Shown here one piece after another: positions 1 to 64,000 of a DNA stretch of 64,000 nt (positions are counted from its first letter, which is position 1; every line of letters begins with the position of its first letter). The translations under genes were made by a program, and so were the position numbers. The notes beneath the pieces were generated by a model. It was not told where the DNA came from. It was given only the letters and a program-made list of their open reading frames with translations, and did not search any database. The stretch is from the NCBI GenBank assembly GCA_030694265.1, contig JAUXYP010000002.1:248001-312000 (forward strand), read 5' to 3'. Origin of the DNA: Sulfuricurvum sp. Its GTDB lineage: Bacteria > Campylobacterota > Campylobacteria > Campylobacterales > Sulfurimonadaceae.

Positions 1-656
1 TAACCTTTATGCCAAAACCACTTTACGGTGACAACGGTAACGGTATGCACGTTCACCAATCCATCTGGAAAGACGGTAAAAATACGTTCTACAAAGAGGG
101 TGGTTACAGTAATTTGAGCGAAACGGCTCTTCACTATGTTGGTGGTGTTTTTGCACACGCACGCGCAATCGCAGCATTTACAAATCCGTCAACAAACTCT
201 TACAAGCGTCTTATCCCAGGTTTTGAAGCACCGTCAATCTTGACGTACTCAAGCCAAAACCGTTCAGCATCTTGTCGTGTTCCATACGGTGCGGGTGAAA
301 AAGCGACACGTATTGAAATGCGTTTCCCTGACTCTACTTCATGCCCATACCTTGCGTTTACGGCTATGTTGCTAGCAGGACTTGATGGTATCAAAAACAA
401 AATGGTTCCAATCGGGCCAATGGATGAAGATCTATTCGAGTTAAGCCTTGATGAGATCCGTGAAAAAGGGATCCCTCAAATGCCACACACACTACGTGGT
501 GCACTTGAATCCCTTATCCGTGATAATGAATTCCTAAGACCGGTAATGAGTGAATTGTTTATCGATACTTATCAGCACTACAAATTTGAAACACAAGTAT
601 GGCCGGATGAAGCACGTCCAACAGCCTTCGAGTTCATTTCAACGTATTCTTGCTAA
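1..656 (+). CDS. glnA: Glutamine synthetase type I, C-terminal part (5' truncated by window)
   Basis: Makes glutamine from glutamate, ammonia and ATP in the cytoplasm. The reading frame is open from the first bases (codons for T-F precede the first visible Met), so the gene starts outside the window. About 217 residues are seen, roughly the last half. Visible motifs are the NGMHVHQS metal/ATP segment, the [13 protein letters not shown] substrate loop and the [20 protein letters not shown] active-site arginines. At the position where the enterobacterial enzyme has the adenylylated Tyr (NLYDLPP), this protein reads DLFELSL (Phe codon at 435-437), so adenylylation control is probably absent, as is known for Helicobacter pylori GlnA. 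A small GC hairpin follows the stop. Confidence 0.97.
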
Positions 657-674
657 TCTAAAGACTTCTCTTCC

Positions 675-688
675 CCCGCGTAAGCGGG
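675..688 (+). terminator. Small GC-rich hairpin after glnA
   Basis: CCCGC-gtaa-GCGGG, a 5-bp stem 18 bases after the glnA stop. There is no real T-run behind it (only tcctctatt), so it is a weak terminator at best or an mRNA 3' end stabiliser. Confidence 0.4.
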
Positions 689-769
689 ACTCCTCTATTA
701 CATTTCTATGACAATTATTTAAGAAACATTAGGCATAATTATTTACATTACTTATTAAAGGAAGTTCTT

Positions 770-1201
770 ATGCAACGTTATGGTTACACACGCGCCGGTA
801 TGGCAATCTCATTGGCAGCAGCTGTAGGATTAGGCTATATTGCTTATTTACAATACAGTCTTGCCCAGGCTGATGCTGTTATTGCAACAACAATCGCTGA
901 AGCGCATAAAGCAGCAAAAACGGTCTCAAAACAAAGTATGGATAAAAATGGTTCAGTAGAATTTTCAAAAAATGATGAGCTTGAGAAAAAAGGTTGGACC
1001 CTCTCGGAAAATAAGCAAAGCTACGAGCTTAAAACAGATGGAAAAGTACATGCCTCAATGCTATTGGATCATGTATCAGGCAAAGTTGTGTATAAAATTG
1101 ATTGCGGAAGTTTCAAAGAAGAAGCGGCACAGCAAGAGTGTTCAGATGTTTTAGATGGGACAGGTAAAAACTACGTCAACACGGACGAGGTACCTTGGTA
1201 G
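770..1201 (+). CDS. Small membrane-anchored protein of unknown function
   Basis: 143 residues. I do not recognise the family. A single hydrophobic segment at about residues 9-30 (Ala/Gly/Leu-rich) follows a short positive N-terminus, so the protein is probably anchored in the inner membrane with an exported, charged C-terminal domain. That domain has two cysteines about 14 residues apart (DCGSF...QECSD) that could form a disulfide. The start is supported by AAAGGAAG about 8 bases upstream. The gene stands alone between glnA and pckA and ends in a perfect 12-bp hairpin. The architecture is reminiscent of single-TM pilin-like proteins, but there is no prepilin cleavage motif. Confidence 0.7.
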   Translation: MQRYGYTRAGMAISLAAAVGLGYIAYLQYSLAQADAVIATTIAEAHKAAKTVSKQSMDKNGSVEFSKNDELEKKGWTLSENKQSYELKTDGKVHASMLLDHVSGKVVYKIDCGSFKEEAAQQECSDVLDGTGKNYVNTDEVPW

Positions 1202-1204
1202 TAT

Positions 1205-1233
1205 GAATATCCGTTCTTGAGGAACGGATATTC
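1205..1233 (+). terminator. Perfect 12-bp hairpin between convergent genes
   Basis: GAATATCCGTTC, loop ttgag, then the exact reverse complement, followed on the plus strand by TTTAG. It lies between the stop of the small membrane protein and the stop of pckA, two bases from the latter. It probably ends plus-strand transcription and may also serve the minus strand. Confidence 0.75.
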
Positions 1234-1234
1234 T

Positions 1235-2818
1235 TTAGTCTATAACTTTTGGACCGGCAGCTGAGAAATCAAAACCGTTTTGTCCATCGTATTTTTTGAA
1301 GTTTTTGATAAACATTGCGGCTAGATTGTCACGCTGTACCAAATAAGCTTCTTTGTCAGCCCAAGCGTTACGTGGATTTAGAATAATCGGATCGACACCC
1401 TTAAGTGTTTTTGGAATATTAAAACGGAATGTATTGGTCGTATCGAATTCACTTTCACGAATAGAACCATCGAGAATAGCACGGATACATGAACGGGTAT
1501 CTTTGATGCTCATACGTTTTCCAACGCCATAAGCTCCTCCTGTCCATCCAGTGTTAACCAAATAAACATTTACATTATGTTTATCAATTTTTTCGCCCAA
1601 AAGTTTTGCATATACGGTTGGATGTAAAGGGAGAAACGCTTCGCCGAAACATGAGCTAAAGGTAGCAACAGGTTCGGTGATACCTCTCTCTGTTCCCGCA
1701 ACTTTAGCCGTATAGCCGCTGAGGAAGTAGTACATTGCCTGCTCTTTCGAAAGTTTACTAACCGGAGGAAGAACACCAAATGCATCTGCAGAGAGGAAGA
1801 TGATGTTTTGTGGATGGTCAGCTTGCAGAGAGGGTTTATGATTTTCAATGTGTTCAATAGGATAAGAGACACGGGTATTTTCGGTCTTAGAACCATCATT
1901 GTAGTTGACCATACCGTCTTCATCATAGACGACGTTTTCAAGCAACGCACCCTTACGGATAGCAGCATGAATCTCAGGCTCACTTGAAGGATCAAGATTG
2001 ATCACTTTTGCGTAACATCCGCCCTCAAAATTGAAAACACCGTTGTCATCCCATCCGTGCTCATCATCACCGATCAATGCGCGTTCAGGATCAGTTGAGA
2101 GGGTAGTTTTACCGGTACCGCTAAGCCCGAAGAAGAGACAAGTATCATTATCGGGACCTACGTTGGCAGAACAGTGCATTGCCAGCTTCCCCTCGAGAGG
2201 AAGCCAGTAATTCATCATGGAGAAAATTCCTTTTTTCATCTCACCGCCGTACCATGTACCACCGATGATGCACAAATTTGCTTCTACATCAAAGAGAACA
2301 AATACTTCAGAATTCAGACCATGATTTTTCCACTGATCGTTGGTTGCTTTACACGCATTGAGAACAGTAAATTGAGGCGTAAAGGTAGTGAGCTCATCGC
2401 TAGTAGGACGGATAAACATATTTTTGACAAAATGAGATTGCCATGCGATTTCAGAGACAAAACGGACAGATCGCTTACTCTCAGCACTTGCACCACAATA
2501 TACATCGGTAACATAAAGGGATTTATTAGAGAGCTGCTCACGGGCTACTTCGAGCAATTCGTTGAAAATTGCTTTGTCAATAGGCTTATTAACATCACCC
2601 CATGCGATGTATTTATTGGACGGGTCTTCATTGACAAAATATTTGTCTTTAGGGCTACGGCCCGTGAAAATACCGGTGTCAACCGTAGTGGCACCGCTGC
2701 TGGTAAGGGCGCACTCGCCATTTCGCAACTCATGTTCGATCAATTCATCAAAGCTCAGATTGTGAAAAATCTTTTGAGCGTTTTTAATCCCTAGCGTTTC
2801 AATCTCTGCGGATATCAT
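1235..2818 (-). CDS. pckA: Phosphoenolpyruvate carboxykinase (ATP)
   Basis: Cytoplasmic gluconeogenic or anaplerotic enzyme: oxaloacetate + ATP to PEP + CO2 + ADP. The 527-residue length is standard for the ATP-dependent family. Motifs seen are [10 protein letters not shown] (residues 51-60, substrate Arg), MHCSANVG, the P-loop GLSGTGKTT (231-239) and the metal-binding GDDEHGW (250-256), with DPSSEPEI later. The start is preceded on the minus strand by AAGGGA about 9 bases away. The gene is monocistronic, convergent with the small upstream ORF and divergent from the pilin gene. Carbon flow through PEP fits an autotroph or facultative chemolithotroph. Confidence 0.97.
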
Positions 2819-3018
2819 GGTGTTGCTGTCCCTTTATGTCTCGATACACTAGCCCCTGTAAAAGGGTGTAGTGACAATATGGCGCGAATTATACGCCCCT
2901 TATGTTTAATCGTAATTAAAGAGAATGAATTGTTTTGAAATTAAATAATAAATTATTATTTTTAGTGAACAGTGAATTAATTATTTTTTAAGAGTAAAAG
3001 GCACATAATGGTGTTCAG

Positions 3019-3042
3019 AGTTACGAGTGTAACTACTTTTTT
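3019..3042 (+). terminator. Terminator-like hairpin in the prepilin leader
   Basis: AGTTAC-gagt-GTAACT followed by ac and six T residues, ending about 20 bases before the prepilin start codon. The short stem plus T-run has the form of a weak intrinsic terminator or attenuator within the 5' leader. No antiterminator partner was identified. Confidence 0.4.
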
Positions 3043-3062
3043 CTACCTATAAGGAGTAAGCC

Positions 3063-3491
3063 ATGAAACGTTCTGGTTTTACTATGATCGAGTTGATCTT
3101 TGTTATCGTTATTCTTGGTATTTTGGCAGCAGTTGCCATTCCTAAACTTGCAGCAACACGTGATGATGCGAAAATTGCAAAAGGCGCTTCTGATGTGGCG
3201 ACTATGGTAAGTGATCTTGGTGCGTATTATACTGCGAATGGTAAATTTGATCCAGCAGGAACAAATGTCACTTATTCTGGTACGCTTAGTCCAACTGCTC
3301 AGTCTACGCTATATTATAATCCTGTGACAGGTACTAACTGTGTAAAATTTGTATTAGAAACTAACGGTACCATGGTCGTATCAAATGAGACAAACTCAAC
3401 TGAAACGCTATGTAGTGGTATCCAGGATGCTGTAAGTAACAATAAATTAATTAACACTCACTCATTTGGTGGTAGTCGCATTACAATTTAA
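3063..3491 (+). CDS. Type IV/type II prepilin-like protein
   Basis: 142 residues. A class-III prepilin leader is plain: MKRSG^FTMIELIFVIVILG, with Gly at -1, Phe at +1 and Glu at +5, followed by a hydrophobic helix to about residue 29. The mature globular part is small, Thr/Asn-rich and carries two Cys (NCVKF, TLCSG) that could form the C-terminal disulfide loop. It is expected to be cut by a prepilin peptidase (not in this window) and to assemble in a type IV pilus or type II secretion pseudopilus. AAGGAG lies 7 bases before ATG. A second, related prepilin follows 115 bp downstream, with no assembly genes nearby. Confidence 0.88.
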   Translation: MKRSGFTMIELIFVIVILGILAAVAIPKLAATRDDAKIAKGASDVATMVSDLGAYYTANGKFDPAGTNVTYSGTLSPTAQSTLYYNPVTGTNCVKFVLETNGTMVVSNETNSTETLCSGIQDAVSNNKLINTHSFGGSRITI

Positions 3492-3508
3492 TCATAAGTG
3501 AAAACTTT

Positions 3509-3535
3509 TCACATCGCTATTGTATAGCGGTGTGA
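3509..3535 (+). terminator. 12-bp hairpin between the two prepilin genes
   Basis: TCACA-t-CGCTAT-tgt-ATAGCG-g-TGTGA: eleven Watson-Crick pairs plus one T-G wobble, followed by an AT-rich stretch without a long T-run. It starts 17 bases after the first prepilin stop, so it could end or stabilise the transcript of the more abundant first pilin. Confidence 0.6.
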
Positions 3536-3605
3536 ATTTATATATTTTGAATTGATTTATGGGATTGCAGGGCAATCGTAGAATTCAGCGCAATAGGATT
3601 AGATT

Positions 3606-4058
3606 ATGAAACGAACTGCTTTTACGATGATAGAATTGATATTTGTTATTGTTGTATTAGGGATATTGTCTGCTATCGCTATCCCAAAGTTTGCTGCAAC
3701 ACGTGATGATGCACAAATAGCCAAAGGACGCAGTGATGTTGCAGCGATTCGTTCAGCGATAGTGAGTGAACGTCAGGGGCGGCTTTTAAGAGGAGATAGT
3801 GCGTATATAAATAAGCTTCATAATAATACAGCTACCCTTTTTGATAATAATGGAACAGCTACGAGTACGATTTTACAATACGGGATTGTGACACAAGCAA
3901 ATACAAATGGTCATTGGCAAAACTCTGCTGATCAAAATGGGACAAGCTGGGTATATAAGTATCGTGTGTTGGGGAGTGATAATAGCTTTACTTATAACCC
4001 TACTAATGGTACATTCACTTGTACTAATGGGACTAGTTGCGGTCTTTTAGTGAACTAA
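3606..4058 (+). CDS. Second prepilin-like protein
   Basis: 150 residues. The N-terminus MKRTA^FTMIELIFVIVVLG is nearly identical to the upstream prepilin through about residue 40 (including AATRDDAxIAKG) and then diverges completely. The residue before the cleavage point is Ala, not the usual Gly, which prepilin peptidases tolerate less well. The C-terminal part is Asn/Gly/Thr-rich (several NGT triplets) with a short-spaced Cys pair (TCTNGTSC). It is probably a minor pilin or pseudopilin that arose by duplication of the N-terminal assembly module. The ribosome site is weak (taggat). It ends 8 bases before the TTG start of priA. Confidence 0.83.
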   Translation: MKRTAFTMIELIFVIVVLGILSAIAIPKFAATRDDAQIAKGRSDVAAIRSAIVSERQGRLLRGDSAYINKLHNNTATLFDNNGTATSTILQYGIVTQANTNGHWQNSADQNGTSWVYKYRVLGSDNSFTYNPTNGTFTCTNGTSCGLLVN

Positions 4059-4066
4059 CATAACTT

Positions 4067-5932
4067 TTGCAATATTACTTTATTTCTCTCTTGGGCTCTC
4101 CTGTTGAGCTACTTACCTATGACGGTGATACTCTCCTAGAAGTTGGTACTCAGGTTTCGGTTACTCTTGGTAAGCGCGAAATGAAGGGTGTTGTGATTGA
4201 CAGCACTGTACAGCCTGATTTTAAAACCCAACCGATCATCGAAATTCTCCCTTTTTTCTTTTCTCACGCACAAATTCAAATGGCGCAATTTATGGCAGAG
4301 TATTATGGGTGTTCTCTTGGTGAAGCGCTTAATTTATGTGTGCCTTATTCCGTTCGTGGTGAGCTTATCGAACCACAGATTACCCTTCGACAGGCTCAGG
4401 GCGAACGGATCCCTGTTGATATTACCCTCTCTTCTACGCAAGAAGAAGCTCTTAATTTTATCCGCTCATATACCGTGTCTTTATTGTTCGGCGATACAGG
4501 TGCAGGGAAAAGTGAAATCTATATGAAACGAATGGATGAGATTTTGAGTGAGGGGAAGCGTGCGCTACTGTTGCTTCCAGAAATCTCTCTCACCCCTCAA
4601 ATGGAAGAACGCTTTAAGCATCATTTTGGAGAGGTGTTTGTACTGTGGCATTCAAAGATGACACCGAAGCAAAAGAAGATTGCATTGACTAAAATTTATG
4701 ATGGAAGTGCCCATATCGTTGCAGGTCCACGATCGGCACTGTTTTTGCCGCTCAAAGATTTGGGGATTATTGTGGTGGATGAGGAGCATGATGAGAGTTA
4801 CAAATCCTCTTCACGCCCCCGTTACAATGCACGGGATATGGCTATTTATACAGGGAAGATGCTCAGCATCCCCGTAGTACTAGGCAGTGCGACACCCAGC
4901 TTATCCAGTTATGCAAAATACCCTTGTTTTCGTCTACGTGGGGGGTATTACACGTCTAAGCGGACGTTTGTGTTTGAACCTTCCATTGAAGCATTGACCT
5001 CTTTTATCGATGAAGCGATAGTTAAAAATTATCAAGAAGGGCATCAAGGGATCGTCTTTATCCCCACACGTGCCAATTTCAAATACATGATGTGTGACAG
5101 TTGCGGTTATACCATCGAGTGCCCATTTTGCAGTGTAGGAATGAGTCTGCACCGCAATGCCAAAGCGTTGAAGTGTCATTATTGTAACTACACCGAAGTA
5201 CTACCGCGACTATGCCCTAAATGTCAAAGTTCAAAACTCACGAATGCACGTTTAGGAACAGCAGAAGCGGTGGAGCATATGCGGACACTGACCGATGATA
5301 TACACGTGGCGCAGTTTGACCGTGATGTGATCACGACTCAAAATAAGCTGATTAAAACACTCAAGGCATTTAACAATGGTGAAATAGATTTGCTCGTAGG
5401 GACACAGATGCTCTCAAAAGGGCATGATTATCATGACATCACGCTTGCTGTGGTGATGGGGATTGATAATTTGTTGGCGCAAGCCGATTACCGCTCGAGA
5501 GAAAAAGCGCTCTCTCTACTCATACAAATTGCAGGGCGAAGCGGGCGTAAGGATGACTCTACTGTTATAGTCCAAAGTTTTAATGAGTCTTTTTTCAGAC
5601 CCTATTTAGACGATTACGAACTGTTTTTACAAAGTGAACTGCGTTTACGGGAAGGTAAATATCCGCCTCAAAAAAAACTGGCGCGATTGTTGTATTCACA
5701 CGCCAATGGCCTTAAGGCAAAAGAGGTAATGGAAGAAGCGGCAAGGAAATTTGGGACAATACCTACCATAGAGGTAGTGGGGTATGGTGCATCGCCCATT
5801 GAAAAAATCGGGGGGAAATACCGTTTCCAGATTTTGCTGCGCAGTGATAAAAGTACCCAACTCATACGCGCCATCAAGTCGGTAAAATCTCCGATGATGG
5901 AGATTGACATGGACCCCATAGAGTTTACGTAA
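4067..5932 (+). CDS. priA: Primosomal protein N' (replication restart helicase PriA)
   Basis: 3'-5' superfamily-2 helicase that reloads the replisome at stalled forks. TTG start. Walker A GDTGAGKS is at residues 142-149, followed by the DEEH box, and a zinc-binding block with eight Cys in four CxxC pairs (CDSCG, CPFC, CHYC, CPKC) inserted in the helicase core as expected. The protein has 621 residues against about 730 in E. coli, and Walker A lies about 80 residues earlier, so the winged-helix region after the N-terminal DNA-binding domain seems missing. Residues 96-115 in that linker are encoded by a palindromic repeat (see repeat at 4351). First gene of an operon with ispG, dnaB and comEC. 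Confidence 0.95.
   Translation: MQYYFISLLGSPVELLTYDGDTLLEVGTQVSVTLGKREMKGVVIDSTVQPDFKTQPIIEILPFFFSHAQIQMAQFMAEYYGCSLGEALNLCVPYSVRGELIEPQITLRQAQGERIPVDITLSSTQEEALNFIRSYTVSLLFGDTGAGKSEIYMKRMDEILSEGKRALLLLPEISLTPQMEERFKHHFGEVFVLWHSKMTPKQKKIALTKIYDGSAHIVAGPRSALFLPLKDLGIIVVDEEHDESYKSSSRPRYNARDMAIYTGKMLSIPVVLGSATPSLSSYAKYPCFRLRGGYYTSKRTFVFEPSIEALTSFIDEAIVKNYQEGHQGIVFIPTRANFKYMMCDSCGYTIECPFCSVGMSLHRNAKALKCHYCNYTEVLPRLCPKCQSSKLTNARLGTAEAVEHMRTLTDDIHVAQFDRDVITTQNKLIKTLKAFNNGEIDLLVGTQMLSKGHDYHDITLAVVMGIDNLLAQADYRSREKALSLLIQIAGRSGRKDDSTVIVQSFNESFFRPYLDDYELFLQSELRLREGKYPPQKKLARLLYSHANGLKAKEVMEEAARKFGTIPTIEVVGYGASPIEKIGGKYRFQILLRSDKSTQLIRAIKSVKSPMMEIDMDPIEFT
4351..4409 (+). repeat. Palindromic repeat unit inside the priA coding sequence (copy 1)
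   Basis: About 59 bp with inverted arms CGTTCGtggTGAGC...TCGAA and TTCGA...GCTCAgggCGAACG. It is the reverse complement of the three intergenic copies at 31533, 32380 and 32771. It keeps the priA frame and is translated as GELIEPQITLRQAQGER, one of the stereotyped peptides this repeat encodes when read through. Confidence 0.88.
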
Positions 5933-5950
5933 AATTAACATCCAACAAGC

Positions 5951-5956
5951 TACAAT
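5951..5956 (+). promoter_or_regulatory. -10 box TACAAT for a possibly leaderless ispG transcript
   Basis: TACAAT ends 6 bases before the ispG ATG (5963), with no Shine-Dalgarno sequence in between. Transcription starting at the usual distance would begin at the A of ATG. Confidence 0.5.
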
Positions 5957-5962
5957 CACCCT

Positions 5963-7024
5963 ATGATTACACGTTACCCAACTCGGAAAATTTACGTCGG
6001 AAATGTCGCCATCGGTGGTGATGCGCCGATATCGGTACAGTCGATGACCTATTCGCGCACTTCGGACGTTGCAGCAACGGTTGAGCAGATCAATCGTCTC
6101 CATTTTGCAGGGTGCGACATTGTTCGCGTCGCAGTACCTGAAGAGGCAGACGCATTGGCACTCAAGGCGATTAAAGAGCAGATTTCGCTGCCGCTTGTTG
6201 CCGATATCCATTTTAACTATAAATTAGCACTTATTGCTGCAGAAGTGGTGGATTGTATCCGATTTAATCCCGGAAACATCGGTGAAAAATCACGTATACG
6301 AGAGATTGTAAAAGCGTGTCAAGAGAGGCATATCCCTATTCGTATTGGGGTCAATGCCGGAAGTTTGGAAAAAGAGTTCGAACAGCGTTACGGACAAACG
6401 GCCCAGGGGATGGTAGCCTCAGCCGAATACAACATCAAGTTTCTCGAAGATTTAGGATTTACGGATATTAAAGTATCTCTCAAAGCCAGTGACGTACAGC
6501 GTACGGTAGACGCGTACCGGATGTTACGTCCGAAAAACGACTATCCGTTTCACTTGGGTGTTACGGAAGCAGGGACCATTTTTCACGCGACAATCAAAAG
6601 CGCTATTGGCTTAGGGGCACTTTTACTCGATGGTATCGGCGATACGATGCGTGTATCAATCACGGGTGAGCTCGAAGAAGAGATAAAAATCGGGCGCGCA
6701 ATACTCAAAGACAGTGGTGCAGCGAAAGATGGTGTTAATATTATCTCATGCCCTACATGCGGACGCATTGAGGCTGATTTGGTTTCTGCCGTCGCGGTTA
6801 TCGAAGAACGAACGAAACATATCAAAAAACCGCTAGACATATCGGTCATGGGGTGTGTGGTAAATGCCATCGGCGAAGCAAAACATGCCGATGTGGCTAT
6901 CGCGTATGGCAAAGGATCAGGTTTGGTAATGGTCAAAGGGGAAGTGGTTGCACGGCTAAGTGAAGATGAGCTCGTCGATCGTTTTGTAGAAGAGGTTGAA
7001 AAAATGGCAAAGGAAGAAGACTAA
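5963..7024 (+). CDS. ispG: 4-hydroxy-3-methylbut-2-enyl diphosphate synthase (IspG/GcpE)
   Basis: Penultimate step of the MEP isoprenoid pathway: a [4Fe-4S] enzyme turning MEcPP into HMBPP with electrons from ferredoxin or flavodoxin. 353 residues, the standard bacterial length. The N-terminal TIM barrel opens with [20 protein letters not shown], and the C-terminal cluster ligands are CPTCGR plus VMGCVVN (three Cys), followed by [14 protein letters not shown]. No ribosome site precedes the ATG; a TACAAT box sits 6 bases upstream. It ends directly before the GTG start of dnaB. Confidence 0.97.
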
Positions 7025-8488
7025 GTGGAAGAATCGCTTTATAATTTAGCCTTTGAGCGTTCTATTTTAAGCTCTATTATTTTTGATCCTGCCCAATTCG
7101 ATGATTTTGAAGCGGTATTGACTCCTGAAGATTTTTATCTCGCAGCGCATCAAGAAATTTATCGTTCGATGCTGACACTGGCACATCGTGATTTGCCCAT
7201 TGATGAAGAGTTTATCAAAAAAGAGCTCAATGGGAGACAAAAGTTTGATGAACGGGTTATGGTCGATATTCTCACGGCGAACCCTATTTCTAATACCACG
7301 GCCTATGTCCAAGAGATAAAAGATAAGGCGATGAAGCGCCATTTACTCACACTCACGACAGAGATCAAGCGTGTTACGATGAGTGAAGATCTTTGTGGTG
7401 CGGATGTTGTGGACTTGGTAGAGAAAAAGCTCTATGAGATTACCCAAAGTTCACAAGCAACCGATTTTAAGGATGCTGTGAAAATCACTGAAGACACCAT
7501 GGCGTATATTCAAGAGATGCGTGAACGCGGAGATGCTGTTTTGGTGGGTGTTGATACAGGATTCGCTGAGCTGAACAAAATGACGACCGGATTTGGAAAA
7601 GGGGATCTTGTCATCGTTGCAGCGCGTCCTGCTATGGGAAAAACGTCCTTTGCCCTCAATATGATACAAAATCTTCTCGAAAAGGGAAAAGGGGTCGCTT
7701 TCTTCTCTCTGGAAATGCCTGCAGAGCAACTGATGCTGCGACTGTTAAGTGTTCAAACCTCTATTCAGCTTCAGCGTTTACGTTTGGGGGATATGAATCC
7801 TGAGGAATACAAACGACTGAATGATGCTGTGGATAAAATGAAACACAGCAAGCTTTTTGTAGATGATCATGGCTCGTTGAATATCAATCAACTCCGTTCA
7901 AAATTGCGTAAACTCAAAAGCCGTCATCCAGAGATCGAACTTGCAGTCATCGACTATCTCCAAATTATGAGTGGAGTAGGGGGAAAAGATCGTCACCTAG
8001 AAGTCAGTGAGATTTCACGCGGACTCAAAATGTTGGCACGTGAGCTTGAAATCCCGATCGTTGCCCTCTCTCAGCTAAACCGCTCTCTAGAATCACGCTC
8101 CGATAAGCGTCCGATGCTCAGCGATATTCGTGAATCGGGTTCGATTGAGCAGGATGCGGATATTATCCTTTTTGTTTACCGTAACGATGTCTATTTGTAT
8201 AAAGAGGAAAAAGAGAGGGAAAAAGATTCGATTGCCTCAGGTAAAGAGTTTATTTCCAAATACGTGGAAAAAGAAGAGGAAGAGGCCGAGATCATAATCG
8301 GAAAACAGCGTAATGGTCCCACTGGGCATGTAAAACTAATGTTCCAGAAAAAATTTACCCGTTTTGTCGATAAACCGACCTTTGGTGCGGCGCAGATTGT
8401 CTATGAAAGTATCGACATGAAACCAGCTGTTATGAATCTTGATGATGAGAATGTTGAGAAAATTTCAATGCCAATAATTCCATTCTAA
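7025..8488 (+). CDS. dnaB: Replicative DNA helicase DnaB
   Basis: Hexameric 5'-3' helicase of the replication fork. 487 residues, GTG start immediately after the ispG stop. The N-terminal helical domain spans about residues 1-100. The RecA-like domain has Walker A RPAMGKTS (201-208), Walker B AVIDYLQIM, the arginine/DNA-loop segment SQLNRSLESR and the SDIRESGSIEQDAD motif. A charged KEEKEREKD-rich insertion precedes the C-terminal KQRNGPTG motif. Co-transcribed with priA, so replication and restart genes share an operon here. Confidence 0.97.
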   Translation: MEESLYNLAFERSILSSIIFDPAQFDDFEAVLTPEDFYLAAHQEIYRSMLTLAHRDLPIDEEFIKKELNGRQKFDERVMVDILTANPISNTTAYVQEIKDKAMKRHLLTLTTEIKRVTMSEDLCGADVVDLVEKKLYEITQSSQATDFKDAVKITEDTMAYIQEMRERGDAVLVGVDTGFAELNKMTTGFGKGDLVIVAARPAMGKTSFALNMIQNLLEKGKGVAFFSLEMPAEQLMLRLLSVQTSIQLQRLRLGDMNPEEYKRLNDAVDKMKHSKLFVDDHGSLNINQLRSKLRKLKSRHPEIELAVIDYLQIMSGVGGKDRHLEVSEISRGLKMLARELEIPIVALSQLNRSLESRSDKRPMLSDIRESGSIEQDADIILFVYRNDVYLYKEEKEREKDSIASGKEFISKYVEKEEEEAEIIIGKQRNGPTGHVKLMFQKKFTRFVDKPTFGAAQIVYESIDMKPAVMNLDDENVEKISMPIIPF

Positions 8489-9751
8489 ATGTCTAAACTG
8501 GAGCGCGTTGATCTCTTCGATTTCAAAAACGGCGCCCTTTTTATCCTCTTCCTTCTTCTGATTGCCGCTCTTTCTCTTTCTTGGGAATATTCCCAATTTA
8601 CAGAATTTAAACGCTTTGATAATCCGCTGATACGAGCAGAGGTAATTGATCAAGAAGTGCGTTTGATCGGACAGCAGTCCAAAACCTCACTAAAACTTCG
8701 TCTTGACAACGGTTCATTATGTCGATGTGTCATGAGCCCTTATTTACGGGATTTACGCGGACGAGAAGTGTTGGTGGAGCTTCAGATCAAAAATGTGACT
8801 TTTTTGGATTATCTCAGAGGATTTCGTGCACGAGGAAGTATTCAAGAGGTTTATCCCTCGTTGAGCCTAAAAGAGCGTTGGTATCGCTCTATCGCACTGG
8901 TTCATGAAGAAGAAACGATGAAAGAACTTTACGGGGCACTTTTTGTGGCAACGCCGATGAGTCAAGAGTTTCAAAAACTCGTAGGGGCTATGGGGCTGAG
9001 TCACATTCTATCCATTAGCGGATATCATTTTGGAATACTGAGTCTGATCGCTTTTTTCTTTCTTCGCCCTGTTTATCGTTGGTTTCAAAATCGTTATTTT
9101 CCCTACCGTCATGGCAATCGTGATCTTTTTTTCATTGTATTGGGGATGCTGTTCTTTTATCTATGGGCTTTAGAATTTATACCCCCTATGGTAAGATCGT
9201 TTGGAATGCTTGCAGTGGGATATTTTTTATATGATCGTGGGATTAAAATCGTCTCTTTTCAAACCCTTTTAATCGCGCTGGGTCTTTTGTTGGCATTTTT
9301 TCCAAAACTCTTTTTTTCATTGGGATTTTGGTTCTCCTCTTTTGGGGTGCTGAGTATTTTTATTTTTGTACGTTATTACGAACACTGGAAGCCTTGGCAA
9401 ATATTTTTGGCATTGCATCTTTGGTGTTATCTGGTGATGTTACCTATTTCATTGGCTATTTTTGGGAGCTTTGGATTTTGGCATATCGGATCGATTCCGC
9501 TAGCACTGCTTTTTAATCTCTATTATCCAGCCGTTTTGGCATTGCATCTGACGCCATGGGGGGATCTTTTGGACCCCTATTTAATGGAGTTATTTAATGC
9601 AGGGGATATTCATACAGTGAGCATCCCGATGTGGAGCGGGGTTTTAAGTATTGTGCTGGCAATGCTAGCGATGCGTTTCAAAATCGCGTTTTTGGCTTTG
9701 GGTATTTTGGGTAGCACTGCGTTGATAGGCGCGGTTTATCAAATAGCATAA
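8489..9751 (+). CDS. comEC: ComEC/Rec2-family DNA uptake channel protein, short form
   Basis: Polytopic membrane protein with the hallmark MGLSHILSISGYHFGIL (family HxLxISGxH) after an N-terminal TM and OB-like soluble part; about eight further hydrophobic segments follow. At 420 residues it holds the competence (channel) domain but lacks the C-terminal metallo-beta-lactamase domain of the 750-residue ComEC proteins, as is common in this phylum. Family role: passage of single-stranded DNA across the inner membrane during transformation. The start codon abuts the dnaB stop. The last 87 bp overlap the antisense yihY-like gene. Confidence 0.88.
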   Translation: MSKLERVDLFDFKNGALFILFLLLIAALSLSWEYSQFTEFKRFDNPLIRAEVIDQEVRLIGQQSKTSLKLRLDNGSLCRCVMSPYLRDLRGREVLVELQIKNVTFLDYLRGFRARGSIQEVYPSLSLKERWYRSIALVHEEETMKELYGALFVATPMSQEFQKLVGAMGLSHILSISGYHFGILSLIAFFFLRPVYRWFQNRYFPYRHGNRDLFFIVLGMLFFYLWALEFIPPMVRSFGMLAVGYFLYDRGIKIVSFQTLLIALGLLLAFFPKLFFSLGFWFSSFGVLSIFIFVRYYEHWKPWQIFLALHLWCYLVMLPISLAIFGSFGFWHIGSIPLALLFNLYYPAVLALHLTPWGDLLDPYLMELFNAGDIHTVSIPMWSGVLSIVLAMLAMRFKIAFLALGILGSTALIGAVYQIA

Positions 9752-10504
9752 TTTCATTCCATAAATGACAATGATCCACGACAGATAGATCCATAAAAAG
9801 AAAAAGATAAGCGCTGAAAACGAACCGTACATCGTTGCGTAGGTTTTGTTGTAAAAAACGTATTGGACAAAACTGTTTTTGGCCATTCCCCAAACCAGTG
9901 CAACGACAAATGAGCTAATGGCTGCTGCTTTGGGAGAGATATCGGCATTGACAGCGATTTTATAAACAAGAAAAAAGATACCCCACAGCAGTAAAAATGG
10001 GAAGACAGAGAGGGCTTTGAGTGCAATTCCGCTCATATGAGATTGGAGATACGCTTCAAGGCTCATGGAGGCGATCAACACGATTGGGGTCAGGGTAATG
10101 AGTGTCCAATAGGTGGTGATGGATTCCCATACGCCGCGTTGTTCTGATTTAAAAATTTTTCCGACAATGTGTTCAAAGTTTTGGAAAAACAGTAAAGAAG
10201 AGACGACCATCGTTGTAAATCCGATCACTCCTAATTGAACCGAGTTTTTGAAAAAAGATTCTAGGTAGCCTGCAATGGCAGCTGTTTGAACCGGCATGAT
10301 ACTGTCAAAAATGAAAATTTGGATTTTGCCGTATTGTTCGCTAAATACAGGAACGTTGGCAATAAGGCTCAAAGAGATAATGAGCAGTGGTACAACGGTA
10401 AAAATTGTATAAAAGCTCAGACTTGAAGCATAAACCGTTATGTCACGATCAAACATCATCAGTATAAAAAGTTTGAGATGTCTGAGCGCTACTTTGATTT
10501 TCAT
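9665..10504 (-). CDS. YihY/BrkB-family inner membrane protein
   Basis: 279 residues with about six TM segments. The N-terminal block ASSLSFYTIFTVVPLLIISL is characteristic of the family (formerly misnamed ribonuclease BN), and the C-terminal half has FFFLWIYLSWIIVIYG. The molecular function is not established. It is third in a minus-strand operon after the PgbA-like and glcD genes, 3 bases from the glcD stop. Its C-terminal 29 codons overlap the end of comEC on the other strand. Confidence 0.88.
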   Translation of the reverse strand: MKIKVALRHLKLFILMMFDRDITVYASSLSFYTIFTVVPLLIISLSLIANVPVFSEQYGKIQIFIFDSIMPVQTAAIAGYLESFFKNSVQLGVIGFTTMVVSSLLFFQNFEHIVGKIFKSEQRGVWESITTYWTLITLTPIVLIASMSLEAYLQSHMSGIALKALSVFPFLLLWGIFFLVYKIAVNADISPKAAAISSFVVALVWGMAKNSFVQYVFYNKTYATMYGSFSALIFFFLWIYLSWIIVIYGMKLCYLINRAYQRSATQNTQSQKRDFETHR

Positions 10505-10507
10505 GGC

Positions 10508-11893
10508 TTATTCAAGGCCCATTTTAAATGGATTAAGAATGTTGTTAGGATCAAAAGCACGTTTTATGGATTGAAACAGCGCCATTTCCTCTGGAGTAAA
10601 TGCCATAGACATATAAGGGGCTTTTGATAATCCGATACCGTGCTCTCCGCTAAGAGTTCCACCTAAATCAACCGTAGTTTGGAAAACTTCTACGATGGCC
10701 ATGTGCCCGATTTTTACTTGTTCCGGATCTTTGCCGTCTACCATCACATTGGTATGAACATTACCATCCCCCGTATGTCCGAAACACGGGATATTGATGT
10801 TGTATTTTTTGGCGATAAGGTCAAACTTTTCGAGTAGTTCCGGTAATGCAGAGCGAGGAACGGTAATGTCTTCATTGATTTTCTTGGAACCGTACACGGA
10901 TAAACATTGACTCGCATTACGTCGTGCAAACCATAAATCAGCCGCTTCTTGTTTATTTTGAGCAATTTTAAAATCACTGCATCCATTTTCACGGAAGACT
11001 TTCTCGATTTGTCCCAATTGAAAATCAAGGTCTTCTTCGAGATTACCATCCACATCGGTGACTAAAATAGCACCCGCTTCGATAGGTAGCCCTTTGTGGT
11101 AGGTTTGCTCAACAGCTCGTATGGTGAGATTATCCAAGAACTCCATAGCGACAGGGGTAACGCCGCTGGCCATAGTTTTGTAAACCGCTTCCATTGCATC
11201 TTTGACTGTTGCGAAAATACCCATAGCTGTTTTGGTCATTTTTGGTTTTGAAAGCAGTTTGAGCGTTACTTCGGTTGTGACGGCTAACGTTCCCTCGGAT
11301 GCGATCAAAATACCGGCGATGTTATAGCCGGCAACATCTTTGATCGTTCGTTTGCCTGCTTTGATAATGTCTCCATTAGGCAAAACGGCACGAATGGCCA
11401 TGACGTAGTCTTTGGTAATACCGTATTTCGCTGCGCGCATTCCTCCCGCGTTTTCGTTGACATTTCCGCCGATGGTAGAGTACTCTTGGCTGGCAGGATC
11501 AGGAGGATAAAAAAGACCGACCTCCTCCACCGCTTTTTGTAGCTCCATATTGATAACACCGGGTTGAACAATGGCCACCATATTTTGCATATCTATTTCT
11601 AATATCTTGTTCATGTGTTTTTCAAAACCAAGAACGACTCCACCATTGGCAGGCAACGCACCACCGGTAAATCCACTTCCCGCACCGCGAGGTACGAGGA
11701 CGATACGGTGCTCGTTACAATATTTTAGAATCTCACTAACGTCTTGTTCATGCCGAGGAAACAAAACGGCATCCGGTTCAAAACGTTCACGTGTTGCATC
11801 ATACGAATAAGCGATAAGATGGGCTTTATCACTGTAGACATTCTCTTTTCCCAACAATTGGGTAAAAAAGTCAAGGGCACCGGATGGAAGCAT
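10508..11893 (-). CDS. glcD: FAD-linked oxidase, glycolate/D-lactate dehydrogenase type (GlcD-like)
   Basis: 461 residues. A PCMH-type FAD-binding domain occupies the first half (VLVPRGAGSGFTGGALP, then DPASQEYSTIGGNVNENAGG), and an FAD-linked oxidase C-terminal domain follows with FGHTGDGNVHTN and SGEHGIGLSKAPYM. This family oxidises glycolate or D-lactate with electrons passed to the respiratory chain; the exact substrate cannot be read from the sequence. GlcE/GlcF subunits are not adjacent. GAAGGA precedes the ATG, and the upstream PgbA-like gene ends 2 bases away. Confidence 0.93.
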   Translation of the reverse strand: MLPSGALDFFTQLLGKENVYSDKAHLIAYSYDATRERFEPDAVLFPRHEQDVSEILKYCNEHRIVLVPRGAGSGFTGGALPANGGVVLGFEKHMNKILEIDMQNMVAIVQPGVINMELQKAVEEVGLFYPPDPASQEYSTIGGNVNENAGGMRAAKYGITKDYVMAIRAVLPNGDIIKAGKRTIKDVAGYNIAGILIASEGTLAVTTEVTLKLLSKPKMTKTAMGIFATVKDAMEAVYKTMASGVTPVAMEFLDNLTIRAVEQTYHKGLPIEAGAILVTDVDGNLEEDLDFQLGQIEKVFRENGCSDFKIAQNKQEAADLWFARRNASQCLSVYGSKKINEDITVPRSALPELLEKFDLIAKKYNINIPCFGHTGDGNVHTNVMVDGKDPEQVKIGHMAIVEVFQTTVDLGGTLSGEHGIGLSKAPYMSMAFTPEEMALFQSIKRAFDPNNILNPFKMGLE

Positions 11894-11895
11894 AT

Positions 11896-12690
11896 TTATT
11901 CCTTCACGTCAAAATTGTGCAATAGTGCACTTTTTTCACTAAATTTTGCTTTGTAGAGTTCATATAACTCTTTGTTTTTGGAATTATTTAAAGCGATTTC
12001 TTCAAGATAATAGGGCTCATAGCTTTTCAGTCGTGAACTTCCGGCTCCAAACCAATTGGCACGTATTGCAGGGGCACGAGTGTAAAATGGAGTCATAGAC
12101 TCTTTTTTAAGAGTAGTTACCGCAGCGGTTTGCAGCAGTGCAAAATTTTTGCAATCAAGTGTGAAAAGGGTGTCTGCGCTTTGTATGTAGAGCAAGCCTA
12201 TAGAATTGGCAGTACAAAATTTATGAAAATCTTCAACAAGAGGAGTAGGATGCCCTTCATGAGAGAGGTACGTAGCATAGGTATCCGGGTGTACCCATTC
12301 AACATTAGGGATACTTTTGGTAAGGGTATCATAGGCGTCATCATTGGGAGCAATAAACAACGCACGCTCATAATCATAAGCGATCACTACTTCATCGTTA
12401 GCTCGTGCTTTCCAATTTCCGTTTGGTAAAGAGTTTTGGCGTAAACCATCGTAGGGTGAAATATCAATTTGTGCACGATTGGTATCGGTATTGAGCGCGG
12501 ATACGCGTGCGTTGGCAATGATACTGCTGTGCTTATCATCAAAATGACGGACAATAAAGCCGCTCATGCCCACTTTTAATTGGGATGCTTGAATGCTTCC
12601 GCTATGTTCATTAGTATCAAGAAGAGGGGTGGAAATAGGTGAGGCTTGGAGCATCCCCATACAAAAAAGAGATAAAAATAAAATGCGCAT
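11896..12690 (-). CDS. PgbA-like N-terminal-domain protein, secreted
   Basis: 264 residues from the chosen start. The signal peptide is MRILFLSLFCMGMLQA|SP. The mature part (KVGMSGFIVRHFDDKHSSI, then ALFIAPNDDAYD) resembles the N-terminal domain of the Helicobacter plasminogen-binding proteins PgbA/PgbB, a domain widespread in free-living Campylobacterota where host plasminogen is irrelevant. The function here is therefore unknown, periplasmic or outer-surface. ATG at 12690 is preferred over an in-frame codon 30 bases upstream because AAAGG lies 8 bases before it and it opens directly with the signal peptide. First gene of the operon with glcD and yihY. Confidence 0.78.
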   Translation of the reverse strand: MRILFLSLFCMGMLQASPISTPLLDTNEHSGSIQASQLKVGMSGFIVRHFDDKHSSIIANARVSALNTDTNRAQIDISPYDGLRQNSLPNGNWKARANDEVVIAYDYERALFIAPNDDAYDTLTKSIPNVEWVHPDTYATYLSHEGHPTPLVEDFHKFCTANSIGLLYIQSADTLFTLDCKNFALLQTAAVTTLKKESMTPFYTRAPAIRANWFGAGSSRLKSYEPYYLEEIALNNSKNKELYELYKAKFSEKSALLHNFDVKE

Positions 12691-12773
12691 GTTGGTAACC
12701 TTTGTCATTGTAAATAACACAGATTATAGCCAAGAGAGTCTTTGTAAACAGAATTTTTGCTATGATTTAATTC

Positions 12774-12801
12774 TATAATCGTGTTGAGATGAAAACACGA
12801 T
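12774..12801 (+). promoter_or_regulatory. TATAAT promoter overlapping an 8-bp inverted repeat
   Basis: TATAAT at 12774-12779. The repeat ATCGTGTT...AACACGAT (12778-12785 and 12794-12801, 8-base spacer) begins inside the -10 box and spans the expected start site at about 12786. Either an operator or a 5'-end hairpin of the peptidase mRNA. Confidence 0.55.
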
Positions 12802-12819
12802 AGTGAATTAAGGATATAG

Positions 12820-14013
12820 ATGGGTCGGTATTTATGGTTGCTATTGTTACCCCTGTTTTTATTCGGTTCATCGGTAAAGCCTTTTAAATGGAATAATGGA
12901 GAGAGTTTTTTACGTTTTTTAGAACATAAAAAGCTTCCGCTTGCTTTATTCTACAGCCTTGATAAAGAAGATCAACAATTGACGGAAGATATTCCTTTTA
13001 CCGCCAATTGTCAGATGCTTGTGAGTGACAAAAAAATTATTCAGCAAATTTTAATACCTGTCAATGATGAACTCCAACTTCAAATTTATCTCACTTCCAA
13101 AAAACGCTATAAAATACATGTCATCCCGATTGTAGCTGAAATGTATCATGAGGTACTGTATACAGAAATTCAAACAGTTCCTTATGATGATATTCTGAAG
13201 GCTACTGGTTCCACAAGGTTGGCGTCCAGATTTGTCAAGATGTTCAAGGGTAGAGTGAATTTTAAAAAAGACATTAAACCAGGTGATCCTTTGGTTATTG
13301 TGTATGAGCAAAAATACCGTTTAGGAAAATATTTTTCGATGCCTGAAGTAGCAGGAGCGATGATTGAAATTGGGGGTAAACGCTACGCGGTTTATAAACA
13401 CACGGATGGACGTTATTATGATGCAAAAGGGGCACAATTTGAGAAGTTTCTCTTTAAGCTTCCTATTCGTAATGCACGCATGACATCAGGCTTTACCAAA
13501 CGACGCTATCACCCTGTACTCCACCGTTATCGTGCGCATGTAGGGGTTGATTTTGGTGCTCGTCCCGGAACGCAGATTTTGGCTACCGGCGAGGGAAGAG
13601 TTTGTTTTTGCGGATATTCGAATGGGTATGGAAACACAATCAAAATACGACACGCAAATGGATTGGTCAGCCTTTATGCACATCAAAAAGGGTTTAAAAA
13701 AGGAATCCATAATGGATCAAAGGTTAAGCAAGGTGAAATGATCGGTTTTGTAGGTTCTACCGGGCTTTCTTCGGGTCCCCATTTGCATTTTGGTATGTAC
13801 GATGGTAGTACCCCAATTAACCCAATGAGCGTTATGAAGAAAAAAACAGAAGGTTTTACGGGTAAAGAATATCGTCAATTTGTGGCTATCCGCACTAAAC
13901 TGGATAAAATATTTAAAGAAAAATTGCGTACAAAACCTGTGAAACGCAAAGCCTTTGATTTTCAAAATACGTATTATGTAGATAAAGACACCTTTAAAGT
14001 GAAAGCGTTTTAA
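12820..14013 (+). CDS. csd3: Cell-wall M23 (LytM) peptidase, Csd3/HdpA-like
   Basis: 397 residues with an N-terminal signal or anchor (LWLLLLPLFLFGSS). The first 210 residues form the regulatory region typical of Helicobacter Csd3/HdpA (about 400 residues), and the LytM domain runs from about residue 215 to 345. Zinc ligands are visible: H in FTKRRYHPVL, HxxxD in RAHVGVDFG, and HLH in SSGPHLHFG. The Helicobacter enzyme trims peptidoglycan cross-links and tail peptides and sets helical cell shape; the same role is inferred here in the periplasm. Monocistronic, with a TATAAT promoter and hairpin upstream and a terminator shared with the convergent TonB-receptor gene. Confidence 0.88.
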   Translation: MGRYLWLLLLPLFLFGSSVKPFKWNNGESFLRFLEHKKLPLALFYSLDKEDQQLTEDIPFTANCQMLVSDKKIIQQILIPVNDELQLQIYLTSKKRYKIHVIPIVAEMYHEVLYTEIQTVPYDDILKATGSTRLASRFVKMFKGRVNFKKDIKPGDPLVIVYEQKYRLGKYFSMPEVAGAMIEIGGKRYAVYKHTDGRYYDAKGAQFEKFLFKLPIRNARMTSGFTKRRYHPVLHRYRAHVGVDFGARPGTQILATGEGRVCFCGYSNGYGNTIKIRHANGLVSLYAHQKGFKKGIHNGSKVKQGEMIGFVGSTGLSSGPHLHFGMYDGSTPINPMSVMKKKTEGFTGKEYRQFVAIRTKLDKIFKEKLRTKPVKRKAFDFQNTYYVDKDTFKVKAF

Positions 14014-14023
14014 GAGATTTGGG

Positions 14024-14039
14024 TTTCCCCGAGGGGAAA
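14024..14039. terminator. Short hairpin between convergent genes
   Basis: TTTCCC-cgag-GGGAAA, a 6-bp stem with tetraloop between the peptidase stop (14013) and the TonB-receptor stop (14042). Because the arms are T-rich or A-rich it could serve both strands. Confidence 0.5.
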
Positions 14040-14041
14040 GA

Positions 14042-16087
14042 TTAAAACTTGTAGCTAAGAGTTGCGTAGAAGTTACGACCTGGTTCATTGAGAACGAGAG
14101 GAATTGAACCTTCGGCTAATAATTCATTTCCGATATAACTGTTACTGACAGCATACGTGCGATTAAAGATGTTATTAATACCGGTCATAAGTGAAAAACC
14201 TTTACCGAGTTCTGCACCATATTTTAGGTTAAAAATACTGTATCCAGCAATCTCTTTTTCACCGTTGTTTTCATCAATGGTTTGACTTGTGGCTCCAATC
14301 CACTCTGCCATCGCGTAGTGAACGCTATTGTCAAATACCAATGCAGCACGTCCTTTCATCGGTGGGATTTCTGCTAGATCTTTATCGGTTTGCGTGGCAG
14401 TTCCTGTCAGCTGTGAAGGATCTTTTTTGGTCCCTTTTTGATAGGCCATTCCTGTTTCTGTTCTCCATTCGTTATTAAGCAGTACATCGGCTTTAAGATC
14501 AATACCATAGATTGTTGCATCGATGTTTGCCCATGTTGTAGCTGTTGAAGTATTTTTGTATTGATAAATATAATCTTTTAGATCACTATAAAATACAGTT
14601 CCTTTAAGATGTAAGCTTCCAGTAGTGTGTTCCGCTCCTAAATCGATCTCACGATTGATGGTTTCATTCAGGTTGATGTTTCCGCTTGGAACGTAATAGA
14701 GTTCTTTTGCATCGGGTACACGGACGGATTGTCCAAGCCCCATGAATACATTGGTATTTTTTGTGTAGTTGTACTTCGCGAGTACGTTAGCGCTGATATT
14801 ATTGTAATCACGATCTTTCATATTTGTCATAAAAGTACGGTTAGCAGTTGTGTTGGCATCGATCAATGCCAAGTCTTGGTTGGCATCAATAGTGGTATCA
14901 TCGTAACGGATACCACCGCTAATTTCATAGTTTCCAATTGTTTTGAGCGCTTTTGCGTACAAAGCGATATTGGTTGTATCAACATCAGGGATGATAATAT
15001 TAATTGCGGCAGGATTGCTTCTGGCGAATTTTGTACCATTCCAATTACGAATACTACCATCAAGTCCTACGGAAACTTTTGTTCCAGCAAGGGTCAGTGT
15101 GTTTTCAACTGAAGCACCTTGTATAGTTGCATCAACAGGAGCGACCATATTCATAGTTGGGTTACTTGCCCCGGTACGAAAATCATTACTCATTACATGA
15201 GCTACCTTTGAATGGTATCCTTCGATTTTTAGTTCATCAGAAAAATCAGAAAGATTTAAAAGCTGATATTTGAGATTGAACATATCAGTGTCATCGACTT
15301 GAGCGTCCATTCGATAGCGTGGATAGAGAACATCATCGGCACGGTCACCAAAATAACTCATGGTAAGCTTTTGATTATTACTAATATTTCCTACGATTTT
15401 TGTCCAAAAGTTATTACGTTCATAGGCATTGTCATCTTTGTGGCTTGTAGCGTATTTTTGCCCTGCAGTATTCGTTAGTAAATTTGTTTGCTCTACCAAC
15501 GTTTTACCGTCGCCATCTTTATACTGTCCAGAGGTTTCGCGACTAAAACCGACAAGTGCTTGGACTTTATCATTTCCGCCTTCTACCGTTGTAGAGAGTT
15601 TACGATAATCAAAGCTTCCCAAGGTTGCGGAGACTTCACCATGAATTCCTTTTTCAGGGTCTTTGGTCACGACATTGATTTTGCCACCAAGACTTCCAAA
15701 TTGGGTTACATCAAACGGACCTTCTTGAACTTCTACACTTTGAATTTGGCTTGATGAAACGTGCATAGAAGGGGGATCCATACGGTTAGGACATGCACCG
15801 CATACTTTTGCATCGTCGATGGTGATGACCAGATTGTCTTTGCGAAAACCGCGTAGGATGATGTCATTTCCAACAGCACTGTTACGCACATGAGTGATCT
15901 CAGGGAGAGTGTTTGAAAGCATTTCTGCTAAATCGCTTTGACGAGAAAATTTAACCATTTCATCGGCTTCAACACTTTTGCTATCTGCTTTAGATGCTGA
16001 AGCTTCTACAGTAATTTTTTGTATGGCTACGGGCTCAGAAGCGAGGGCTGCGATAGCCGCGAATGAGAGGAGAGAGAATTTATTCAT
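14042..16087 (-). CDS. TonB-dependent outer-membrane receptor, copper-receptor (OprC/NosA) type
   Basis: 681 residues with signal peptide (MNKFSLLSFAAIAALA), a plug domain (residues about 40-160) and a beta-barrel ending in aromatic LSYKF. The plug carries VCGACPNRMDPPSMH with a CxxC at residues 96-99. I recall this signature from TonB-dependent copper receptors such as OprC/NosA, so copper uptake is the likely role; this is family memory, not a search. A copper P-type ATPase (ccoI) lies 21 kb away. The start codon is preceded by an inverted repeat that would mask the ribosome site. No TonB/ExbBD genes nearby. Confidence 0.85.
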   Translation of the reverse strand: MNKFSLLSFAAIAALASEPVAIQKITVEASASKADSKSVEADEMVKFSRQSDLAEMLSNTLPEITHVRNSAVGNDIILRGFRKDNLVITIDDAKVCGACPNRMDPPSMHVSSSQIQSVEVQEGPFDVTQFGSLGGKINVVTKDPEKGIHGEVSATLGSFDYRKLSTTVEGGNDKVQALVGFSRETSGQYKDGDGKTLVEQTNLLTNTAGQKYATSHKDDNAYERNNFWTKIVGNISNNQKLTMSYFGDRADDVLYPRYRMDAQVDDTDMFNLKYQLLNLSDFSDELKIEGYHSKVAHVMSNDFRTGASNPTMNMVAPVDATIQGASVENTLTLAGTKVSVGLDGSIRNWNGTKFARSNPAAINIIIPDVDTTNIALYAKALKTIGNYEISGGIRYDDTTIDANQDLALIDANTTANRTFMTNMKDRDYNNISANVLAKYNYTKNTNVFMGLGQSVRVPDAKELYYVPSGNINLNETINREIDLGAEHTTGSLHLKGTVFYSDLKDYIYQYKNTSTATTWANIDATIYGIDLKADVLLNNEWRTETGMAYQKGTKKDPSQLTGTATQTDKDLAEIPPMKGRAALVFDNSVHYAMAEWIGATSQTIDENNGEKEIAGYSIFNLKYGAELGKGFSLMTGINNIFNRTYAVSNSYIGNELLAEGSIPLVLNEPGRNFYATLSYKF

Positions 16088-16092
16088 ACTGG

Positions 16093-16119
16093 TATTCCTT
16101 CGATAAATATGAAGGAATA
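16093..16119 (-). promoter_or_regulatory. SD-masking inverted repeat in front of the TonB-receptor gene
   Basis: On the minus-strand mRNA, TATTCCTTC, 9 bases, then GAAGGAATA: a perfect 9-bp stem whose 3' arm is the ribosome-binding site, ending 5 bases before ATG (16087). Folding would block initiation; the same DNA could be a protein operator. Confidence 0.65.
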
Positions 16120-16159
16120 ATAAAATAAAAGTGTTACATTAGTGTTAAGCGAGGCCTTT

Positions 16160-17173
16160 TTAGTCGGCTCTTAGTGAAACTTCTTCGGGAAACTGCATTG
16201 TGACACAGTGCAGTGAACCATGCTGACGGATAAGGACGGAACAATCGATGGGGATGATATCCCGCCCGTGAAATGCTTTTTCACAAATTGCAATGGCTTG
16301 AGCATCATGTGGATCATTATATACAGGAAGTAAAACCGAATCGTTGATAATCAAAAAATTGGCATAGGTTGCAGGAAGACGCTCACCATCATAAAATACA
16401 GGAGAACACATCGGTAGTGCAATGAGTTCAAACGGTTCACCCTCTACATCACGAAAAGCTTGGAGTTCTTCTTCCATCTTTTTGAGTGCTTCGTAGTGTT
16501 CATCGTTTTTATCATCGCATTTGACATACATGATCGTATCGATGTCAATAAAGCGCGCTAAGGTATCAATGTGGCTGTCAGTGTCATCGCCTGCGAGATA
16601 ACCGTGATTGAGCCATAAAATTTGCTCCACGCCAAACTCTTTTTTTAACATCGCTTCGGTTTGTTTTCTATTCATATGAGGGTTGCGATTGGGATTGAGC
16701 AGACACTCTGCGGTGGTCAGCAATGATCCGTTACCGTTTGTTTCAACGCCGCCGCCCTCCAAAATAAGATCGATTTTTTGCATAGGGGCACCATATACTT
16801 TTGCGATCGCAGAACTCATTGCATTGTCTTGTGATGCATCAAATTTTCCGCCCCATCCGGTAAAGGTGAAATCCAACAGCAGCGCTTCATCTTCATCCTC
16901 GTCAATGACGCTCAAAACACTGCAATCACGTGCCCAGGTATCATCGGTTTGATAAGAAATGAAGATCAGATCGGTGTGATCGGAAAAATAGCTTTTAACG
17001 ACATCAACATCATCACAGATGATCAAGCAGGGTTGGTATTTGGCAACGGCATTAGCGATATTCACAAAGGTGGCACGAGCTTCTTCGAGATAGGGTGCCC
17101 AGTCGCTTTGAGGATGGGGGAAGATGAGTTGAACAAAACTTTGGGGTTCAAATTCGGCAGGAAAGTAGCGCAT
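16160..17173 (-). CDS. aguA: Agmatine deiminase / peptidyl-arginine deiminase-family protein
   Basis: 337 residues of the PAD_porph family, which hydrolyses agmatine to N-carbamoylputrescine and ammonia in polyamine synthesis. Active-site blocks seen are WARDCS (substrate Asp/Arg region), LEGGGVETNGNGSLLTT, HGYLAGDDTDSHIDTLARF (catalytic His) and the nucleophilic Cys in QHGSLHCVTMQ near the C-terminus. The start is only 27 bases from the divergent alr start. The family also contains other guanidine-group hydrolases, so the substrate is inferred. Confidence 0.92.
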   Translation of the reverse strand: MRYFPAEFEPQSFVQLIFPHPQSDWAPYLEEARATFVNIANAVAKYQPCLIICDDVDVVKSYFSDHTDLIFISYQTDDTWARDCSVLSVIDEDEDEALLLDFTFTGWGGKFDASQDNAMSSAIAKVYGAPMQKIDLILEGGGVETNGNGSLLTTAECLLNPNRNPHMNRKQTEAMLKKEFGVEQILWLNHGYLAGDDTDSHIDTLARFIDIDTIMYVKCDDKNDEHYEALKKMEEELQAFRDVEGEPFELIALPMCSPVFYDGERLPATYANFLIINDSVLLPVYNDPHDAQAIAICEKAFHGRDIIPIDCSVLIRQHGSLHCVTMQFPEEVSLRAD

Positions 17174-17188
17174 TAAGTGACCTTACAA

Positions 17189-17194
17189 TATAAT
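17189..17194 (+). promoter_or_regulatory. -10 box TATAAT for a possibly leaderless alr transcript
   Basis: TATAAT followed by 6 bases (atttaa) and then the alr ATG at 17201. No ribosome site fits between, so the mRNA would start at the start codon. Confidence 0.55.
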
Positions 17195-17200
17195 ATTTAA

Positions 17201-18217
17201 ATGGGAACTATAAAATTAAGCCGTGAGGCACTTTATTCTAATCTTGACATTATCGCACAGCAAGTTGGTGCAAAAGATAAAATAGCCGTGGTCTTAAAAG
17301 ACAATGCGTATGGTCATGGAGCTGTTTTAATTGCTCAAGCAGCATCCCAATACGGGATTACGCAAGCGGTGGTCCGACTAGAATCCGAAGCGCTTGAAAT
17401 TGCACAGTATTTTGAAAACATTTTGATTTTGGCTGATTTTCCAGGTGTGAGCAATTCTAATTTTCGTTATGTCATTAATACCCTTGAATCCATTGAAAAG
17501 TTTCCAAAAGGGACGCGTGTTGAACTGAAAATGGATACGGGAATGCACCGTCATGGGATCGCGATCGATGATTTGGAAAAAGCGTTCAAACGCATGTCCC
17601 AGCAGGGGCTTGTGTGTGTCGGTATTATGAGTCATTTCAAGAGTGCCGATGTCTTGAGTTCAGAGTGGTTTTGGCAACGCAGGGCATTTGATGGCCTTAA
17701 AGAAAAAGCAGTAAAATTAGCGAAAAAAGAGGGATGGAACGTGCGCTTTCATATCTCAAATTCAGCGGGTGCCTTTCGCTCATCGCAATGTGAAGACGAG
17801 ATAGTGCGCATCGGCATCGCACTGTATGGATGTTTACAGATGGATTTTACGCTTTCACAGCCTGCATTAAAGCCGGTACTTTCTTTGATAGGTGATAAAA
17901 TTGCTACGCGTACGCTCAAGACAGGGCAGAGAGTAGGGTACAACGGTATTTATGAAGCAAGTGCTGATGAGGTAATTTCTACGTATGATTTGGGTTATGC
18001 CAACGGTTTGGACAGGGCAGCATCGAATCAATACGTGACCCCTGAGGGGATTGCTTTACGCGGTCGTATTTCAATGGACAGCGCCGCATTTTCAACCGAT
18101 GCTGATGAACTGTTGATTTTTAATGACGCCAATGAGTATGCAAAAGTCGTAGGTACGATAGGATATGAAATCCTGGCGTGTTTGGATAAAGATTTAAAAA
18201 GAGAGTGGTCTCATTAA
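17201..18217 (+). CDS. alr: Alanine racemase
   Basis: PLP enzyme interconverting L- and D-alanine for peptidoglycan. 338 residues, slightly shorter than the usual 360. The PLP lysine is in AVVLKDNAYGHG (Lys33). Family segments include KMDTGMHRHGI, SHFKSAD, FHISNSAG, RIGIALYG, QRVGYNGIYEA and the second-subunit RISMDSAAF. There is no Shine-Dalgarno sequence; a TATAAT box ends 6 bases before ATG. The 3' end overlaps by 4 bp the stop of the convergent gene downstream. Confidence 0.94.
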   Translation: MGTIKLSREALYSNLDIIAQQVGAKDKIAVVLKDNAYGHGAVLIAQAASQYGITQAVVRLESEALEIAQYFENILILADFPGVSNSNFRYVINTLESIEKFPKGTRVELKMDTGMHRHGIAIDDLEKAFKRMSQQGLVCVGIMSHFKSADVLSSEWFWQRRAFDGLKEKAVKLAKKEGWNVRFHISNSAGAFRSSQCEDEIVRIGIALYGCLQMDFTLSQPALKPVLSLIGDKIATRTLKTGQRVGYNGIYEASADEVISTYDLGYANGLDRAASNQYVTPEGIALRGRISMDSAAFSTDADELLIFNDANEYAKVVGTIGYEILACLDKDLKREWSH

Positions 18218-18606
18218 GAGGTAATTTTGACAATTGCCTCGATAAATACAGCACCGTCTAGTCGCATTTCTATTAGCTTTTCAAGCTGATCTTCTTGTTC
18301 AATATATCCGAGTACTTTGGCATCAAACATATAATGCTCGGCCACTTTTTGAATCTCTTGACCAACTTTTGGATGAACCAATAAATAGTTAGCATTCATG
18401 TTCTCTGCAAGGACTGCTTCGGTTGTTGAGGTAACATACAATGCAAAACGGATTTTATTGGCTCTAAGATAGAGTATAAGATCAAGATTCTGTGGTCCAA
18501 AAAAGAGAGCAATGATGGAATTAGCAGGAGTTTTTGCAATCGCTTCGAGAGATTCTACGTGATAAAAACGCTCCGAGGGGATCAGCGGATGGCCGAAAAG
18601 TATCAT
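18214..18606 (-). CDS. Conserved hypothetical cytoplasmic protein
   Basis: 130 residues beginning MILFGHPLIPSERF. I do not recognise a characterised family. There is no signal peptide or TM segment, and the alternating hydrophobic strands (IIALFFGPQNLDLILYL, RFALYVTSTTEAVLA, NYLLVHP) suggest a small alpha/beta fold. The start at 18606 is chosen because GGAGG sits 6 bases upstream and the preceding gene stops one base before it; longer frames would run through that gene. Last in a minus-strand set with the zinc-finger-like protein, rsmG and ribA. Confidence 0.72.
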   Translation of the reverse strand: MILFGHPLIPSERFYHVESLEAIAKTPANSIIALFFGPQNLDLILYLRANKIRFALYVTSTTEAVLAENMNANYLLVHPKVGQEIQKVAEHYMFDAKVLGYIEQEDQLEKLIEMRLDGAVFIEAIVKITS

Positions 18607-18607
18607 G

Positions 18608-18820
18608 TTATGCCTCCATGCATTCGCGTGAACAATAGTAGTATCCATCACGGATAAATGTTTCTTTGACATCTGTATACGTTCCACATTTTGCACATGC
18701 TATCATTGGTTCTTCAGGTTTTTGGTTGTCTTTATTGGGATTTGGAAGAGTTTTTTTATTAAAGAAAGTGTAATAGACAACAGTGATAAAACCACCAAGT
18801 AGTAAAAGTTTAAATAACAT
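18608..18820 (-). CDS. PP0621-family small membrane protein
   Basis: 70 residues: an N-terminal TM helix (FKLLLLGGFITVVYYTFF), a Pro/Asn/Lys linker, then a C-terminal knuckle with CAKCG and YYCSRECMEA, i.e. CxxC...CxxxC, a probable metal site. This layout matches the small PP0621-type family; the function is unknown. It lies between rsmG (2 bases upstream) and the hypothetical gene at 18606. Confidence 0.75.
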   Translation of the reverse strand: MLFKLLLLGGFITVVYYTFFNKKTLPNPNKDNQKPEEPMIACAKCGTYTDVKETFIRDGYYYCSRECMEA

Positions 18821-18822
18821 GA

Positions 18823-19401
18823 TTATGACTCGATGAGAAGATAATGGCGGTTGACCATTTCAATGATTTTATAGTTTGAGAGTTCACTTACTTCATCGTA
18901 CACTTTTTCCCCTTTGTAAAAGAGTAAAAGACTCCCTTTTTGTCGAAAAGGTTCAGAGAGTTGCAAAAGCATTGTTGTATCGGTTACGGCACGAGAGGTA
19001 ATCAGGTCATAAGGCTGTGGCGGTAACTGTTGAACACGAATCGCTTTTACCTCTACATTTTTAAGACCTAAATCGGCTTTTACAAACTGTAAAAAACTGG
19101 CACGTTTTGCCAAAGGCTCTACGAGGGTAAAATGAGTATCTTTCATTCCCATAGCCAGTATCATCCCAGGAAATCCTGCTCCTGTGCCGATATCCATAGC
19201 TGTTTTTACGGGAGGTAGAAAAGTGATAGGGGCGATGGCATCAACGATGAAGCTATCAATTTGTGCGGCTGTCTTAGCCCCGGTGAGGTTATGAACTTTA
19301 TTCCATTTTTCCAATAATTCTTTATACTTTTGGGCATAGACATAAAATTGTTCGTCGACAGTAATATTATGTTCCTTCATTAATCGGTGTAAATTAGTCA
19401 A
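18823..19401 (-). CDS. rsmG: 16S rRNA (guanine527-N7)-methyltransferase RsmG/GidB
   Basis: 192 residues. SAM-dependent methyltransferase acting on 16S rRNA G527. The N-terminal segment [14 protein letters not shown] and the SAM-binding [17 protein letters not shown] are diagnostic, followed by [16 protein letters not shown] and LITSRAV. It starts inside the end of ribA (8-bp overlap), so translation is probably coupled. Usual length is about 205, so it is complete. Confidence 0.95.
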
Positions 19402-19984
19402 GATAGTGTCCCATATGATCTTTTTTAGTTTTTAAATACCCTTCATTATAAGGGTTGGAATCGATAATAACAGGAATACGTTCGACTATTTCGACATTTA
19501 GCCCCTCAACGACCAATATCTTGGCAGGATTATTAGTAAGAAGTCGAATTTTTGTCAGTCCAAAGTCATTGAATATTTCACGGACAACATCATAGGTTCG
19601 TTGGTCTGGCTGGAAGCCTAGTTCAACATTGGCTTCAATCGTATTGCGTCCTTGATCTTGAAGCGCATAGGCATTAAGCTTATTGAGCAGACCAATATTT
19701 CGCCCCTCTTGCGCGTGATAGATGATGAGTCCACCTTCTTTAGCGATCAGCTCAAGGGCTTTGTGCAGCTGATTATTGCAATCGCATTTAATGCTTCCAA
19801 ACGTATCACCAGTAAGGCATTGAGAATGGATGCGTACTAACGGAGCTTCACTTTTTTCAAAGTTGTCAGTAAAGATAGCAAGATGCTCTTGAGCATCTTC
19901 TTTATAAGCACGAACTTTAAAGTGTCCATATTTAGTCGGAAGATTGGCAATTTCAGATTTTTCAAAAATAGGTGCTGTTTTCAT
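19394..19984 (-). CDS. ribA: GTP cyclohydrolase II
   Basis: First step of riboflavin synthesis: GTP to 2,5-diamino-6-ribosylamino-4-pyrimidinone 5'-phosphate, formate and PPi. 196 residues from the chosen start. Zinc ligands are in [17 protein letters not shown], and the catalytic region is [18 protein letters not shown] followed by [15 protein letters not shown]. Starts at 20005 and 19993 are also in frame; 19984 (MKTAPIFEK) is preferred because a TATAAT box ends 7 bases before it and no ribosome site precedes any candidate. It is the stand-alone enzyme, not the RibBA fusion. Confidence 0.94.
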
Positions 19985-19991
19985 TGGTGTC

Positions 19992-19997
19992 ATTATA
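19992..19997 (-). promoter_or_regulatory. -10 box TATAAT for a possibly leaderless ribA transcript
   Basis: On the minus strand TATAAT is followed by GACACCA and then ATG (19984). No Shine-Dalgarno sequence is present. Confidence 0.45.
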
Positions 19998-20076
19998 ATG
20001 TCCATTTCTGAAAAAATGGTTTATTAATCATAGTGGAGGTACAATCTTTCCTTTAATTTTGTATCGGAGCCTCATT

Positions 20077-21039
20077 ATGGATCGTTTACGCCGGACACGT
20101 ATGAATTCTCATCTTAGATCACTGGTGCGTGAAACGTACGTTCGCCCTGATGATTTTATTTATCCGCTTTTTGTAAAACCGGGCGAGGGGATTAAAATAG
20201 AAGTGGCCTCGATGCCGGGTGTTTATCAGATGAGTTTAGACGAAATTCTCAAAGAGTGTGAAGTATTGCAAGCGCTTGGGATTCATTCGATCCTGCTTTT
20301 TGGTATCCCTGCTGTTAAAGATTCTGTGGGATCCGATGCTTTGTGTGATCATGGAATCATTGCAACAGCGGTACGTGCTGTTAAGCGTGCATTCCCAAAG
20401 ATGTTCGTTGTCACCGATTTATGTTTTTGTGAATATACGGATCATGGGCATTGCGGTATCTTGGATCATGTTCATGAAACGGTTGATAATGACTTAACGT
20501 TAAGCATTTCAGGTCAGCAAGCGCTTGTGCATGCTCGTGCAGGTGCCGATATGATTGCTCCGTCAGGGATGATGGATGGAATTATTACAACACTGCGTGA
20601 TGCGCTTGATGGAGGTGGATATGCTAACCTACCGATTATGAGTTATTCGACAAAATTTGCCAGCGGTTATTATGGGCCGTTTCGTGATGTGGCGGAATCA
20701 GTACCGAGTTTTGGCGATCGATCAACGTATCAAATGGATCCTGCAAATCGCCGAGAAGCAATCCGTGAAAGTTTGGCGGATGAAGCGCAAGGTGCTGATA
20801 TTTTAATGGTGAAGCCGGCATTGGCCTATTTGGATATCATTCGTGATATCCGTGAAGCTTCTAATTTACCGTTGGCGGTTTACAATGTAAGCGGTGAATA
20901 CGCGATGCTAAAGCATGCCGGAGCAGCAGGCCTAATCGATTATAACCGTGTGATGATGGAGACAATGATTGGGTTTAAGCGAGCGGGCGCTGATATCATT
21001 ATCAGTTACCATGCCAAAGAAGTGGCAGGATTGTTGTAA
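20077..21039 (+). CDS. hemB: Delta-aminolevulinic acid dehydratase (porphobilinogen synthase)
   Basis: Condenses two 5-aminolevulinate into porphobilinogen for heme. 320 residues from ATG 20077, which has CGGAG 7 bases upstream; an in-frame TTG 18 bases earlier lacks such a site. The Zn-type active site [16 protein letters not shown] has all three metal cysteines. Schiff-base lysines are in [15 protein letters not shown] and VKPALAYLD. Followed 43 bp later by argF. Confidence 0.97.
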
Positions 21040-21082
21040 TTATTTTATGATATGATTGTTTTTTGAAAATAGAGGATTTTTC

Positions 21083-22006
21083 GTGAGACATTTTTTGACG
21101 TTAAAAGACTATACCAAAGAGGAGATCTTAGAGATCGTTGATTTGGCATTAGCAATAAAGCAAGAGCAAAAGGCAAAGAAGCCTCATCCGTATTTAGCGG
21201 GACAAACGCTTGCTATGATTTTTGAGAAAAGCTCAACCCGCACGCGTGTGAGTTTTGAAGCAGGGATGTTTCAGCTGGGAGGGCATGCTTTGTTTCTCTC
21301 GAATCGCGATATTCATCTTGGGCGTGGCGAACCGGTCAAAGATACGGCGCGTGTTATTTCTTCTATGTGCGATATGGTGATGATCCGTACCTATGAGCAC
21401 TCCAAGCTTGAAGAATTTTCCAAATATTCGGCTGTTCCTGTGATCAACGGCCTTAGCGACAGTTATCATCCCGTACAGCTTATCGCTGATTATATGACGA
21501 TGGTTGAGTGCGGACGCCATATTGACCCTATTGTGGCTTACATCGGTGATGGAAATAATATGACGCATTCCTGGTTGATGCTAGCCGCAAAGCTTGGTTT
21601 CCAATTGCGTGTAGCGACCCCGAAAGGGTACGAATGTGATCCTGTGATTGTGGCAGACGCCTTGGAGCTTGCAAAATACAGTGGTGCAAAAATCTCTTTT
21701 ACCAATGATCCAAAAATCGCAGTTGCTGGCGCTACAGTAGTTACAACTGATACGTGGATTTCAATGGGTCAAGAAGAAGAAAAAGCGCAGCGTATTACTG
21801 ATTTTAAAGGATATATCGTCGATGATGCATTGATGGCTTTGGCGGGTACGTATGCGATATTCTTGCATTGCTTGCCTGCATATCGTGAAGTAGAAGTGAG
21901 TGAATCGGTGCTAGAGGGGAATCAAAGTGTGATTTTCCAAGAGGCCCAAAACCGTCTCCATGGCCAAAAAGGACTCATGGTGTGGTTGGATCGTCACCGT
22001 AAGTGA
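21083..22006 (+). CDS. argF: Ornithine carbamoyltransferase
   Basis: Ornithine + carbamoyl phosphate to citrulline in arginine synthesis. 307 residues from a GTG start ([14 protein letters not shown]), with AGAGGA about 7 bases upstream; a TTG further upstream gives an atypical extension. Carbamoyl-phosphate motif [15 protein letters not shown], then HPVQLIADY, and the ornithine-binding HCLPAYR near the C-terminus. Complete. Confidence 0.96.
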
Positions 22007-22014
22007 CGATTGGT

Positions 22015-22218
22015 TTAATTCATCGCCATCGTAATAAGTAAGTCATTTCCTTCTTCAATAACGGTAAAACGGTGTTTACGACAAAAAGTTTCATTCATCT
22101 CGTCTGCCCAATCATTTGCTTCTACTAATGCGTCGTCTTTGTTATCAAATGCTTTAACTGTTGGCATACCGCTGCGCTTGAAACAACCGCATTCTTTCTC
22201 TATACGTACATTGAACAT
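22015..22218 (-). CDS. Small conserved hypothetical protein
   Basis: 67 residues beginning MFNVRIEKECGCFKRS. GGGAG lies about 8 bases before ATG 22218, and an in-frame upstream codon gives only an untypical hydrophobic extension. It has two close cysteines (ECGCF) plus one later (TFCRKH) and a compact predicted alpha/beta pattern. I do not recognise the family; no function is proposed. Its stop is 9 bases from the convergent argF stop. Confidence 0.65.
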   Translation of the reverse strand: MFNVRIEKECGCFKRSGMPTVKAFDNKDDALVEANDWADEMNETFCRKHRFTVIEEGNDLLITMAMN

Positions 22219-22299
22219 AATAAGTTCTCCCTGATGTTTTTTGGCAGTATAGTGATTCAAAATTAAAAAAATAGTACAAATCATAAGCGAATAGAAACT

Positions 22300-22319
22300 A
22301 AAAGTTAACTTTAACTTTT
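22300..22319. promoter_or_regulatory. 8-bp inverted repeat in the divergent gap before the helicase leader
   Basis: AAAAGTTA-actt-TAACTTTT, perfect, about 42 bases upstream of the TATAAT box at 22361 and 82 bases upstream of the small minus-strand gene. A possible operator; no regulator can be named. Confidence 0.4.
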
Positions 22320-22360
22320 GGTATTGTTACAATATCAGGAGAAATTATGCTCAAGGTGGG

Positions 22361-22366
22361 TATAAT
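22361..22366 (+). promoter_or_regulatory. -10 box TATAAT of the structured helicase leader
   Basis: TATAAT in the context GTGGGTATAATTCGC, predicting a transcript start near 22373. No recognisable -35 box, which is usual for this phylum. Confidence 0.65.
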
Positions 22367-22372
22367 TCGCTC

Positions 22373-22575
22373 AAATTTTTGGGTACCTTCGTAAGTCTTC
22401 GCATTGGTCGAGGTTTTACAAAGGTACCTTCCATGGTAGAGATCGCAATATTATGATCTCTGAAAATTTTCTGCCCAATTGAGGGTCAAGATACAGCGTC
22501 ACGGCCGCACAGCGTAGCAACATGGGCTTTTTAGGAACCATCTTTTATGGAAAAGATGCGTAGTTCCTTTTTTTT
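22373..22575 (+). ncRNA. Structured leader RNA or independent small RNA ending in an intrinsic terminator
   Basis: About 200 bases between a TATAAT box and a terminator, upstream of the DEAD-box helicase gene, with no coding frame of note. Four consecutive elements can be drawn. (1) 22382-22428: GGTACCTT/GTAAG/CTTCG paired with CGAGG/TTTAC/AAGGTACC, 18 pairs with two symmetric 1x1 mismatches and a 7-base loop. (2) 22438-22461: AGAGATC/GATCTCT with a 10-base loop. (3) 22473-22527: GCCCA closing on TGGGC, enclosing a TTGA-ggg-TCAA mini-hairpin. (4) the terminator at 22534. It does not match 6S, SRP, tmRNA or RNase P RNA by eye. It is either an attenuation leader of the helicase mRNA or a separate sRNA. 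Confidence 0.65.
22534..22575 (+). terminator. Strong intrinsic terminator in front of the DEAD-box helicase gene
   Basis: GGAAC then CATCTTTT-atgg-AAAAGATG, a 4-base bulge (cgta), GTTCC, then eight T. Thirteen pairs plus a T-run, 31 bases before the helicase ATG. Any transcript from the 22361 promoter must pass it. Confidence 0.85.
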
Positions 22576-22606
22576 GCAGGCGTGGCGTATTAATTAAAGG
22601 TGAATT

Positions 22607-24280
22607 ATGAGTACAGTCGAAATTAAAGAAACAGAAGCAAACGTCGGAACATTCGCGGATTTTGGTCTTCGTAGCGAAATCATGCAAAGCATCACGCATG
22701 CTGGATTTACGGTTCCAAGCCCTATTCAATCAATGGTTATCCCCGTTATTATGCAAGGTCGCGACGTTGTAGGTCAAGCACACACAGGTACAGGTAAAAC
22801 AGCAGCATTTGGATTGCCGGCATTGAATAAAATGCATTTAAAGGGTGGAATCGAAGTTCTAATCGTTACACCAACGCGTGAACTTGCAAACCAAGTAAGT
22901 GACGAAATTTTTAAATACGGTAAGCACCTTGGTGTTCGTACAGTTACGATTTACGGTGGAAGTTCATACAGCCGTCAAGTAGATCTTATTGAGCGCGGCG
23001 CACAGGTTATTATCGCAACACCAGGTCGTTTACTTGATATGCTTAGCCGTAACATGCTCAAAGGTTTTGCTCCATCAACGGTTATTTTGGATGAAGCAGA
23101 TGAGATGTTGGATATGGGATTCTTGGATGATATCAATGAAATCTTTAGTTACCTTCCAACAGAGCGCCAAACATTGCTCTTTTCAGCAACAATGCCAATG
23201 CCTATCAAAAAGCTTGCAGAACGTATCTTGGTTGATCCATTTTTTGCGTCTATTACAAGAGAAGAGACTACGAATACAGATATTACACAACAGTACTACG
23301 TTATTGAAGAATCAGAGCGTGATGATGCCATCATCCGTTTGATGGATGCTGAAGATGCTAAAAAAACAGTGGTATTCTGTCGTACTAAAAAAGAGGTTGA
23401 CCGTCTTTCAAATGTCCTTTCAGCTGCTGGTTATTCAGCTAAAGGTCTTCATGGAGACATGGAGCAGCGTCAACGTGAAAGCGTTATCAAGGGTGTTAAA
23501 TCCGATGCATTTGATGTATTGATTGCAACAGACGTTGCAGCTCGTGGTTTACACATTGACGACATTACGCACGTATTCAACTACCATATTCCTTTTGACC
23601 CTGAAAGTTATGTACACCGTATCGGACGTACAGGACGTGCGGGTAAAAAAGGGGTTGCGATTACTTTGGTTACACCGATTGAATTTAAAGAACTTCAGCG
23701 CATTAAATCTAAAGTCGGTACAACGATGGAACATGCGTATATTCCAAGTAAGCTTGATGTAAAAGAAGCGCAAATCAACCGTTTGGTATCTGAAATTGAA
23801 AAGCAGCACGTTAATGATATCGCACACAAAGTATTGGATCTTCTAAAAGAAGATTTTGACCAAGAGCAGATTGCTTACAAATTGGTCTCTTTACTCATGG
23901 AGCGTAACATCGTTCAAGGACCGAATAATATCGGTATTTCTGCAGAGCGTATGGAAAAAATTCTTAGCAATCTTGCAAACAGTCATGACCGTGGCGGTAA
24001 TCGTGGCGGCGGATACCGTGGTAACCGCAGTGGTGGCGGCGGATACCGTGGTAACAATGATCGTAATGCTGGCGGCGGAGATCGTGGTGGCAGCACTGGC
24101 GGCGGATACCGTGGTAACAATGACCGTAATGCTGGGGGCGGAGATCGTGGTGCCAGTACAGGCGGCGGATACCGTGGTAACAATGATCGTAATGCTGGCG
24201 GTGCAGATCGCGGAGCAGGTGATCGTTCACGTAGCTTCAGCGGCCAAAACCGTTCAGATGGTAACAAGCCTAGAAGCTAA
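22607..24280 (+). CDS. deaD: DEAD-box ATP-dependent RNA helicase with RGG-like tail
   Basis: 557 residues. Unwinds RNA in ribosome assembly or mRNA turnover, often cold-induced. All helicase motifs are present: Q motif (GFTVPSPIQ), AHTGTGKT, PTRELANQ, TPGR, DEAD, SAT, ARGLHIDD and HRIGRTGR, over residues about 15-370. A helical dimer-like region follows to about 450, then a Gly/Arg/Asn tail of about 100 residues containing three 21-residue tandem repeats, expected to bind RNA. AAAGGTG precedes ATG. A structured leader with terminator lies upstream. The last 27 bp overlap the antisense HIT gene. Confidence 0.95.
   Translation: MSTVEIKETEANVGTFADFGLRSEIMQSITHAGFTVPSPIQSMVIPVIMQGRDVVGQAHTGTGKTAAFGLPALNKMHLKGGIEVLIVTPTRELANQVSDEIFKYGKHLGVRTVTIYGGSSYSRQVDLIERGAQVIIATPGRLLDMLSRNMLKGFAPSTVILDEADEMLDMGFLDDINEIFSYLPTERQTLLFSATMPMPIKKLAERILVDPFFASITREETTNTDITQQYYVIEESERDDAIIRLMDAEDAKKTVVFCRTKKEVDRLSNVLSAAGYSAKGLHGDMEQRQRESVIKGVKSDAFDVLIATDVAARGLHIDDITHVFNYHIPFDPESYVHRIGRTGRAGKKGVAITLVTPIEFKELQRIKSKVGTTMEHAYIPSKLDVKEAQINRLVSEIEKQHVNDIAHKVLDLLKEDFDQEQIAYKLVSLLMERNIVQGPNNIGISAERMEKILSNLANSHDRGGNRGGGYRGNRSGGGGYRGNNDRNAGGGDRGGSTGGGYRGNNDRNAGGGDRGASTGGGYRGNNDRNAGGADRGAGDRSRSFSGQNRSDGNKPRS
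24035..24223 (+). repeat. Three tandem 63-bp repeats in the helicase tail
   Basis: Units start at 24035, 24098 and 24161, each GGCGGCGGATACCGTGG..., encoding 21 residues (GGGYRGNNDRNAGG plus xDRGxxx). Identity is high at DNA level, so copy number may vary between strains by slippage or recombination. Confidence 0.88.
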
Positions 24281-24631
24281 TACAGCTTTTAGATTTTCTA
24301 TAAATGGCTCCATTGGGGCCACTTTCGCATATCCCTCTCTTTGTTTAACTCCCCACATCGGTTCTGGAAAATAACTGTCATTTAGAAATCGTCCCATAAT
24401 ATGCCAATGAACTCTTGGTAGCATGTTTCCAAAAGAGGCTATGTTTATTTTTTCAGGTTTAAAATACGCAATCATTTCTTTCTCAATCACATCAAGACAT
24501 TCCATAACCATAAGACGTTCATCACGGGAACATTCAGAAAATTCTTTGCATTTTTTGTGGGTAAAAATTTTCAACCAAGGGATTTCACTGTCGTGTATTT
24601 CAATGTAAATAAGAGGATTAGTATAAATCAT
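24254..24631 (-). CDS. HIT-family nucleotide-binding protein
   Basis: 125 residues. The segment NIASFGNMLPRVHWHIMGRF corresponds to the histidine-triad region (N-x-x-P-x-x-H-h-H-h), though the last triad position is Met-Gly-Arg rather than His-x-x, as in other short diadenosine-polyphosphate hydrolase-like proteins. The N-terminus (LIYIEIHDSEIPWLKIF) fits the HIT fold. Likely a nucleotidyl hydrolase or transferase of unknown substrate. Its start codon is embedded in a hairpin (24630-24657), and the 3' end overlaps the helicase gene. Confidence 0.75.
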   Translation of the reverse strand: MIYTNPLIYIEIHDSEIPWLKIFTHKKCKEFSECSRDERLMVMECLDVIEKEMIAYFKPEKINIASFGNMLPRVHWHIMGRFLNDSYFPEPMWGVKQREGYAKVAPMEPFIENLKAVLASRLVTI

Positions 24632-24657
24632 AGCAGACCTTTTAAAAGATCTGCTAT
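24630..24657 (-). terminator. Hairpin between fabH and the HIT gene covering the HIT start codon
   Basis: On the minus strand ATAGCAGA, t, CTTTT-AAAAG, g, TCTGCTAT: 8 + up to 5 pairs with one mismatch. The 3' arm holds the AAAAGG ribosome site and the first two bases of ATG. It may end fabH transcription or restrict HIT translation. Confidence 0.5.
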
Positions 24658-24672
24658 TGTAGCGAGAGTTAT

Positions 24673-25674
24673 TTAGTGGTGAGCTTTACCGGCAAAAGGG
24701 ACGAGTGCGCTTCCCCATGTCAAACCGCCGCCAAAAGCATCCAAAAGCATCAAGTCTCCCTCTTGCAGGCGACCCGATTCATAGATATCATTAATAGCCA
24801 TTGGAATCGATGCTCCAGAAGTATTACCGTACTTTTCAACAGTTAACACTACTTGCTCATCTTGAAGTTCTAGAGCATCGCCTACTGCTTTGATGATGCG
24901 ATAGTTAGCCTGATGAGGAACAAAATGTTTAATGTGCGAAGATGGGATCTCATTTTCTTTTAAAATAGCGACAACGTCATTGGTTAACGTTCTAACAGCT
25001 ACTTTAAAAGTTTCATTCCCTTTCATCTTCATGAAACAGCTAGCAGCTTCACGATCAAGTTCATCATGTGCCGAACCGCTTCCACCATTAGGAGTCATAA
25101 GAAGGTCAGCAAAACTGCCATCAGATCCTGTATGGATATCAATAATCGCTTTTGCTTTGTCATCTGTAGCACTTATTATGGCAGCACCAGCACCATCACC
25201 GAATAATATACAGGTACCGCGATCAGTATAGTCGGTAATGGCACTGAGCTTTTCCGCACCAATAATAAGGACATTTTTTTTCATACCAGATTCTATAAAA
25301 GCTTTTGCAATACTAAGGGCATAAACAAAACCGGTACATGCCGCAGAAATATCAAAAGCGGTTACTTTTTCAAGACCGAGTTTGGTTGCAATAATGGTAG
25401 CAGTTGATGGCATACAAAAATAATCAGGTGAAATAGTGGCACAGATAATCAAGTCGATTTGCGATTTATTGAGACCAGAACGCTGGATGGCTATCTCCGC
25501 TGCTTTTGCACCCATATCACTGGTTGTTTCATCTTTAGCCGCAATATGACGTTCTTTGATCCCGGTACGTTTAAAAATCCATTCATCTGTGGTATCAACC
25601 ATAGTTTCTAGATCATGATTGGTAAGAATTTTAGAGGGGACATAAGCTCCAATGGAGCAAAGCGCAGCGTACAT
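24673..25674 (-). CDS. fabH: 3-oxoacyl-ACP synthase III (KAS III)
   Basis: Starts fatty-acid synthesis by condensing acetyl-CoA with malonyl-ACP. 333 residues. Catalytic Cys in [14 protein letters not shown], His in [12 protein letters not shown] and Asn in [11 protein letters not shown] are all present, so the triad is intact. AAAGG precedes the start. It follows plsX by 26 bp in the conserved DUF177-rpmF-plsX-fabH order. Confidence 0.97.
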
Positions 25675-25700
25675 AATTGGCCTTTTGCGAATTGTAAATG

Positions 25701-26690
25701 TTACTTGTTTAGAGCTTCTAAGCGTGCTTCAATATGCTCATTAACGCCCGTATTGACGTAATTGATTGCTTGAAAAATTGCATTCTTGATGGCTTTTGGA
25801 TTACTTTTTCCATGCCCAATAATGGCACACCCTTTGATACCTACCAAAGGAGCACCACCGATTTCAGCGTAGTCAATCTCTTTTTTCAAACGAGCAAAAA
25901 CTTTACGCATTAACAGGGCACCGGTAATGGCAAATGGAGATTTACGTATAAACTGTTTTATAAAAAAACTGATGGTTGTGGCAACACCCTCGGATGCTTT
26001 AAGAACTAAGTTTCCTATAAATCCATCACACACAATGACGTCACATGTGGAATCAAAAATATTATTGCCCTCCACATTACCGATAAAACCTTCAGTACCC
26101 TGAAGCAATGTAAATGTCTCTTTGGTGACTTCATTACCTTTTGAATCTTCTTCACCGTTTGCAAGGAGACCAACGCGAGGATGTTCAATTTTTAACATAT
26201 CTTTTGCATAGCAATGACCCATGATACCAAACTGGAATAAGTGTTCCGGCTTACAATCAACATTGGCACCTGCATCCATCAGCATACTACGCTTACCATT
26301 CTTAGTGGGCATCAGAGTTACCAATGCAGGACGTAATACATGCTTTAAACGGCCGAGGCGCAAGGTTGCAAGACTCATTGTGGCACCGCTGTGCCCAGCG
26401 CTGACTACACCGTTTGCTTCACCATTGCGTACGAGCTCCATGGCGACATAAATAGAGCTGTCTCTGCGCTTTAGTGCGTCGGTGGCAGCATCTCCCATAT
26501 CGATCACATCACTTGCATCTACAATCGAAATCTTACCTTTATAGCCCTTGGGTAACAAAGCTAAAATCTCATCTTTTTTACCAACGAGAATTGCTTCGAA
26601 CTCTTTTGCCATTAAAGCTTCTAGTGTTCCTTTTACAATCGGTTCGGGACCAAAGTCCCCGCCCATTGCATCAATAGCAATTTTGATCAT
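25701..26690 (-). CDS. plsX: Phosphate acyltransferase PlsX
   Basis: Makes acyl-phosphate from acyl-ACP for phospholipid synthesis; peripheral membrane enzyme. 329 residues. The N-terminal [50 protein letters not shown] and [19 protein letters not shown] segments are all family signatures. The start is 3 bases after the rpmF stop, so the two are co-translated. Confidence 0.97.
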
Positions 26691-26693
26691 CGA

Positions 26694-26843
26694 TTATTTA
26701 TACTCACCAGTAGTCGGGTTGACAAAGTGAGACAATTTATACGTGCCGTCTTTGTCTTTTACAGGACGTGCAAGTGAAATTTTATAGTGAGTTCTACGTT
26801 TCGCTGCGCGAGTATGACTCACTCTTCTTTTAGGTACTGCCAT
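26694..26843 (-). CDS. rpmF: 50S ribosomal protein L32
   Basis: 49 residues translated directly from the minus strand: [20 protein letters not shown] to the C-terminal NPTTGEYK. The very basic N-terminus and the VPKRR.S..R...RR pattern are diagnostic of bL32. The zinc cysteines of some L32 proteins are absent (C-minus type). It sits between the DUF177 gene and plsX, a widely conserved arrangement. Confidence 0.95.
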
Positions 26844-26881
26844 CGTTATAGTCCTTTCTGTTTAAATTAAGATCATGAACA

Positions 26882-27256
26882 TTAAAACTCTTGTTCTAAT
26901 GTTTTTCCCTCACAATTTGAGCAACAAAAATAGTCACTCTTGATCAATTCGAGCTCAGAATCAAGAAGCTCATCCAAATCAATCACTGAATTTTGAATTT
27001 CTACAATTTCTAGTTCACGATCATTTTCATGAACGTTACCATCTGCAAGGTAAAAGGAAACCTCTTCATTCAAAGTGTTTTCAAATATTTCAGCGCAGAT
27101 ATCACAAGAAATAAAAATACTTCCCGTTATTGTACCGTTTAATTGAGCAATATTATGCTTTTTATGAACGATTGTCCCTAAAAATAATGCATTCTCTTGC
27201 TTGGCTTCAAATGCCATAGGCACGGAATCCAAGTGCTTAAACGGAATAACATTCAT
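26882..27256 (-). CDS. DUF177/YceD-family protein
   Basis: 124 residues. It has the family central GTITGSIFISCDICAEIF (CxxC) and an acidic stretch (DLDELLDSELELIKSDYF) followed by a second CCSNC motif, so four or five Cys could bind zinc. YceD proteins are typically encoded just before rpmF and have been linked to 23S rRNA or ribosome maturation; here the context is exactly that. The start codon directly follows the ndk stop. Confidence 0.88.
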   Translation of the reverse strand: MNVIPFKHLDSVPMAFEAKQENALFLGTIVHKKHNIAQLNGTITGSIFISCDICAEIFENTLNEEVSFYLADGNVHENDRELEIVEIQNSVIDLDELLDSELELIKSDYFCCSNCEGKTLEQEF

Positions 27257-27670
27257 TTAAGAGATCTCGCGACCTGAAAAGAAAAATGCGATTTCATTCT
27301 TTGCATTTTCAACAGAATCACTTCCGTGAACAGCATTTGCATCAATGTTCTCAGCGAAATCAGCACGAATAGTACCCGCTTCTGCTTCTTTAGGGTTCGT
27401 TGCACCCATTAAATCACGATTTCGTTGAACAGCGTTTTCGCCCTCAAGAACCGTAATAACAACAGGACCGCTTACCATAAAATCAACTAGGTCGTTGAAG
27501 AATGGACGAGCTGCATGTACTGCGTAAAATGCTTCAGCGTCTTGACGGCTAAGCTGAACTTTTTTGGTAGCTGCGATTTTAAGACCATCAGTCTCGAAAC
27601 GATCCAAAATTTTTCCAATAACACCTTTTGCTACGGCGTCTGGCTTGATGATTGATAATGTTTGTTCCAT
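27257..27670 (-). CDS. ndk: Nucleoside diphosphate kinase
   Basis: Equalises NTP and dNTP pools by phosphate transfer through a phospho-histidine. 137 residues, the normal size. [13 protein letters not shown] at the N-terminus and [20 protein letters not shown] with the catalytic His near the end. ATG 27670 is chosen over an adjacent TTG; AGGAG lies 5 bases upstream. Confidence 0.97.
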
Positions 27671-27768
27671 CAATGCTCCTGTTTGAGTGTAAAAAATAGA
27701 GTGGAATTATAGCGAAATAATAATTTTAATAACATTAAGAAGAAAAAAAGTGGAAGATAAAAGAAGTA

Positions 27769-27790
27769 CTGAGGAGATATTTCTCCTCAG
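27769..27790 (-). terminator. Terminator after the ferredoxin gene
   Basis: CTGAGGAG, 6-base loop, CTCCTCAG, perfect 8 bp, followed on the minus strand by tacttctttta. It lies 11 bases after the ferredoxin stop. Confidence 0.7.
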
Positions 27791-27800
27791 CGTGGACTAT

Positions 27801-28085
27801 TTAGTCGACAACGTTCACTTTGTTAGAACGCATATCACCAGTAATGTCTTCACGGTGTGATGGACTCTCGCCAATTTCATCCCATGTAATACAGCCTTCT
27901 GTAGGACATGCAGTTGCACATGCAGGTGCATCGTGGAAACCAACGCACTCAACACATTTATCGCCATAAACGTAGTAAATTTCTTCACCCGTCGGGTTAT
28001 CATCCTCGTCTACGATTGCTTCTACTGGACACTCATCGATACAAGCGCCACAGTTAATACAGGTATCATTAATAACTACTGCCAT
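27801..28085 (-). CDS. 2[4Fe-4S] ferredoxin
   Basis: 94 residues, cytoplasmic electron carrier. Cluster I is CINCGACIDECPVEA. Cluster II is CVECVGFHDAPACATACPTE, with the longer CxxCx8CxxxC spacing of the Allochromatium-type low-potential ferredoxins, and an acidic C-terminal extension follows. In autotrophic Campylobacterota such ferredoxins supply electrons for the reductive TCA cycle and for IspG; the link here is inferred. Monocistronic, with a hairpin terminator. Confidence 0.94.
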   Translation of the reverse strand: MAVVINDTCINCGACIDECPVEAIVDEDDNPTGEEIYYVYGDKCVECVGFHDAPACATACPTEGCITWDEIGESPSHREDITGDMRSNKVNVVD

Positions 28086-28245
28086 GGAATTCTCCTCAGA
28101 TAATTTAAAATATGGGTAACTATAACAGAAGAATTTTAAAGATACCTAAAAAAAGTAGGAGATTATTGGATTTATAAGGTAACTGTTACGAAGTGAGAAT
28201 ATTTTAGGGGTTTATCCCCGATAATGGGGAAGTATAATTAGATTT

Positions 28246-29403
28246 TTACAGTCCAAGAAAGGTACGGATTGCGTCCACTTTATCCGTCTTTTCCCATGTG
28301 AATTCAGGAAGTTCACGACCAAAATGGCCGTAAGCTGCAGTTTTTCGATAAATGGGGCGTAATAAGTCTAGTGATTCAATAATACCTCTTGGGGTAAGAT
28401 CAAAGAGCTCCTTGACACACGCTTCAATTTTTTCTTCATCTACTACTGAAGTGCCATGCGTATTCACCATGATGGAAATTGGCTGTACAACGCCGATTGC
28501 ATAAGAGACCTGAATGGTTGCACGGTCGCACGCACCTGCTGCAACCAAATTTTTGGCAACATAGCGTGCGGCATAAGCGGCTGAACGGTCAACTTTAGTA
28601 GGGTCTTTTCCACTAAATGCTCCACCACCATGAGGGCATGCTCCACCGTAGGTATCAACGATAATTTTGCGCCCGGTTAATCCGGCATCACCTTGTGGTC
28701 CGCCGATTACAAATTTACCGGTAGGATTGATATGATAGACAATGTTTGGGCTCATGAGATCACGAGGTATGACGTGTTCAATGACCTCTTTGATTACATC
28801 AGCATGCAATTTTTCTTGGCTAACTTCAGGAGCGTGTTGTGTCGACACAACAACAGTTTCTACAGATACCGGCTTATCATCAACATAACGAATGCTCACT
28901 TGCGTTTTACCATCAGGACGAAGGTAGGGGATGATTCCTTCTTTGCGTACCTGAGCCAAACGCTCTGCAAGACGATGAGAGAGATAAATAGGTAACGGCA
29001 TTAATACATCGGTTTCACGACAAGCATAGCCAAACATAAGGCCCTGATCGCCTGCTCCGATTTCTCCATCTGCTTGATCAACACCTTGGTTGATGTCGGG
29101 GGATTGTTCACCGATGCCATTGAGTACCGCAGCAGCGCGATAATCAAATCCATAGGTTGCATCGGTATAACCGATTTCACGAATCACTTGGCGTGCGATC
29201 TCCTGCATTGGAGCATAAGCGGTTGTTTTAAGTTCACCGGCGATCACACAAAATCCATTGGAGACCAATGTTTCACACGCTACACGCGCTTGGGTGTCAT
29301 GCTCAATAATATAATCTAAAATCGCGTCACTGATTTGATCGGCCATTTTGTCCGGATGTCCTTCTGTGACCGATTCGGAGGTGAAAATATAGTTTTTTGG
29401 CAT
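28246..29403 (-). CDS. metK: S-adenosylmethionine synthetase
   Basis: Methionine + ATP to SAM. 385 residues. ATP motif [18 protein letters not shown] at the N-terminus, [16 protein letters not shown] loop, [29 protein letters not shown] and [18 protein letters not shown] (phosphate-binding loop). A TATAAT on the minus strand at 29449-29454 and an AAGGG ribosome site support the start. Confidence 0.97.
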
Positions 29404-29448
29404 GATAACCCTTTGTTGTATTGAAAAAAATTATTGTATAGATAGCGG

Positions 29449-29454
29449 ATTATA
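29449..29454 (-). promoter_or_regulatory. -10 box TATAAT for metK
   Basis: TATAAT on the minus strand about 46 bases upstream of the metK ATG, overlapping the stop of the upstream phosphoribosyltransferase gene. It predicts a leader of about 40 nt; no SAM riboswitch fold fits in that length. Confidence 0.55.
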
Positions 29455-29905
29455 GCGAATCGGGTTTTAAAAAATCTCTTTCCCAAAAGAAATCGATCCA
29501 ATCTGAGGCTACATGTAACGAAAAGTCAGGCTGTATGCATGCGGTTGGCTTGGTGAAAATCGCAGCACTGGCAAAGAGGACGTCTGGGTGGCGTTTTTGC
29601 AAAATTGGAATCAAAGCGCAGAGCGTTTTTCCGCTATCGACGATGTCGTCAACGATGAGGACACGTTTGGATTGGGTGAAGTCGCATTCCCCAATTACGG
29701 ATACGGTATCGCGTTGTGCGACATCATCGTAGCTTTCGCAACGTATCGACTGTAGATTGCGTATATTAAGAGCCATAGAGAGTGCATGACCTACCGTCAT
29801 ACCTCCTCGCGCTATCGCCAAAATGGTGTCGGCTTCAAATACAGCACACCCATTTGCAAGGTCTTGGACATCAACTTTAAAACGGTCATAATTGTAGTAA
29901 ATCAT
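29450..29905 (-). CDS. Purine phosphoribosyltransferase-family protein
   Basis: 151 residues from ATG 29905. The PRPP-binding motif RVLIVDDIVDSGKTL is intact, with LAIARGGMTVGHALS near the N-terminus and the C-terminal SDWIDFFWERDF typical of xanthine/guanine-type enzymes. Likely purine salvage; the base is not certain. A longer in-frame start 24 bases upstream is possible, but ATG 29905 has TATGAT ending exactly 6 bases before it and no ribosome site. Confidence 0.85.
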   Translation of the reverse strand: MIYYNYDRFKVDVQDLANGCAVFEADTILAIARGGMTVGHALSMALNIRNLQSIRCESYDDVAQRDTVSVIGECDFTQSKRVLIVDDIVDSGKTLCALIPILQKRHPDVLFASAAIFTKPTACIQPDFSLHVASDWIDFFWERDFLKPDSL

Positions 29906-29911
29906 ATAACA

Positions 29912-29917
29912 ATCATA
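29912..29917 (-). promoter_or_regulatory. -10 box TATGAT for a possibly leaderless phosphoribosyltransferase mRNA
   Basis: Minus strand TATGAT, then TGTTAT, then ATG (29905). The spacing predicts transcription starting at the A of ATG. Confidence 0.4.
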
Positions 29918-29935
29918 ACATAAGCCCACCTATGC

Positions 29936-29941
29936 TATAAT
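29936..29941 (+). promoter_or_regulatory. Extended -10 box TGcTATAAT for der
   Basis: TG-c-TATAAT, about 25 bases upstream of the der TTG start, predicting a leader of about 19 nt that carries the AAAAGGG ribosome site. Confidence 0.6.
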
Positions 29942-29966
29942 AAAAAACTTAAATAAAAGGGTTTAA

Positions 29967-31508
29967 TTGAAAAAATTAGCCATAATCGGCCGTCCAAATG
30001 TCGGCAAAAGCTCTCTCTTTAATCGTCTTTTGAAACAGCGTGATGCAATTACATCTGAAATCGCAGGTACTACGCGTGATGTAAAAAAACGGGTTGCTGT
30101 TGTAGTAGATAAAGAAGTTGAAATTCTGGATACCGGCGGTTTGGACGAAGGATGCGAACTTTTTGATCGTATCAAAGAAAAGTCGTTGGAAGCTGCACAT
30201 AAAGCGGACATAATATTATTTATGGTTGACGGTAAAAGTTTGCCTGAAGAAGATGATAAAAAGCTCTTTTATGAGCTAGAAGCGATGGGTAAATCAATTG
30301 CGTTGGTTGTTAACAAAATAGACAACGATAAAATGCAAGAAAAGCTTTGGGAATATTATGAGTTCGGGACAAACCGAATCTTCGGTATTTCAGTCGCGCA
30401 TAATCGTTCTATTTTACCTCTGCTCAATTGGATTGCTTCTGAGCTTCCTGAATCATCAATCGTAAAACCGGTTGAAGATATTGAGCAAGACGATGACGAT
30501 ATGGATGGATTTGATGCTGTTATCCGCGGATACAGTGATGAAGATGAAGAATTTGATGATGACGAAGATTCAGATGATGATGATCTGGACGACGATGAAG
30601 ATTCGGATGATGAACTTGACGATATTGCAGCTATGGAAGAAGCGTATCGCGGGATTGTCAAAGAATATGCTCCCGCAGATACACAGAAAATGAAAGTGGC
30701 AATCATCGGTCGTGTTAACGTCGGGAAAAGTTCGTTGCTCAATGCGCTTCTTAAAGAAGACCGTTCTGTGGTCAGTTCGGTTGCAGGTACGACGATTGAT
30801 CCTATTGACGAAACGATTGAGTATCAGGATAAAACCATTACCTTTATCGATACGGCGGGAATTCGTAAACGCGGTAAGATTTTGGGAATTGAAAAATATG
30901 CCTTGATGCGTACCGAAGAGATGCTGGAAACGGCTGACATTGCTTTATTGGTACTGGATGCATCGGTTCCGTTTATGGATTTGGATGAAAAAATTGCAGG
31001 GTTTGTTGATAAAAACCGTATGGCATGTTTGATTGTTCTCAATAAATGGGATATGGCTCCAAAAGAGGATTATGAGAAGATCATTGCCGATGTAAGAGAT
31101 CGATTTAAATTTTTGAGTTACGCCCCTATCGTCACTATTTCAGCGCAAAGCAAACAGCGTGTCCATAAGATTTTTGATATGTTGCTCAAAATTAATGAAA
31201 ATTATTCTCAGCGTATCTCAACGGGTAAACTCAATGAAGTAATCCAAACAGCGATGCGAAGACATATTCTGCCAAGCGTAAACGGTCAAAATATCCGTCT
31301 CTATTTTGCGACACAGTATGATATTCGTCCTCCGCGTATTGCATTGATTATGAATAAACCGCAAGGGCTTCACTTTAGTTATCGTCGTTATCTAACCAAC
31401 CGGCTTCGTGAGGAGTTCAACTTTGAAGGGACACCGATTCTTTTCAAAGCGAAAAGCAGAGGCGGAGATAAAAAACCACGAGCTCATAAAACAAGAGCTT
31501 TGTGGTAA
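29967..31508 (+). CDS. der: Ribosome-assembly GTPase Der/EngA with acidic linker insertion
   Basis: Two tandem GTPase domains acting in 50S subunit maturation. TTG start. Domain 1: GRPNVGKSS (8-16), DTGG (55-58), NKID. Domain 2: GRVNVGKSS (248-256), DTAGIRKRG, NKWD, then a KH-like domain with HFSYRRYLTNRLRE. The linker between the domains (residues about 171-220) is extremely acidic; 24 of residues 191-220 are Asp or Glu. Total 513 residues, somewhat longer than E. coli Der. The basic C-terminus (KSRGGDKKPRAHK) is typical. Confidence 0.97.
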   Translation: MKKLAIIGRPNVGKSSLFNRLLKQRDAITSEIAGTTRDVKKRVAVVVDKEVEILDTGGLDEGCELFDRIKEKSLEAAHKADIILFMVDGKSLPEEDDKKLFYELEAMGKSIALVVNKIDNDKMQEKLWEYYEFGTNRIFGISVAHNRSILPLLNWIASELPESSIVKPVEDIEQDDDDMDGFDAVIRGYSDEDEEFDDDEDSDDDDLDDDEDSDDELDDIAAMEEAYRGIVKEYAPADTQKMKVAIIGRVNVGKSSLLNALLKEDRSVVSSVAGTTIDPIDETIEYQDKTITFIDTAGIRKRGKILGIEKYALMRTEEMLETADIALLVLDASVPFMDLDEKIAGFVDKNRMACLIVLNKWDMAPKEDYEKIIADVRDRFKFLSYAPIVTISAQSKQRVHKIFDMLLKINENYSQRISTGKLNEVIQTAMRRHILPSVNGQNIRLYFATQYDIRPPRIALIMNKPQGLHFSYRRYLTNRLREEFNFEGTPILFKAKSRGGDKKPRAHKTRALW

Positions 31509-31532
31509 TTCACCACTTGTTCTGATTGCTCC

Positions 31533-31587
31533 CGTTCGCCCTGAGCTTGTCGAAGGGTGGTCATGGTTCGACAAGCTCACCACGAAT
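31533..31587 (+). repeat. Palindromic repeat unit (copy 2)
   Basis: CGTTCGCCCTGAGCTTGTCG...GACAAGCTCACCACGAAT, about 55 bp, with imperfect inverted arms, 24 bases after the der stop. Same element as copies 3 and 4 and as the one within priA. Confidence 0.9.
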
Positions 31588-31640
31588 GAATACCTTCTTT
31601 AATCACAAAAATCTACATTTTAGTTTTTTCTTGTTTTAGC

Positions 31641-31646
31641 TATAAT
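31641..31646 (+). promoter_or_regulatory. -10 box TATAAT for the lipoprotein gene
   Basis: TATAAT preceded by a T-rich run (ttttttcttgttttagc), the AT-rich upstream pattern typical of Campylobacterota sigma-70 promoters, 41 bases before the ATG. Confidence 0.65.
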
Positions 31647-31687
31647 CGTTAATGCGTAAAGTAAGTTAATAAAAATAAGGAAAATTT

Positions 31688-32335
31688 ATGAGTAAAAATT
31701 TAAATACTAATTTCGTTAAAGTTTTTATAGCTTCAGTAATAGTGTTTATGTTGGTATCATGTAGTAGTGAATCAGCAGATGATAAAACGGAAGTAAGTGT
31801 TGCAATTGAAAATTCTTATATAGATATTCTTGGGCGTACACCGGAGTGTATTTCTAAAATTATTGAAGGGTATGAGTTTGTGCAATGTGATAACGATCTC
31901 TGGCTGAATGGAAATAATGGAGAGTATTATGCAATCAATGGAAAAGCAATGACAAGTCTTAAAAATCTAAAAACAGATACTCATTTTTTGCAGTTGCCAC
32001 CAAGAGTTAATGTTGATGTTGGAGGGGTGAAAAGTATATTTGATGGGGATGTAAATGCAAATTCAGAAAAGTTGATCAAAGTAGTTTCGGAGAAAGACAT
32101 TAGCGAATTAGAGTTAAATGCGTATTGTTCTTATCAGCAAGAGAAAGAAGCTCTTAGTATAGAAGCTAATCATAAATTTAGTGATCAAGATGATGCTCTT
32201 CTGAGTGAAAAAAGAGAAAATTGGATTACGCCTAAAATTAAAAAATTACAAAAACATTATTTTGAAGATCAAGGAAAGAAATATGAAGAAGAGTTTATAA
32301 GAATAGCCGATTCAGGTGTGCAATGTTCTCGATAA
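31688..32335 (+). CDS. Lipoprotein of unknown function
   Basis: 215 residues. A lipoprotein signal peptide ends in the lipobox MLVSC (Cys28), followed by Ser/Glu/Asp residues. The mature part is hydrophilic and acidic with four further Cys (PECIS, VQCDN, AYCSY, VQCSR) and no domain I recognise. Base composition is more AT-rich than its neighbours, and the gene lies between palindromic repeat copies 2 and 3, which suggests an accessory gene. AAGGAAAA precedes ATG. Confidence 0.75.
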   Translation: MSKNLNTNFVKVFIASVIVFMLVSCSSESADDKTEVSVAIENSYIDILGRTPECISKIIEGYEFVQCDNDLWLNGNNGEYYAINGKAMTSLKNLKTDTHFLQLPPRVNVDVGGVKSIFDGDVNANSEKLIKVVSEKDISELELNAYCSYQQEKEALSIEANHKFSDQDDALLSEKRENWITPKIKKLQKHYFEDQGKKYEEEFIRIADSGVQCSR

Positions 32336-32379
32336 ATTTTATAAGTTAACTTTCTACGTTTGAAACTTAAAATACTTCT

Positions 32380-32452
32380 CGTTCGCCCTGAGCTTGTCGA
32401 AGGGTGGATATTCACATAGAAGTTCATGGTTCGACAAGCTCACCACAAACGG
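32380..32452 (+). repeat. Palindromic repeat unit (copy 3)
   Basis: CGTTCGCCCTGAGCTTGTCG at the left arm and GACAAGCTCACCACAAACGG at the right arm with a longer centre than copy 2. It lies between the lipoprotein stop and the GIY-YIG stop. Confidence 0.9.
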
Positions 32453-32471
32453 AAAGTAAACTTTTAAATAC

Positions 32472-32750
32472 TCAAGACTTAGCAAGCCTTGAAACCTCGT
32501 CCCAATCTCCGCATATCATTGCCTCTTTCTTTTTACGGCTCCAGCCTTTTATTTGTTGTTCAGATGCTAAGGCTTCTTCTCGCGTTGGGAACTCTTGTGA
32601 AAAAACAAAACTTAGAGGGCGGCGTTTGAATGTGTAGCAACTGGGTATCGAACCACTTGTATGTTCTGCAATTCGTTTTTCAAGATTATCGGTATGACCT
32701 GTGTAGTAGCTATCATCGGAACAGCGGAGAATATAAACGTAAAAAGCCAT
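32472..32750 (-). CDS. Single-domain GIY-YIG nuclease-family protein
   Basis: 92 residues comprising only the GIY-YIG fold: YVYILRCSDDSYYTGHT (YVY...YYTG core), conserved Arg in NLEKRIAEH, and a C-terminal segment QEFPTREEALASEQQIKGWS with the catalytic Glu. It is of the small UPF0213/YhbQ-like type, whose cellular substrate is poorly defined. It is bracketed on both sides by palindromic repeat copies 3 and 4, which is the noteworthy part of its context. AAGGA precedes ATG. Confidence 0.9.
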   Translation of the reverse strand: MAFYVYILRCSDDSYYTGHTDNLEKRIAEHTSGSIPSCYTFKRRPLSFVFSQEFPTREEALASEQQIKGWSRKKKEAMICGDWDEVSRLAKS

Positions 32751-32770
32751 TAGGTATTATCCTTTAATAT

Positions 32771-32846
32771 CCGTTCGCCCTGAGCTTGTCGAAGGGTGAA
32801 TATTCTTGTAAGAGAGTTCATGGTTCGACAGGCTCACCACGAACGG
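32771..32846 (+). repeat. Palindromic repeat unit (copy 4)
   Basis: CCGTTCGCCCTGAGC at the left end and GCTCACCACGAACGG at the right end, about 76 bp, 21 bases upstream of the GIY-YIG start codon. Its centre (gaatattc...agttcatgg) resembles that of copy 3. Confidence 0.9.
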
Positions 32847-32871
32847 GGAAAACGAATATGAAACGGTCTCT

Positions 32872-33315
32872 TTAAAACGGTTTAACGATCACTAGTGCTA
32901 CGATTGCCATGAGTAGCAGCGTCGGAATTTCGTTGTAAAGACGGAAAAATTTACCGTTTTTATAGGCTGTATTTTCTTTGAGTTTTAGGCGATAGTGCCC
33001 TAGGGAAAAGAAATAAGCAATCAAGATAGCTACGAGAGTGAGTTTGGCGTGAAGCCATCCGCCTGTTTGAAAGACATTGATCCCATAATGTGCGGTAGAC
33101 ATAAAAATCAGCGCAATACCTGATAGAAGTGTTGCCCAAAATGCAGGGATACCGATGTATTTATAAATCTTCATCTCCATCACTTCGATAACTTCTAAAA
33201 ACCCTTTATTCTGTGCATTTTCAACATGGTACACAAAAAGACGTGGCAGATAAAAGAGTACTGCAAACCACGATACCATCGAGATGATGTGGAACCAAAC
33301 AACCCAGTTATACAT
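32872..33315 (-). CDS. hemJ: Protoporphyrinogen IX oxidase HemJ-type membrane protein (UPF0093/CopD-like)
   Basis: 147 residues with four TM helices. The N-terminal VVWFHIISMVSWFAVLFYLP RLFVYH segment carries the conserved His residues, and GGWLHAKLTLV gives the conserved His/Lys pair. HemJ oxidises protoporphyrinogen in the inner membrane for heme synthesis and is the usual form in bacteria lacking HemG/HemY. AGGA precedes ATG. Confidence 0.9.
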   Translation of the reverse strand: MYNWVVWFHIISMVSWFAVLFYLPRLFVYHVENAQNKGFLEVIEVMEMKIYKYIGIPAFWATLLSGIALIFMSTAHYGINVFQTGGWLHAKLTLVAILIAYFFSLGHYRLKLKENTAYKNGKFFRLYNEIPTLLLMAIVALVIVKPF

Positions 33316-33377
33316 AATGTTTTCCTAATATTAAAGTAGGGGAAGGGTACCGAAAATAAAATGAATACAAGGTTATG

Positions 33378-33809
33378 TTAGAGGTGCTTGCGTACCCATG
33401 TGATAATTTGGGAAGCAGGAAGTGCGCCGCTGATTTGATCGACGACTCGATTATTTTTAAAAGCGATAATGGTTGGGATAGAGCGGATGGAGAATCGTCC
33501 TGCGATGGCCTGCTGTTCCTCTGTATTGATTTTGACAAACTGTACTTTGAGAGGAAATGCTCTGGCTGCTTCCTCGAAAGCAGGTGCCATAGACCGACAA
33601 GGTCCACACCATGGAGCCCAAAAATCAGCGATAATTAATCGTTCATCATTGAGCATTAATCGATCAAAAGTTTCACTGTTTAGTGAGAGAGGCTTGGTAT
33701 CCAACAGAGAAGCTTTGCAATGGCCACATGCTGCTTTTGAATAAGAGTCTTTGAGTGGAATGGCATTTACGCCCCCGCAATGGGAGCATACAACATTTAT
33801 TTTACTCAT
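33378..33809 (-). CDS. trxC: Thioredoxin 2 (zinc-finger thioredoxin)
   Basis: 143 residues. The N-terminal zinc ribbon has two CxxC pairs (VCSHCGG and ACGHCKA), followed by a thioredoxin fold with active site APWCGPCRSM and cis-Pro in RSIPTIIAF. This layout is TrxC rather than TrxA. Role: cytosolic protein-disulfide reduction, often in oxidative stress. It starts 10 bases after the raiA stop, so the two genes are probably co-transcribed. Confidence 0.94.
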   Translation of the reverse strand: MSKINVVCSHCGGVNAIPLKDSYSKAACGHCKASLLDTKPLSLNSETFDRLMLNDERLIIADFWAPWCGPCRSMAPAFEEAARAFPLKVQFVKINTEEQQAIAGRFSIRSIPTIIAFKNNRVVDQISGALPASQIITWVRKHL

Positions 33810-33819
33810 TTGAAGTGTT

Positions 33820-34152
33820 TTACTCTGCTTCTACTACTTCTATATCACGGATAGAAGAAGTATGGTGATCCTTGGCCTTATCATGCAGACGACCGAGTGC
33901 TTTGTTGGCACGTTCAATGGCTAAGTCGATAGCGGTATCAAGATCAGCATCGGAGTGGCTGATAACCACGGGTTGAGCGTGTGCAATGTGCATATCAAAT
34001 TCGACGCTGACACTTTGTTTTTCTTTGGTAATGATAACATTGACAGTGGTCATATCAAGATGATAACGTTTAAAGTTTTCAATAGCTGCCGCGATGTGAT
34101 CGTTTAGATGAGGGGTAAGCGTAATCTCTTTAGCGCGAATTTGAACGTTCAT
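33820..34152 (-). CDS. raiA: Ribosome hibernation promoting factor / RaiA family, short form
   Basis: 110 residues, so only the N-terminal HPF domain (beta-alpha-beta-beta-beta-alpha), without the C-terminal dimerisation domain of long HPF. Starts MNVQIRAKEITLTPHLNDHI and contains ITKEKQSVSVEFDMHIA and the basic helix ERANKALGRLHDKAKDH. It binds the 30S decoding region in stationary phase. AAGGA precedes the start; divergent from trpS. Confidence 0.92.
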   Translation of the reverse strand: MNVQIRAKEITLTPHLNDHIAAAIENFKRYHLDMTTVNVIITKEKQSVSVEFDMHIAHAQPVVISHSDADLDTAIDLAIERANKALGRLHDKAKDHHTSSIRDIEVVEAE

Positions 34153-34243
34153 AATGAATCCTTTTTTGTTGAACTATGGAAAAATATAGCACATTGTTTC
34201 TTAAAATGAAGCTTAACAGTGATGCGGTTAATGGAGCGTTTGA

Positions 34244-34249
34244 TATAAT
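34244..34249 (+). promoter_or_regulatory. -10 box TATAAT for trpS
   Basis: TGATATAATAG, 28 bases before the TTG start of trpS, leaving a leader of about 22 nt with the TAGGAG ribosome site. Too short for a leader-peptide attenuator or T-box. Confidence 0.6.
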
Positions 34250-34277
34250 AGTAGTTATATTGAATTAGGAGCATTTT

Positions 34278-35243
34278 TTGAGAGTTTTGACCGGAATACA
34301 ACCTTCGGGCGATTTGCATATCGGAAATTATTTTGGTTCCATTCTTCCGATGATTGAATCCCAAAACGAGCATGAGGTTTTTGCGTTTATTGCTAACTAT
34401 CACGCTATGACCTCTTTGGGAGATGGTGATCGCCTGCGTCACCTTACTATGCAAGCGGCAACTGATTTTCTAGCTTTGGGGATGGACCCTATCAAAAGTA
34501 CATTTTGGGTGCAATCGGATGTTAAAGCAGTTTTGGAACTCTATTGGATTCTCTCCAGCTTCACCCCAATGGGATTGTTAGAGCGGGCGCACAGCTATAA
34601 AGATAAAACAGCACGCGGGATTGCCTCCAATCACAGCCTCTTTTCATACCCTGTACTCATGGCTGCGGATATTTTACTCTTTGGTTCTCAAGTGGTACCG
34701 GTGGGAAAAGATCAGATCCAGCATGTTGAGATTGCACGTGATATCGCGGTAAAGTTTAACAACCAATACGGCGAAATTTTTACGCTTCCAGAGTTTCGTG
34801 TGGATGAAAACGTCGCTACTGTACCCGGTACAGATGGACAAAAAATGTCAAAAAGTTACGGTAATACCATCACTATTTTTGGTGAAGAAAAAAGCCAGCT
34901 CAAAACCATCAAAAAAATTGTAACCGAAGTTGTCGGGATGGAAGAACCCAAAGAGTTTGAGAATTGTAATGTTTACAATATCGTTAAACTGTTTTTGAGT
35001 GAGAATGAGCGTATCGCACTGCAAGAACGTTATTTAAGTGGCGGAGAAGGGCATGGCCATTTCAAACTCTATTTGGCAGATGTACTGTGGGAGTATTTTC
35101 GCCCTTATAGAGAGCGACGTGCCTATTATGAAGCGCATCAGGATGAAGTGCGTGATGTTTTAAGAGCAGGAGCACAGAAAGCTACTGCTATTGCTTCACC
35201 GATTATTGAGAAAATACGATCCGTTACTGGAATCCAATACTAA
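34278..35243 (+). CDS. trpS: Tryptophanyl-tRNA synthetase
   Basis: 321 residues, class Ic synthetase. TTG start with TAGGAG upstream. HIGH-equivalent is GDLHIGNYFGS, KMSKS-equivalent is GQKMSKSYGNTI, and ALLER-type residues are in LLERAHSYKDKT. Followed 11 bp later by gmhA and downstream LPS heptose genes, apparently in one transcript. Confidence 0.96.
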   Translation: MRVLTGIQPSGDLHIGNYFGSILPMIESQNEHEVFAFIANYHAMTSLGDGDRLRHLTMQAATDFLALGMDPIKSTFWVQSDVKAVLELYWILSSFTPMGLLERAHSYKDKTARGIASNHSLFSYPVLMAADILLFGSQVVPVGKDQIQHVEIARDIAVKFNNQYGEIFTLPEFRVDENVATVPGTDGQKMSKSYGNTITIFGEEKSQLKTIKKIVTEVVGMEEPKEFENCNVYNIVKLFLSENERIALQERYLSGGEGHGHFKLYLADVLWEYFRPYRERRAYYEAHQDEVRDVLRAGAQKATAIASPIIEKIRSVTGIQY

Positions 35244-35254
35244 AAGGAAAAGAA

Positions 35255-35842
35255 ATGAAACAATATATTTACAATCAAATCGCAGATTCAGCGGCTACTA
35301 AACAAGCCATTTTGGAGAGTGAACCTCTTTTAGACGTAATAGAAGCCGTTGCAAAAGCGTGTGTGGCTGTTTATCGCAATGGCAAAAAAACCATGTTGGC
35401 CGGTAATGGCGGATCTGCGGCAGATGCACAGCATATTGCTGCAGAGCTTGTAGGACGTTATGGTTTTGATCGCCCCTCTATCCCTTCGTTGGCATTGACA
35501 ACGGATACCTCGAATTTGACGGCGATAGGGAACGATTACGGTTACGACAAAGTTTTTTCACGTCAGCTTGAGGGGATGTCTCAAGAGGGTGATTTGTTTA
35601 TCGGTATTTCTACTTCGGGGAATTCCCAAAACATTATCAATGCATTTGAATCGGCAAAAGAACGGGGTGTTACTACGGTAGCCCTCGTAGGACGTGATGG
35701 TGGTAAGATGGCGGCAATGGCAGATTATGCGATCATTATTCCCTCAAATGCTACTCCGCGTATTCAGGAATCCCATATCTTGATAGGGCATATTTTATGT
35801 GACATTATCGAAAAAGAGCTCTTCGGAGGAGGAGTTGCCTAA
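35255..35842 (+). CDS. gmhA: Sedoheptulose-7-phosphate isomerase
   Basis: First step of ADP-L-glycero-D-manno-heptose synthesis. 195 residues, SIS fold. Signature LAGNGGSAADAQHIAAELVGRY (Ser and His substrate residues), TTDTSNLTAIGNDYGY and GISTSGNSQNIINA. The stop overlaps the gmhB TTG start by 8 bp. The later heptose enzymes HldE and HldD are 4 kb downstream. Confidence 0.96.
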   Translation: MKQYIYNQIADSAATKQAILESEPLLDVIEAVAKACVAVYRNGKKTMLAGNGGSAADAQHIAAELVGRYGFDRPSIPSLALTTDTSNLTAIGNDYGYDKVFSRQLEGMSQEGDLFIGISTSGNSQNIINAFESAKERGVTTVALVGRDGGKMAAMADYAIIIPSNATPRIQESHILIGHILCDIIEKELFGGGVA

Positions 35843-36338
35843 GGCACTCTTTCTGGACCGTGACGGCGTCGTCAACATCGAAAAAAATTACCTACATAAA
35901 ATCGATGATTTTGAATTGGTGGAGGGGATACTCGACGTTTGCCGTCGTTATGAGGCCAATGGATATTTGATCCTTATTGTGACAAATCAATCGGGAATTT
36001 CACGCGGTTACTATACAGAAGATGATTTTAAATATCTGAGTGAATGGATGGTCGAGCATTTCAAGTCATTGGGTATTACGCTCACACATATCTATCATTG
36101 TCCGCATCATGAGAGTATTGATGGCCAATGTGACTGCCGTAAACCGGAACCAGGAATGTTTTTAGAGGCACAGAAAGATTTTGATATTGATATGAAAAAT
36201 TCGGTCATGATCGGTGATAATGAGCGGGATATTGAAGCTGCAATTCGTGCAGGAGTAGGAAATAATATTCTTCTTAGTACAGACGCCAGCGATTCGCATG
36301 CCAATCGGATTATTAGGTCTTTGAAGGAACTTTTATAA
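35835..36338 (+). CDS. gmhB: D-glycero-beta-D-manno-heptose-1,7-bisphosphate 7-phosphatase
   Basis: 167 residues, HAD superfamily. Nucleophile motif FLDRDGVVNIEK, motif II IVTNQSG, the zinc loop CPHHESIDGQCDCRKPEPG and motif III/IV MIGDNERDIEAA. A TTG at 35835 with GGAGG 5 bases upstream (inside the end of gmhA) is preferred as start; it begins LPKALFLDRDG, leaving no non-homologous extension. The stop overlaps the next ATG by one base. Confidence 0.94.
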   Translation: MPKALFLDRDGVVNIEKNYLHKIDDFELVEGILDVCRRYEANGYLILIVTNQSGISRGYYTEDDFKYLSEWMVEHFKSLGITLTHIYHCPHHESIDGQCDCRKPEPGMFLEAQKDFDIDMKNSVMIGDNERDIEAAIRAGVGNNILLSTDASDSHANRIIRSLKELL

Positions 36339-36817
36339 TGCTCATACTCAATACGGGAGGAACGTTTAACAAGCGTTATGATTCTAAAAGCGGAGAGCTA
36401 TTTGTCCCTGGTGATAACCAAGCAATTGATTTTATTGTTTCCACGTTTAGTGAACCTATTACCATTGAGGGATTACTGTATAAAGATTCGCTTGAGATGA
36501 GATCCGAAGACCGTGAATTGCTTGCAAAAACCATAAGTCAATCCGATGAAAAAATTATTATTGTCGTTCATGGAACCGATACAATGGATCAAAGTGCACA
36601 CCATATTGCAAGACTGAGATTGGATAAAGTGGTGGTTTTTACGGGCTCAATGGTCCCTTTTAGTATTGATGCGATAGAAGCAACTGCCAATTTGGCAATG
36701 GCAATCGGATATGCACGCAATGTGTCAAGTGGAGTATATATCGTAATGCAAGGGGTATGCGGAGCTTACGATCGAGTGATTAAAAACAGAGAATACGGGA
36801 AATTCGAATATGTCTAA
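36338..36817 (+). CDS. Half-length asparaginase-like protein (N-terminal domain only)
   Basis: 159 residues. It has the L-asparaginase N-domain motifs LNTGGTFNKRYD (first catalytic Thr) and VVHGTDTMDQSA (Thr-Asp pair), a TGSMVPF strand, and DRVIKNREYGKF where the catalytic Lys would fall. It stops there, while bacterial asparaginases have about 330 residues with a C-terminal domain that completes the active site of a neighbour subunit. There is no frameshift, and both ends overlap neighbouring genes (gmhB by 1 bp, ccoI by 8 bp), so it is a designed short protein, not a fragment. Function unknown; amidase activity is uncertain. Confidence 0.85.
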   Translation: MLILNTGGTFNKRYDSKSGELFVPGDNQAIDFIVSTFSEPITIEGLLYKDSLEMRSEDRELLAKTISQSDEKIIIVVHGTDTMDQSAHHIARLRLDKVVVFTGSMVPFSIDAIEATANLAMAIGYARNVSSGVYIVMQGVCGAYDRVIKNREYGKFEYV

Positions 36818-39203
36818 CGTAAAATGTGACCATTGTCATCTGGTCTTTAGCGACTCGGTGATGATTCATGACGAGGATTTGCGTTTTTGCTGTAATGGAT
36901 GTAAGGGGATTTATCATCTGTTAAAAGATGAAGGACTGGAGAGTTTTTATACCAAGATGGGGGAGACAACGCTTACCCCTCCGATCCTGCAGTTTGAAGC
37001 AAGTGAAAATTTTGATTCGCCTGCATTTTATGAGCGTTTTGTAACCCTTGGCGAAGAGAATACAGCTCAAATTTCACTTATTATCGAGGGAATCCATTGT
37101 GCGGCATGTGTGTGGTTGAATGAAAAAGCGCTGCATAAAATGCCCGGTGTGATAGAAGCGCATATTAACTATACCAATAACAAAGCACGTCTTGTTTGGG
37201 ATGTAACGATACTTAAACTTTCTAGCATTATCGAGATGATTCGCTCCATCGGGTACAACGCCTATCCTTATGATGCTTCTATGCAAGAGGTACGGGCTAA
37301 TAAACAGCGCAAAGAGTATTATTTACGTATGGCCGTAGCGGCTTTTGCGTCTATGAATATGATGTGGATTGCAGTTGCTCAATACGCAGGTTATTTCACT
37401 GGGATGACTCAAGAGATCAAAACGATTCTCAACATTGCAGAATGGGTACTTGCCACGCCGGCACTATTTTACAGCGGGTGGGTTTTTTATCGCGGAGCCT
37501 ATTACGGTCTTCGTAACGGTGCAGTTACAATGGATATGTTGGTGGTAACGGGATCGACACTTGCCTATTTTTATTCGATTTACATCACTGTTTTTGAAAA
37601 AGGGGAAGCCTATTTTGATTCGGTAGCGATGATTATTACATTTGTATTGTTGGGTAAGTTTTTAGAAGTGTTGAGTCGAAAACATGCAGCAGATACGTTG
37701 GATGTGATGGGCAAGTACATTCCCAGTGAAGTGAGTATTTTGGATGGGGATACGATCCGAAGTGTAAGTGTTTCGCAAGTCAATGTCGGGGATACCATTA
37801 TCATCCGTACGGGCGAGCGAGCAGCTATTGATGGGGAAGTTATTTCAGGGGAGGGAAGTTTTGATGAGAGTAATCTTACCGGAGAAGCAGACCCTATTTT
37901 TAAACGCAAAGGGGATGTAATCATTAGCGGTACGACAAGCATTGATGCCCTGTTACATTATCGGGCGCTCAAAGACTATGCCCATTCAACGTTATCACAT
38001 TTGGTCAATCTTTTGGAAAATGCGATGCGTCAAAAACCTAAAATTGAGCAACTGGCAAATCGGCTTTCTGAATATTTTTCGTCTACGATTTTATTTCTAG
38101 CGATTGGGACGTTTTGGGTATGGTATTTTTGGCCGCATACGTTTGACCGAGCGCTGATGGTGGGTATTTCGGTCATCATTATCGCATGTCCGTGTGCGCT
38201 TGCGCTGGCCACTCCTGTGGCGACCATTGTGGGATTGGCTCTGGGGGCAAAACGATCGATTCTTTTTAAATCAGCAGCACAAATTGAGACCATGGCAAAA
38301 GCGACGATGTTTGTCCTCGATAAAACAGGGACAATTACCAAAGGACGTCCAGCGGTTGTGTATGCAACCTATCATGCTGCCTATGATCGCTCAGTACTAC
38401 TGGCTTTGGTTAACTCTTCAAAACATCCAATTAGCCTAGGAATTGTTGAGTATTTAGAAAAAACCGAACCGGCCATACAAACGGGAGGAATTTCTGAGGT
38501 TAACGAGATTCCGGCACGCGGTCTTGTAGGGCGTGTCGGTGGAGTAATGATTGCCGGTGGGAACGCTTTACTAATGGCGGACATGGGAATAGAAACACAA
38601 ATATTAAGCGATAAAAGCCTTTTTTATTATGCAGTGGATGGAAAGCTGTGTGCTACGTTTGAACTGCAAGATCTTCCCAAAGACAATGCTTTTGAATCAA
38701 TAAAAATATTAAAAGAGTATGGCTTGCAAGTAGTAATGTTGACGGGAGATCATGCAGCTTCTGCATTGAGAGTTGCCAATGCAGTAGGGATTGATGAGGT
38801 TCATGCCCATGTGACTGCGCAAGAAAAAGCGGATTTTATTGCCAGAGCACATGATGAGGGGCACATTGTGGTCATGGCAGGGGATGGTGTGAATGATCTT
38901 TTAGCCCTTGCACGTGCTGATATTGGTATTGCGATGGGTAATGGCAGTGATATAGCTATCGAGGTTTCAGACATCGTGTTGCTCAATGACTCTTTAGTTT
39001 CATTAACGGAAGCGTATGCCATCAGTCGACGTACCTATAGTTTGATCAAACAGAATTTAGGAATTTCACTGGTTTACAATGCGATTACGATACCATTGGC
39101 AATGATGGGGTACATTATCCCTCTAATCGCGGCACTGTCGATGTCGTTTAGTTCTCTTCTGGTTGTCGGTAACTCGATGCGCAGTCGATGGATGTATAAA
39201 TAG
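36810..39203 (+). CDS. ccoI: Copper-translocating P-type ATPase for cbb3 oxidase assembly (CcoI/FixI)
   Basis: 797 residues. The N-terminal cysteine-rich domain (CDHC...FCCNGCKG) is characteristic of CcoI/FixI, followed by an HMA domain with GIHCAACVWL, eight TM helices with the transport motif IACPCALALATP, phosphorylation site VLDKTGTITKGR and hinge MAGDGVNDLLALARADIG. Family role: export of Cu(I) to the periplasm for cytochrome cbb3 subunit CcoN. The adjacent ccoS supports this over a detoxification CopA. The start overlaps the asparaginase-like gene by 8 bp. Confidence 0.94.
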   Translation: MSNVKCDHCHLVFSDSVMIHDEDLRFCCNGCKGIYHLLKDEGLESFYTKMGETTLTPPILQFEASENFDSPAFYERFVTLGEENTAQISLIIEGIHCAACVWLNEKALHKMPGVIEAHINYTNNKARLVWDVTILKLSSIIEMIRSIGYNAYPYDASMQEVRANKQRKEYYLRMAVAAFASMNMMWIAVAQYAGYFTGMTQEIKTILNIAEWVLATPALFYSGWVFYRGAYYGLRNGAVTMDMLVVTGSTLAYFYSIYITVFEKGEAYFDSVAMIITFVLLGKFLEVLSRKHAADTLDVMGKYIPSEVSILDGDTIRSVSVSQVNVGDTIIIRTGERAAIDGEVISGEGSFDESNLTGEADPIFKRKGDVIISGTTSIDALLHYRALKDYAHSTLSHLVNLLENAMRQKPKIEQLANRLSEYFSSTILFLAIGTFWVWYFWPHTFDRALMVGISVIIIACPCALALATPVATIVGLALGAKRSILFKSAAQIETMAKATMFVLDKTGTITKGRPAVVYATYHAAYDRSVLLALVNSSKHPISLGIVEYLEKTEPAIQTGGISEVNEIPARGLVGRVGGVMIAGGNALLMADMGIETQILSDKSLFYYAVDGKLCATFELQDLPKDNAFESIKILKEYGLQVVMLTGDHAASALRVANAVGIDEVHAHVTAQEKADFIARAHDEGHIVVMAGDGVNDLLALARADIGIAMGNGSDIAIEVSDIVLLNDSLVSLTEAYAISRRTYSLIKQNLGISLVYNAITIPLAMMGYIIPLIAALSMSFSSLLVVGNSMRSRWMYK

Positions 39204-39209
39204 GAGGTT

Positions 39210-39431
39210 ATGGTGGACAGTTGGGTAGTAGCGATGATGCTGGGAGCGTCTTTATTTTTGGGTGGAATTGCCCTGATTGCATTTTTATGGGGTATTAAAA
39301 CGGGGCAATTTGATGATGCAAAACGGATGATGAATCAGGTTCAGTTTGATGATGAAAAAGAGTTAAATGATGCTTCAGATCAACAGAAAAAAAGAGAAGC
39401 GTTAAAAAAGAAAGAATACAGACCAGAATAA
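39210..39431 (+). CDS. ccoS: cbb3-type cytochrome oxidase assembly protein CcoS
   Basis: 73 residues: one TM helix (VAMMLGASLFLGGIALIAFL) followed by the family signature WGIKTGQFDDAKRMM and a charged tail. Needed for cofactor insertion in cytochrome cbb3. Perfect AGGAGG 4-5 bases before ATG, 6 bases after the ccoI stop. Several hairpins follow. Confidence 0.93.
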   Translation: MVDSWVVAMMLGASLFLGGIALIAFLWGIKTGQFDDAKRMMNQVQFDDEKELNDASDQQKKREALKKKEYRPE

Positions 39432-39448
39432 AATAGAGAAGAAGTTTC

Positions 39449-39464
39449 TGCCTCGTAAGAGGCA
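39449..39464. terminator. Hairpin after ccoS
   Basis: TGCCTC-gtaa-GAGGCA, 6 bp, followed by agcttt. First of two stems in the 96-bp gap between convergent ccoS and the cytochrome c gene. Confidence 0.55.
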
Positions 39465-39491
39465 AGCTTTAGTGCCATAGCGGCAAGCGTA

Positions 39492-39515
39492 GCCAAAGGT
39501 ATGAATTCCTTTGGC
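39492..39515. terminator. Second hairpin between ccoS and the cytochrome c gene
   Basis: GCCAAAGG, 8-base loop, CCTTTGGC followed by gttctttaaaa, perfect 8 bp. Probably the main terminator in the plus direction. Confidence 0.6.
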
Positions 39516-39527
39516 GTTCTTTAAAAC

Positions 39528-39824
39528 TTATTTAATTCCTGCAGCGTAAGTAGCGATTGCTTTAATATCAGCGTCAGACATAGTAGCAACTTGACCTTTC
39601 ATCAAGGCACCCATTCCAGCTTTGTTCAATGTACCAGCTTTGTAACCCTTCAAAGCAGCTTCGATAGCAGCTTCTTTTTGACCTTTAACGATTGCAGATT
39701 TACCAAGAGCCGCTTTTTCGAAGCTAGCACCGTGACAAGCAACACATTTAGCAGAAAGAGCTTTTCCATCAGCAGCCATCATTGATACACCAGCGAATAA
39801 CATTGCAAGAGCAATTTTTTTCAT
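39528..39824 (-). CDS. Periplasmic c-type cytochrome (c553-like)
   Basis: 98 residues from ATG 39824, which has GGAGA 10 bases upstream; a longer frame adds ten residues before the signal peptide and is unlikely. Signal peptide MKKIALAMLFAGVSMMA, one heme site CVACHG and axial Met in MGALMKGQVATMSD. Class I cytochrome that in this phylum carries electrons from the bc1 complex to cbb3 oxidase; the ccoI-ccoS neighbours agree. Monocistronic. Confidence 0.95.
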   Translation of the reverse strand: MKKIALAMLFAGVSMMAADGKALSAKCVACHGASFEKAALGKSAIVKGQKEAAIEAALKGYKAGTLNKAGMGALMKGQVATMSDADIKAIATYAAGIK

Positions 39825-39912
39825 TTTGTTTCTCCATAAATAATTTGACGCCATTATATTCCCAGTTATCTTAAAGTAGTCTAACTATTTTATGTTTTAA
39901 TAGAAGCTTTGT

Positions 39913-39918
39913 TACAAT
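39913..39918 (+). promoter_or_regulatory. -10 box TACAAT for the hldD operon
   Basis: GTTACAATTAG, 31 bases before the hldD ATG, with an AGGA ribosome site in the resulting leader of about 25 nt. Confidence 0.5.
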
Positions 39919-39949
39919 TAGTGTATTTAAGAAATATTAGGAATCATCC

Positions 39950-40960
39950 ATGCGCTATAACGATCTTGATTTAAATCATAAAACTATCCTTATTACCGGA
40001 GGGGCGGGCTTTATAGGCTCTAATCTCGCTTTTTATTTTCAAGAGCATTATCCGCAGGCTAAGGTAGTGGTATTAGACCTCTTTCGTTCCAATCTGACAC
40101 TCTCCAACGGTAATTTGAAAAGCTTTGGTCACTTTAAAAACCTTGTCGGATTTTTGGGTGAAGTGATAAGCGGAGACATTAACGATCAATCCCTTCTTGC
40201 GAAGCTTTCTGCTGCGTATAAATTTGATTATATATTTCACGAAGCGGCGATCTCAGATACGACAGCATTAGAGCAAGATCTTATGATACAGACCAATGTT
40301 AATGCATTTAAAGATTTACTTGACATGGCTGTAGCACATGGGGCAAGCATGATTTATGCCTCATCCGGAGCAACTTACGGCGATGCACCATCACCTCAAA
40401 GAGTGGGACGGGAAGCTCCTCAAAACGTGTATGGTTTTTCAAAATTGATGATGGATCATTTGGCGCGGGATTATGCACAAAAATTTACCAATATTTCGAT
40501 TGTGGGACTACGTTATTTTAATGTCTACGGACCTCATGAGTTTTTCAAAAACAAAACAGCCTCTATGGTGGTACAGTTTGGTCACCAGCTGTTAAGCGGA
40601 AAGAATCCTAAACTCTTTGAAAACTCAGACAAAATTTTGCGTGACTTTATCTATATAGGAGACATTGTCCAAGCCAATATTTTAGCGATGCATCCGAGGG
40701 AATCGGGTGTATTCAATGTCGGGACCGGGAAAGCACGTTCGTTTCAATCTATGGTCGATATTCTTCAGCAGGAGCTTAAAACTTCATTTAAGTGTGAGTA
40801 CATTCCTAATCCGTACATTGGACGCTATCAGTTCCATACCGAAGCGGATATCGAAAGCACCTGCAATGTATTAGGCTATGCCCCTCGTTTTGAATTTGAG
40901 GAGGGGATAAAAGCGTATGCCCCTGAGATCAAAAGACTCTTTGAGGAGGAACTTTCATGA
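39950..40960 (+). CDS. hldD: ADP-L-glycero-D-manno-heptose-6-epimerase
   Basis: 336 residues, short-chain dehydrogenase fold. NAD(P)-binding ITGGAGFIGSNL at the N-terminus, YASSGATYGD and the YxxxK pair in NVYGFSKLMMDH, then LRYFNVYGPHE and DFIYIGDIVQANI. Converts ADP-D,D-heptose to ADP-L,D-heptose, the last step before core heptosyl transfer. The end overlaps hldE by 4 bp. Confidence 0.95.
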   Translation: MRYNDLDLNHKTILITGGAGFIGSNLAFYFQEHYPQAKVVVLDLFRSNLTLSNGNLKSFGHFKNLVGFLGEVISGDINDQSLLAKLSAAYKFDYIFHEAAISDTTALEQDLMIQTNVNAFKDLLDMAVAHGASMIYASSGATYGDAPSPQRVGREAPQNVYGFSKLMMDHLARDYAQKFTNISIVGLRYFNVYGPHEFFKNKTASMVVQFGHQLLSGKNPKLFENSDKILRDFIYIGDIVQANILAMHPRESGVFNVGTGKARSFQSMVDILQQELKTSFKCEYIPNPYIGRYQFHTEADIESTCNVLGYAPRFEFEEGIKAYAPEIKRLFEEELS

Positions 40961-42390
40961 ATCGTCTAAAAGACGCAACCCCTCATATCCTTGTTATCGG
41001 TGACTTGATGATTGACCATTATCTATGGGGTGGGTGTGAGCGGATATCGCCTGAAGCTCCTGTTCAAGTGGTTGATATTGCACGTGAGACAACCGTTTTG
41101 GGCGGTGCAGGAAATGTGATCAATAATCTCGTTACATTAGGTGCTCGTGTAAGCGTAGCAGGGGTAATCGGTGATGATGAAAATGGAATAGAGCTTAAAA
41201 ATATGCTTTCATCCTTGGGTGCTTCGTGTGAGGGGCTCATTATTCAAGAGGGGCGTAAAACGTCCAAAAAAAGCCGTATTATCGCATCCAATCAGCAGAT
41301 ACTGCGTTATGACAAAGAATCCAAGGATTCTGTAGAAGTGCAAAGTGCTCAAAAAGTAGTTGCGTATGTTGCTAGTATTGTGGATCAGTGTGACATGGTG
41401 ATTCTTTCTGATTATGGTAAGGGAGTCATTACGGATGCGGTTGCGCAAGGGGTTATATCGTCTGCCAGAGCCAAAGGGAAAAAAGTTCTTGTTGATCCAA
41501 AAGGGAAAGATTACTCAAAATATAGCGGTGCGTATTTGTTAACCCCTAATAAAAAAGAGGCATCAGAAGCAACAGGGATTGCGATCAAAGATGAGGCTTC
41601 TTTACGCACAGCATTGCTTAGTCTTAAAGCTGCGTGCGATCTTCAATGTTCAATGATCACCCTCTCCGAAGACGGGATCGCTATTTATGATGAATCAATG
41701 CGCCGATACCCTACGGTTGCCAAAGAAGTATTTGACGTGACGGGTGCAGGGGACACGGTTATTGCCTCTCTTTCATTTGCCCTTTCATGTGGACTTAGCA
41801 TTGATGAAGCGGCACCTTTTGCCAATCATGCGGCCGCGGTAGTTGTGGGTAAGATAGGATCAGCTACGGTGACGTTGGACGAAATAGAGACGTATGAATC
41901 AAGTTTGCATCAAAGTACTTCAGATGCGCATATTAAATTGCAAAATGAAATCGTCATGATTGCACAGCGATTGAAGCGAGAAGGTAAGCGTATCGTATTT
42001 ACGAACGGCTGCTTTGATATCCTCCATGTTGGCCATGTTAAATATCTTCAAGAAGCAAAAAGTTATGGAGATATCTTAATAGTCGGGCTTAATTCTGATA
42101 GCTCTGTTCGAGAGCTCAAAGGGCCAACTCGACCTGTCAATCCTGAGAATGATCGCGCGTATATTTTAGCTGCGTTGGAATCGGTCGATTATGTCGTGAT
42201 GTTTAGCGATGAAACTCCGTATGAACTCATTAAGAGTATCGCCCCTGATATTTTGGTTAAGGGTGGGGATTATGAGGGAAAATCAGTTGTTGGGGCTGAG
42301 TTTTCTGGGGAATTGCGATTAGTGCAGTTTGTGGATGGTAAAAGTACGACAGCCACAATTGCACGTATAAATGAAGGAACAACATGTTGA
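40957..42390 (+). CDS. hldE: Bifunctional heptose-7-phosphate kinase / heptose-1-phosphate adenylyltransferase
   Basis: 477 residues with two domains. The N-terminal PfkB/ribokinase-like kinase (about 1-315) has LGGAGNVINNLVTLGA, ILSDYGKGV and FDVTGAGDTVIA. The C-terminal cytidylyltransferase-like domain (about 340-477) has FTNGCFDILHVGHVKYL and the VKGGDYEGKSVVGAE motif. It supplies steps 2 and 4 of ADP-heptose synthesis with GmhA/GmhB upstream and HldD next door. Overlaps the YfaZ-like gene by 7 bp. Confidence 0.96.
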   Translation: MNRLKDATPHILVIGDLMIDHYLWGGCERISPEAPVQVVDIARETTVLGGAGNVINNLVTLGARVSVAGVIGDDENGIELKNMLSSLGASCEGLIIQEGRKTSKKSRIIASNQQILRYDKESKDSVEVQSAQKVVAYVASIVDQCDMVILSDYGKGVITDAVAQGVISSARAKGKKVLVDPKGKDYSKYSGAYLLTPNKKEASEATGIAIKDEASLRTALLSLKAACDLQCSMITLSEDGIAIYDESMRRYPTVAKEVFDVTGAGDTVIASLSFALSCGLSIDEAAPFANHAAAVVVGKIGSATVTLDEIETYESSLHQSTSDAHIKLQNEIVMIAQRLKREGKRIVFTNGCFDILHVGHVKYLQEAKSYGDILIVGLNSDSSVRELKGPTRPVNPENDRAYILAALESVDYVVMFSDETPYELIKSIAPDILVKGGDYEGKSVVGAEFSGELRLVQFVDGKSTTATIARINEGTTC

Positions 42391-42968
42391 AAAAATTAGT
42401 ATTAAGTGTTTTGATTAGCAGTGCAGTATTTGCAGCACATCAAGTGGAACTCAATGTCAATGATAAAGATGTTGAAGGGCAGTTACGTCTGGACATGGGG
42501 CGTATGGGAAGTTTAGAGCATACCTATATCGGTGGGCGCTTTTTAAACGGTGATAACAATAACAGTCAAACGATTGCTGATCCTGATCCGTTGATGGAAG
42601 TATCTTTTATGGTTCAAAACGATGTTAGAGGTGTCCGAGGATTGAAAGTAGGGCTTGGGATTAAGAGTGAATATACCAAGATCGATGGTCGTCAGTTTGC
42701 CGCGATTCCATTGGGAATTGAAGCAGAGTTGAAGTTGCCGCTTAATTCTCCAGTTGCATTTTATCTAGGGGGTGCATTGTACTATGCACCGTCTGTGCTT
42801 TCTTTCAAAGATGCGGATGATTATTTTGAAACCCGTATTCATTTGGATGCGGAGCCAATTGATAACGCACGTGTAGAAGTGGGCTATCGCCAAATCGATA
42901 CCAACTTGAAAAATCGTAGTGTTACCTATAACGATTCGTGGTACTTTGGGGTTAGATTAGACTTTTAA
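42384..42968 (+). CDS. YfaZ-family outer membrane beta-barrel protein
   Basis: 194 residues with signal peptide (KKLVLSVLISSAVFA|AHQ), alternating amphipathic strands and a terminal aromatic (YFGVRLDF), i.e. a small beta-barrel. Spacing and motifs (VGLGIKSEY, AIPLGIEAEL) match the YfaZ family of predicted porins. Function not known. Being the last gene of the heptose operon suggests a link to LPS, but that may be only positional. The stop overlaps antisense waaF by 17 bp. Confidence 0.78.
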   Translation: MLKKLVLSVLISSAVFAAHQVELNVNDKDVEGQLRLDMGRMGSLEHTYIGGRFLNGDNNNSQTIADPDPLMEVSFMVQNDVRGVRGLKVGLGIKSEYTKIDGRQFAAIPLGIEAELKLPLNSPVAFYLGGALYYAPSVLSFKDADDYFETRIHLDAEPIDNARVEVGYRQIDTNLKNRSVTYNDSWYFGVRLDF

Positions 42969-43911
42969 CTGCTGCTATCACTTCATTAGGGGTGATATTC
43001 TTCATACACTCATGATGTCCTAACGGGCATTCGCGCTTCATACATGGAGCACACTCTATTTCATGACGTACAATTTTACTTCTTTTATTCATCCATTGAG
43101 AGGTTTCCAAATGCCGTGTGGGACCAAATATAGCGACGGTTGGGACTTGATAGGCACCTGCAACGTGCATTGGACCGCTATCATTGGTGACAAAGATAGA
43201 GAGACCCCCGATCATTGAACATAATTCTTGAATCGACGTTTTTCCTGCCATATTTTGAAGCACAACTCCCTCTAGTCGTTTTTCAATGTCGTTGGCCATT
43301 TCCACTTCACCGGGACCGCCAAAAATAATAATATCATGCGTCTTTGAAAAGGCACGGGCTACTTCAGCAAACTTTTCAGGATACCAACGTTTGGCGCTTC
43401 CATAAGTAGCGCCAGGATTAATTCCCAGTGTTGGACGATGGTATTGATGGATAGGAAGGTGAAGTTTTAGCTTTCCGATGGGAAGAGGTTTCTGGCTCAA
43501 GCTTTGAGCGATATCACCATATTGTTCTACCAGATGAGAAGGATGTGAGGGTTTGATCGTATGGGTAAGGAAAAGCTTGGAATGCCAATTGGAACGTCCT
43601 GCTGTAATCGGTGTTTTGCTCCAATAAAGCAAAAGAGAGGAATGAAGCTGATTTCGAAAGCTGATTGCCATATCATGAGCGCCAAGTTCTTTGGCAAAAT
43701 GATAGGTATTGAGAAAACGATTCCCTTTTTTTTTCGTTTCATCCACGTAATTTCGAGTACATTGCGGATGATGTTTGAGTGCTTCGATGCTGACATGTGA
43801 ACCCACCAGCGTTAGTTTTGCTTTTGGGTACACGGTACACAGCGCCTCGATAGCTGGGGTTGCCATTACTGCATCGCCTAGCCAATTAGGGAGAATGATG
43901 AGAATTGTCAC
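42952..43911 (-). CDS. waaF: ADP-heptose:LPS heptosyltransferase II
   Basis: 319 residues from a GTG at 43911, one base after the upstream stop; longer frames would overlap that gene. GT9 family, GT-B fold. ILPNWLGDAVMATPAIEAL at the N-terminus (HepI/II acceptor side), GINPGATYGSAKRW and FVTNDSGPMHVAGAYQVPTVAIFGPT in the ADP-heptose site, and the Cys-rich C-terminal ECAPCMKRECPLGHHECM typical of WaaF. Adds the second heptose to the inner core on the cytoplasmic face. Confidence 0.94.
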   Translation of the reverse strand: MTILIILPNWLGDAVMATPAIEALCTVYPKAKLTLVGSHVSIEALKHHPQCTRNYVDETKKKGNRFLNTYHFAKELGAHDMAISFRNQLHSSLLLYWSKTPITAGRSNWHSKLFLTHTIKPSHPSHLVEQYGDIAQSLSQKPLPIGKLKLHLPIHQYHRPTLGINPGATYGSAKRWYPEKFAEVARAFSKTHDIIIFGGPGEVEMANDIEKRLEGVVLQNMAGKTSIQELCSMIGGLSIFVTNDSGPMHVAGAYQVPTVAIFGPTRHLETSQWMNKRSKIVRHEIECAPCMKRECPLGHHECMKNITPNEVIAAVKSLI

Positions 43912-43912
43912 A

Positions 43913-45082
43913 TTAGGCCTTGTAGGTATAGATTGGGGTTGAAGCAAGATTCCACGTAACGTATAATGCCCCTTGAGCAGTTGAACAGATTAGTTCATGG
44001 TCGCCGTTTTTTTCATGGTAACTATTAAAAGTTGCATCGCTTAAATGAGTGAGCATCGTCTTGTAGGCATAAAAAGCACTTCGTTTGATTATCACACCAT
44101 CTCGATTATCGATGAGCCCATATCCCGGTGCAATGAGCTGATGCCAATAAACACTGGAAATTTTTTGGGTGGCAAACGCAAGCAAGTGATAACGCACCAT
44201 GAAAGCGGCATAATCATCTTCGCTTACGCACTCATGCTCACTGGTAGGAGCATAGGGTGCTGTGTTTTTGATCGGCCAATTGGTTTCGGTGATGATGAGT
44301 TCATTGGCACTTTTAAAACTAAGCCGCATCAACGCATCAATCAAATTAATTTTTCCTATCAGATTAAATCCCATTTGGCTGTTTTCAGGAGCCCCGCGTC
44401 GGTCGACATACAGAAGTGTTCCCAATGCATCAAAATAAATATTTTTGAGATTAAAAAGGGTATGGGCGGTAAAGTGTAGTTCAAAATCAATGACATTGGA
44501 ACCGATAAATTTGAGATTCGGAAACTGTTCTTTTTTTACGGCATAGGCAACGGCATAAAATTTTAGATATTCGTTGACACTAAAAAAGCCCCATTTGGCA
44601 CGGTTGATGGTGGAGCCGATAACGTAGGTGTTACAACGATGCTTTAGAGCGTTGAAAATCTGAGTTAAATGTTTTTTAGTGAGACTTAGATTGGTAATAT
44701 GTTCACGGTCTTGCAAAATGGCAACGGTAATGTGGTAATCTTGGAGTGAGTCAATAAAAGTAACGTATTCATCAAGACGATCCATTTCCCATAAAGCAAT
44801 ACGAATGAGGAATTTTTTAACACCCAATTCATCGATTAATTCTGGCACAAGGGAGGGGCTGTTGTTGAGATTAACCCCCATGGCGAAAAATTCTTTACCG
44901 GTTATTTTTTTACGCGGTAGAAAAAAGGTCACGATAAAAGCGATAGGCAGAACAATCAGGGCGACTAAAAAGGTTTTGATGAGGGAAAATAGTGCGCCAC
45001 GGCGCATTTTACGCTTGAGTGATTTGTCGCGGATGATGGCAGGTTGATCGGAATAATAATCCCAAGAAAACGGTTCTTTCAT
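43913..45082 (-). CDS. Membrane-anchored glycoside-hydrolase-like TIM-barrel protein
   Basis: 389 residues from ATG 45082. A cytoplasmic basic segment (DKSLKRKMRRGA) is followed by one TM helix (TFLVALIVLPIAFIVTFFL, residues about 38-57) and then a large exported domain. The order of hydrophobic strands and the segment NELIITETNWPI (a Glu placed as in clan GH-A nucleophiles) suggest a GH5-like barrel, but I cannot name the family. It is encoded directly before waaF in the core-LPS locus, so a role in glycan processing is plausible. TATAAT ends 7 bases before ATG and no ribosome site is seen. Confidence 0.7.
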   Translation of the reverse strand: MKEPFSWDYYSDQPAIIRDKSLKRKMRRGALFSLIKTFLVALIVLPIAFIVTFFLPRKKITGKEFFAMGVNLNNSPSLVPELIDELGVKKFLIRIALWEMDRLDEYVTFIDSLQDYHITVAILQDREHITNLSLTKKHLTQIFNALKHRCNTYVIGSTINRAKWGFFSVNEYLKFYAVAYAVKKEQFPNLKFIGSNVIDFELHFTAHTLFNLKNIYFDALGTLLYVDRRGAPENSQMGFNLIGKINLIDALMRLSFKSANELIITETNWPIKNTAPYAPTSEHECVSEDDYAAFMVRYHLLAFATQKISSVYWHQLIAPGYGLIDNRDGVIIKRSAFYAYKTMLTHLSDATFNSYHEKNGDHELICSTAQGALYVTWNLASTPIYTYKA

Positions 45083-45089
45083 GGTTTGT

Positions 45090-45095
45090 ATTATA
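45090..45095 (-). promoter_or_regulatory. -10 box TATAAT for a possibly leaderless hydrolase-like gene
   Basis: Minus strand TATAAT, then ACAAACC, then ATG (45082), with no Shine-Dalgarno sequence. Confidence 0.45.
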
Positions 45096-45137
45096 GCGTT
45101 ATTGGGTAAAATAACCCTATTAAAGCAAGGGCTAAAC

Positions 45138-46109
45138 ATGAATATACTCGTAGTACGCAATGATAAGTTAGGTGATTTCATCACGGCATTGCCGACGTTT
45201 TATGTACTTAAACATTATAATCCTGCTAATCGTATTATTGCTCTCGTTGCACCGCTTAATCGTAAGTTGGCAGAATCATGTGATTTTATCGATGAGGTGA
45301 TTGTGGATGGAGGAGAAGATATATTAGAGCTAGCCTTTAAAATTAGAAAAGCCAATATTGATGCATCGGTGACTCTGTTTTCCAATACCCGTGTCGCATT
45401 GGCGCAGTGGATTGCACGTATTCCCATCCGTATCGCCCCCGCTACCAAAATCGCTCAGATTTTTTACAACCGTCGCATTATTCAGCGTCGAAGTGAAGTT
45501 AAAATGGCCGAATTTGAATATAACTTACAGCTCGCCCGCGCGTTATTCAGTGATCTATCTCTTGATTATCCAAAGCCGCTTTTACACTTTTCGGATACTA
45601 ATTTTAAAAAATTCTGTGCTGAGTATGAAGTTACGAAACCTGTTGTGGCATTTCATCCCGGCTTTGGTGGGTCTTCGGATGCGAACTGGACGCTTGATGA
45701 ATACATGAAATTGGTATCTATTGCGACAGAGAATCAAGCTATTGATGTTGTGATGACGTTTGGCCCTGACGAAGATAGGCTTTATGCTGAGGCAAAGAAT
45801 CTTTTGGGTGAAAGTAGAGTGGTTCTATATCGCTCAGTAGAGAGTATTGTTGATTTTGCCGCATTGTTGAGCCGATTCAAACTCTTTGTGAGTACCTCGA
45901 CAGGAACGTACCATTTGGCAAGTGCGAGCGGATGTGAGACGTTTACTTTTTTTGGAGATTCAACATTTGCTTCTGCGGCACGTTGGAAAAGCATTGGCGA
46001 AGAGAGCAAGCAACACCATTTCATGATTCCATTAGATACAGAAGGCAGAAGCAAGAGGTTTGAGACTGTTAAGCAGGAGTTGAAAAATCGCCTCTTAAAA
46101 GGTTTTTGA
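45138..46109 (+). CDS. Glycosyltransferase family 9 (heptosyltransferase-like)
   Basis: 323 residues from ATG 45138 (AAGGG upstream), beginning MNILVVRNDKLGDFITALP. The GT9 features are the N-terminal R-x-D-x-x-GD, FHPGFGGSSDANW and the donor-site segment FVSTSTGTYHLASASG. Compared with WaaF, the C-terminal Cys block is lacking, so it is probably HepI/HepIII-like or another core sugar transferase. Divergent from the hydrolase-like gene. The 3' end overlaps the convergent kinase-like gene by 41 bp. Confidence 0.88.
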   Translation: MNILVVRNDKLGDFITALPTFYVLKHYNPANRIIALVAPLNRKLAESCDFIDEVIVDGGEDILELAFKIRKANIDASVTLFSNTRVALAQWIARIPIRIAPATKIAQIFYNRRIIQRRSEVKMAEFEYNLQLARALFSDLSLDYPKPLLHFSDTNFKKFCAEYEVTKPVVAFHPGFGGSSDANWTLDEYMKLVSIATENQAIDVVMTFGPDEDRLYAEAKNLLGESRVVLYRSVESIVDFAALLSRFKLFVSTSTGTYHLASASGCETFTFFGDSTFASAARWKSIGEESKQHHFMIPLDTEGRSKRFETVKQELKNRLLKGF

Positions 46110-46836
46110 GTCGCTTTTTAAAATTTTTGACCCTTTTATTGGAATCGTTATATTTTTTCATTTCGGCAATTGTTACTGCGACATTAAATCCGCTTAGTCG
46201 TGCATATTCACGTCCCATAATGTCTATTTCCTCATCACTTGCCCAAAGCTTGTTAAAGTTTTCACACCCCTCCAACGCGCTAATCGGACGGAACTCCATA
46301 CGGTTGATGTCAACGATGGAGAATTGATAGCCTCCCTCGTGGCGTTTAATCAATATATTACCGGGTGAATAATCCAAATGCCATACCCCTTTTTGGTGCA
46401 GATTATACGTGTAGGCGGCGAAGGCTTTGAAAATTGCCTCTCGATCTTCAAGAGGTTCAAGTAAAGGGGTTCGAATGGTGAAGTCGTATTCAAAATACTC
46501 CGCAATAAAAAAACTTTCCCTTAAAAATCCCGCTTCATAAAATTCGATGAGGGCAATGGGCTTTGGGGTTGAAATTCCAAGCTTTTGGAGACGCAGGGCG
46601 TTATGGTACGATTTATACGCTTTACTTTTACGAAAATAAGTATAAACAATACGATTGAAAAGATGAGGTACTTTGAATGATTTTACGACAGTATTGATCC
46701 CATCCAGTTCAATAATTTTAAGTTCGTTTCGGGCTTTATGGATACTGTGATCGTCTCCTGCAAAAATCTCTCGTATTGATTTGAAAGAGTGGATAAGAGA
46801 TTGATAATCAGATGGGTATTCGCATTGAACGCTCAT
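46069..46836 (-). CDS. LPS kinase-like protein (WaaP/KdkA-type fold)
   Basis: 255 residues from ATG 46836 with AAAGG 7 bases upstream. The protein-kinase-like core has NTVVKSFKVP (ATP Lys), GVWHLDYSPGNILIKR (HxDxxxxN catalytic loop) and FSIVDINRMEF (metal Asp; DxN instead of DFG). This is the pattern of lipopolysaccharide core heptose or Kdo kinases, so phosphorylation of inner-core sugars is likely, consistent with the adjacent heptosyltransferase. Confidence 0.85.
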   Translation of the reverse strand: MSVQCEYPSDYQSLIHSFKSIREIFAGDDHSIHKARNELKIIELDGINTVVKSFKVPHLFNRIVYTYFRKSKAYKSYHNALRLQKLGISTPKPIALIEFYEAGFLRESFFIAEYFEYDFTIRTPLLEPLEDREAIFKAFAAYTYNLHQKGVWHLDYSPGNILIKRHEGGYQFSIVDINRMEFRPISALEGCENFNKLWASDEEIDIMGREYARLSGFNVAVTIAEMKKYNDSNKRVKNFKKRLKNLLRGDFSTPA

Positions 46837-46908
46837 GGTAACCTTTTGCCTAAGTGAGGGTATGGTATGATACTTTATAATTCCTGAAAGGCGAGAAAGG
46901 ATTGTAGA

Positions 46909-47640
46909 GTGCTTAGAGTCATTATGTACCATCATATTAACAGTGATGACCTTCCTCTTTCAAATTCAGATGTGATGATGAAAGCACATCTGGAACTTAT
47001 CAGTGAGCGTTATACGACTATTTTTCCGGGTGAGCCTATTACAAACCGGTCTATTTGTCTGACGTTTGATGATGCTTACTACGATTTTTACTATTATGCT
47101 TTTCCTTTGCTCAAGAAATATAATTTAAAAGCACTTCTGGCAGTGCCCTCTGCTTTTATCCTTGACGACACGGATGTTGACCCCATGAAACGGCTCTCCT
47201 TAAAGCATCAGGATATTTATGAAAACTATCAAAGTTTCGCCCCTTTTTGTACCTTTTCAGAGCTTCAAGAAATGGTTCAAAGCGGACACGTTCAAATCGC
47301 TTCTCATTCAATGAACCATCTTAACTTGACAGATAATGGTGTTGATTTGGAAAAAGAAATCTTTGGATCCAAAGTGATGTTGGAAGACAAGTTGGGATGT
47401 CGTATTGATTCATTTGTCCTTCCCTTTGGAAAATACAATGACGCAGTAGTGTCATTAGCACGAGAACATTATTTGTACGTTTTTCGAATAGGTAATGCCC
47501 TGAATCCTTCGTGGGATGGAATTGGCGGGTTGATCTACCGAATCAAAGGAGACGGCCTTAAGCGACCTTGCTCTCTTTTTAACCCGTTTTCTCAATTTGC
47601 TTTTTGGTGCAAAACACTCATGAAATGGATAAAAAGTTGA
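46909..47640 (+). CDS. Polysaccharide deacetylase (NodB-fold) protein
   Basis: 243 residues, GTG start with GAGAAAGG upstream. NodB-fold motifs: VIMYHHI at the N-terminus, CLTFDDAYYDFYYYAFPLL (catalytic Asp pair) and VQIASHSMNHLNLT (metal His-x3-His) with FVLPFGKYND. No signal peptide, so it probably acts on a cytoplasmic lipid-linked or nucleotide sugar. It lies at the head of a run of core glycosyltransferases. Its stop shares a base with the next ATG. Confidence 0.9.
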   Translation: MLRVIMYHHINSDDLPLSNSDVMMKAHLELISERYTTIFPGEPITNRSICLTFDDAYYDFYYYAFPLLKKYNLKALLAVPSAFILDDTDVDPMKRLSLKHQDIYENYQSFAPFCTFSELQEMVQSGHVQIASHSMNHLNLTDNGVDLEKEIFGSKVMLEDKLGCRIDSFVLPFGKYNDAVVSLAREHYLYVFRIGNALNPSWDGIGGLIYRIKGDGLKRPCSLFNPFSQFAFWCKTLMKWIKS

Positions 47641-48401
47641 TGATGAATGTATCAGCCGTGATGATTGTAAAAAACGGTGCTCGTACAATCCGCAAATCCT
47701 TAGAGAGTCTAAAAGAGTTTAACGATGTCATCGTCTATGATAATGGCTCTGATGATGGTACTCAAGACATTGTGAAAGAATTTCTAAATGCACATTTGAT
47801 CGAAGGGGTATTTGATGGCTTCGGAACGACTAAAAATCGTGCTGCAAGTTACGCCAAAAATGATTGGATTTTGATTATCGACAGTGATGAGGTGGTGGAT
47901 GAAGAACTCTTACATGCGCTGAAAACAAAGGTATTAGATCCGAAAAGTATTTATATCGTGAACTTTTTAGCTTTTTACAAAGAGATCCAAATCAAGCACT
48001 GCGGTTGGAATAACCAAAAAATTCGCCGTCTTTACAATAAAACCGTGACACGATTCAATGACAATGCCGTACATGAGAACATCATCGACGAGGGGATGAA
48101 AAAAGAGGCTATCGAAGGAAACATGAAGCACTATAGCTACATGAGCATCTCCGATTTTATTGTTAAATTGGATCGTTACTCCACTCTCTTTGCAAACGAT
48201 AATGCCGGTAAAAAGTCCTCATCCCCGCTCAAAGCATTTTTTAACGGATTGTATTCTTTTTTTAGAACGTACATACTCAAGCGTGGATTTTTAGACGGCT
48301 ATGCGGGATTGATTATTGCCTTTTCTCATATGGCGACCAATTTTTACAAATACATTAAACTTTATGAGATGAATCAAGAACTAAAGAGTAAACGTGGGTA
48401 A
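47640..48401 (+). CDS. Glycosyltransferase family 2 (WaaE/KdtX-like)
   Basis: 253 residues. The GT-A domain has VSAVMIVKNGARTIRKSLES, YDNGSDDGTQDIV and the DxD motif in IIDSDEVVDEEL; the C-terminal half has HENIIDEG and a hydrophobic/basic region that may contact the membrane. The closest type is WaaE/KdtX/LgtF, which adds glucose to inner-core heptose. Start ATG 47640 overlaps the deacetylase stop (TGATG). Confidence 0.88.
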   Translation: MMNVSAVMIVKNGARTIRKSLESLKEFNDVIVYDNGSDDGTQDIVKEFLNAHLIEGVFDGFGTTKNRAASYAKNDWILIIDSDEVVDEELLHALKTKVLDPKSIYIVNFLAFYKEIQIKHCGWNNQKIRRLYNKTVTRFNDNAVHENIIDEGMKKEAIEGNMKHYSYMSISDFIVKLDRYSTLFANDNAGKKSSSPLKAFFNGLYSFFRTYILKRGFLDGYAGLIIAFSHMATNFYKYIKLYEMNQELKSKRG

Positions 48402-49494
48402 AAAGATTTGTGAACTGTGCCTTTCTCCTGATTTAGGGGGACTTGAGCTCTATATGATGCGTGCTTCGCGTTATTTGAACGAGCAGGGTGAATGCATAAG
48501 CGTCATTAATGAAAATGGAAAGCTCAAAAGCTATTATGAAAACACCGCATATCGTTATTACACATTGAGACGCCGCAATGTTTTTTTAGCATGGATTACT
48601 GCCCGTGATCTAGCTTGTATTATTGACAATGAAGCCATTGACGTAGTGCACGTACATTGGACCAAAGATCTTCCTACGGCTATTATTGCTAAGCTACTAT
48701 CCAAGCGAAACCCAAAAATCGTACAGTCTCGCCACATGACAATGACACGCTTCAAGGATGATTTGTATCATCGGTTTTTATACCGAAACTTGGCCTTGAT
48801 GTTAGCGGTTACTCATCAAGTTAAATCTCAAATTGAAAAATTTCTTCCAACCTCTATCTGTCCAAAAGTCGAAACACTTTACATTGGTGCCGAACAGCCA
48901 ATCATTATTTCTGAAGACGAGAAAAAGAGTCGTCGCCAAGAACTTGGATTGGCCGATTCGTTTACAGTCGGAATTGTTGGTCGTATCGAACCTCAAAAAG
49001 GTCAGTGGGTTGTAATCGATGCTATTGAAAAACTAATCCGTCAAGGGATTAATGCAAAGGCATTGATCGTCGGGCATGCGATGAGTGATGAATATCTGGC
49101 TGCTTTACAAAAAGATATTGTTATGCGTGGACTGAAGGATCGGGTTGTATTCACTGGCTTTACCCGGGAAGCACAAGTTATGATGCAGCTGTGTGACGTG
49201 ATGGTACTCGCAACGGAAAATGAGACTTTCGGATTGGTGTTGATCGAGGCAATGATGTGTGGCATCTGTGTGGTGGGCAGTGATAGCGGCGGACCATTGG
49301 AAATTATTGATGATGGAGTGAACGGATTATTGTTTAAGACGTTTGATGCAGTTGATTTGGCGGATAGATTAGCGCTATTATACAAGGATAGTGAAATAAG
49401 AATGAACTATGCTCTAAAAGGTAAAGAAAAAGCTTTACATGTTTTTGAAAGTCGAAAACAATTTAAACAATTACAAATACTGTTGGAGAAATGA
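48394..49494 (+). CDS. Glycosyltransferase family 4
   Basis: 366 residues, GT-B fold, GTG start overlapping the previous gene by 8 bp. ELCLSPDLGGLELYMMR at the N-terminus, VGIVGRIEPQKGQWVVIDA in the hinge, and the donor-binding EX7E motif ENETFGLVLIEAMMCGICVVG with SGGPLEIIDDGVNGLLF. Retaining transferase in LPS core or O-chain synthesis; the sugar cannot be predicted. Overlaps the next gene by 4 bp. Confidence 0.9.
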   Translation: MGKKICELCLSPDLGGLELYMMRASRYLNEQGECISVINENGKLKSYYENTAYRYYTLRRRNVFLAWITARDLACIIDNEAIDVVHVHWTKDLPTAIIAKLLSKRNPKIVQSRHMTMTRFKDDLYHRFLYRNLALMLAVTHQVKSQIEKFLPTSICPKVETLYIGAEQPIIISEDEKKSRRQELGLADSFTVGIVGRIEPQKGQWVVIDAIEKLIRQGINAKALIVGHAMSDEYLAALQKDIVMRGLKDRVVFTGFTREAQVMMQLCDVMVLATENETFGLVLIEAMMCGICVVGSDSGGPLEIIDDGVNGLLFKTFDAVDLADRLALLYKDSEIRMNYALKGKEKALHVFESRKQFKQLQILLEK

Positions 49495-50327
49495 TGAAAG
49501 TCAGTATTATTGTTGCCGTATATAAAGATATTCAAGCTCTTGATCTTATTATCAAAACATTGGAATATCAAACCTATAAAAATTTTGAATTGGTTGTTGC
49601 AGAAGATAATAATTCTGAGGCAATGCGAAATTATACCGAATCGGTTAAATCGATAGCGATTAAACATACCTCTCAAGAAGATATAGGTGTTCGTAAAGCA
49701 CGATCGCAAAATAATGGGGTCTTGGCGGCAGAAGGGGAGTTACTTATTTTTATTGACGGTGACTGTATCCCCTATAGTACTTTCGTTGCTGCGCATGTTG
49801 CATTGGCCAAGAGAGGGATTGTCCGTTCGGGAAGGAGACTCAATCTTCCTTCGGATCTGTCACAGGCACTTCGTGAAGAAAGACTGGCATCATTAGAATT
49901 AGAGAAATCATTTTGGAGATATGCTCCGAAACTGCTGATGGACAAAGAAGCCCGTTTCAAGCAGGGAATTTATCTCAATCCGACAGGGTGGATATACCAA
50001 ACGTTTATTGAGCGTCAAAAGCGTAGCAGCGCTATATTGGGATGTAATTTTGCCTGTTTTCGTGATGATATGATCGCGATCAATGGTTTTGATGAGAGCT
50101 ATGGAGAGAGTGCAGTGAGCGATGATATGGATTTGGATTGGCGCTTTCGTGCGTACGGCTTGAAACTAAAATCGTGTAAAAATGCGGCGAATGTTTTTCA
50201 TTTGTATCATAAAGCACATGATCGTGGGGATGCAAGTGCTCAGGTCGCGTTGATGCGAGATCGTGAAACAAAACAGGAATTTATTTGTGAACTTGGGTTG
50301 AGTACACATTCTGAACAGGATATTTAG
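49491..50327 (+). CDS. Glycosyltransferase family 2 with C-terminal galactosyltransferase-type domain
   Basis: 278 residues. KVSIIVAVYKDIQALDLI, AEDNNSE, the DxD in IFIDGDCIPY, and the acceptor/base segment GESAVSDDMDLDWRFRAYG of the Glyco_transf_7C-type C-terminus. Similar proteins add hexose or N-acetylhexosamine residues to surface glycans. Overlaps the upstream GT4 gene by 4 bp; it is followed by a 45-bp AT-rich gap before fdtA. Confidence 0.87.
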   Translation: MMKVSIIVAVYKDIQALDLIIKTLEYQTYKNFELVVAEDNNSEAMRNYTESVKSIAIKHTSQEDIGVRKARSQNNGVLAAEGELLIFIDGDCIPYSTFVAAHVALAKRGIVRSGRRLNLPSDLSQALREERLASLELEKSFWRYAPKLLMDKEARFKQGIYLNPTGWIYQTFIERQKRSSAILGCNFACFRDDMIAINGFDESYGESAVSDDMDLDWRFRAYGLKLKSCKNAANVFHLYHKAHDRGDASAQVALMRDRETKQEFICELGLSTHSEQDI

Positions 50328-50372
50328 TTTTGATTGTGTATGATTTAACATTATTATTTGAAAGTATTTAAA

Positions 50373-50771
50373 ATGACGATATCACTTATTGAGTTAAAAA
50401 TTATGGGAGATGAGAGAGGATCACTGATTGCTCTTGAAGAGAATCATAATGTCCCTTTTGATGTCAAAAGAGTGTACTATATTTTTGGAACAAAAATAGG
50501 GGTAAGACGGGGTTATCATGCGCATAAACATCTTAAACAGTTAGCCATTTGTGTAAGTGGAAGCTGTACGTTTATGCTTGACGATGGAACACAAAAACAA
50601 CATATAGAACTTAATTCTCCGACTCACGGACTGTTGATTGAAGGGTTGGTTTGGCGTGAAATGTATGATTTTAGTCCCGATTGTGTTCTAATGGTTCTGG
50701 CCAGCGAATTGTATGATGAGAATGATTATATTAGAGTGTATGATGAATTTTTGAAAGCGCTTGCTTCATGA
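50373..50771 (+). CDS. fdtA: dTDP-4-keto-6-deoxyglucose 3,4-ketoisomerase (FdtA/QdtA-type cupin)
   Basis: 132 residues, a single cupin of the WxcM-like family. Core motif [18 protein letters not shown] carries the active-site His residues, followed by [12 protein letters not shown]. FdtA yields the 3-keto-6-deoxy-galactose intermediate, QdtA the gluco isomer; sequence alone does not decide. With fdtC and fdtB downstream and rmlB at 62.9 kb it completes a route to dTDP-3-acetamido-3,6-dideoxyhexose. ATG 50373 is preferred over an upstream in-frame codon. Confidence 0.87.
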
Positions 50772-51280
50772 TTCATGGTCTAGCAGATGTACAGTCAAAT
50801 AATATTGGTGAAAATACCAGTATATGGCAATTTTGTGTAGTGTTACAGGGTGCAATTATCGGAAAAAATTGTAATATCAACGCACAATGTTTGATTGAAA
50901 ATGATGTTGTCATTGGCGATAATGTTACCGTAAAAAGCGGTGTACAAATTTGGAATGGTATAACCATTGAAAATGATGTATTAATAGCACCTAATGTTAC
51001 TTTTACAAATGATTTTTTACCACGTAGTAAGAACGCATTTCAATGTTTAAAAACTATGGTCAAAAAAGGAGTTTCAATTGGTGCAAACAGTACAATAATT
51101 GGTGGTGTAACATTAGGGGAATATGCAATGATCGGAGCTGGAAGTGTAGTAACTAAAAACATTGGTCCTCAGGAGCTTTGGTATGGTAATCCGGCAAGAT
51201 TAAGAGGATATGTCTGTAAGTGTGGACAGAAATGTGATGAAAAGTTAATATGTATAAATTGTCAAGGAAAGAGTAAATGA
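50768..51280 (+). CDS. fdtC: Sugar-nucleotide N-acetyltransferase (FdtC/QdtC-type, left-handed beta helix)
   Basis: 170 residues. Hexapeptide-repeat helix ([20 protein letters not shown], then [15 protein letters not shown]) with the acetyl-CoA-site [11 protein letters not shown] and a [10 protein letters not shown] cap. The C-terminal tail [16 protein letters not shown] contains five Cys, a likely zinc ribbon seen in related acetyltransferases. Expected reaction: N-acetylation of dTDP-3-amino-3,6-dideoxyhexose. Overlaps fdtA and fdtB by 4 bp each. Confidence 0.87.
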
Positions 51281-52374
51281 TCCCATTTTTAGATTTAAAA
51301 GGTATTAACACCCAGCATCGAGCAGAGCTAATAGAAGCTTGTACTCGCGTTATTGACAGTGGCTGGTATATCCAAGGAAATGAGTGCAAAGCATTTGATA
51401 AAGAATTTGCAGAGTATTGCGGAGCCAAACATGCTATTGGTGTAGCAAACGGGTTGGATGCTCTTATCTTAATCCTAAGAGCCTACAAAGAGATGGGTGT
51501 AATGAATGATGGTGATGAAGTGATTGTCCCATCCAATACCTACATCGCATCTATCTTGGCTATCTCTCAAAACAATCTTGTGCCAGTTTTGGTTGAGCCA
51601 GATATTCAGACTTACTTAATTGATTCGAAAAAAATAGAGGAAAAAATAACCTCTAAAACAAAAGCAATCTTACCGGTTCATCTTTATGGGCAGATATGTG
51701 AGATGGATTCAATTAACGCACTTGCAAAAAAATACAATCTCAAAGTGATTGAAGATTCCGCACAGTCACATGGAGCATATTTCGGTGATAAACGTAGCGG
51801 TAATCTCGGTGATGCGAGTGGATTTAGTTTTTACCCTGGGAAAAATTTAGGGGCGCTAGGTGATGGCGGAGCAGTCACGACAAATGATGATGAACTTGCT
51901 TCTGTTATCCGTGCTTTGGGAAATTATGGCAGTCATAAAAAATATGAGAACCTTTATAAAGGGGTAAATAGCAGGCTTGATGAAATGCAAGCAGCAATGC
52001 TCCGGATTAAACTTCGTTATCTAGATGAAGAGATCATCAAGCGGCGTGAAATTGCTAATTATTATATAGAAAATATCAAGAATAACCATATTGTTTTACC
52101 AACTATTGGTAATAAAGATTCCCATGTATGGCATTTATTTGTAATTAGAACATCCAAGAGAGATGCATTACAAGCTTATTTGAGTAATAATGGAATTCAG
52201 ACGCTAATCCACTATCCGATCGCTCCGCATCAACAAAATGCGTACAAAGAGTGGAATGGATTAAATTATCCAATAAGTGAACAAATTCATGAAAAAGCCT
52301 TAAGCCTGCCTATAAGTGGTATACAAACGCTGAATGATACGCAAATAATCGTAGACATGGTAAATAAATTTTAA
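51277..52374 (+). CDS. fdtB: dTDP-3-keto-6-deoxyhexose aminotransferase (FdtB/QdtB-type)
   Basis: 365 residues, PLP-dependent DegT/DnrJ/EryC1/StrS family. PLP lysine Lys189 in [25 protein letters not shown] and [17 protein letters not shown] are present. It transfers an amino group to C3 of the sugar made by the ketoisomerase. The order ketoisomerase-acetyltransferase-aminotransferase matches known Fuc3NAc/Qui3NAc operons. Codon use becomes more AT-rich towards the 3' end. Confidence 0.92.
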
Positions 52375-53192
52375 TGACTAAGATACATTATCCGCTAATT
52401 AGTATTCTTATTCCTTATTATAATCACAATAGATACGTAGCATCTACGCTGAACAGTATTTTAGAAGATCCCTATCCAAATAAAGAGATTGTAGTTATTA
52501 ATGATGGTTCTACTGAATCCGATTCTAGTGATTTATTAAATTGGATCGATAATAATAGTCATAAAATGAAAATTATTTATAAAAAGAGAGAGAATAAGGG
52601 AATTACTAAAACCATAAATGAGTTAATTTCATTGGCTAGTGGAGAATATATTGCGTTAATTGCCAGTGATGATTATTTTATTAATAATACATTCTTAAAA
52701 AGAGTCGAATTTTTACAACAAAATTCAAAAAAATTGATGCTAGTATCTGATGCAATTGTTGTTGACGATGATGAGCATATTCTTTTTAACAGCGCGATGT
52801 TTGAACAACGTGGAGCTATCAAGGAAAGATATTTAACAGATAGAGGAATTAAAAAAGAGATTATAAAACGATGGTCAGTTGTAGGCCCAACAAGTTTTAT
52901 AGATAGAAGATTATTCGATATCGTAGGTTTTTATGATGAAAACTTGATGATTGAAGATTGGGATTTTTATCTTAGAGTAGTTGCAAAAGATTTGTTAATA
53001 TTTTTTGATGAAAAAGTTGCTGCTTATCGATGGCACGATCTAAATTTGAGTCAAAATAAAGAAAGTGAGTACAAAAGAGATCTATGTCTATGTCAAACGC
53101 TTCAAAAAAATATCAAAAACTTTTCTTTCCCTTATAATGTTTTGGTGTGGAAAAAGTCACGTAAATGCTTTAAACGATTAAATGTAAACTGA
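52374..53192 (+). CDS. Glycosyltransferase family 2
   Basis: 272 residues, very AT-rich. ISILIPYYNHNRYVASTLNS, VINDGSTESDS, the DxD-like IASDDYF, and MIEDWDFYLRVVAKD (ED motif). It probably transfers the Fuc3NAc/Qui3NAc residue or an adjacent O-unit sugar, an inference from position only. Its last 61 bp overlap the convergent polymerase/ligase gene. Confidence 0.87.
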   Translation: MTKIHYPLISILIPYYNHNRYVASTLNSILEDPYPNKEIVVINDGSTESDSSDLLNWIDNNSHKMKIIYKKRENKGITKTINELISLASGEYIALIASDDYFINNTFLKRVEFLQQNSKKLMLVSDAIVVDDDEHILFNSAMFEQRGAIKERYLTDRGIKKEIIKRWSVVGPTSFIDRRLFDIVGFYDENLMIEDWDFYLRVVAKDLLIFFDEKVAAYRWHDLNLSQNKESEYKRDLCLCQTLQKNIKNFSFPYNVLVWKKSRKCFKRLNVN

Positions 53193-54463
53193 TTTGATGA
53201 CGACTCCATTTGTTTCCTTTCGTCATAAGTATACAAACTGACAGCAGATAAGAACACAAATACTCGAACAATACCTTCGGCAAGAAAAATGATGGATCCA
53301 ATAGATACAAAGAGCATACTTACAATAAGTATGATTTGTATCACTCTTCGATTATTATCAACTTGATTATAGAATAGTAGTTGATAAAAAATATTTAGAA
53401 ATACTATTAATCCAATGATACCAAACTGTAAGGTGTTATCTAAATATTCGCTGTGCAAGCTGGCACAATTGTAATTCCAAATATTTACAAGTAGGTTGTT
53501 TTTATTTGCCTGATCATGTTCTTCACTAATAATTATCTTTTTTATCTCAGCAATATGATCACCGGCTCCTACACCAAATATAAAATTATTTTTTATAATG
53601 TCAATTCCATAAAAATAGTAACCAGCTCGTGTTCCATTTGAAGTACTGAAATCACCATCAGGTATAGTTATGAGATCGTGATATAGAGCTGACGTTCTAG
53701 ACCTGAATACATCACTAAAGTTGTAGGCAAGTGTGTATCCAAGAGTCATGAGTAATATTGAGGGTACAATAATTTTTTTAACCTCTTTTTTGTATACAAA
53801 CAACAAAACTGAAAAAATGGACAGTGTATACAAAATATAGCCGATTCTTGAAGCTACGATAAATATGTTTAATGAAGCGCTTGTAAAAAAAATAGCCATG
53901 AACATTTTTTTATAAATAGTAGTATTTTTATCAGTTATAAGATTATAGAGAATAAGTCCCAGTGTGATGGACAGTACTGTTGCATACTGAGTGTAGGATT
54001 GCATAAACGGAACATTTCCCATTCCTTCTTTTAGGTGCACGAATGGTATTTTTATGTTTAGAGCCATAGTATATGAGAATACTTCGCTCATCAACATACC
54101 TGCAGCAAAACTTGATAATATTTTCATAATAAATTCTTTTTGTATTGTCATGGCAATTATGATAATAGCAAAGATAGATTTATAATGGTAAGCTTTAAAA
54201 ATAGCAGCATCTAAATGTTCACTTCCTATCATCCATAGAAAATGTAGCATATAAAACAATAGAAAAGCTTGTACGACTTTATCTTGAATAATTATTAAGA
54301 AGCGACTTTTTAACTCATTGGAAAAAAATAAAAGAATAGCAACTGAAATTAAAATGAAAGAAGATGCTTTATTAGAAATAGGAATGAAAAAAGCATAACT
54401 GATTAAAAGATAGTTTAGATTAGTAAATAGATGATTTTCTTTTAATTTTTTAAGAATTTGCAT
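53132..54463 (-). CDS. O-antigen polymerase/ligase-family membrane protein (Wzy/WaaL-like)
   Basis: 443 residues with about ten TM helices and one large periplasmic loop (about residues 255-340, containing RAGYYFYGIDIIKNNFIFGV). The segment SLHSEYLDNTLQFGIIGLIV matches the Wzy_C/O-antigen ligase signature with its conserved His. Whether it polymerises O-units or ligates them to lipid A core cannot be told by sequence. Last gene of the minus-strand operon. AT-rich. Confidence 0.85.
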   Translation of the reverse strand: MQILKKLKENHLFTNLNYLLISYAFFIPISNKASSFILISVAILLFFSNELKSRFLIIIQDKVVQAFLLFYMLHFLWMIGSEHLDAAIFKAYHYKSIFAIIIIAMTIQKEFIMKILSSFAAGMLMSEVFSYTMALNIKIPFVHLKEGMGNVPFMQSYTQYATVLSITLGLILYNLITDKNTTIYKKMFMAIFFTSASLNIFIVASRIGYILYTLSIFSVLLFVYKKEVKKIIVPSILLMTLGYTLAYNFSDVFRSRTSALYHDLITIPDGDFSTSNGTRAGYYFYGIDIIKNNFIFGVGAGDHIAEIKKIIISEEHDQANKNNLLVNIWNYNCASLHSEYLDNTLQFGIIGLIVFLNIFYQLLFYNQVDNNRRVIQIILIVSMLFVSIGSIIFLAEGIVRVFVFLSAVSLYTYDERKQMESSSNQFTFNRLKHLRDFFHTKTL

Positions 54464-54482
54464 CTATCCTACTTTATTCAAA

Positions 54483-55424
54483 TTATTTATTTTTATATAA
54501 GTTCATTCTATTAAGAATTTGATCACCCACGGTTATTGTGTAATGTGACGTGTCAATGAAATTATGGTTGTTTTGGGTAGTTGTATTTGGTCCGCTGAAA
54601 TCATAATAATGTGTTATCTTAGCTAAAGACGATTTAAATTCTTCTAGTAATTGCTTATTGGTATCTTGATAAGTAGTATGATGGATTGGATTTATAAACA
54701 CTGTAAGTTCTATATGATGTTGTTTGCATAGTGTAACAATGTTTTTAATGTCTTCTAATGTTTCGAGTTTGGTGTTCCCAGAATAATGAGTTGGTTTGAG
54801 GTATTTTGGATCATCATCGCAAAAGTTTGATCCATTGTAGAAAAAGGTTTGATAAAACTTCTCTTGCCCAATGATATCCCAATCTATGAGGTTATCGTGA
54901 GCAACTATCTTTTTAATAAATTGCCTTTTATCTTGTTGTGTTAACAAGTGAAAAAAATAAAATTTATAGAATGAGAACCATGAAGTTTCTGTTGCCAGAG
55001 GATGCGCTTTAGTTAGCCACTGCTGCTGATGTTTTGCGAATGAGACTTGATAGGAGAAGTCATCAAGTCCAAGCAGTAGTTTTTTTATTTTTACACCGTG
55101 TTTGATAAATAAACGTAAATTTAAAAGATGTTCATGCGGAATGCCTTCTGAATAGGTCATATTATAAAAATTTGCCCCTTTTACATGGCTTGGTAAGAGT
55201 GCGCTTACTCTTGATGAGCCGAAAATAAAGCCGTTGTATTTTTTTGGATGAGCGAGAATGTATTCAACTTTTATAAAATTTCGATTGGGCTCATCAGTAA
55301 AGCTCGTATTTTCAGGATGGAGAACAGAGTACGTATCTGTCCATATCAATAAAAATATGCTAACTAATAATATTATCGAGGGGATAATAATGGATAAATG
55401 GACCCATTTTTTTGATAATATCAT
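54483..55424 (-). CDS. Membrane-anchored SGNH-like protein A of the acylation cassette
   Basis: 313 residues. One N-terminal TM helix (about 10-28) and an exported domain. The block-I-like motif is GFIFGSSRVSAL (Ser70/71, Arg72), then LLLGLDDFSY, VFINPIHHTTY and a block-V-like IDTSHY (Asp291, His294) close to the C-terminus. This is a DltD/DUF1574-like arrangement, presumably an extracytoplasmic O-acyltransferase or esterase using the MBOAT acyl donor. Related in layout to proteins C and D. Shares one base with the upstream gene. Confidence 0.72.
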   Translation of the reverse strand: MILSKKWVHLSIIIPSIILLVSIFLLIWTDTYSVLHPENTSFTDEPNRNFIKVEYILAHPKKYNGFIFGSSRVSALLPSHVKGANFYNMTYSEGIPHEHLLNLRLFIKHGVKIKKLLLGLDDFSYQVSFAKHQQQWLTKAHPLATETSWFSFYKFYFFHLLTQQDKRQFIKKIVAHDNLIDWDIIGQEKFYQTFFYNGSNFCDDDPKYLKPTHYSGNTKLETLEDIKNIVTLCKQHHIELTVFINPIHHTTYQDTNKQLLEEFKSSLAKITHYYDFSGPNTTTQNNHNFIDTSHYTITVGDQILNRMNLYKNK

Positions 55425-56575
55425 TACTTAGTATGAACTTTATTTTTATTGATTATCTTGGAAAAGGGTGTATGCTGTATAACCGCTTTTGAAGCCAAAT
55501 TACTCCAATGCGTGTCATCCGCAAAGAAAATGTCTTTACGCCCATTTTTTATTTCAGCAGATAAAATGTCTTTGGTATCGATGAAAGTGTATTGTTTATT
55601 AGTTGCGCGTAATAAATTGAAAAGAGGATTTTTTTGATACTGGTTATTGAGAATATAATCATGGTAAAGGTCATATTTGTCAACTGAAATCATAAAAAAT
55701 AAGGAAACTTCTTTTGTTTTTAAAAGAGTAGAGAGATGATTAAAATTTTCATTGATAATGGCGACTTTATCAGGCGTAATTTCAGTAATTGAGCCTATAT
55801 CGTCTTGATATATTAATAAAGTGGACTCATTTTTGACATGAAAAAAGGGTTTGGAAAGGGGAAGTCTGTATACATCTGAATAGCGTAATGCATTTGGTGA
55901 AAAAAGATAATAAAAATTATAGAGAGGCAGCTTGTAATTTGCAGTTGAAATAAAATATTGTTTCTCTTTTTTCGGTTTCCCGTCTCCCCATTGCCCTTTC
56001 TTCAGATCGTTATACAGAGTTGCTCGTGTTATGTTCTGTTCCCAGTGCATCGGTTTTGCGAATCGACTGACAACATATCTGCCAACTGACTCGATGAGAA
56101 TCGCTTTAGGTTTTATCTCATTCATTAAGCCGGATTGTTGGAGGGCGATAATTGCTTCGACGGTATTTTCCCCAAAAAGTGAGGGATTGATATTCATGAC
56201 GCTATAGCCATAATGCGTAGCAATAAAGTCTTGGTAATAACTGTTTTTACCTCCGGCTCCTCCGTTAGAAAATGAATCTCCAATGGTAATGATATCGATC
56301 GGTTGGCCTTTCCATTCTGAAAATTCTATGTGTTTTTTAGGCAAGGTAACAGTGGTGATTCGTGGATGGATAGAGGAAACTTGATATCCTATACGTGCTA
56401 AATCTCCAATATGCTGCGGCGGTTCGATATCTAATAATTTTGAGGTAAAAAAAGTCCATACAATAGCGTGATAGAATAAAAACATACCGACAATTACTGT
56501 AAAAAAGAGGATATATTGACGAATGGGCAGTATGGTTATTAAACTATTTTTCCATTTTTTTAAAATAGAAAGCAT
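55424..56575 (-). CDS. AlgJ/AlgX-like SGNH O-acetyltransferase (protein B)
   Basis: 383 residues. N-terminal TM helix (about 20-42) and an exported SGNH domain with canonical block I IITIGDSFSNGG (Ser101) and block V FFADDTHWS (Asp354, His356). This is the AlgJ/AlgX type that receives acetyl groups from an MBOAT partner and puts them on polysaccharide in the periplasm. The MBOAT gene is two genes upstream. It is the only one of the four SGNH proteins here with an intact GDS motif. Confidence 0.82.
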   Translation of the reverse strand: MLSILKKWKNSLITILPIRQYILFFTVIVGMFLFYHAIVWTFFTSKLLDIEPPQHIGDLARIGYQVSSIHPRITTVTLPKKHIEFSEWKGQPIDIITIGDSFSNGGAGGKNSYYQDFIATHYGYSVMNINPSLFGENTVEAIIALQQSGLMNEIKPKAILIESVGRYVVSRFAKPMHWEQNITRATLYNDLKKGQWGDGKPKKEKQYFISTANYKLPLYNFYYLFSPNALRYSDVYRLPLSKPFFHVKNESTLLIYQDDIGSITEITPDKVAIINENFNHLSTLLKTKEVSLFFMISVDKYDLYHDYILNNQYQKNPLFNLLRATNKQYTFIDTKDILSAEIKNGRKDIFFADDTHWSNLASKAVIQHTPFSKIINKNKVHTK

Positions 56576-56611
56576 TAATAAGACTTTGAAGTTATATTAT
56601 GAAGAAATAGA

Positions 56612-57703
56612 TTAAAAAGAGGATTCATAATGCTTTTTCCGTTGTTGGTTAAGATGCTCATTGATATTTTCAGAAGTGACAGTATAGCCAAAATCTTTTG
56701 GGACGAATATTTTTGAGTTTTTAAAATTTTTTGCAAATATGATTTCTCCATTATTGCTCGTAATATGAGTGCTATCTCTAAAATTCATGATATTACTTGT
56801 TACTGAATTATAGGTGCAAAAATCATTATAGGGCTGAATGGACAGAATAGATTTTTTCCAATAATCAAAAGTATTACCTAATCCAAGAGAATAAATAAGA
56901 TCAAGATGTGTTACATAAACAGGACTTGTATAAATGACACAGGCAATTTTTTTTTCTTTACAGAGCTGTATGATGTATCTCACTCTTTTTAAGCCTGAAT
57001 CGATAGAATGGGGATTGGAAAAATGAGTAGATTTTAAAAACTCTGTGTGATTTTTATATTCATTTAGTGTATTACTGATGTTTTTATTTATTTCATTCCG
57101 AGAATATGGTTGACCTTGTTGTTTAAAGTATTGAGCTTCTTCAAAGAATGGTCTGTTAAGTTCTTTGGTGTAGTTGTGTTTGAAATTTATTTTAATAGTT
57201 TGAATACTTTTTTCTAATGTTCTATATGCCAATAACGACGTGATGTAATCATCTAAATAAATGTCTTTATTTAAACGGTCATCTTCAAATGTAACTTCGT
57301 TTTTTTTATCTGGATTGAATGAAAAAAAATCCAATCCCCAAACGATCATTTTAATATTTTTATGTTTTATCATATATTCTAAATAACGTGTTTGCTCATA
57401 AATAGAGCTTCCGGCTAAAGCCAAGTTATAAATTGGCTTTGGAGCATATGGATTTAAATATGTGTATTTAAAAAGACCGATACGTGAAGTGCCCATCATT
57501 AAAGTTGATGGATTTAGATGTTTAGCTTCATAAAATTTCGTCATACGATCCGATAAGGCATAAGGTTTAAAATAGTTATAACGTCCTTGATATGAGTGAG
57601 AAAAAATATTATAGGGATTTATTATATAATTAATTACTATAATTAAGAAAAATATACTTAATATAATACGAATGAAATAGTGTGCCCATAAACTATTTTG
57701 CAT
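56612..57703 (-). CDS. Membrane-anchored SGNH-like protein C of the acylation cassette
   Basis: 363 residues. TM helix at about 9-28, exported remainder. Block-I-like TLMMGTSRIGLF (Ser73, Arg74), MIVWGLDFFSF, VIYTSPVYVTH and block-V-like FRDSTHIT (Asp310, His313), followed by a 50-residue basic tail ending in HLNQQRKKHY. Same order of motifs as proteins A and D. It starts 10 bases after the MBOAT stop, so the two are translationally close partners. Confidence 0.72.
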   Translation of the reverse strand: MQNSLWAHYFIRIILSIFFLIIVINYIINPYNIFSHSYQGRYNYFKPYALSDRMTKFYEAKHLNPSTLMMGTSRIGLFKYTYLNPYAPKPIYNLALAGSSIYEQTRYLEYMIKHKNIKMIVWGLDFFSFNPDKKNEVTFEDDRLNKDIYLDDYITSLLAYRTLEKSIQTIKINFKHNYTKELNRPFFEEAQYFKQQGQPYSRNEINKNISNTLNEYKNHTEFLKSTHFSNPHSIDSGLKRVRYIIQLCKEKKIACVIYTSPVYVTHLDLIYSLGLGNTFDYWKKSILSIQPYNDFCTYNSVTSNIMNFRDSTHITSNNGEIIFAKNFKNSKIFVPKDFGYTVTSENINEHLNQQRKKHYESSF

Positions 57704-57713
57704 TCATAGTGGC

Positions 57714-59186
57714 CTAAAAATTAAAATATAAAAACTCGGATACTCTTGACATCATGGATACCGCTGTCAGGAAAATAGTAAGTGTGAAAATGAGATTGAG
57801 GCGATTAGGTTTGAAGTTTTGTAAAAACTGCATAGAATTCTCTATTGACAGTAGTAGAATAAACCCTAAGATGATATAAGCTGTTGTTTGTGCTTTTCCA
57901 TTGATATGTTCATAAACAGTTCCAAAGTGAATCATGCCGTCTTGTAGAAATGTAAAATATTTTATATATTTTTCTGGAAATATTATTCCATTATTCCCGA
58001 GCATTCCTTGGAGAAGATTATTGGCTTGTGCCCAATCTTTAGCACGGAAGAATATCCAAGTAATATTAATGAAGTTAAAGGTGATAAACCATGCGAGAAA
58101 TGTATTCATCTTTAGCCCCATTTGCTGCCATGCACGATGAAGGACAATAGCAATACCATGCATAGCCCCCCACATTACAAACATCCAGCTGGCACCATGC
58201 CAAAGACCACCAATTAAGAATACAGTGAAAAGATTGGCATAGGTATGGATTTCACGATTTCGGTTTCCTCCCAAAGGGATATAGATATAGTCTCTTAAAA
58301 AGCGAGACAAGGTGATGTGCCAGCGTCTCCAAAAATCTTGGATATTAAGAGCTTTATAGGGACTGTTAAAGTTAATAGGAAGCTTGATGTTAAACATCAG
58401 AGCAACGGCGAGTGCCATATCGGTATAACCGCTAAAATCGAAATAGAGCTGAAATGTATAACTAAGACTTGTAGCCCATGCTTCAAAAAAGTTAAGCGCT
58501 TGTGTTGTTTCAAAACCGGCGTTAGCCCATTCGGCAAACGTATCTGCAATAACAACTTTCTTAAAAAGACCAATAGAGAATAAAAAAATTCCTGCGGAAA
58601 TATTTTTATAATTGATAACTTTATTTTTAAGAGAGTCAAATTGAGGCATCATTTCTTTGTGATGGAGAATTGGACCAGCTAGTAAATGAGGAAAGAATGT
58701 AACGAAAAGCGTATAGTTAAGATAATCTACCTCTTTGACTTCATCACGATAGGCATCTACCAAATACGCAATTTGGGTAAAAGTAAAAAAGCTGATACCT
58801 AGAGGAAGTACAATATGCATCAGATCCAAATGCGTGTTAACCAGCGCATTGGTATTGATAATGAAAAAGTCCATATACTTGAAAAATCCGAGTAAAAGGA
58901 TATTGGAAACAACACCAAAAACCAAGATAGATTTTGGTGATAGCCCTTTTTTATGGGGGGCAGAACTGTTCATTCGAGTGATGGTAGAACCTATTGTAAA
59001 GTTAAAGAGGATTGATCCTAAAATAAGTGGTAAATAAATGACATTCCACCATGAGTAAAAAAACAGCGATGCAAAAACCATCCAAGCTTTAGACGCTTGT
59101 GTTAAACGTTTTTTATTGAGCCAGAAATAGATTCCAAATGTAATTGGCAAAAAGAAAAAGATAAATTCGTAACTGTTAAATAGCAT
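57714..59186 (-). CDS. MBOAT-family O-acyltransferase (AlgI-like)
   Basis: 490 residues, about eleven hydrophobic helices. The AlgI/DltB-type signature is complete: FFPHLLAGPILHHKEMMPQF, FDFSGYTDMALAVALMF, NIQDFWRRWHITLSRFLRDY and the catalytic His330 in GGLWHGASWMFVMWGAMHG. It moves an acyl group, normally acetyl from acetyl-CoA, across the inner membrane to a partner SGNH protein. Four candidate partners are encoded in the same operon. AT-rich, in keeping with its neighbours. Confidence 0.94.
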   Translation of the reverse strand: MLFNSYEFIFFFLPITFGIYFWLNKKRLTQASKAWMVFASLFFYSWWNVIYLPLILGSILFNFTIGSTITRMNSSAPHKKGLSPKSILVFGVVSNILLLGFFKYMDFFIINTNALVNTHLDLMHIVLPLGISFFTFTQIAYLVDAYRDEVKEVDYLNYTLFVTFFPHLLAGPILHHKEMMPQFDSLKNKVINYKNISAGIFLFSIGLFKKVVIADTFAEWANAGFETTQALNFFEAWATSLSYTFQLYFDFSGYTDMALAVALMFNIKLPINFNSPYKALNIQDFWRRWHITLSRFLRDYIYIPLGGNRNREIHTYANLFTVFLIGGLWHGASWMFVMWGAMHGIAIVLHRAWQQMGLKMNTFLAWFITFNFINITWIFFRAKDWAQANNLLQGMLGNNGIIFPEKYIKYFTFLQDGMIHFGTVYEHINGKAQTTAYIILGFILLLSIENSMQFLQNFKPNRLNLIFTLTIFLTAVSMMSRVSEFLYFNF

Positions 59187-59223
59187 ATTTGGTGCCCTAC
59201 AAAAATAGATACGCGATTATATC

Positions 59224-60258
59224 TTATCGTTCATAAAAAGAATTTTGTCTCTTGTGGGAGGTGAGTAGTGAGCCGTAGTTACCATTATGGTGGATTTTAT
59301 TAATTATCAAGTTCCCGATTACAGGTCTATAATGAACGGGATCATAAAAATTGGAAGGAGAGCGGTTTTCGGATGCATTGAGATCAAAATCATAAACTTT
59401 TCCAAAAATCTCAATTAAGTCATCACGAAATTTTTGTGATGCGGTTGCTAAAAGCGGATTAGAGTGCATCTCTACTTGAGCTTCATAAAAAGTTGGAGTA
59501 ATAAAGGGATAAAGTTTGATGTGATGCTGATCGCAAAGTTTTTTTATTTGTTTTAAGGGCTGCAGTGCTTTTGTTTCGTAAATAAAAGGATTTTGAATGA
59601 AATTTGCGTCGACGGCTTCTTTTGAAATCTCTTTGAAATGTTGATAGGAATGGTCAAAAGTTCCTGATTTAATGGCTTGTTCATCAAGATAATGGTTAAT
59701 TGAACCGTCTTCTTCAAAATACGATTGAGGTTGATGTTTCCAATAATTTACAAATGTTTTAAAACTGATTAGTAGTGTAGATGGTGAGAGATAGTTTCCT
59801 TCTGATGCATTTATAAATCCATGCGGATTGAGATGATTTGGACGTGTTTGTGTGTGAACATTATAGAGTTCATTACCAAGATATACTGTTTTAAGCGGCG
59901 CATGTTTTAGCCACTCTTGAAGGATAAAAAGCTTTTCTGGATTATTGGCCACATGGACGCCAAAGTTATAGCATTCTTTGGTGCTAATATCAGAAGAAGG
60001 AACTATTGACATTACTCGGGAGCTTCCCAAAATAACGCAGTCGTATTTTTGAATGTTGTTTTGATGAAAAACAGTATTGTATTTTTCACTTCGTTCATGA
60101 ATTATCGGTTTGTATTTTTTTTCTACAATCCAATTTCGGTTTCCGAAGGGGTCAATGGTAAAATTAATGCTAAAAATAGTTCCAATGCACAGGATAGCAA
60201 CTGTTATAAAAATTAATATCCATGGTATTGGAGCAATATTTGTTTTTAGTAAAGGCAT
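59224..60258 (-). CDS. Membrane-anchored SGNH-like protein D of the acylation cassette
   Basis: 344 residues. TM helix at about 12-32, then an exported domain with VILGSSRVMSIVP (Ser79/80, Arg81), TVYLGNELYNV, LYPFITPTFYE and block-V-like YDPVHYRPVIG (Asp306, His309). The spacing of motifs is the same as in A and C, yet the overall sequences differ strongly, so the paralogues are old or were recruited separately. It overlaps the upstream GT2 gene by one base and precedes the MBOAT gene. Confidence 0.72.
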   Translation of the reverse strand: MPLLKTNIAPIPWILIFITVAILCIGTIFSINFTIDPFGNRNWIVEKKYKPIIHERSEKYNTVFHQNNIQKYDCVILGSSRVMSIVPSSDISTKECYNFGVHVANNPEKLFILQEWLKHAPLKTVYLGNELYNVHTQTRPNHLNPHGFINASEGNYLSPSTLLISFKTFVNYWKHQPQSYFEEDGSINHYLDEQAIKSGTFDHSYQHFKEISKEAVDANFIQNPFIYETKALQPLKQIKKLCDQHHIKLYPFITPTFYEAQVEMHSNPLLATASQKFRDDLIEIFGKVYDFDLNASENRSPSNFYDPVHYRPVIGNLIINKIHHNGNYGSLLTSHKRQNSFYER

Positions 60259-61163
60259 TATTTTAGTCTTTGTTTATAACGCAGGCTCTCTTTGAGGGGT
60301 GCCCCGCGGAGTAAAAATAAGAAGAGCTGAAAATAGTGCCGTGAACGAAAAGAACGTCGTAATAATTTGAAGAGTTGCAAAAACTTTATGATAGAAGACT
60401 GCCAAATTGGAAGGTGTTTTTCAAGTAAGAGCTTATAGGAGATGAAAAATTCTTTTTCGATCGCTAGATTGCGCCCAGTACTTGCTCCTTCTATATGAGT
60501 AATACGAGCATCTGGAAGAAAGAAAACTTTTGATCCGTAATCTCGGATGCGCTTGGAAATATCTTCTTCTTCACAATACAAAAAAAATATTGTATCCAAT
60601 CCTCCAAGCGCATCGAAAACAGTTCGCCTAAAAAACATACATGATCCGCTGACCACCCCAACTTCAGTTGGTTGGTTAAAGATCGCTTTGTTGCTTGGAA
60701 AGTCGTTTGGATTGAAAAATCGAACAAGTGAATTTCCGAACAGTTTGTTCGCAAGCGAGGGAAATTTTTTATAAGATGAGCTTCTAGTTCCGTCTTCATG
60801 AAATAGTTGTCCTGTTAGCAATCCGGTATCACTATTGTTCTGAGCATATTGGTAGAAGAGGTGCAGTACGTCATTTTGAAAAAGGGTGTCGTTATTTAGT
60901 AAAAGATAATAGGCACCAAGAGCGTGTTGTATCCCCATCATGTTTCCGAATGCAAATCCTCCGTTTAGACGACTTCGAATAATTTTTACTTCAGGAAAAG
61001 ATTCCAACGGCAAGAGCAACTCATATTGATCCGATTCGGAAGCATTGTCAACAATAATAATTTCATACGTCAACCCGGGCATTGTCCTGGTTCGGATCGA
61101 ATTTACCATATTAATAGTATGTTCAGAGGAATTGTAGTTGACTGTTATGATTGAGACGTGCAT
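60258..61163 (-). CDS. Glycosyltransferase family 2 (rhamnosyltransferase-like)
   Basis: 301 residues. VSIITVNYNSSEHTINMV, IVDNASESDQ, LLLNNDTLFQ (DxD equivalent NND), GSCMFFRRTVFDALGG and LYCEEEDISKRIRDYG. This set is typical of dTDP-rhamnose:rhamnan-type transferases, in line with rmlB/rmlD upstream. A C-terminal amphipathic/basic region (LRRSFRSRHYFQLFLFLLRG) may bind the membrane. Confidence 0.87.
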   Translation of the reverse strand: MHVSIITVNYNSSEHTINMVNSIRTRTMPGLTYEIIIVDNASESDQYELLLPLESFPEVKIIRSRLNGGFAFGNMMGIQHALGAYYLLLNNDTLFQNDVLHLFYQYAQNNSDTGLLTGQLFHEDGTRSSSYKKFPSLANKLFGNSLVRFFNPNDFPSNKAIFNQPTEVGVVSGSCMFFRRTVFDALGGLDTIFFLYCEEEDISKRIRDYGSKVFFLPDARITHIEGASTGRNLAIEKEFFISYKLLLEKHLPIWQSSIIKFLQLFKLLRRSFRSRHYFQLFLFLLRGAPLKESLRYKQRLK

Positions 61164-61173
61164 GGTATGACCT

Positions 61174-62136
61174 TTATAAAAACGGAAAAAATCGGTAAAG
61201 TTTTAAGCCGATTGCTTTTTTAAATGATAGGATAAGTGAATTGTGACCGGTTATGGCAAATAGAATATTTCGATATTTTAAAAGTAGGCTAAAAAAGGTA
61301 AAATTAAACCAGCTTGTCTTAAAAGCGGCGTGTTCCTTTTTGATGTGTTTTAAAATATTTCGTTCTGAGTTTTGCAATGTAGTAATTTGAAGCAGATCTG
61401 AAATCATTTTTATGCTATTAAGTTGCTCTAGTGACTTTTTTTCAGCTTTGGATGCGATTTTTTTAAATAGTGACGATTTGACCTTAGCTGTTTGACTGAG
61501 GGTATTGGTGGCGTGTTGACGATACTTTACGAGAGGGTCATCTAGGTATTTTACCCCATCTACTGAGGCGGCATTTGCGGCAATCCATGCATCAAAATAG
61601 AGATGCTGAGGAAATGGAAAGAGTTGCGGCAATAAAGATTGGCGAAACATGAGGGCGTGTGCTGAAACACAATTGTCATAGACGAATGAGAGAGGGGTAT
61701 GGGTTGAAATAAAACGGTTCCGAAGTTTTTCGGAAAGGGTTTTATTGAGCGATTTTCCACTAGAGTCAATGAGCAAGGAGTTGCTGTAAATGAGTGAATT
61801 ATCCCCGATATGTGAATGCAGCTGTTCGAGCTTGTTGGTTTCCCAGATATCATCCTGATCACAAAGAGCTATGAATTCACCGGATGCTTTGGAGAGAGCC
61901 AATTCAAAATTATGGATGTAGCCAATATTTTGAGGATTGATTTCAAGTTTAATAGGAAGATGTGATAGGTATTCTTGAATAATAGATACCGTTTCATCGC
62001 TCGAACAGTCGTCTTGAATAATGATTTCAAAGGGTTGAAGGCCTTGCGCTGCTATGGAGTCTAGCTGCTCTCGCAAATAATGCGATCCGTTATACGTAGC
62101 GATGACGATAGAAATAGAATTACAAGAATTTTGCAT
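61174..62136 (-). CDS. Glycosyltransferase family 2
   Basis: 320 residues. ISIVIATYNGSHYLREQLDS, IQDDCSSDETVS and the DxD block FIALCDQDDIWETNKLEQL, which is common in rhamnosyl- and fucosyltransferases of O-antigen clusters. The C-terminal third is helical and basic. Its start overlaps the end of the upstream glycosyltransferase gene by 17 bp. Confidence 0.88.
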   Translation of the reverse strand: MQNSCNSISIVIATYNGSHYLREQLDSIAAQGLQPFEIIIQDDCSSDETVSIIQEYLSHLPIKLEINPQNIGYIHNFELALSKASGEFIALCDQDDIWETNKLEQLHSHIGDNSLIYSNSLLIDSSGKSLNKTLSEKLRNRFISTHTPLSFVYDNCVSAHALMFRQSLLPQLFPFPQHLYFDAWIAANAASVDGVKYLDDPLVKYRQHATNTLSQTAKVKSSLFKKIASKAEKKSLEQLNSIKMISDLLQITTLQNSERNILKHIKKEHAAFKTSWFNFTFFSLLLKYRNILFAITGHNSLILSFKKAIGLKLYRFFPFL

Positions 62137-62902
62137 GGAGGTAGTCGTAACGTTTTTTCAGGCTGACGATTATTTTTTTATTGCATATTAGATTAAGCCA
62201 TTTGGAACTTGATAAAAATAAAGAGGTACAGGTGGTTCGGATAAACTTGGGTTGTAAAACGCGTTGATATTTACTAATGAGTCGTGATTTCGCAGTAAAA
62301 AAACTTTCATTACAATTTCCGCCGCTTTTGTGATAAAGATGAAAGTCAATGACATAGGCATTGTAACCTAGAATATTGGCTATTATGCATAAATCAACAC
62401 CGTAAAAATGAAAGCCTGTTAAATTATTAGAGATTGAAAGATTGGCATCTTTACGAATGAGTAAAAAATTTTCATCAAGACTTTGAACACGTGCGGGAAA
62501 ACTTCCCTTTGATGCGTTCATTTCGTATGGATCACTGATTCGAATGGCTTTTTGAGTCAAGCCATTGTAGCCTGCATTTCCTGCTATAGCCCAATTTGGA
62601 TCCAACCTATTGAGGTCTTCTATGCACTTCATCAGCGTATCGATTTTATCGTAAGAAAGAAGAATGTCTTGATGGCAAATAATGATATATTTTCCAGTTG
62701 CTTTGGTTAAAAATGTTTTTACCCCTTGAAAACCGTCATATTTATTTCCATTGCTGTTGTCAGCATATAAAAATTCACTTATCTCTTCAGTAAAGCCAGC
62801 AGCTTGGAAGGAATCAAGCATCTGAGCATATTCTTGTTTATCTGTGACAAGAGAACAGATACTAAACAGTTTTGCATCAGAGAGGGTGTCGATATCGATC
62901 AT
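62120..62902 (-). CDS. Glycosyltransferase-like protein (GT2-type fold)
   Basis: 260 residues from ATG 62902, which overlaps the rmlB stop by 4 bases (ATGA). The fold resembles GT2 (ADNSNGNKYDGFQGVKTFL, IICHQDILLSYDKID, GVDLCIIANILGYNAYV) but the usual DxD is replaced by HQDI. Likely a sugar transferase of the same O-unit; the donor is unknown. Confidence 0.8.
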   Translation of the reverse strand: MIDIDTLSDAKLFSICSLVTDKQEYAQMLDSFQAAGFTEEISEFLYADNSNGNKYDGFQGVKTFLTKATGKYIIICHQDILLSYDKIDTLMKCIEDLNRLDPNWAIAGNAGYNGLTQKAIRISDPYEMNASKGSFPARVQSLDENFLLIRKDANLSISNNLTGFHFYGVDLCIIANILGYNAYVIDFHLYHKSGGNCNESFFTAKSRLISKYQRVLQPKFIRTTCTSLFLSSSKWLNLICNKKIIVSLKKRYDYLHAKFL

Positions 62903-63915
62903 TTTTGATATTTTTCCAAATACCATTCAATCGTTTTCACGATTCCGGTATCAAAATTTTCATCAGCTTTCCAGCCAAGCTCCGTTTCGATTTTGGTAGC
63001 ATCGATTGCATATCGTCGATCATGTCCGGCGCGGTCTTCTACATAGGTGATAAGACTATTGTAGCTCTTTGCGTTAGATTTAGGTTTCATGGTATCAAGT
63101 AGGGTACAAATACGTTCTGCAATCTGATTGTTGTTACGCTCATTACGTCCGCCGATATTGTACACTTCTCCACTTCGCCCGCTATGGTAGACTAGATCAA
63201 TTCCTTTGCAGTGATCCAGAACATAGAGCCAGTCACGAATATTTTTGCCATCACCGTAGATAGGAATATTCTCACCTGAAAGAGCTTTGCGGATGATGGT
63301 CGGGATCAGTTTTTCATCATGTTGTTTTGGCCCGTAGTTGTTTGAGCAGTTGGTGATAACGGTATCCATCCCATAGGTATGATGATAGGAACGTACAATC
63401 ATATCGCTTCCTGCTTTGGAAGCACTATACGGGCTATTAGGTGCGTATGAAGTTTCTTCAGTAAATAACCCTGTTTGACCCAAAGTTCCATACACTTCGT
63501 CGGTTGAGATGTGATGAAAGCGGCATCCTTCATATCCGGTTTTAAACATGAATGGTTTTTCCATCCATGATTTATAGGCAACATCAATTAGAGTGAAGCT
63601 ACCGTTAACATTGGTTTGCATAAAGACACCCGGATTTTTGATGGAGTTGTCGACATGGCTTTCCGCGGCAAAGTGGATAACACCGCGGATATCATATCGG
63701 GCAAAGAGCGATTCAACGAGAGGACGATTACAGATATCCCCTTGTACAAAAACATGACGGTCAGTATCGGTGACATCTGATAGGTTTGCCATATCTCCGG
63801 CATAGGTGAGTAGATCAAGATTGATAAGACGGACATCTGAATATTTGTTTAAAAAGTAAGGAACAAAGTTGCTCCCGATAAATCCGGCACATCCGGTGAC
63901 TAAAATGGTTTTCAT
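62899..63915 (-). CDS. rmlB: dTDP-glucose 4,6-dehydratase
   Basis: 338 residues, extended SDR. VTGCAGFIGSNFVPYFL for NAD, HFAAESHVDNSI, HISTDEVYGTLG, the YxxxK pair in SPYSASKAGSD, NNYGPKQHDEKLIP and RDWLYVLDHCKGI are all family hallmarks. It produces dTDP-4-keto-6-deoxyglucose, precursor of both dTDP-L-rhamnose (with RmlC/RmlD) and the Fuc3NAc/Qui3NAc sugar made by the fdtA-C-B cassette. Its start overlaps the preceding rmlD stop. Confidence 0.97.
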   Translation of the reverse strand: MKTILVTGCAGFIGSNFVPYFLNKYSDVRLINLDLLTYAGDMANLSDVTDTDRHVFVQGDICNRPLVESLFARYDIRGVIHFAAESHVDNSIKNPGVFMQTNVNGSFTLIDVAYKSWMEKPFMFKTGYEGCRFHHISTDEVYGTLGQTGLFTEETSYAPNSPYSASKAGSDMIVRSYHHTYGMDTVITNCSNNYGPKQHDEKLIPTIIRKALSGENIPIYGDGKNIRDWLYVLDHCKGIDLVYHSGRSGEVYNIGGRNERNNNQIAERICTLLDTMKPKSNAKSYNSLITYVEDRAGHDRRYAIDATKIETELGWKADENFDTGIVKTIEWYLEKYQK

Positions 63916-64000
63916 GCTTTTTCTCCTAGGTGCTCAAGACATTGTTTTAGACTGTTTTTCCAATATGGTATGGTAATGCCGAAGTCGTTTTTTATTTTTG
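63912..64000 (-). CDS. rmlD: dTDP-4-dehydrorhamnose reductase, C-terminal end (truncated by window)
   Basis: Only the last 28 codons are in the window: KIKNDFGITIPYW followed by KNSLKQCLEHLGEKA and a TGA that overlaps the rmlB ATG (ATGA). The K-I-K-x-D-F-G-I-x-I-P-Y-W ending is typical of RmlD. If so, the operon makes dTDP-rhamnose; rmlA/rmlC would lie further upstream, outside the window. Confidence 0.68.
   Translation of the reverse strand, partial: KIKNDFGITIPYWKNSLKQCLEHLGEKA

Follow-up and report, generated by a model that had tools for sequence, protein, structure and literature searches.

How bacteria set the levels of their RNA helicases is poorly known, and the locus described here raises the question of whether a helicase might gauge its concentration by remodelling the mRNA that encodes it. 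The window (the whole 64,000-nt stretch of Sulfuricurvum DNA that was analysed) encodes a 557-residue DEAD-box RNA helicase with a repetitive Arg/Gly-rich tail. The best NCBIfam model, CshA (NF053631), scored 493.5 bits, under its curated cut-off of 646, and the protein is therefore called CshA/CsdA-like. The preceding gene belongs to the aspartate/ornithine carbamoyltransferase family. On a named Sulfuricurvum contig (L134) there is a relative at 97% helicase identity. The tail of the window's helicase is encoded by near-identical tandem repeats (GGGYRGNNDRNAGGGDRG) at 24000–24250, and a divergent small reading frame of up to 89 residues, with no Pfam match, lies on the minus strand of the common intergenic region (22015–22284).

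A folded leader upstream of the helicase gene

The −10 box and the helicase ATG are separated by about 235 nt of leader, which is folded and conserved. Two features bound it:

22361–22366, plus strand: −10 box TATAAT of the leader promoter, read in the sequence and kept in the genus alignment
22607–24280, plus strand: CshA/CsdA-like DEAD-box RNA helicase (Pfam DEAD and Helicase_C), the putatively controlled gene

Transcription probably starts near 22372–22373. The preliminary description had listed the TATAAT box, a rod, hairpins, a hairpin followed by eight T and the ATG, and reading the sequence placed all of these correctly to within a base or two. It had also called the region gene-free and densely structured, and this held as well: the ORF check found no plausible gene between TATAAT and the helicase ATG (22361–22606), and the z-scores for folding were about −4.2 to −4.8. 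The leader folded at −78.4 kcal/mol, compared to a shuffled mean of −57.1 kcal/mol (z = −4.76), and none of 200 shuffles folded as low; starting from the likely transcription start, z was −4.23. Among 133 background segments of 240 nt from the window, each scored with only 20 shuffles, the mean z was −0.19 (sd 1.25), and none reached −4.76. Two other 240-nt segments were unusually stable, 60000–60240 (z = −4.3) and 30240–30480 (z = −3.7), again with 20 shuffles. The −10 context of the leader recurs in relatives upstream of an ilvC-like gene (named by eye from its sequence), and 35-nt DNA matches in other Sulfuricurvum genomes proved to be this shared −10 region rather than copies of the leader.

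Two leader types across Sulfuricurvum

Leaders were collected by nucleotide search and then from the DNA upstream of helicase orthologues. Upstream DNA was readable for 38 Sulfuricurvum orthologues, and every one of them had a version of the leader; one additional orthologue (L037), which starts at a contig end, falls outside this count. The leaders are of two types. Type A, found in 22 genomes including that of the window, has AAAUUUUU, the rod, UUCCAUGGUA, a hairpin, GAAAAUUU and a small hairpin in its 5′ part, followed by ACGUCAC, UAGCAACAUGGGC, a terminator, GUGGCGUA and the Shine-Dalgarno sequence. Type B (16 genomes) consists of the rod, a differing linker and hairpin, AGCGUAACUGG, a hairpin with no U-tract, and UGGCGUAU, so that the 5′ domain is retained and the terminator is missing. 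Because the terminator is found in type A and not in type B, it is the output device of one lineage and not part of the core. On the helicase tree, one change suffices for each type; the placement of type B on one side of a branch has poor support, which leaves the ancestral type undecided.

Covariance models of the 5′ domain (R1) and the 3′ domain (R2) were built from type A leaders only. R1 recovered every type B leader at full length (E = 1e-6 to 5e-4), which is independent support for the structure, and R2 recovered eight of them (E = 4e-4 to 8e-3). Compensatory changes in homologous leaders, whose absence would by the preliminary description have refuted its idea, exceeded those in every shuffle, and the idea withstood this check. 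In the 5′ domain, 94.7% of cells were paired and nine pairs had changed on both sides (shuffled mean 3.7; 0/500 shuffles as high), and in the 3′ domain 82.6% of cells were paired and 11 pairs had changed on both sides (shuffled mean 6.2; 0/500), in alignments that were fitted to the structure and whose kinship also inflates the pair counts. Slid controls gave lower counts than both domains. Because of this inflation, we also relied on unfitted RNAalifold predictions, which recovered P2, P5 and the 3′ hairpin of type B, with compensatory changes. Conserved structure with compensatory changes in front of orthologous genes is the mark of a cis-regulatory leader, and it is what these alignments contain. 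The folded leader is real and evolutionarily conserved.

The 5′ domain element is single-copy in its genome, and a DNA search of that genome, which bears on rRNA mimicry, found no second match. Among the genomes of the order that were searched, there was no convincing copy outside Sulfuricurvum, and the weak matches in other genomes were not upstream of this helicase. The window had no match in Rfam 15 at the gathering cut-off (best E = 4.4 in a laxer search), nor did any of 14 loci spanning several leader types. The motif is thus undescribed in Rfam and in the literature, the latter limited to an open library and hence weak evidence of novelty, while its kind is familiar: an mRNA leader controlling its own gene.

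The 5′ domain

The features of the 5′ domain in the window are:

22373–22380, plus strand: 5′ strand of P1, AAAUUUUU, a proposed weak closing stem with partner 22462–22469 (alignment)
22381–22429, plus strand: P2, a long rod hairpin (pair counts on the alignment)
22430–22437, plus strand: unpaired linker between P2 and P3, inside UUCCAUGGUA, which is invariant in type A (invariant alignment columns)
22438–22461, plus strand: P3, a hairpin of 7–9 bp (pair counts on the alignment)
22462–22469, plus strand: 3′ strand of P1, GAAAAUUU (alignment, pair counts)

P2 was paired in 100% of cells, with both-side changes at four pairs, and is present in type B too. P3 had both-side changes in five of its seven pairs, and its register is shifted by one nucleotide in some leaders. 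Together with P4 and P5 (below), these stems are well supported. P1 is only a possible closing stem of the domain, made of weak A-U pairs: its 5′ strand AAAUUUUU does not vary among the 21 type A leaders that were aligned and could pair in most of the rest, its stability is just −1 to −3 kcal/mol, and it has no both-side changes in type A. In one type A leader (L057, genome G151), extra sequence is inserted around P3, while the remainder of both domains is intact. Pairing of CCAUG (in UUCCAUGGUA) with CAUGG (in UAGCAACAUGGGC) as a pseudoknot was considered and set aside: neither strand varies in type A, which leaves no covariation to judge it by, and no counterpart was seen in type B.

The junction-like arrangement of this domain, its invariant linker, the conserved UAGCAACAUGGGC and the terminator that follows would all suit a metabolite riboswitch, with the 5′ domain as aptamer and the terminator as expression platform. 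We nevertheless consider a riboswitch improbable. Rfam, with its known aptamers, gave no match, the type A linker is not retained in type B, and none of the other genera searched has the domain; moreover, the sole controlled gene is a helicase and there is no conserved alternative pairing.

The 3′ domain

Downstream of P1, the window contains:

22473–22486, plus strand: P4, a local hairpin GCCC-AAUUGA-GGGU, formed in 22/22 type A leaders
22496–22505, plus strand: 5′ strand of P5, which encloses the terminator, with partner 22580–22588 (pair counts)
22515–22527, plus strand: conserved UAGCAACAUGGGC immediately upstream of the terminator (type A alignment)
22533–22575, plus strand: terminator-like hairpin (22533–22567) followed by eight T (22568–22575) (folding, sequence)
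22580–22588, plus strand: 3′ strand of P5, within GGCGUGGCGUAUU (pair counts)
22596–22600, plus strand: Shine-Dalgarno sequence AAAGG, predicted mostly open (folding prediction)

The long-range GCCCA/TGGGC stem proposed in the preliminary description is replaced by P4. TGGGC is invariant in type A, while GCCC covaries with a local partner a few nucleotides downstream in all 22 leaders, as GCCC/GGGU, GCCC/GGGC, GUCC/GGAC or GUCU/AGAC, with both-side changes in three of the four pairs. P5, which like the possible P1 had gone unrecorded before, was paired in 96.8% of cells, with both-side changes at three pairs, and UGGCGUAU at its 3′ strand is common to types A and B. Across the aligned type A leaders, UAGCAACAUGGGC differs by a single substitution (L033 has UAGUAACAUGGGC), and its exact sequence occurs nowhere else in the genome.

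A short upstream reading frame could in principle control readthrough, starting either at the AUG in CCAUGG or at that in CAUGGGC and, in the latter case, running into the terminator. Both AUGs are invariant in type A, AAGG precedes the first, and 19/22 type A leaders encode MGFL(G/E)(N/T)I(F/P). The frames themselves, however, are not conserved: their lengths span 3–64 codons, there are early stops and a frameshift, and the indels in P3 are not multiples of three. Since the second AUG is also missing in type B and the Shine-Dalgarno sequence of the first sits within the rod, translation of such a frame is a very remote explanation.

The terminator hairpin in the window has a predicted stability of −10.7 kcal/mol. 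A U-rich tract (6–8 T within 8 nt) directly follows the stem in 20/22 type A leaders and in no type B leader; an intrinsic terminator between promoter and gene is thus found in type A and not in type B. Weak stems (−4.5 kcal/mol) occur in several of the type A terminators. The low per-pair counts of the outer stem result from its being shifted in some type A leaders relative to the window.

With its own promoter, dense structure, near-invariant motif at 22515–22527 and terminator, the stretch could instead encode an independent, trans-acting small RNA, about 200 nt long with its 3′ end at 22575, the helicase mRNA being accidental readthrough. This is distinctly unlikely: in type B the terminator is missing and the RNA is still joined to the gene, the genomes searched have the element upstream of this helicase only, and a conserved stem joins leader sequence before the terminator to sequence past it.

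Another unlikely reading, to which we give a little more weight, is that the hairpin is not a terminator at all and its U-tract incidental, the leader being a stability or degradosome-feedback element like the E. coli rne leader. A hairpin without a U-tract is present in type B and in two type A leaders, P5 forms in the full mRNA only, and feedback of helicase and RNase J on the rnj 5′ region has been reported in H. pylori (PMC5874925). The U-rich tract, kept right after the stem in 20 of the 22 type A leaders, argues against it.

The Shine-Dalgarno sequence had a predicted mean unpaired probability of 0.75 across types A and B at 25 °C, and the folding predictions revealed no masking in either type; type A is therefore suited to transcriptional rather than translational control. 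Among the Sulfuricurvum leaders, the 5′ arm of the terminator has no conserved upstream partner that could act as a mutually exclusive antiterminator, so that the TTCCAT/ATGGAA pairing suggested earlier as a switch finds no support. Because no antiterminator pairing is conserved, we favour a choice that does not come down to strands simply exchanging partners. It would rest with a protein, most obviously the helicase, or with temperature through its effect on a weak terminator.

A probable cis-acting attenuator

Probably the helicase mRNA begins with this stretch as its 5′ leader, which would work in cis as an attenuator. Transcription would begin just past TATAAT, and the RNA would form the 5′ domain (P2 and P3, perhaps closed by P1) and then P4. 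RNA polymerase would either halt at the hairpin and U-tract, with release of a short RNA some 200 nt long, or continue, in which case P5 may close around the terminator hairpin while the Shine-Dalgarno sequence stays free. The observations behind this reading are the conservation, the compensatory changes, the anatomy of the terminator and the attachment to one gene. Termination presumably occurs and readthrough would be regulated; judging from the identity of the controlled gene alone, the signal might be low temperature or the activity of the helicase itself. Helicase and RNase leaders reported elsewhere (PMC3485376, PMC5874925) suggest by analogy that negative feedback would be the most likely sign.

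Several points count against attenuation: the weak stems, the missing U-tract in 2/22 type A leaders, the lack of a conserved antiterminator, and the fact that P5 can form only after readthrough. Against a cold signal stands the report that the H. pylori helicase RhpA is not cold induced (PMC5874925). Of the attenuator leader envisaged in the preliminary description, the tie to the helicase stands, being genus-wide and found nowhere else; the terminator is confined to type A and is not core. Since type B has no terminator, termination-based attenuation cannot be the general device.

Leaders of the orthologue in other genera

Sulfurimonas-type orthologues, named Sulfurimonas records among them, have a different, short leader with the order AGGGGAAGGUGC, hairpin, CUUGUAUCAUCUCCUU, spacer and AAAGGAUAAUGAUGCAAG. 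It is about 70–80 nt long in L083–L113 (for example L101:58–140, minus strand). Two alternative partners are available to the CUUGUAUCAUCUCCUU strand, one upstream (98.6% of cells paired) and the other in the Shine-Dalgarno sequence and start codon region (93.7%), compared to 34–64% in slid controls; both-side changes were absent. The predicted openness of the Shine-Dalgarno sequence was 0.31, against 0.75 in Sulfuricurvum, and on these predictions the Sulfurimonas leader is a candidate translational switch.

In Sulfurospirillum (L144 and L146), the helicase leader has a hairpin AAAACCUACC...GUAGGUUUUU, possibly another terminator. In several other genera of the family (L071, L072 and L078), a long helicase-leader hairpin closed by GGACACCU/AGGUGUCC or similar ends beside the Shine-Dalgarno sequence.

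Leader structure thus recurs at the helicase gene, between genera in sequences that are not demonstrably homologous. A differing structured leader in Sulfurimonas is what would be expected if the gene repeatedly comes under leader control. Tentatively, and with more doubt than confidence, we suggest that the same helicase is under leader-RNA feedback in Sulfuricurvum and Sulfurimonas, that the helicase itself remodels the leader, and that the output device has been swapped between lineages (an intrinsic terminator in Sulfuricurvum type A, a terminator-less form in type B, a translational switch in Sulfurimonas).

Comparison with known systems

The E. coli deaD/csdA and cspA genes also have the long, structured 5′ UTRs of cold-shock and helicase genes, but control there involves Rho or mRNA thermosensing and is not known to use an intrinsic terminator of this form. 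In Synechocystis, the autoregulated DEAD-box helicase gene crhR changes its expression in response to cold and to the helicase it encodes (PMC3485376). The Sulfuricurvum gene may behave likewise; crhR differs in coming from an unrelated organism and in that the available part of that report describes no leader RNA motif. The vmlR leader attenuator of Bacillus subtilis similarly combines a structured leader with transcription attenuation, and a possible action of the helicase CshA on it is suggested by its authors (PMC9226507); the likeness is one of description, and vmlR is an antibiotic resistance factor. In the E. coli rne 5′ UTR and the H. pylori rnj feedback (PMC5874925), the leader of an RNA-decay gene serves as a feedback sensor, a likeness that is again by description, with a different gene and, in Sulfuricurvum, a terminator. 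In Campylobacterota, a transcript study of C. jejuni found the TPP riboswitch and no other metabolite riboswitch (PMC3847290), and the Sulfuricurvum leader would add a leader RNA to this group. Compact and conserved, with a structure model, a terminator, a natural terminator-less relative and a differently built counterpart in Sulfurimonas, it is directly testable.
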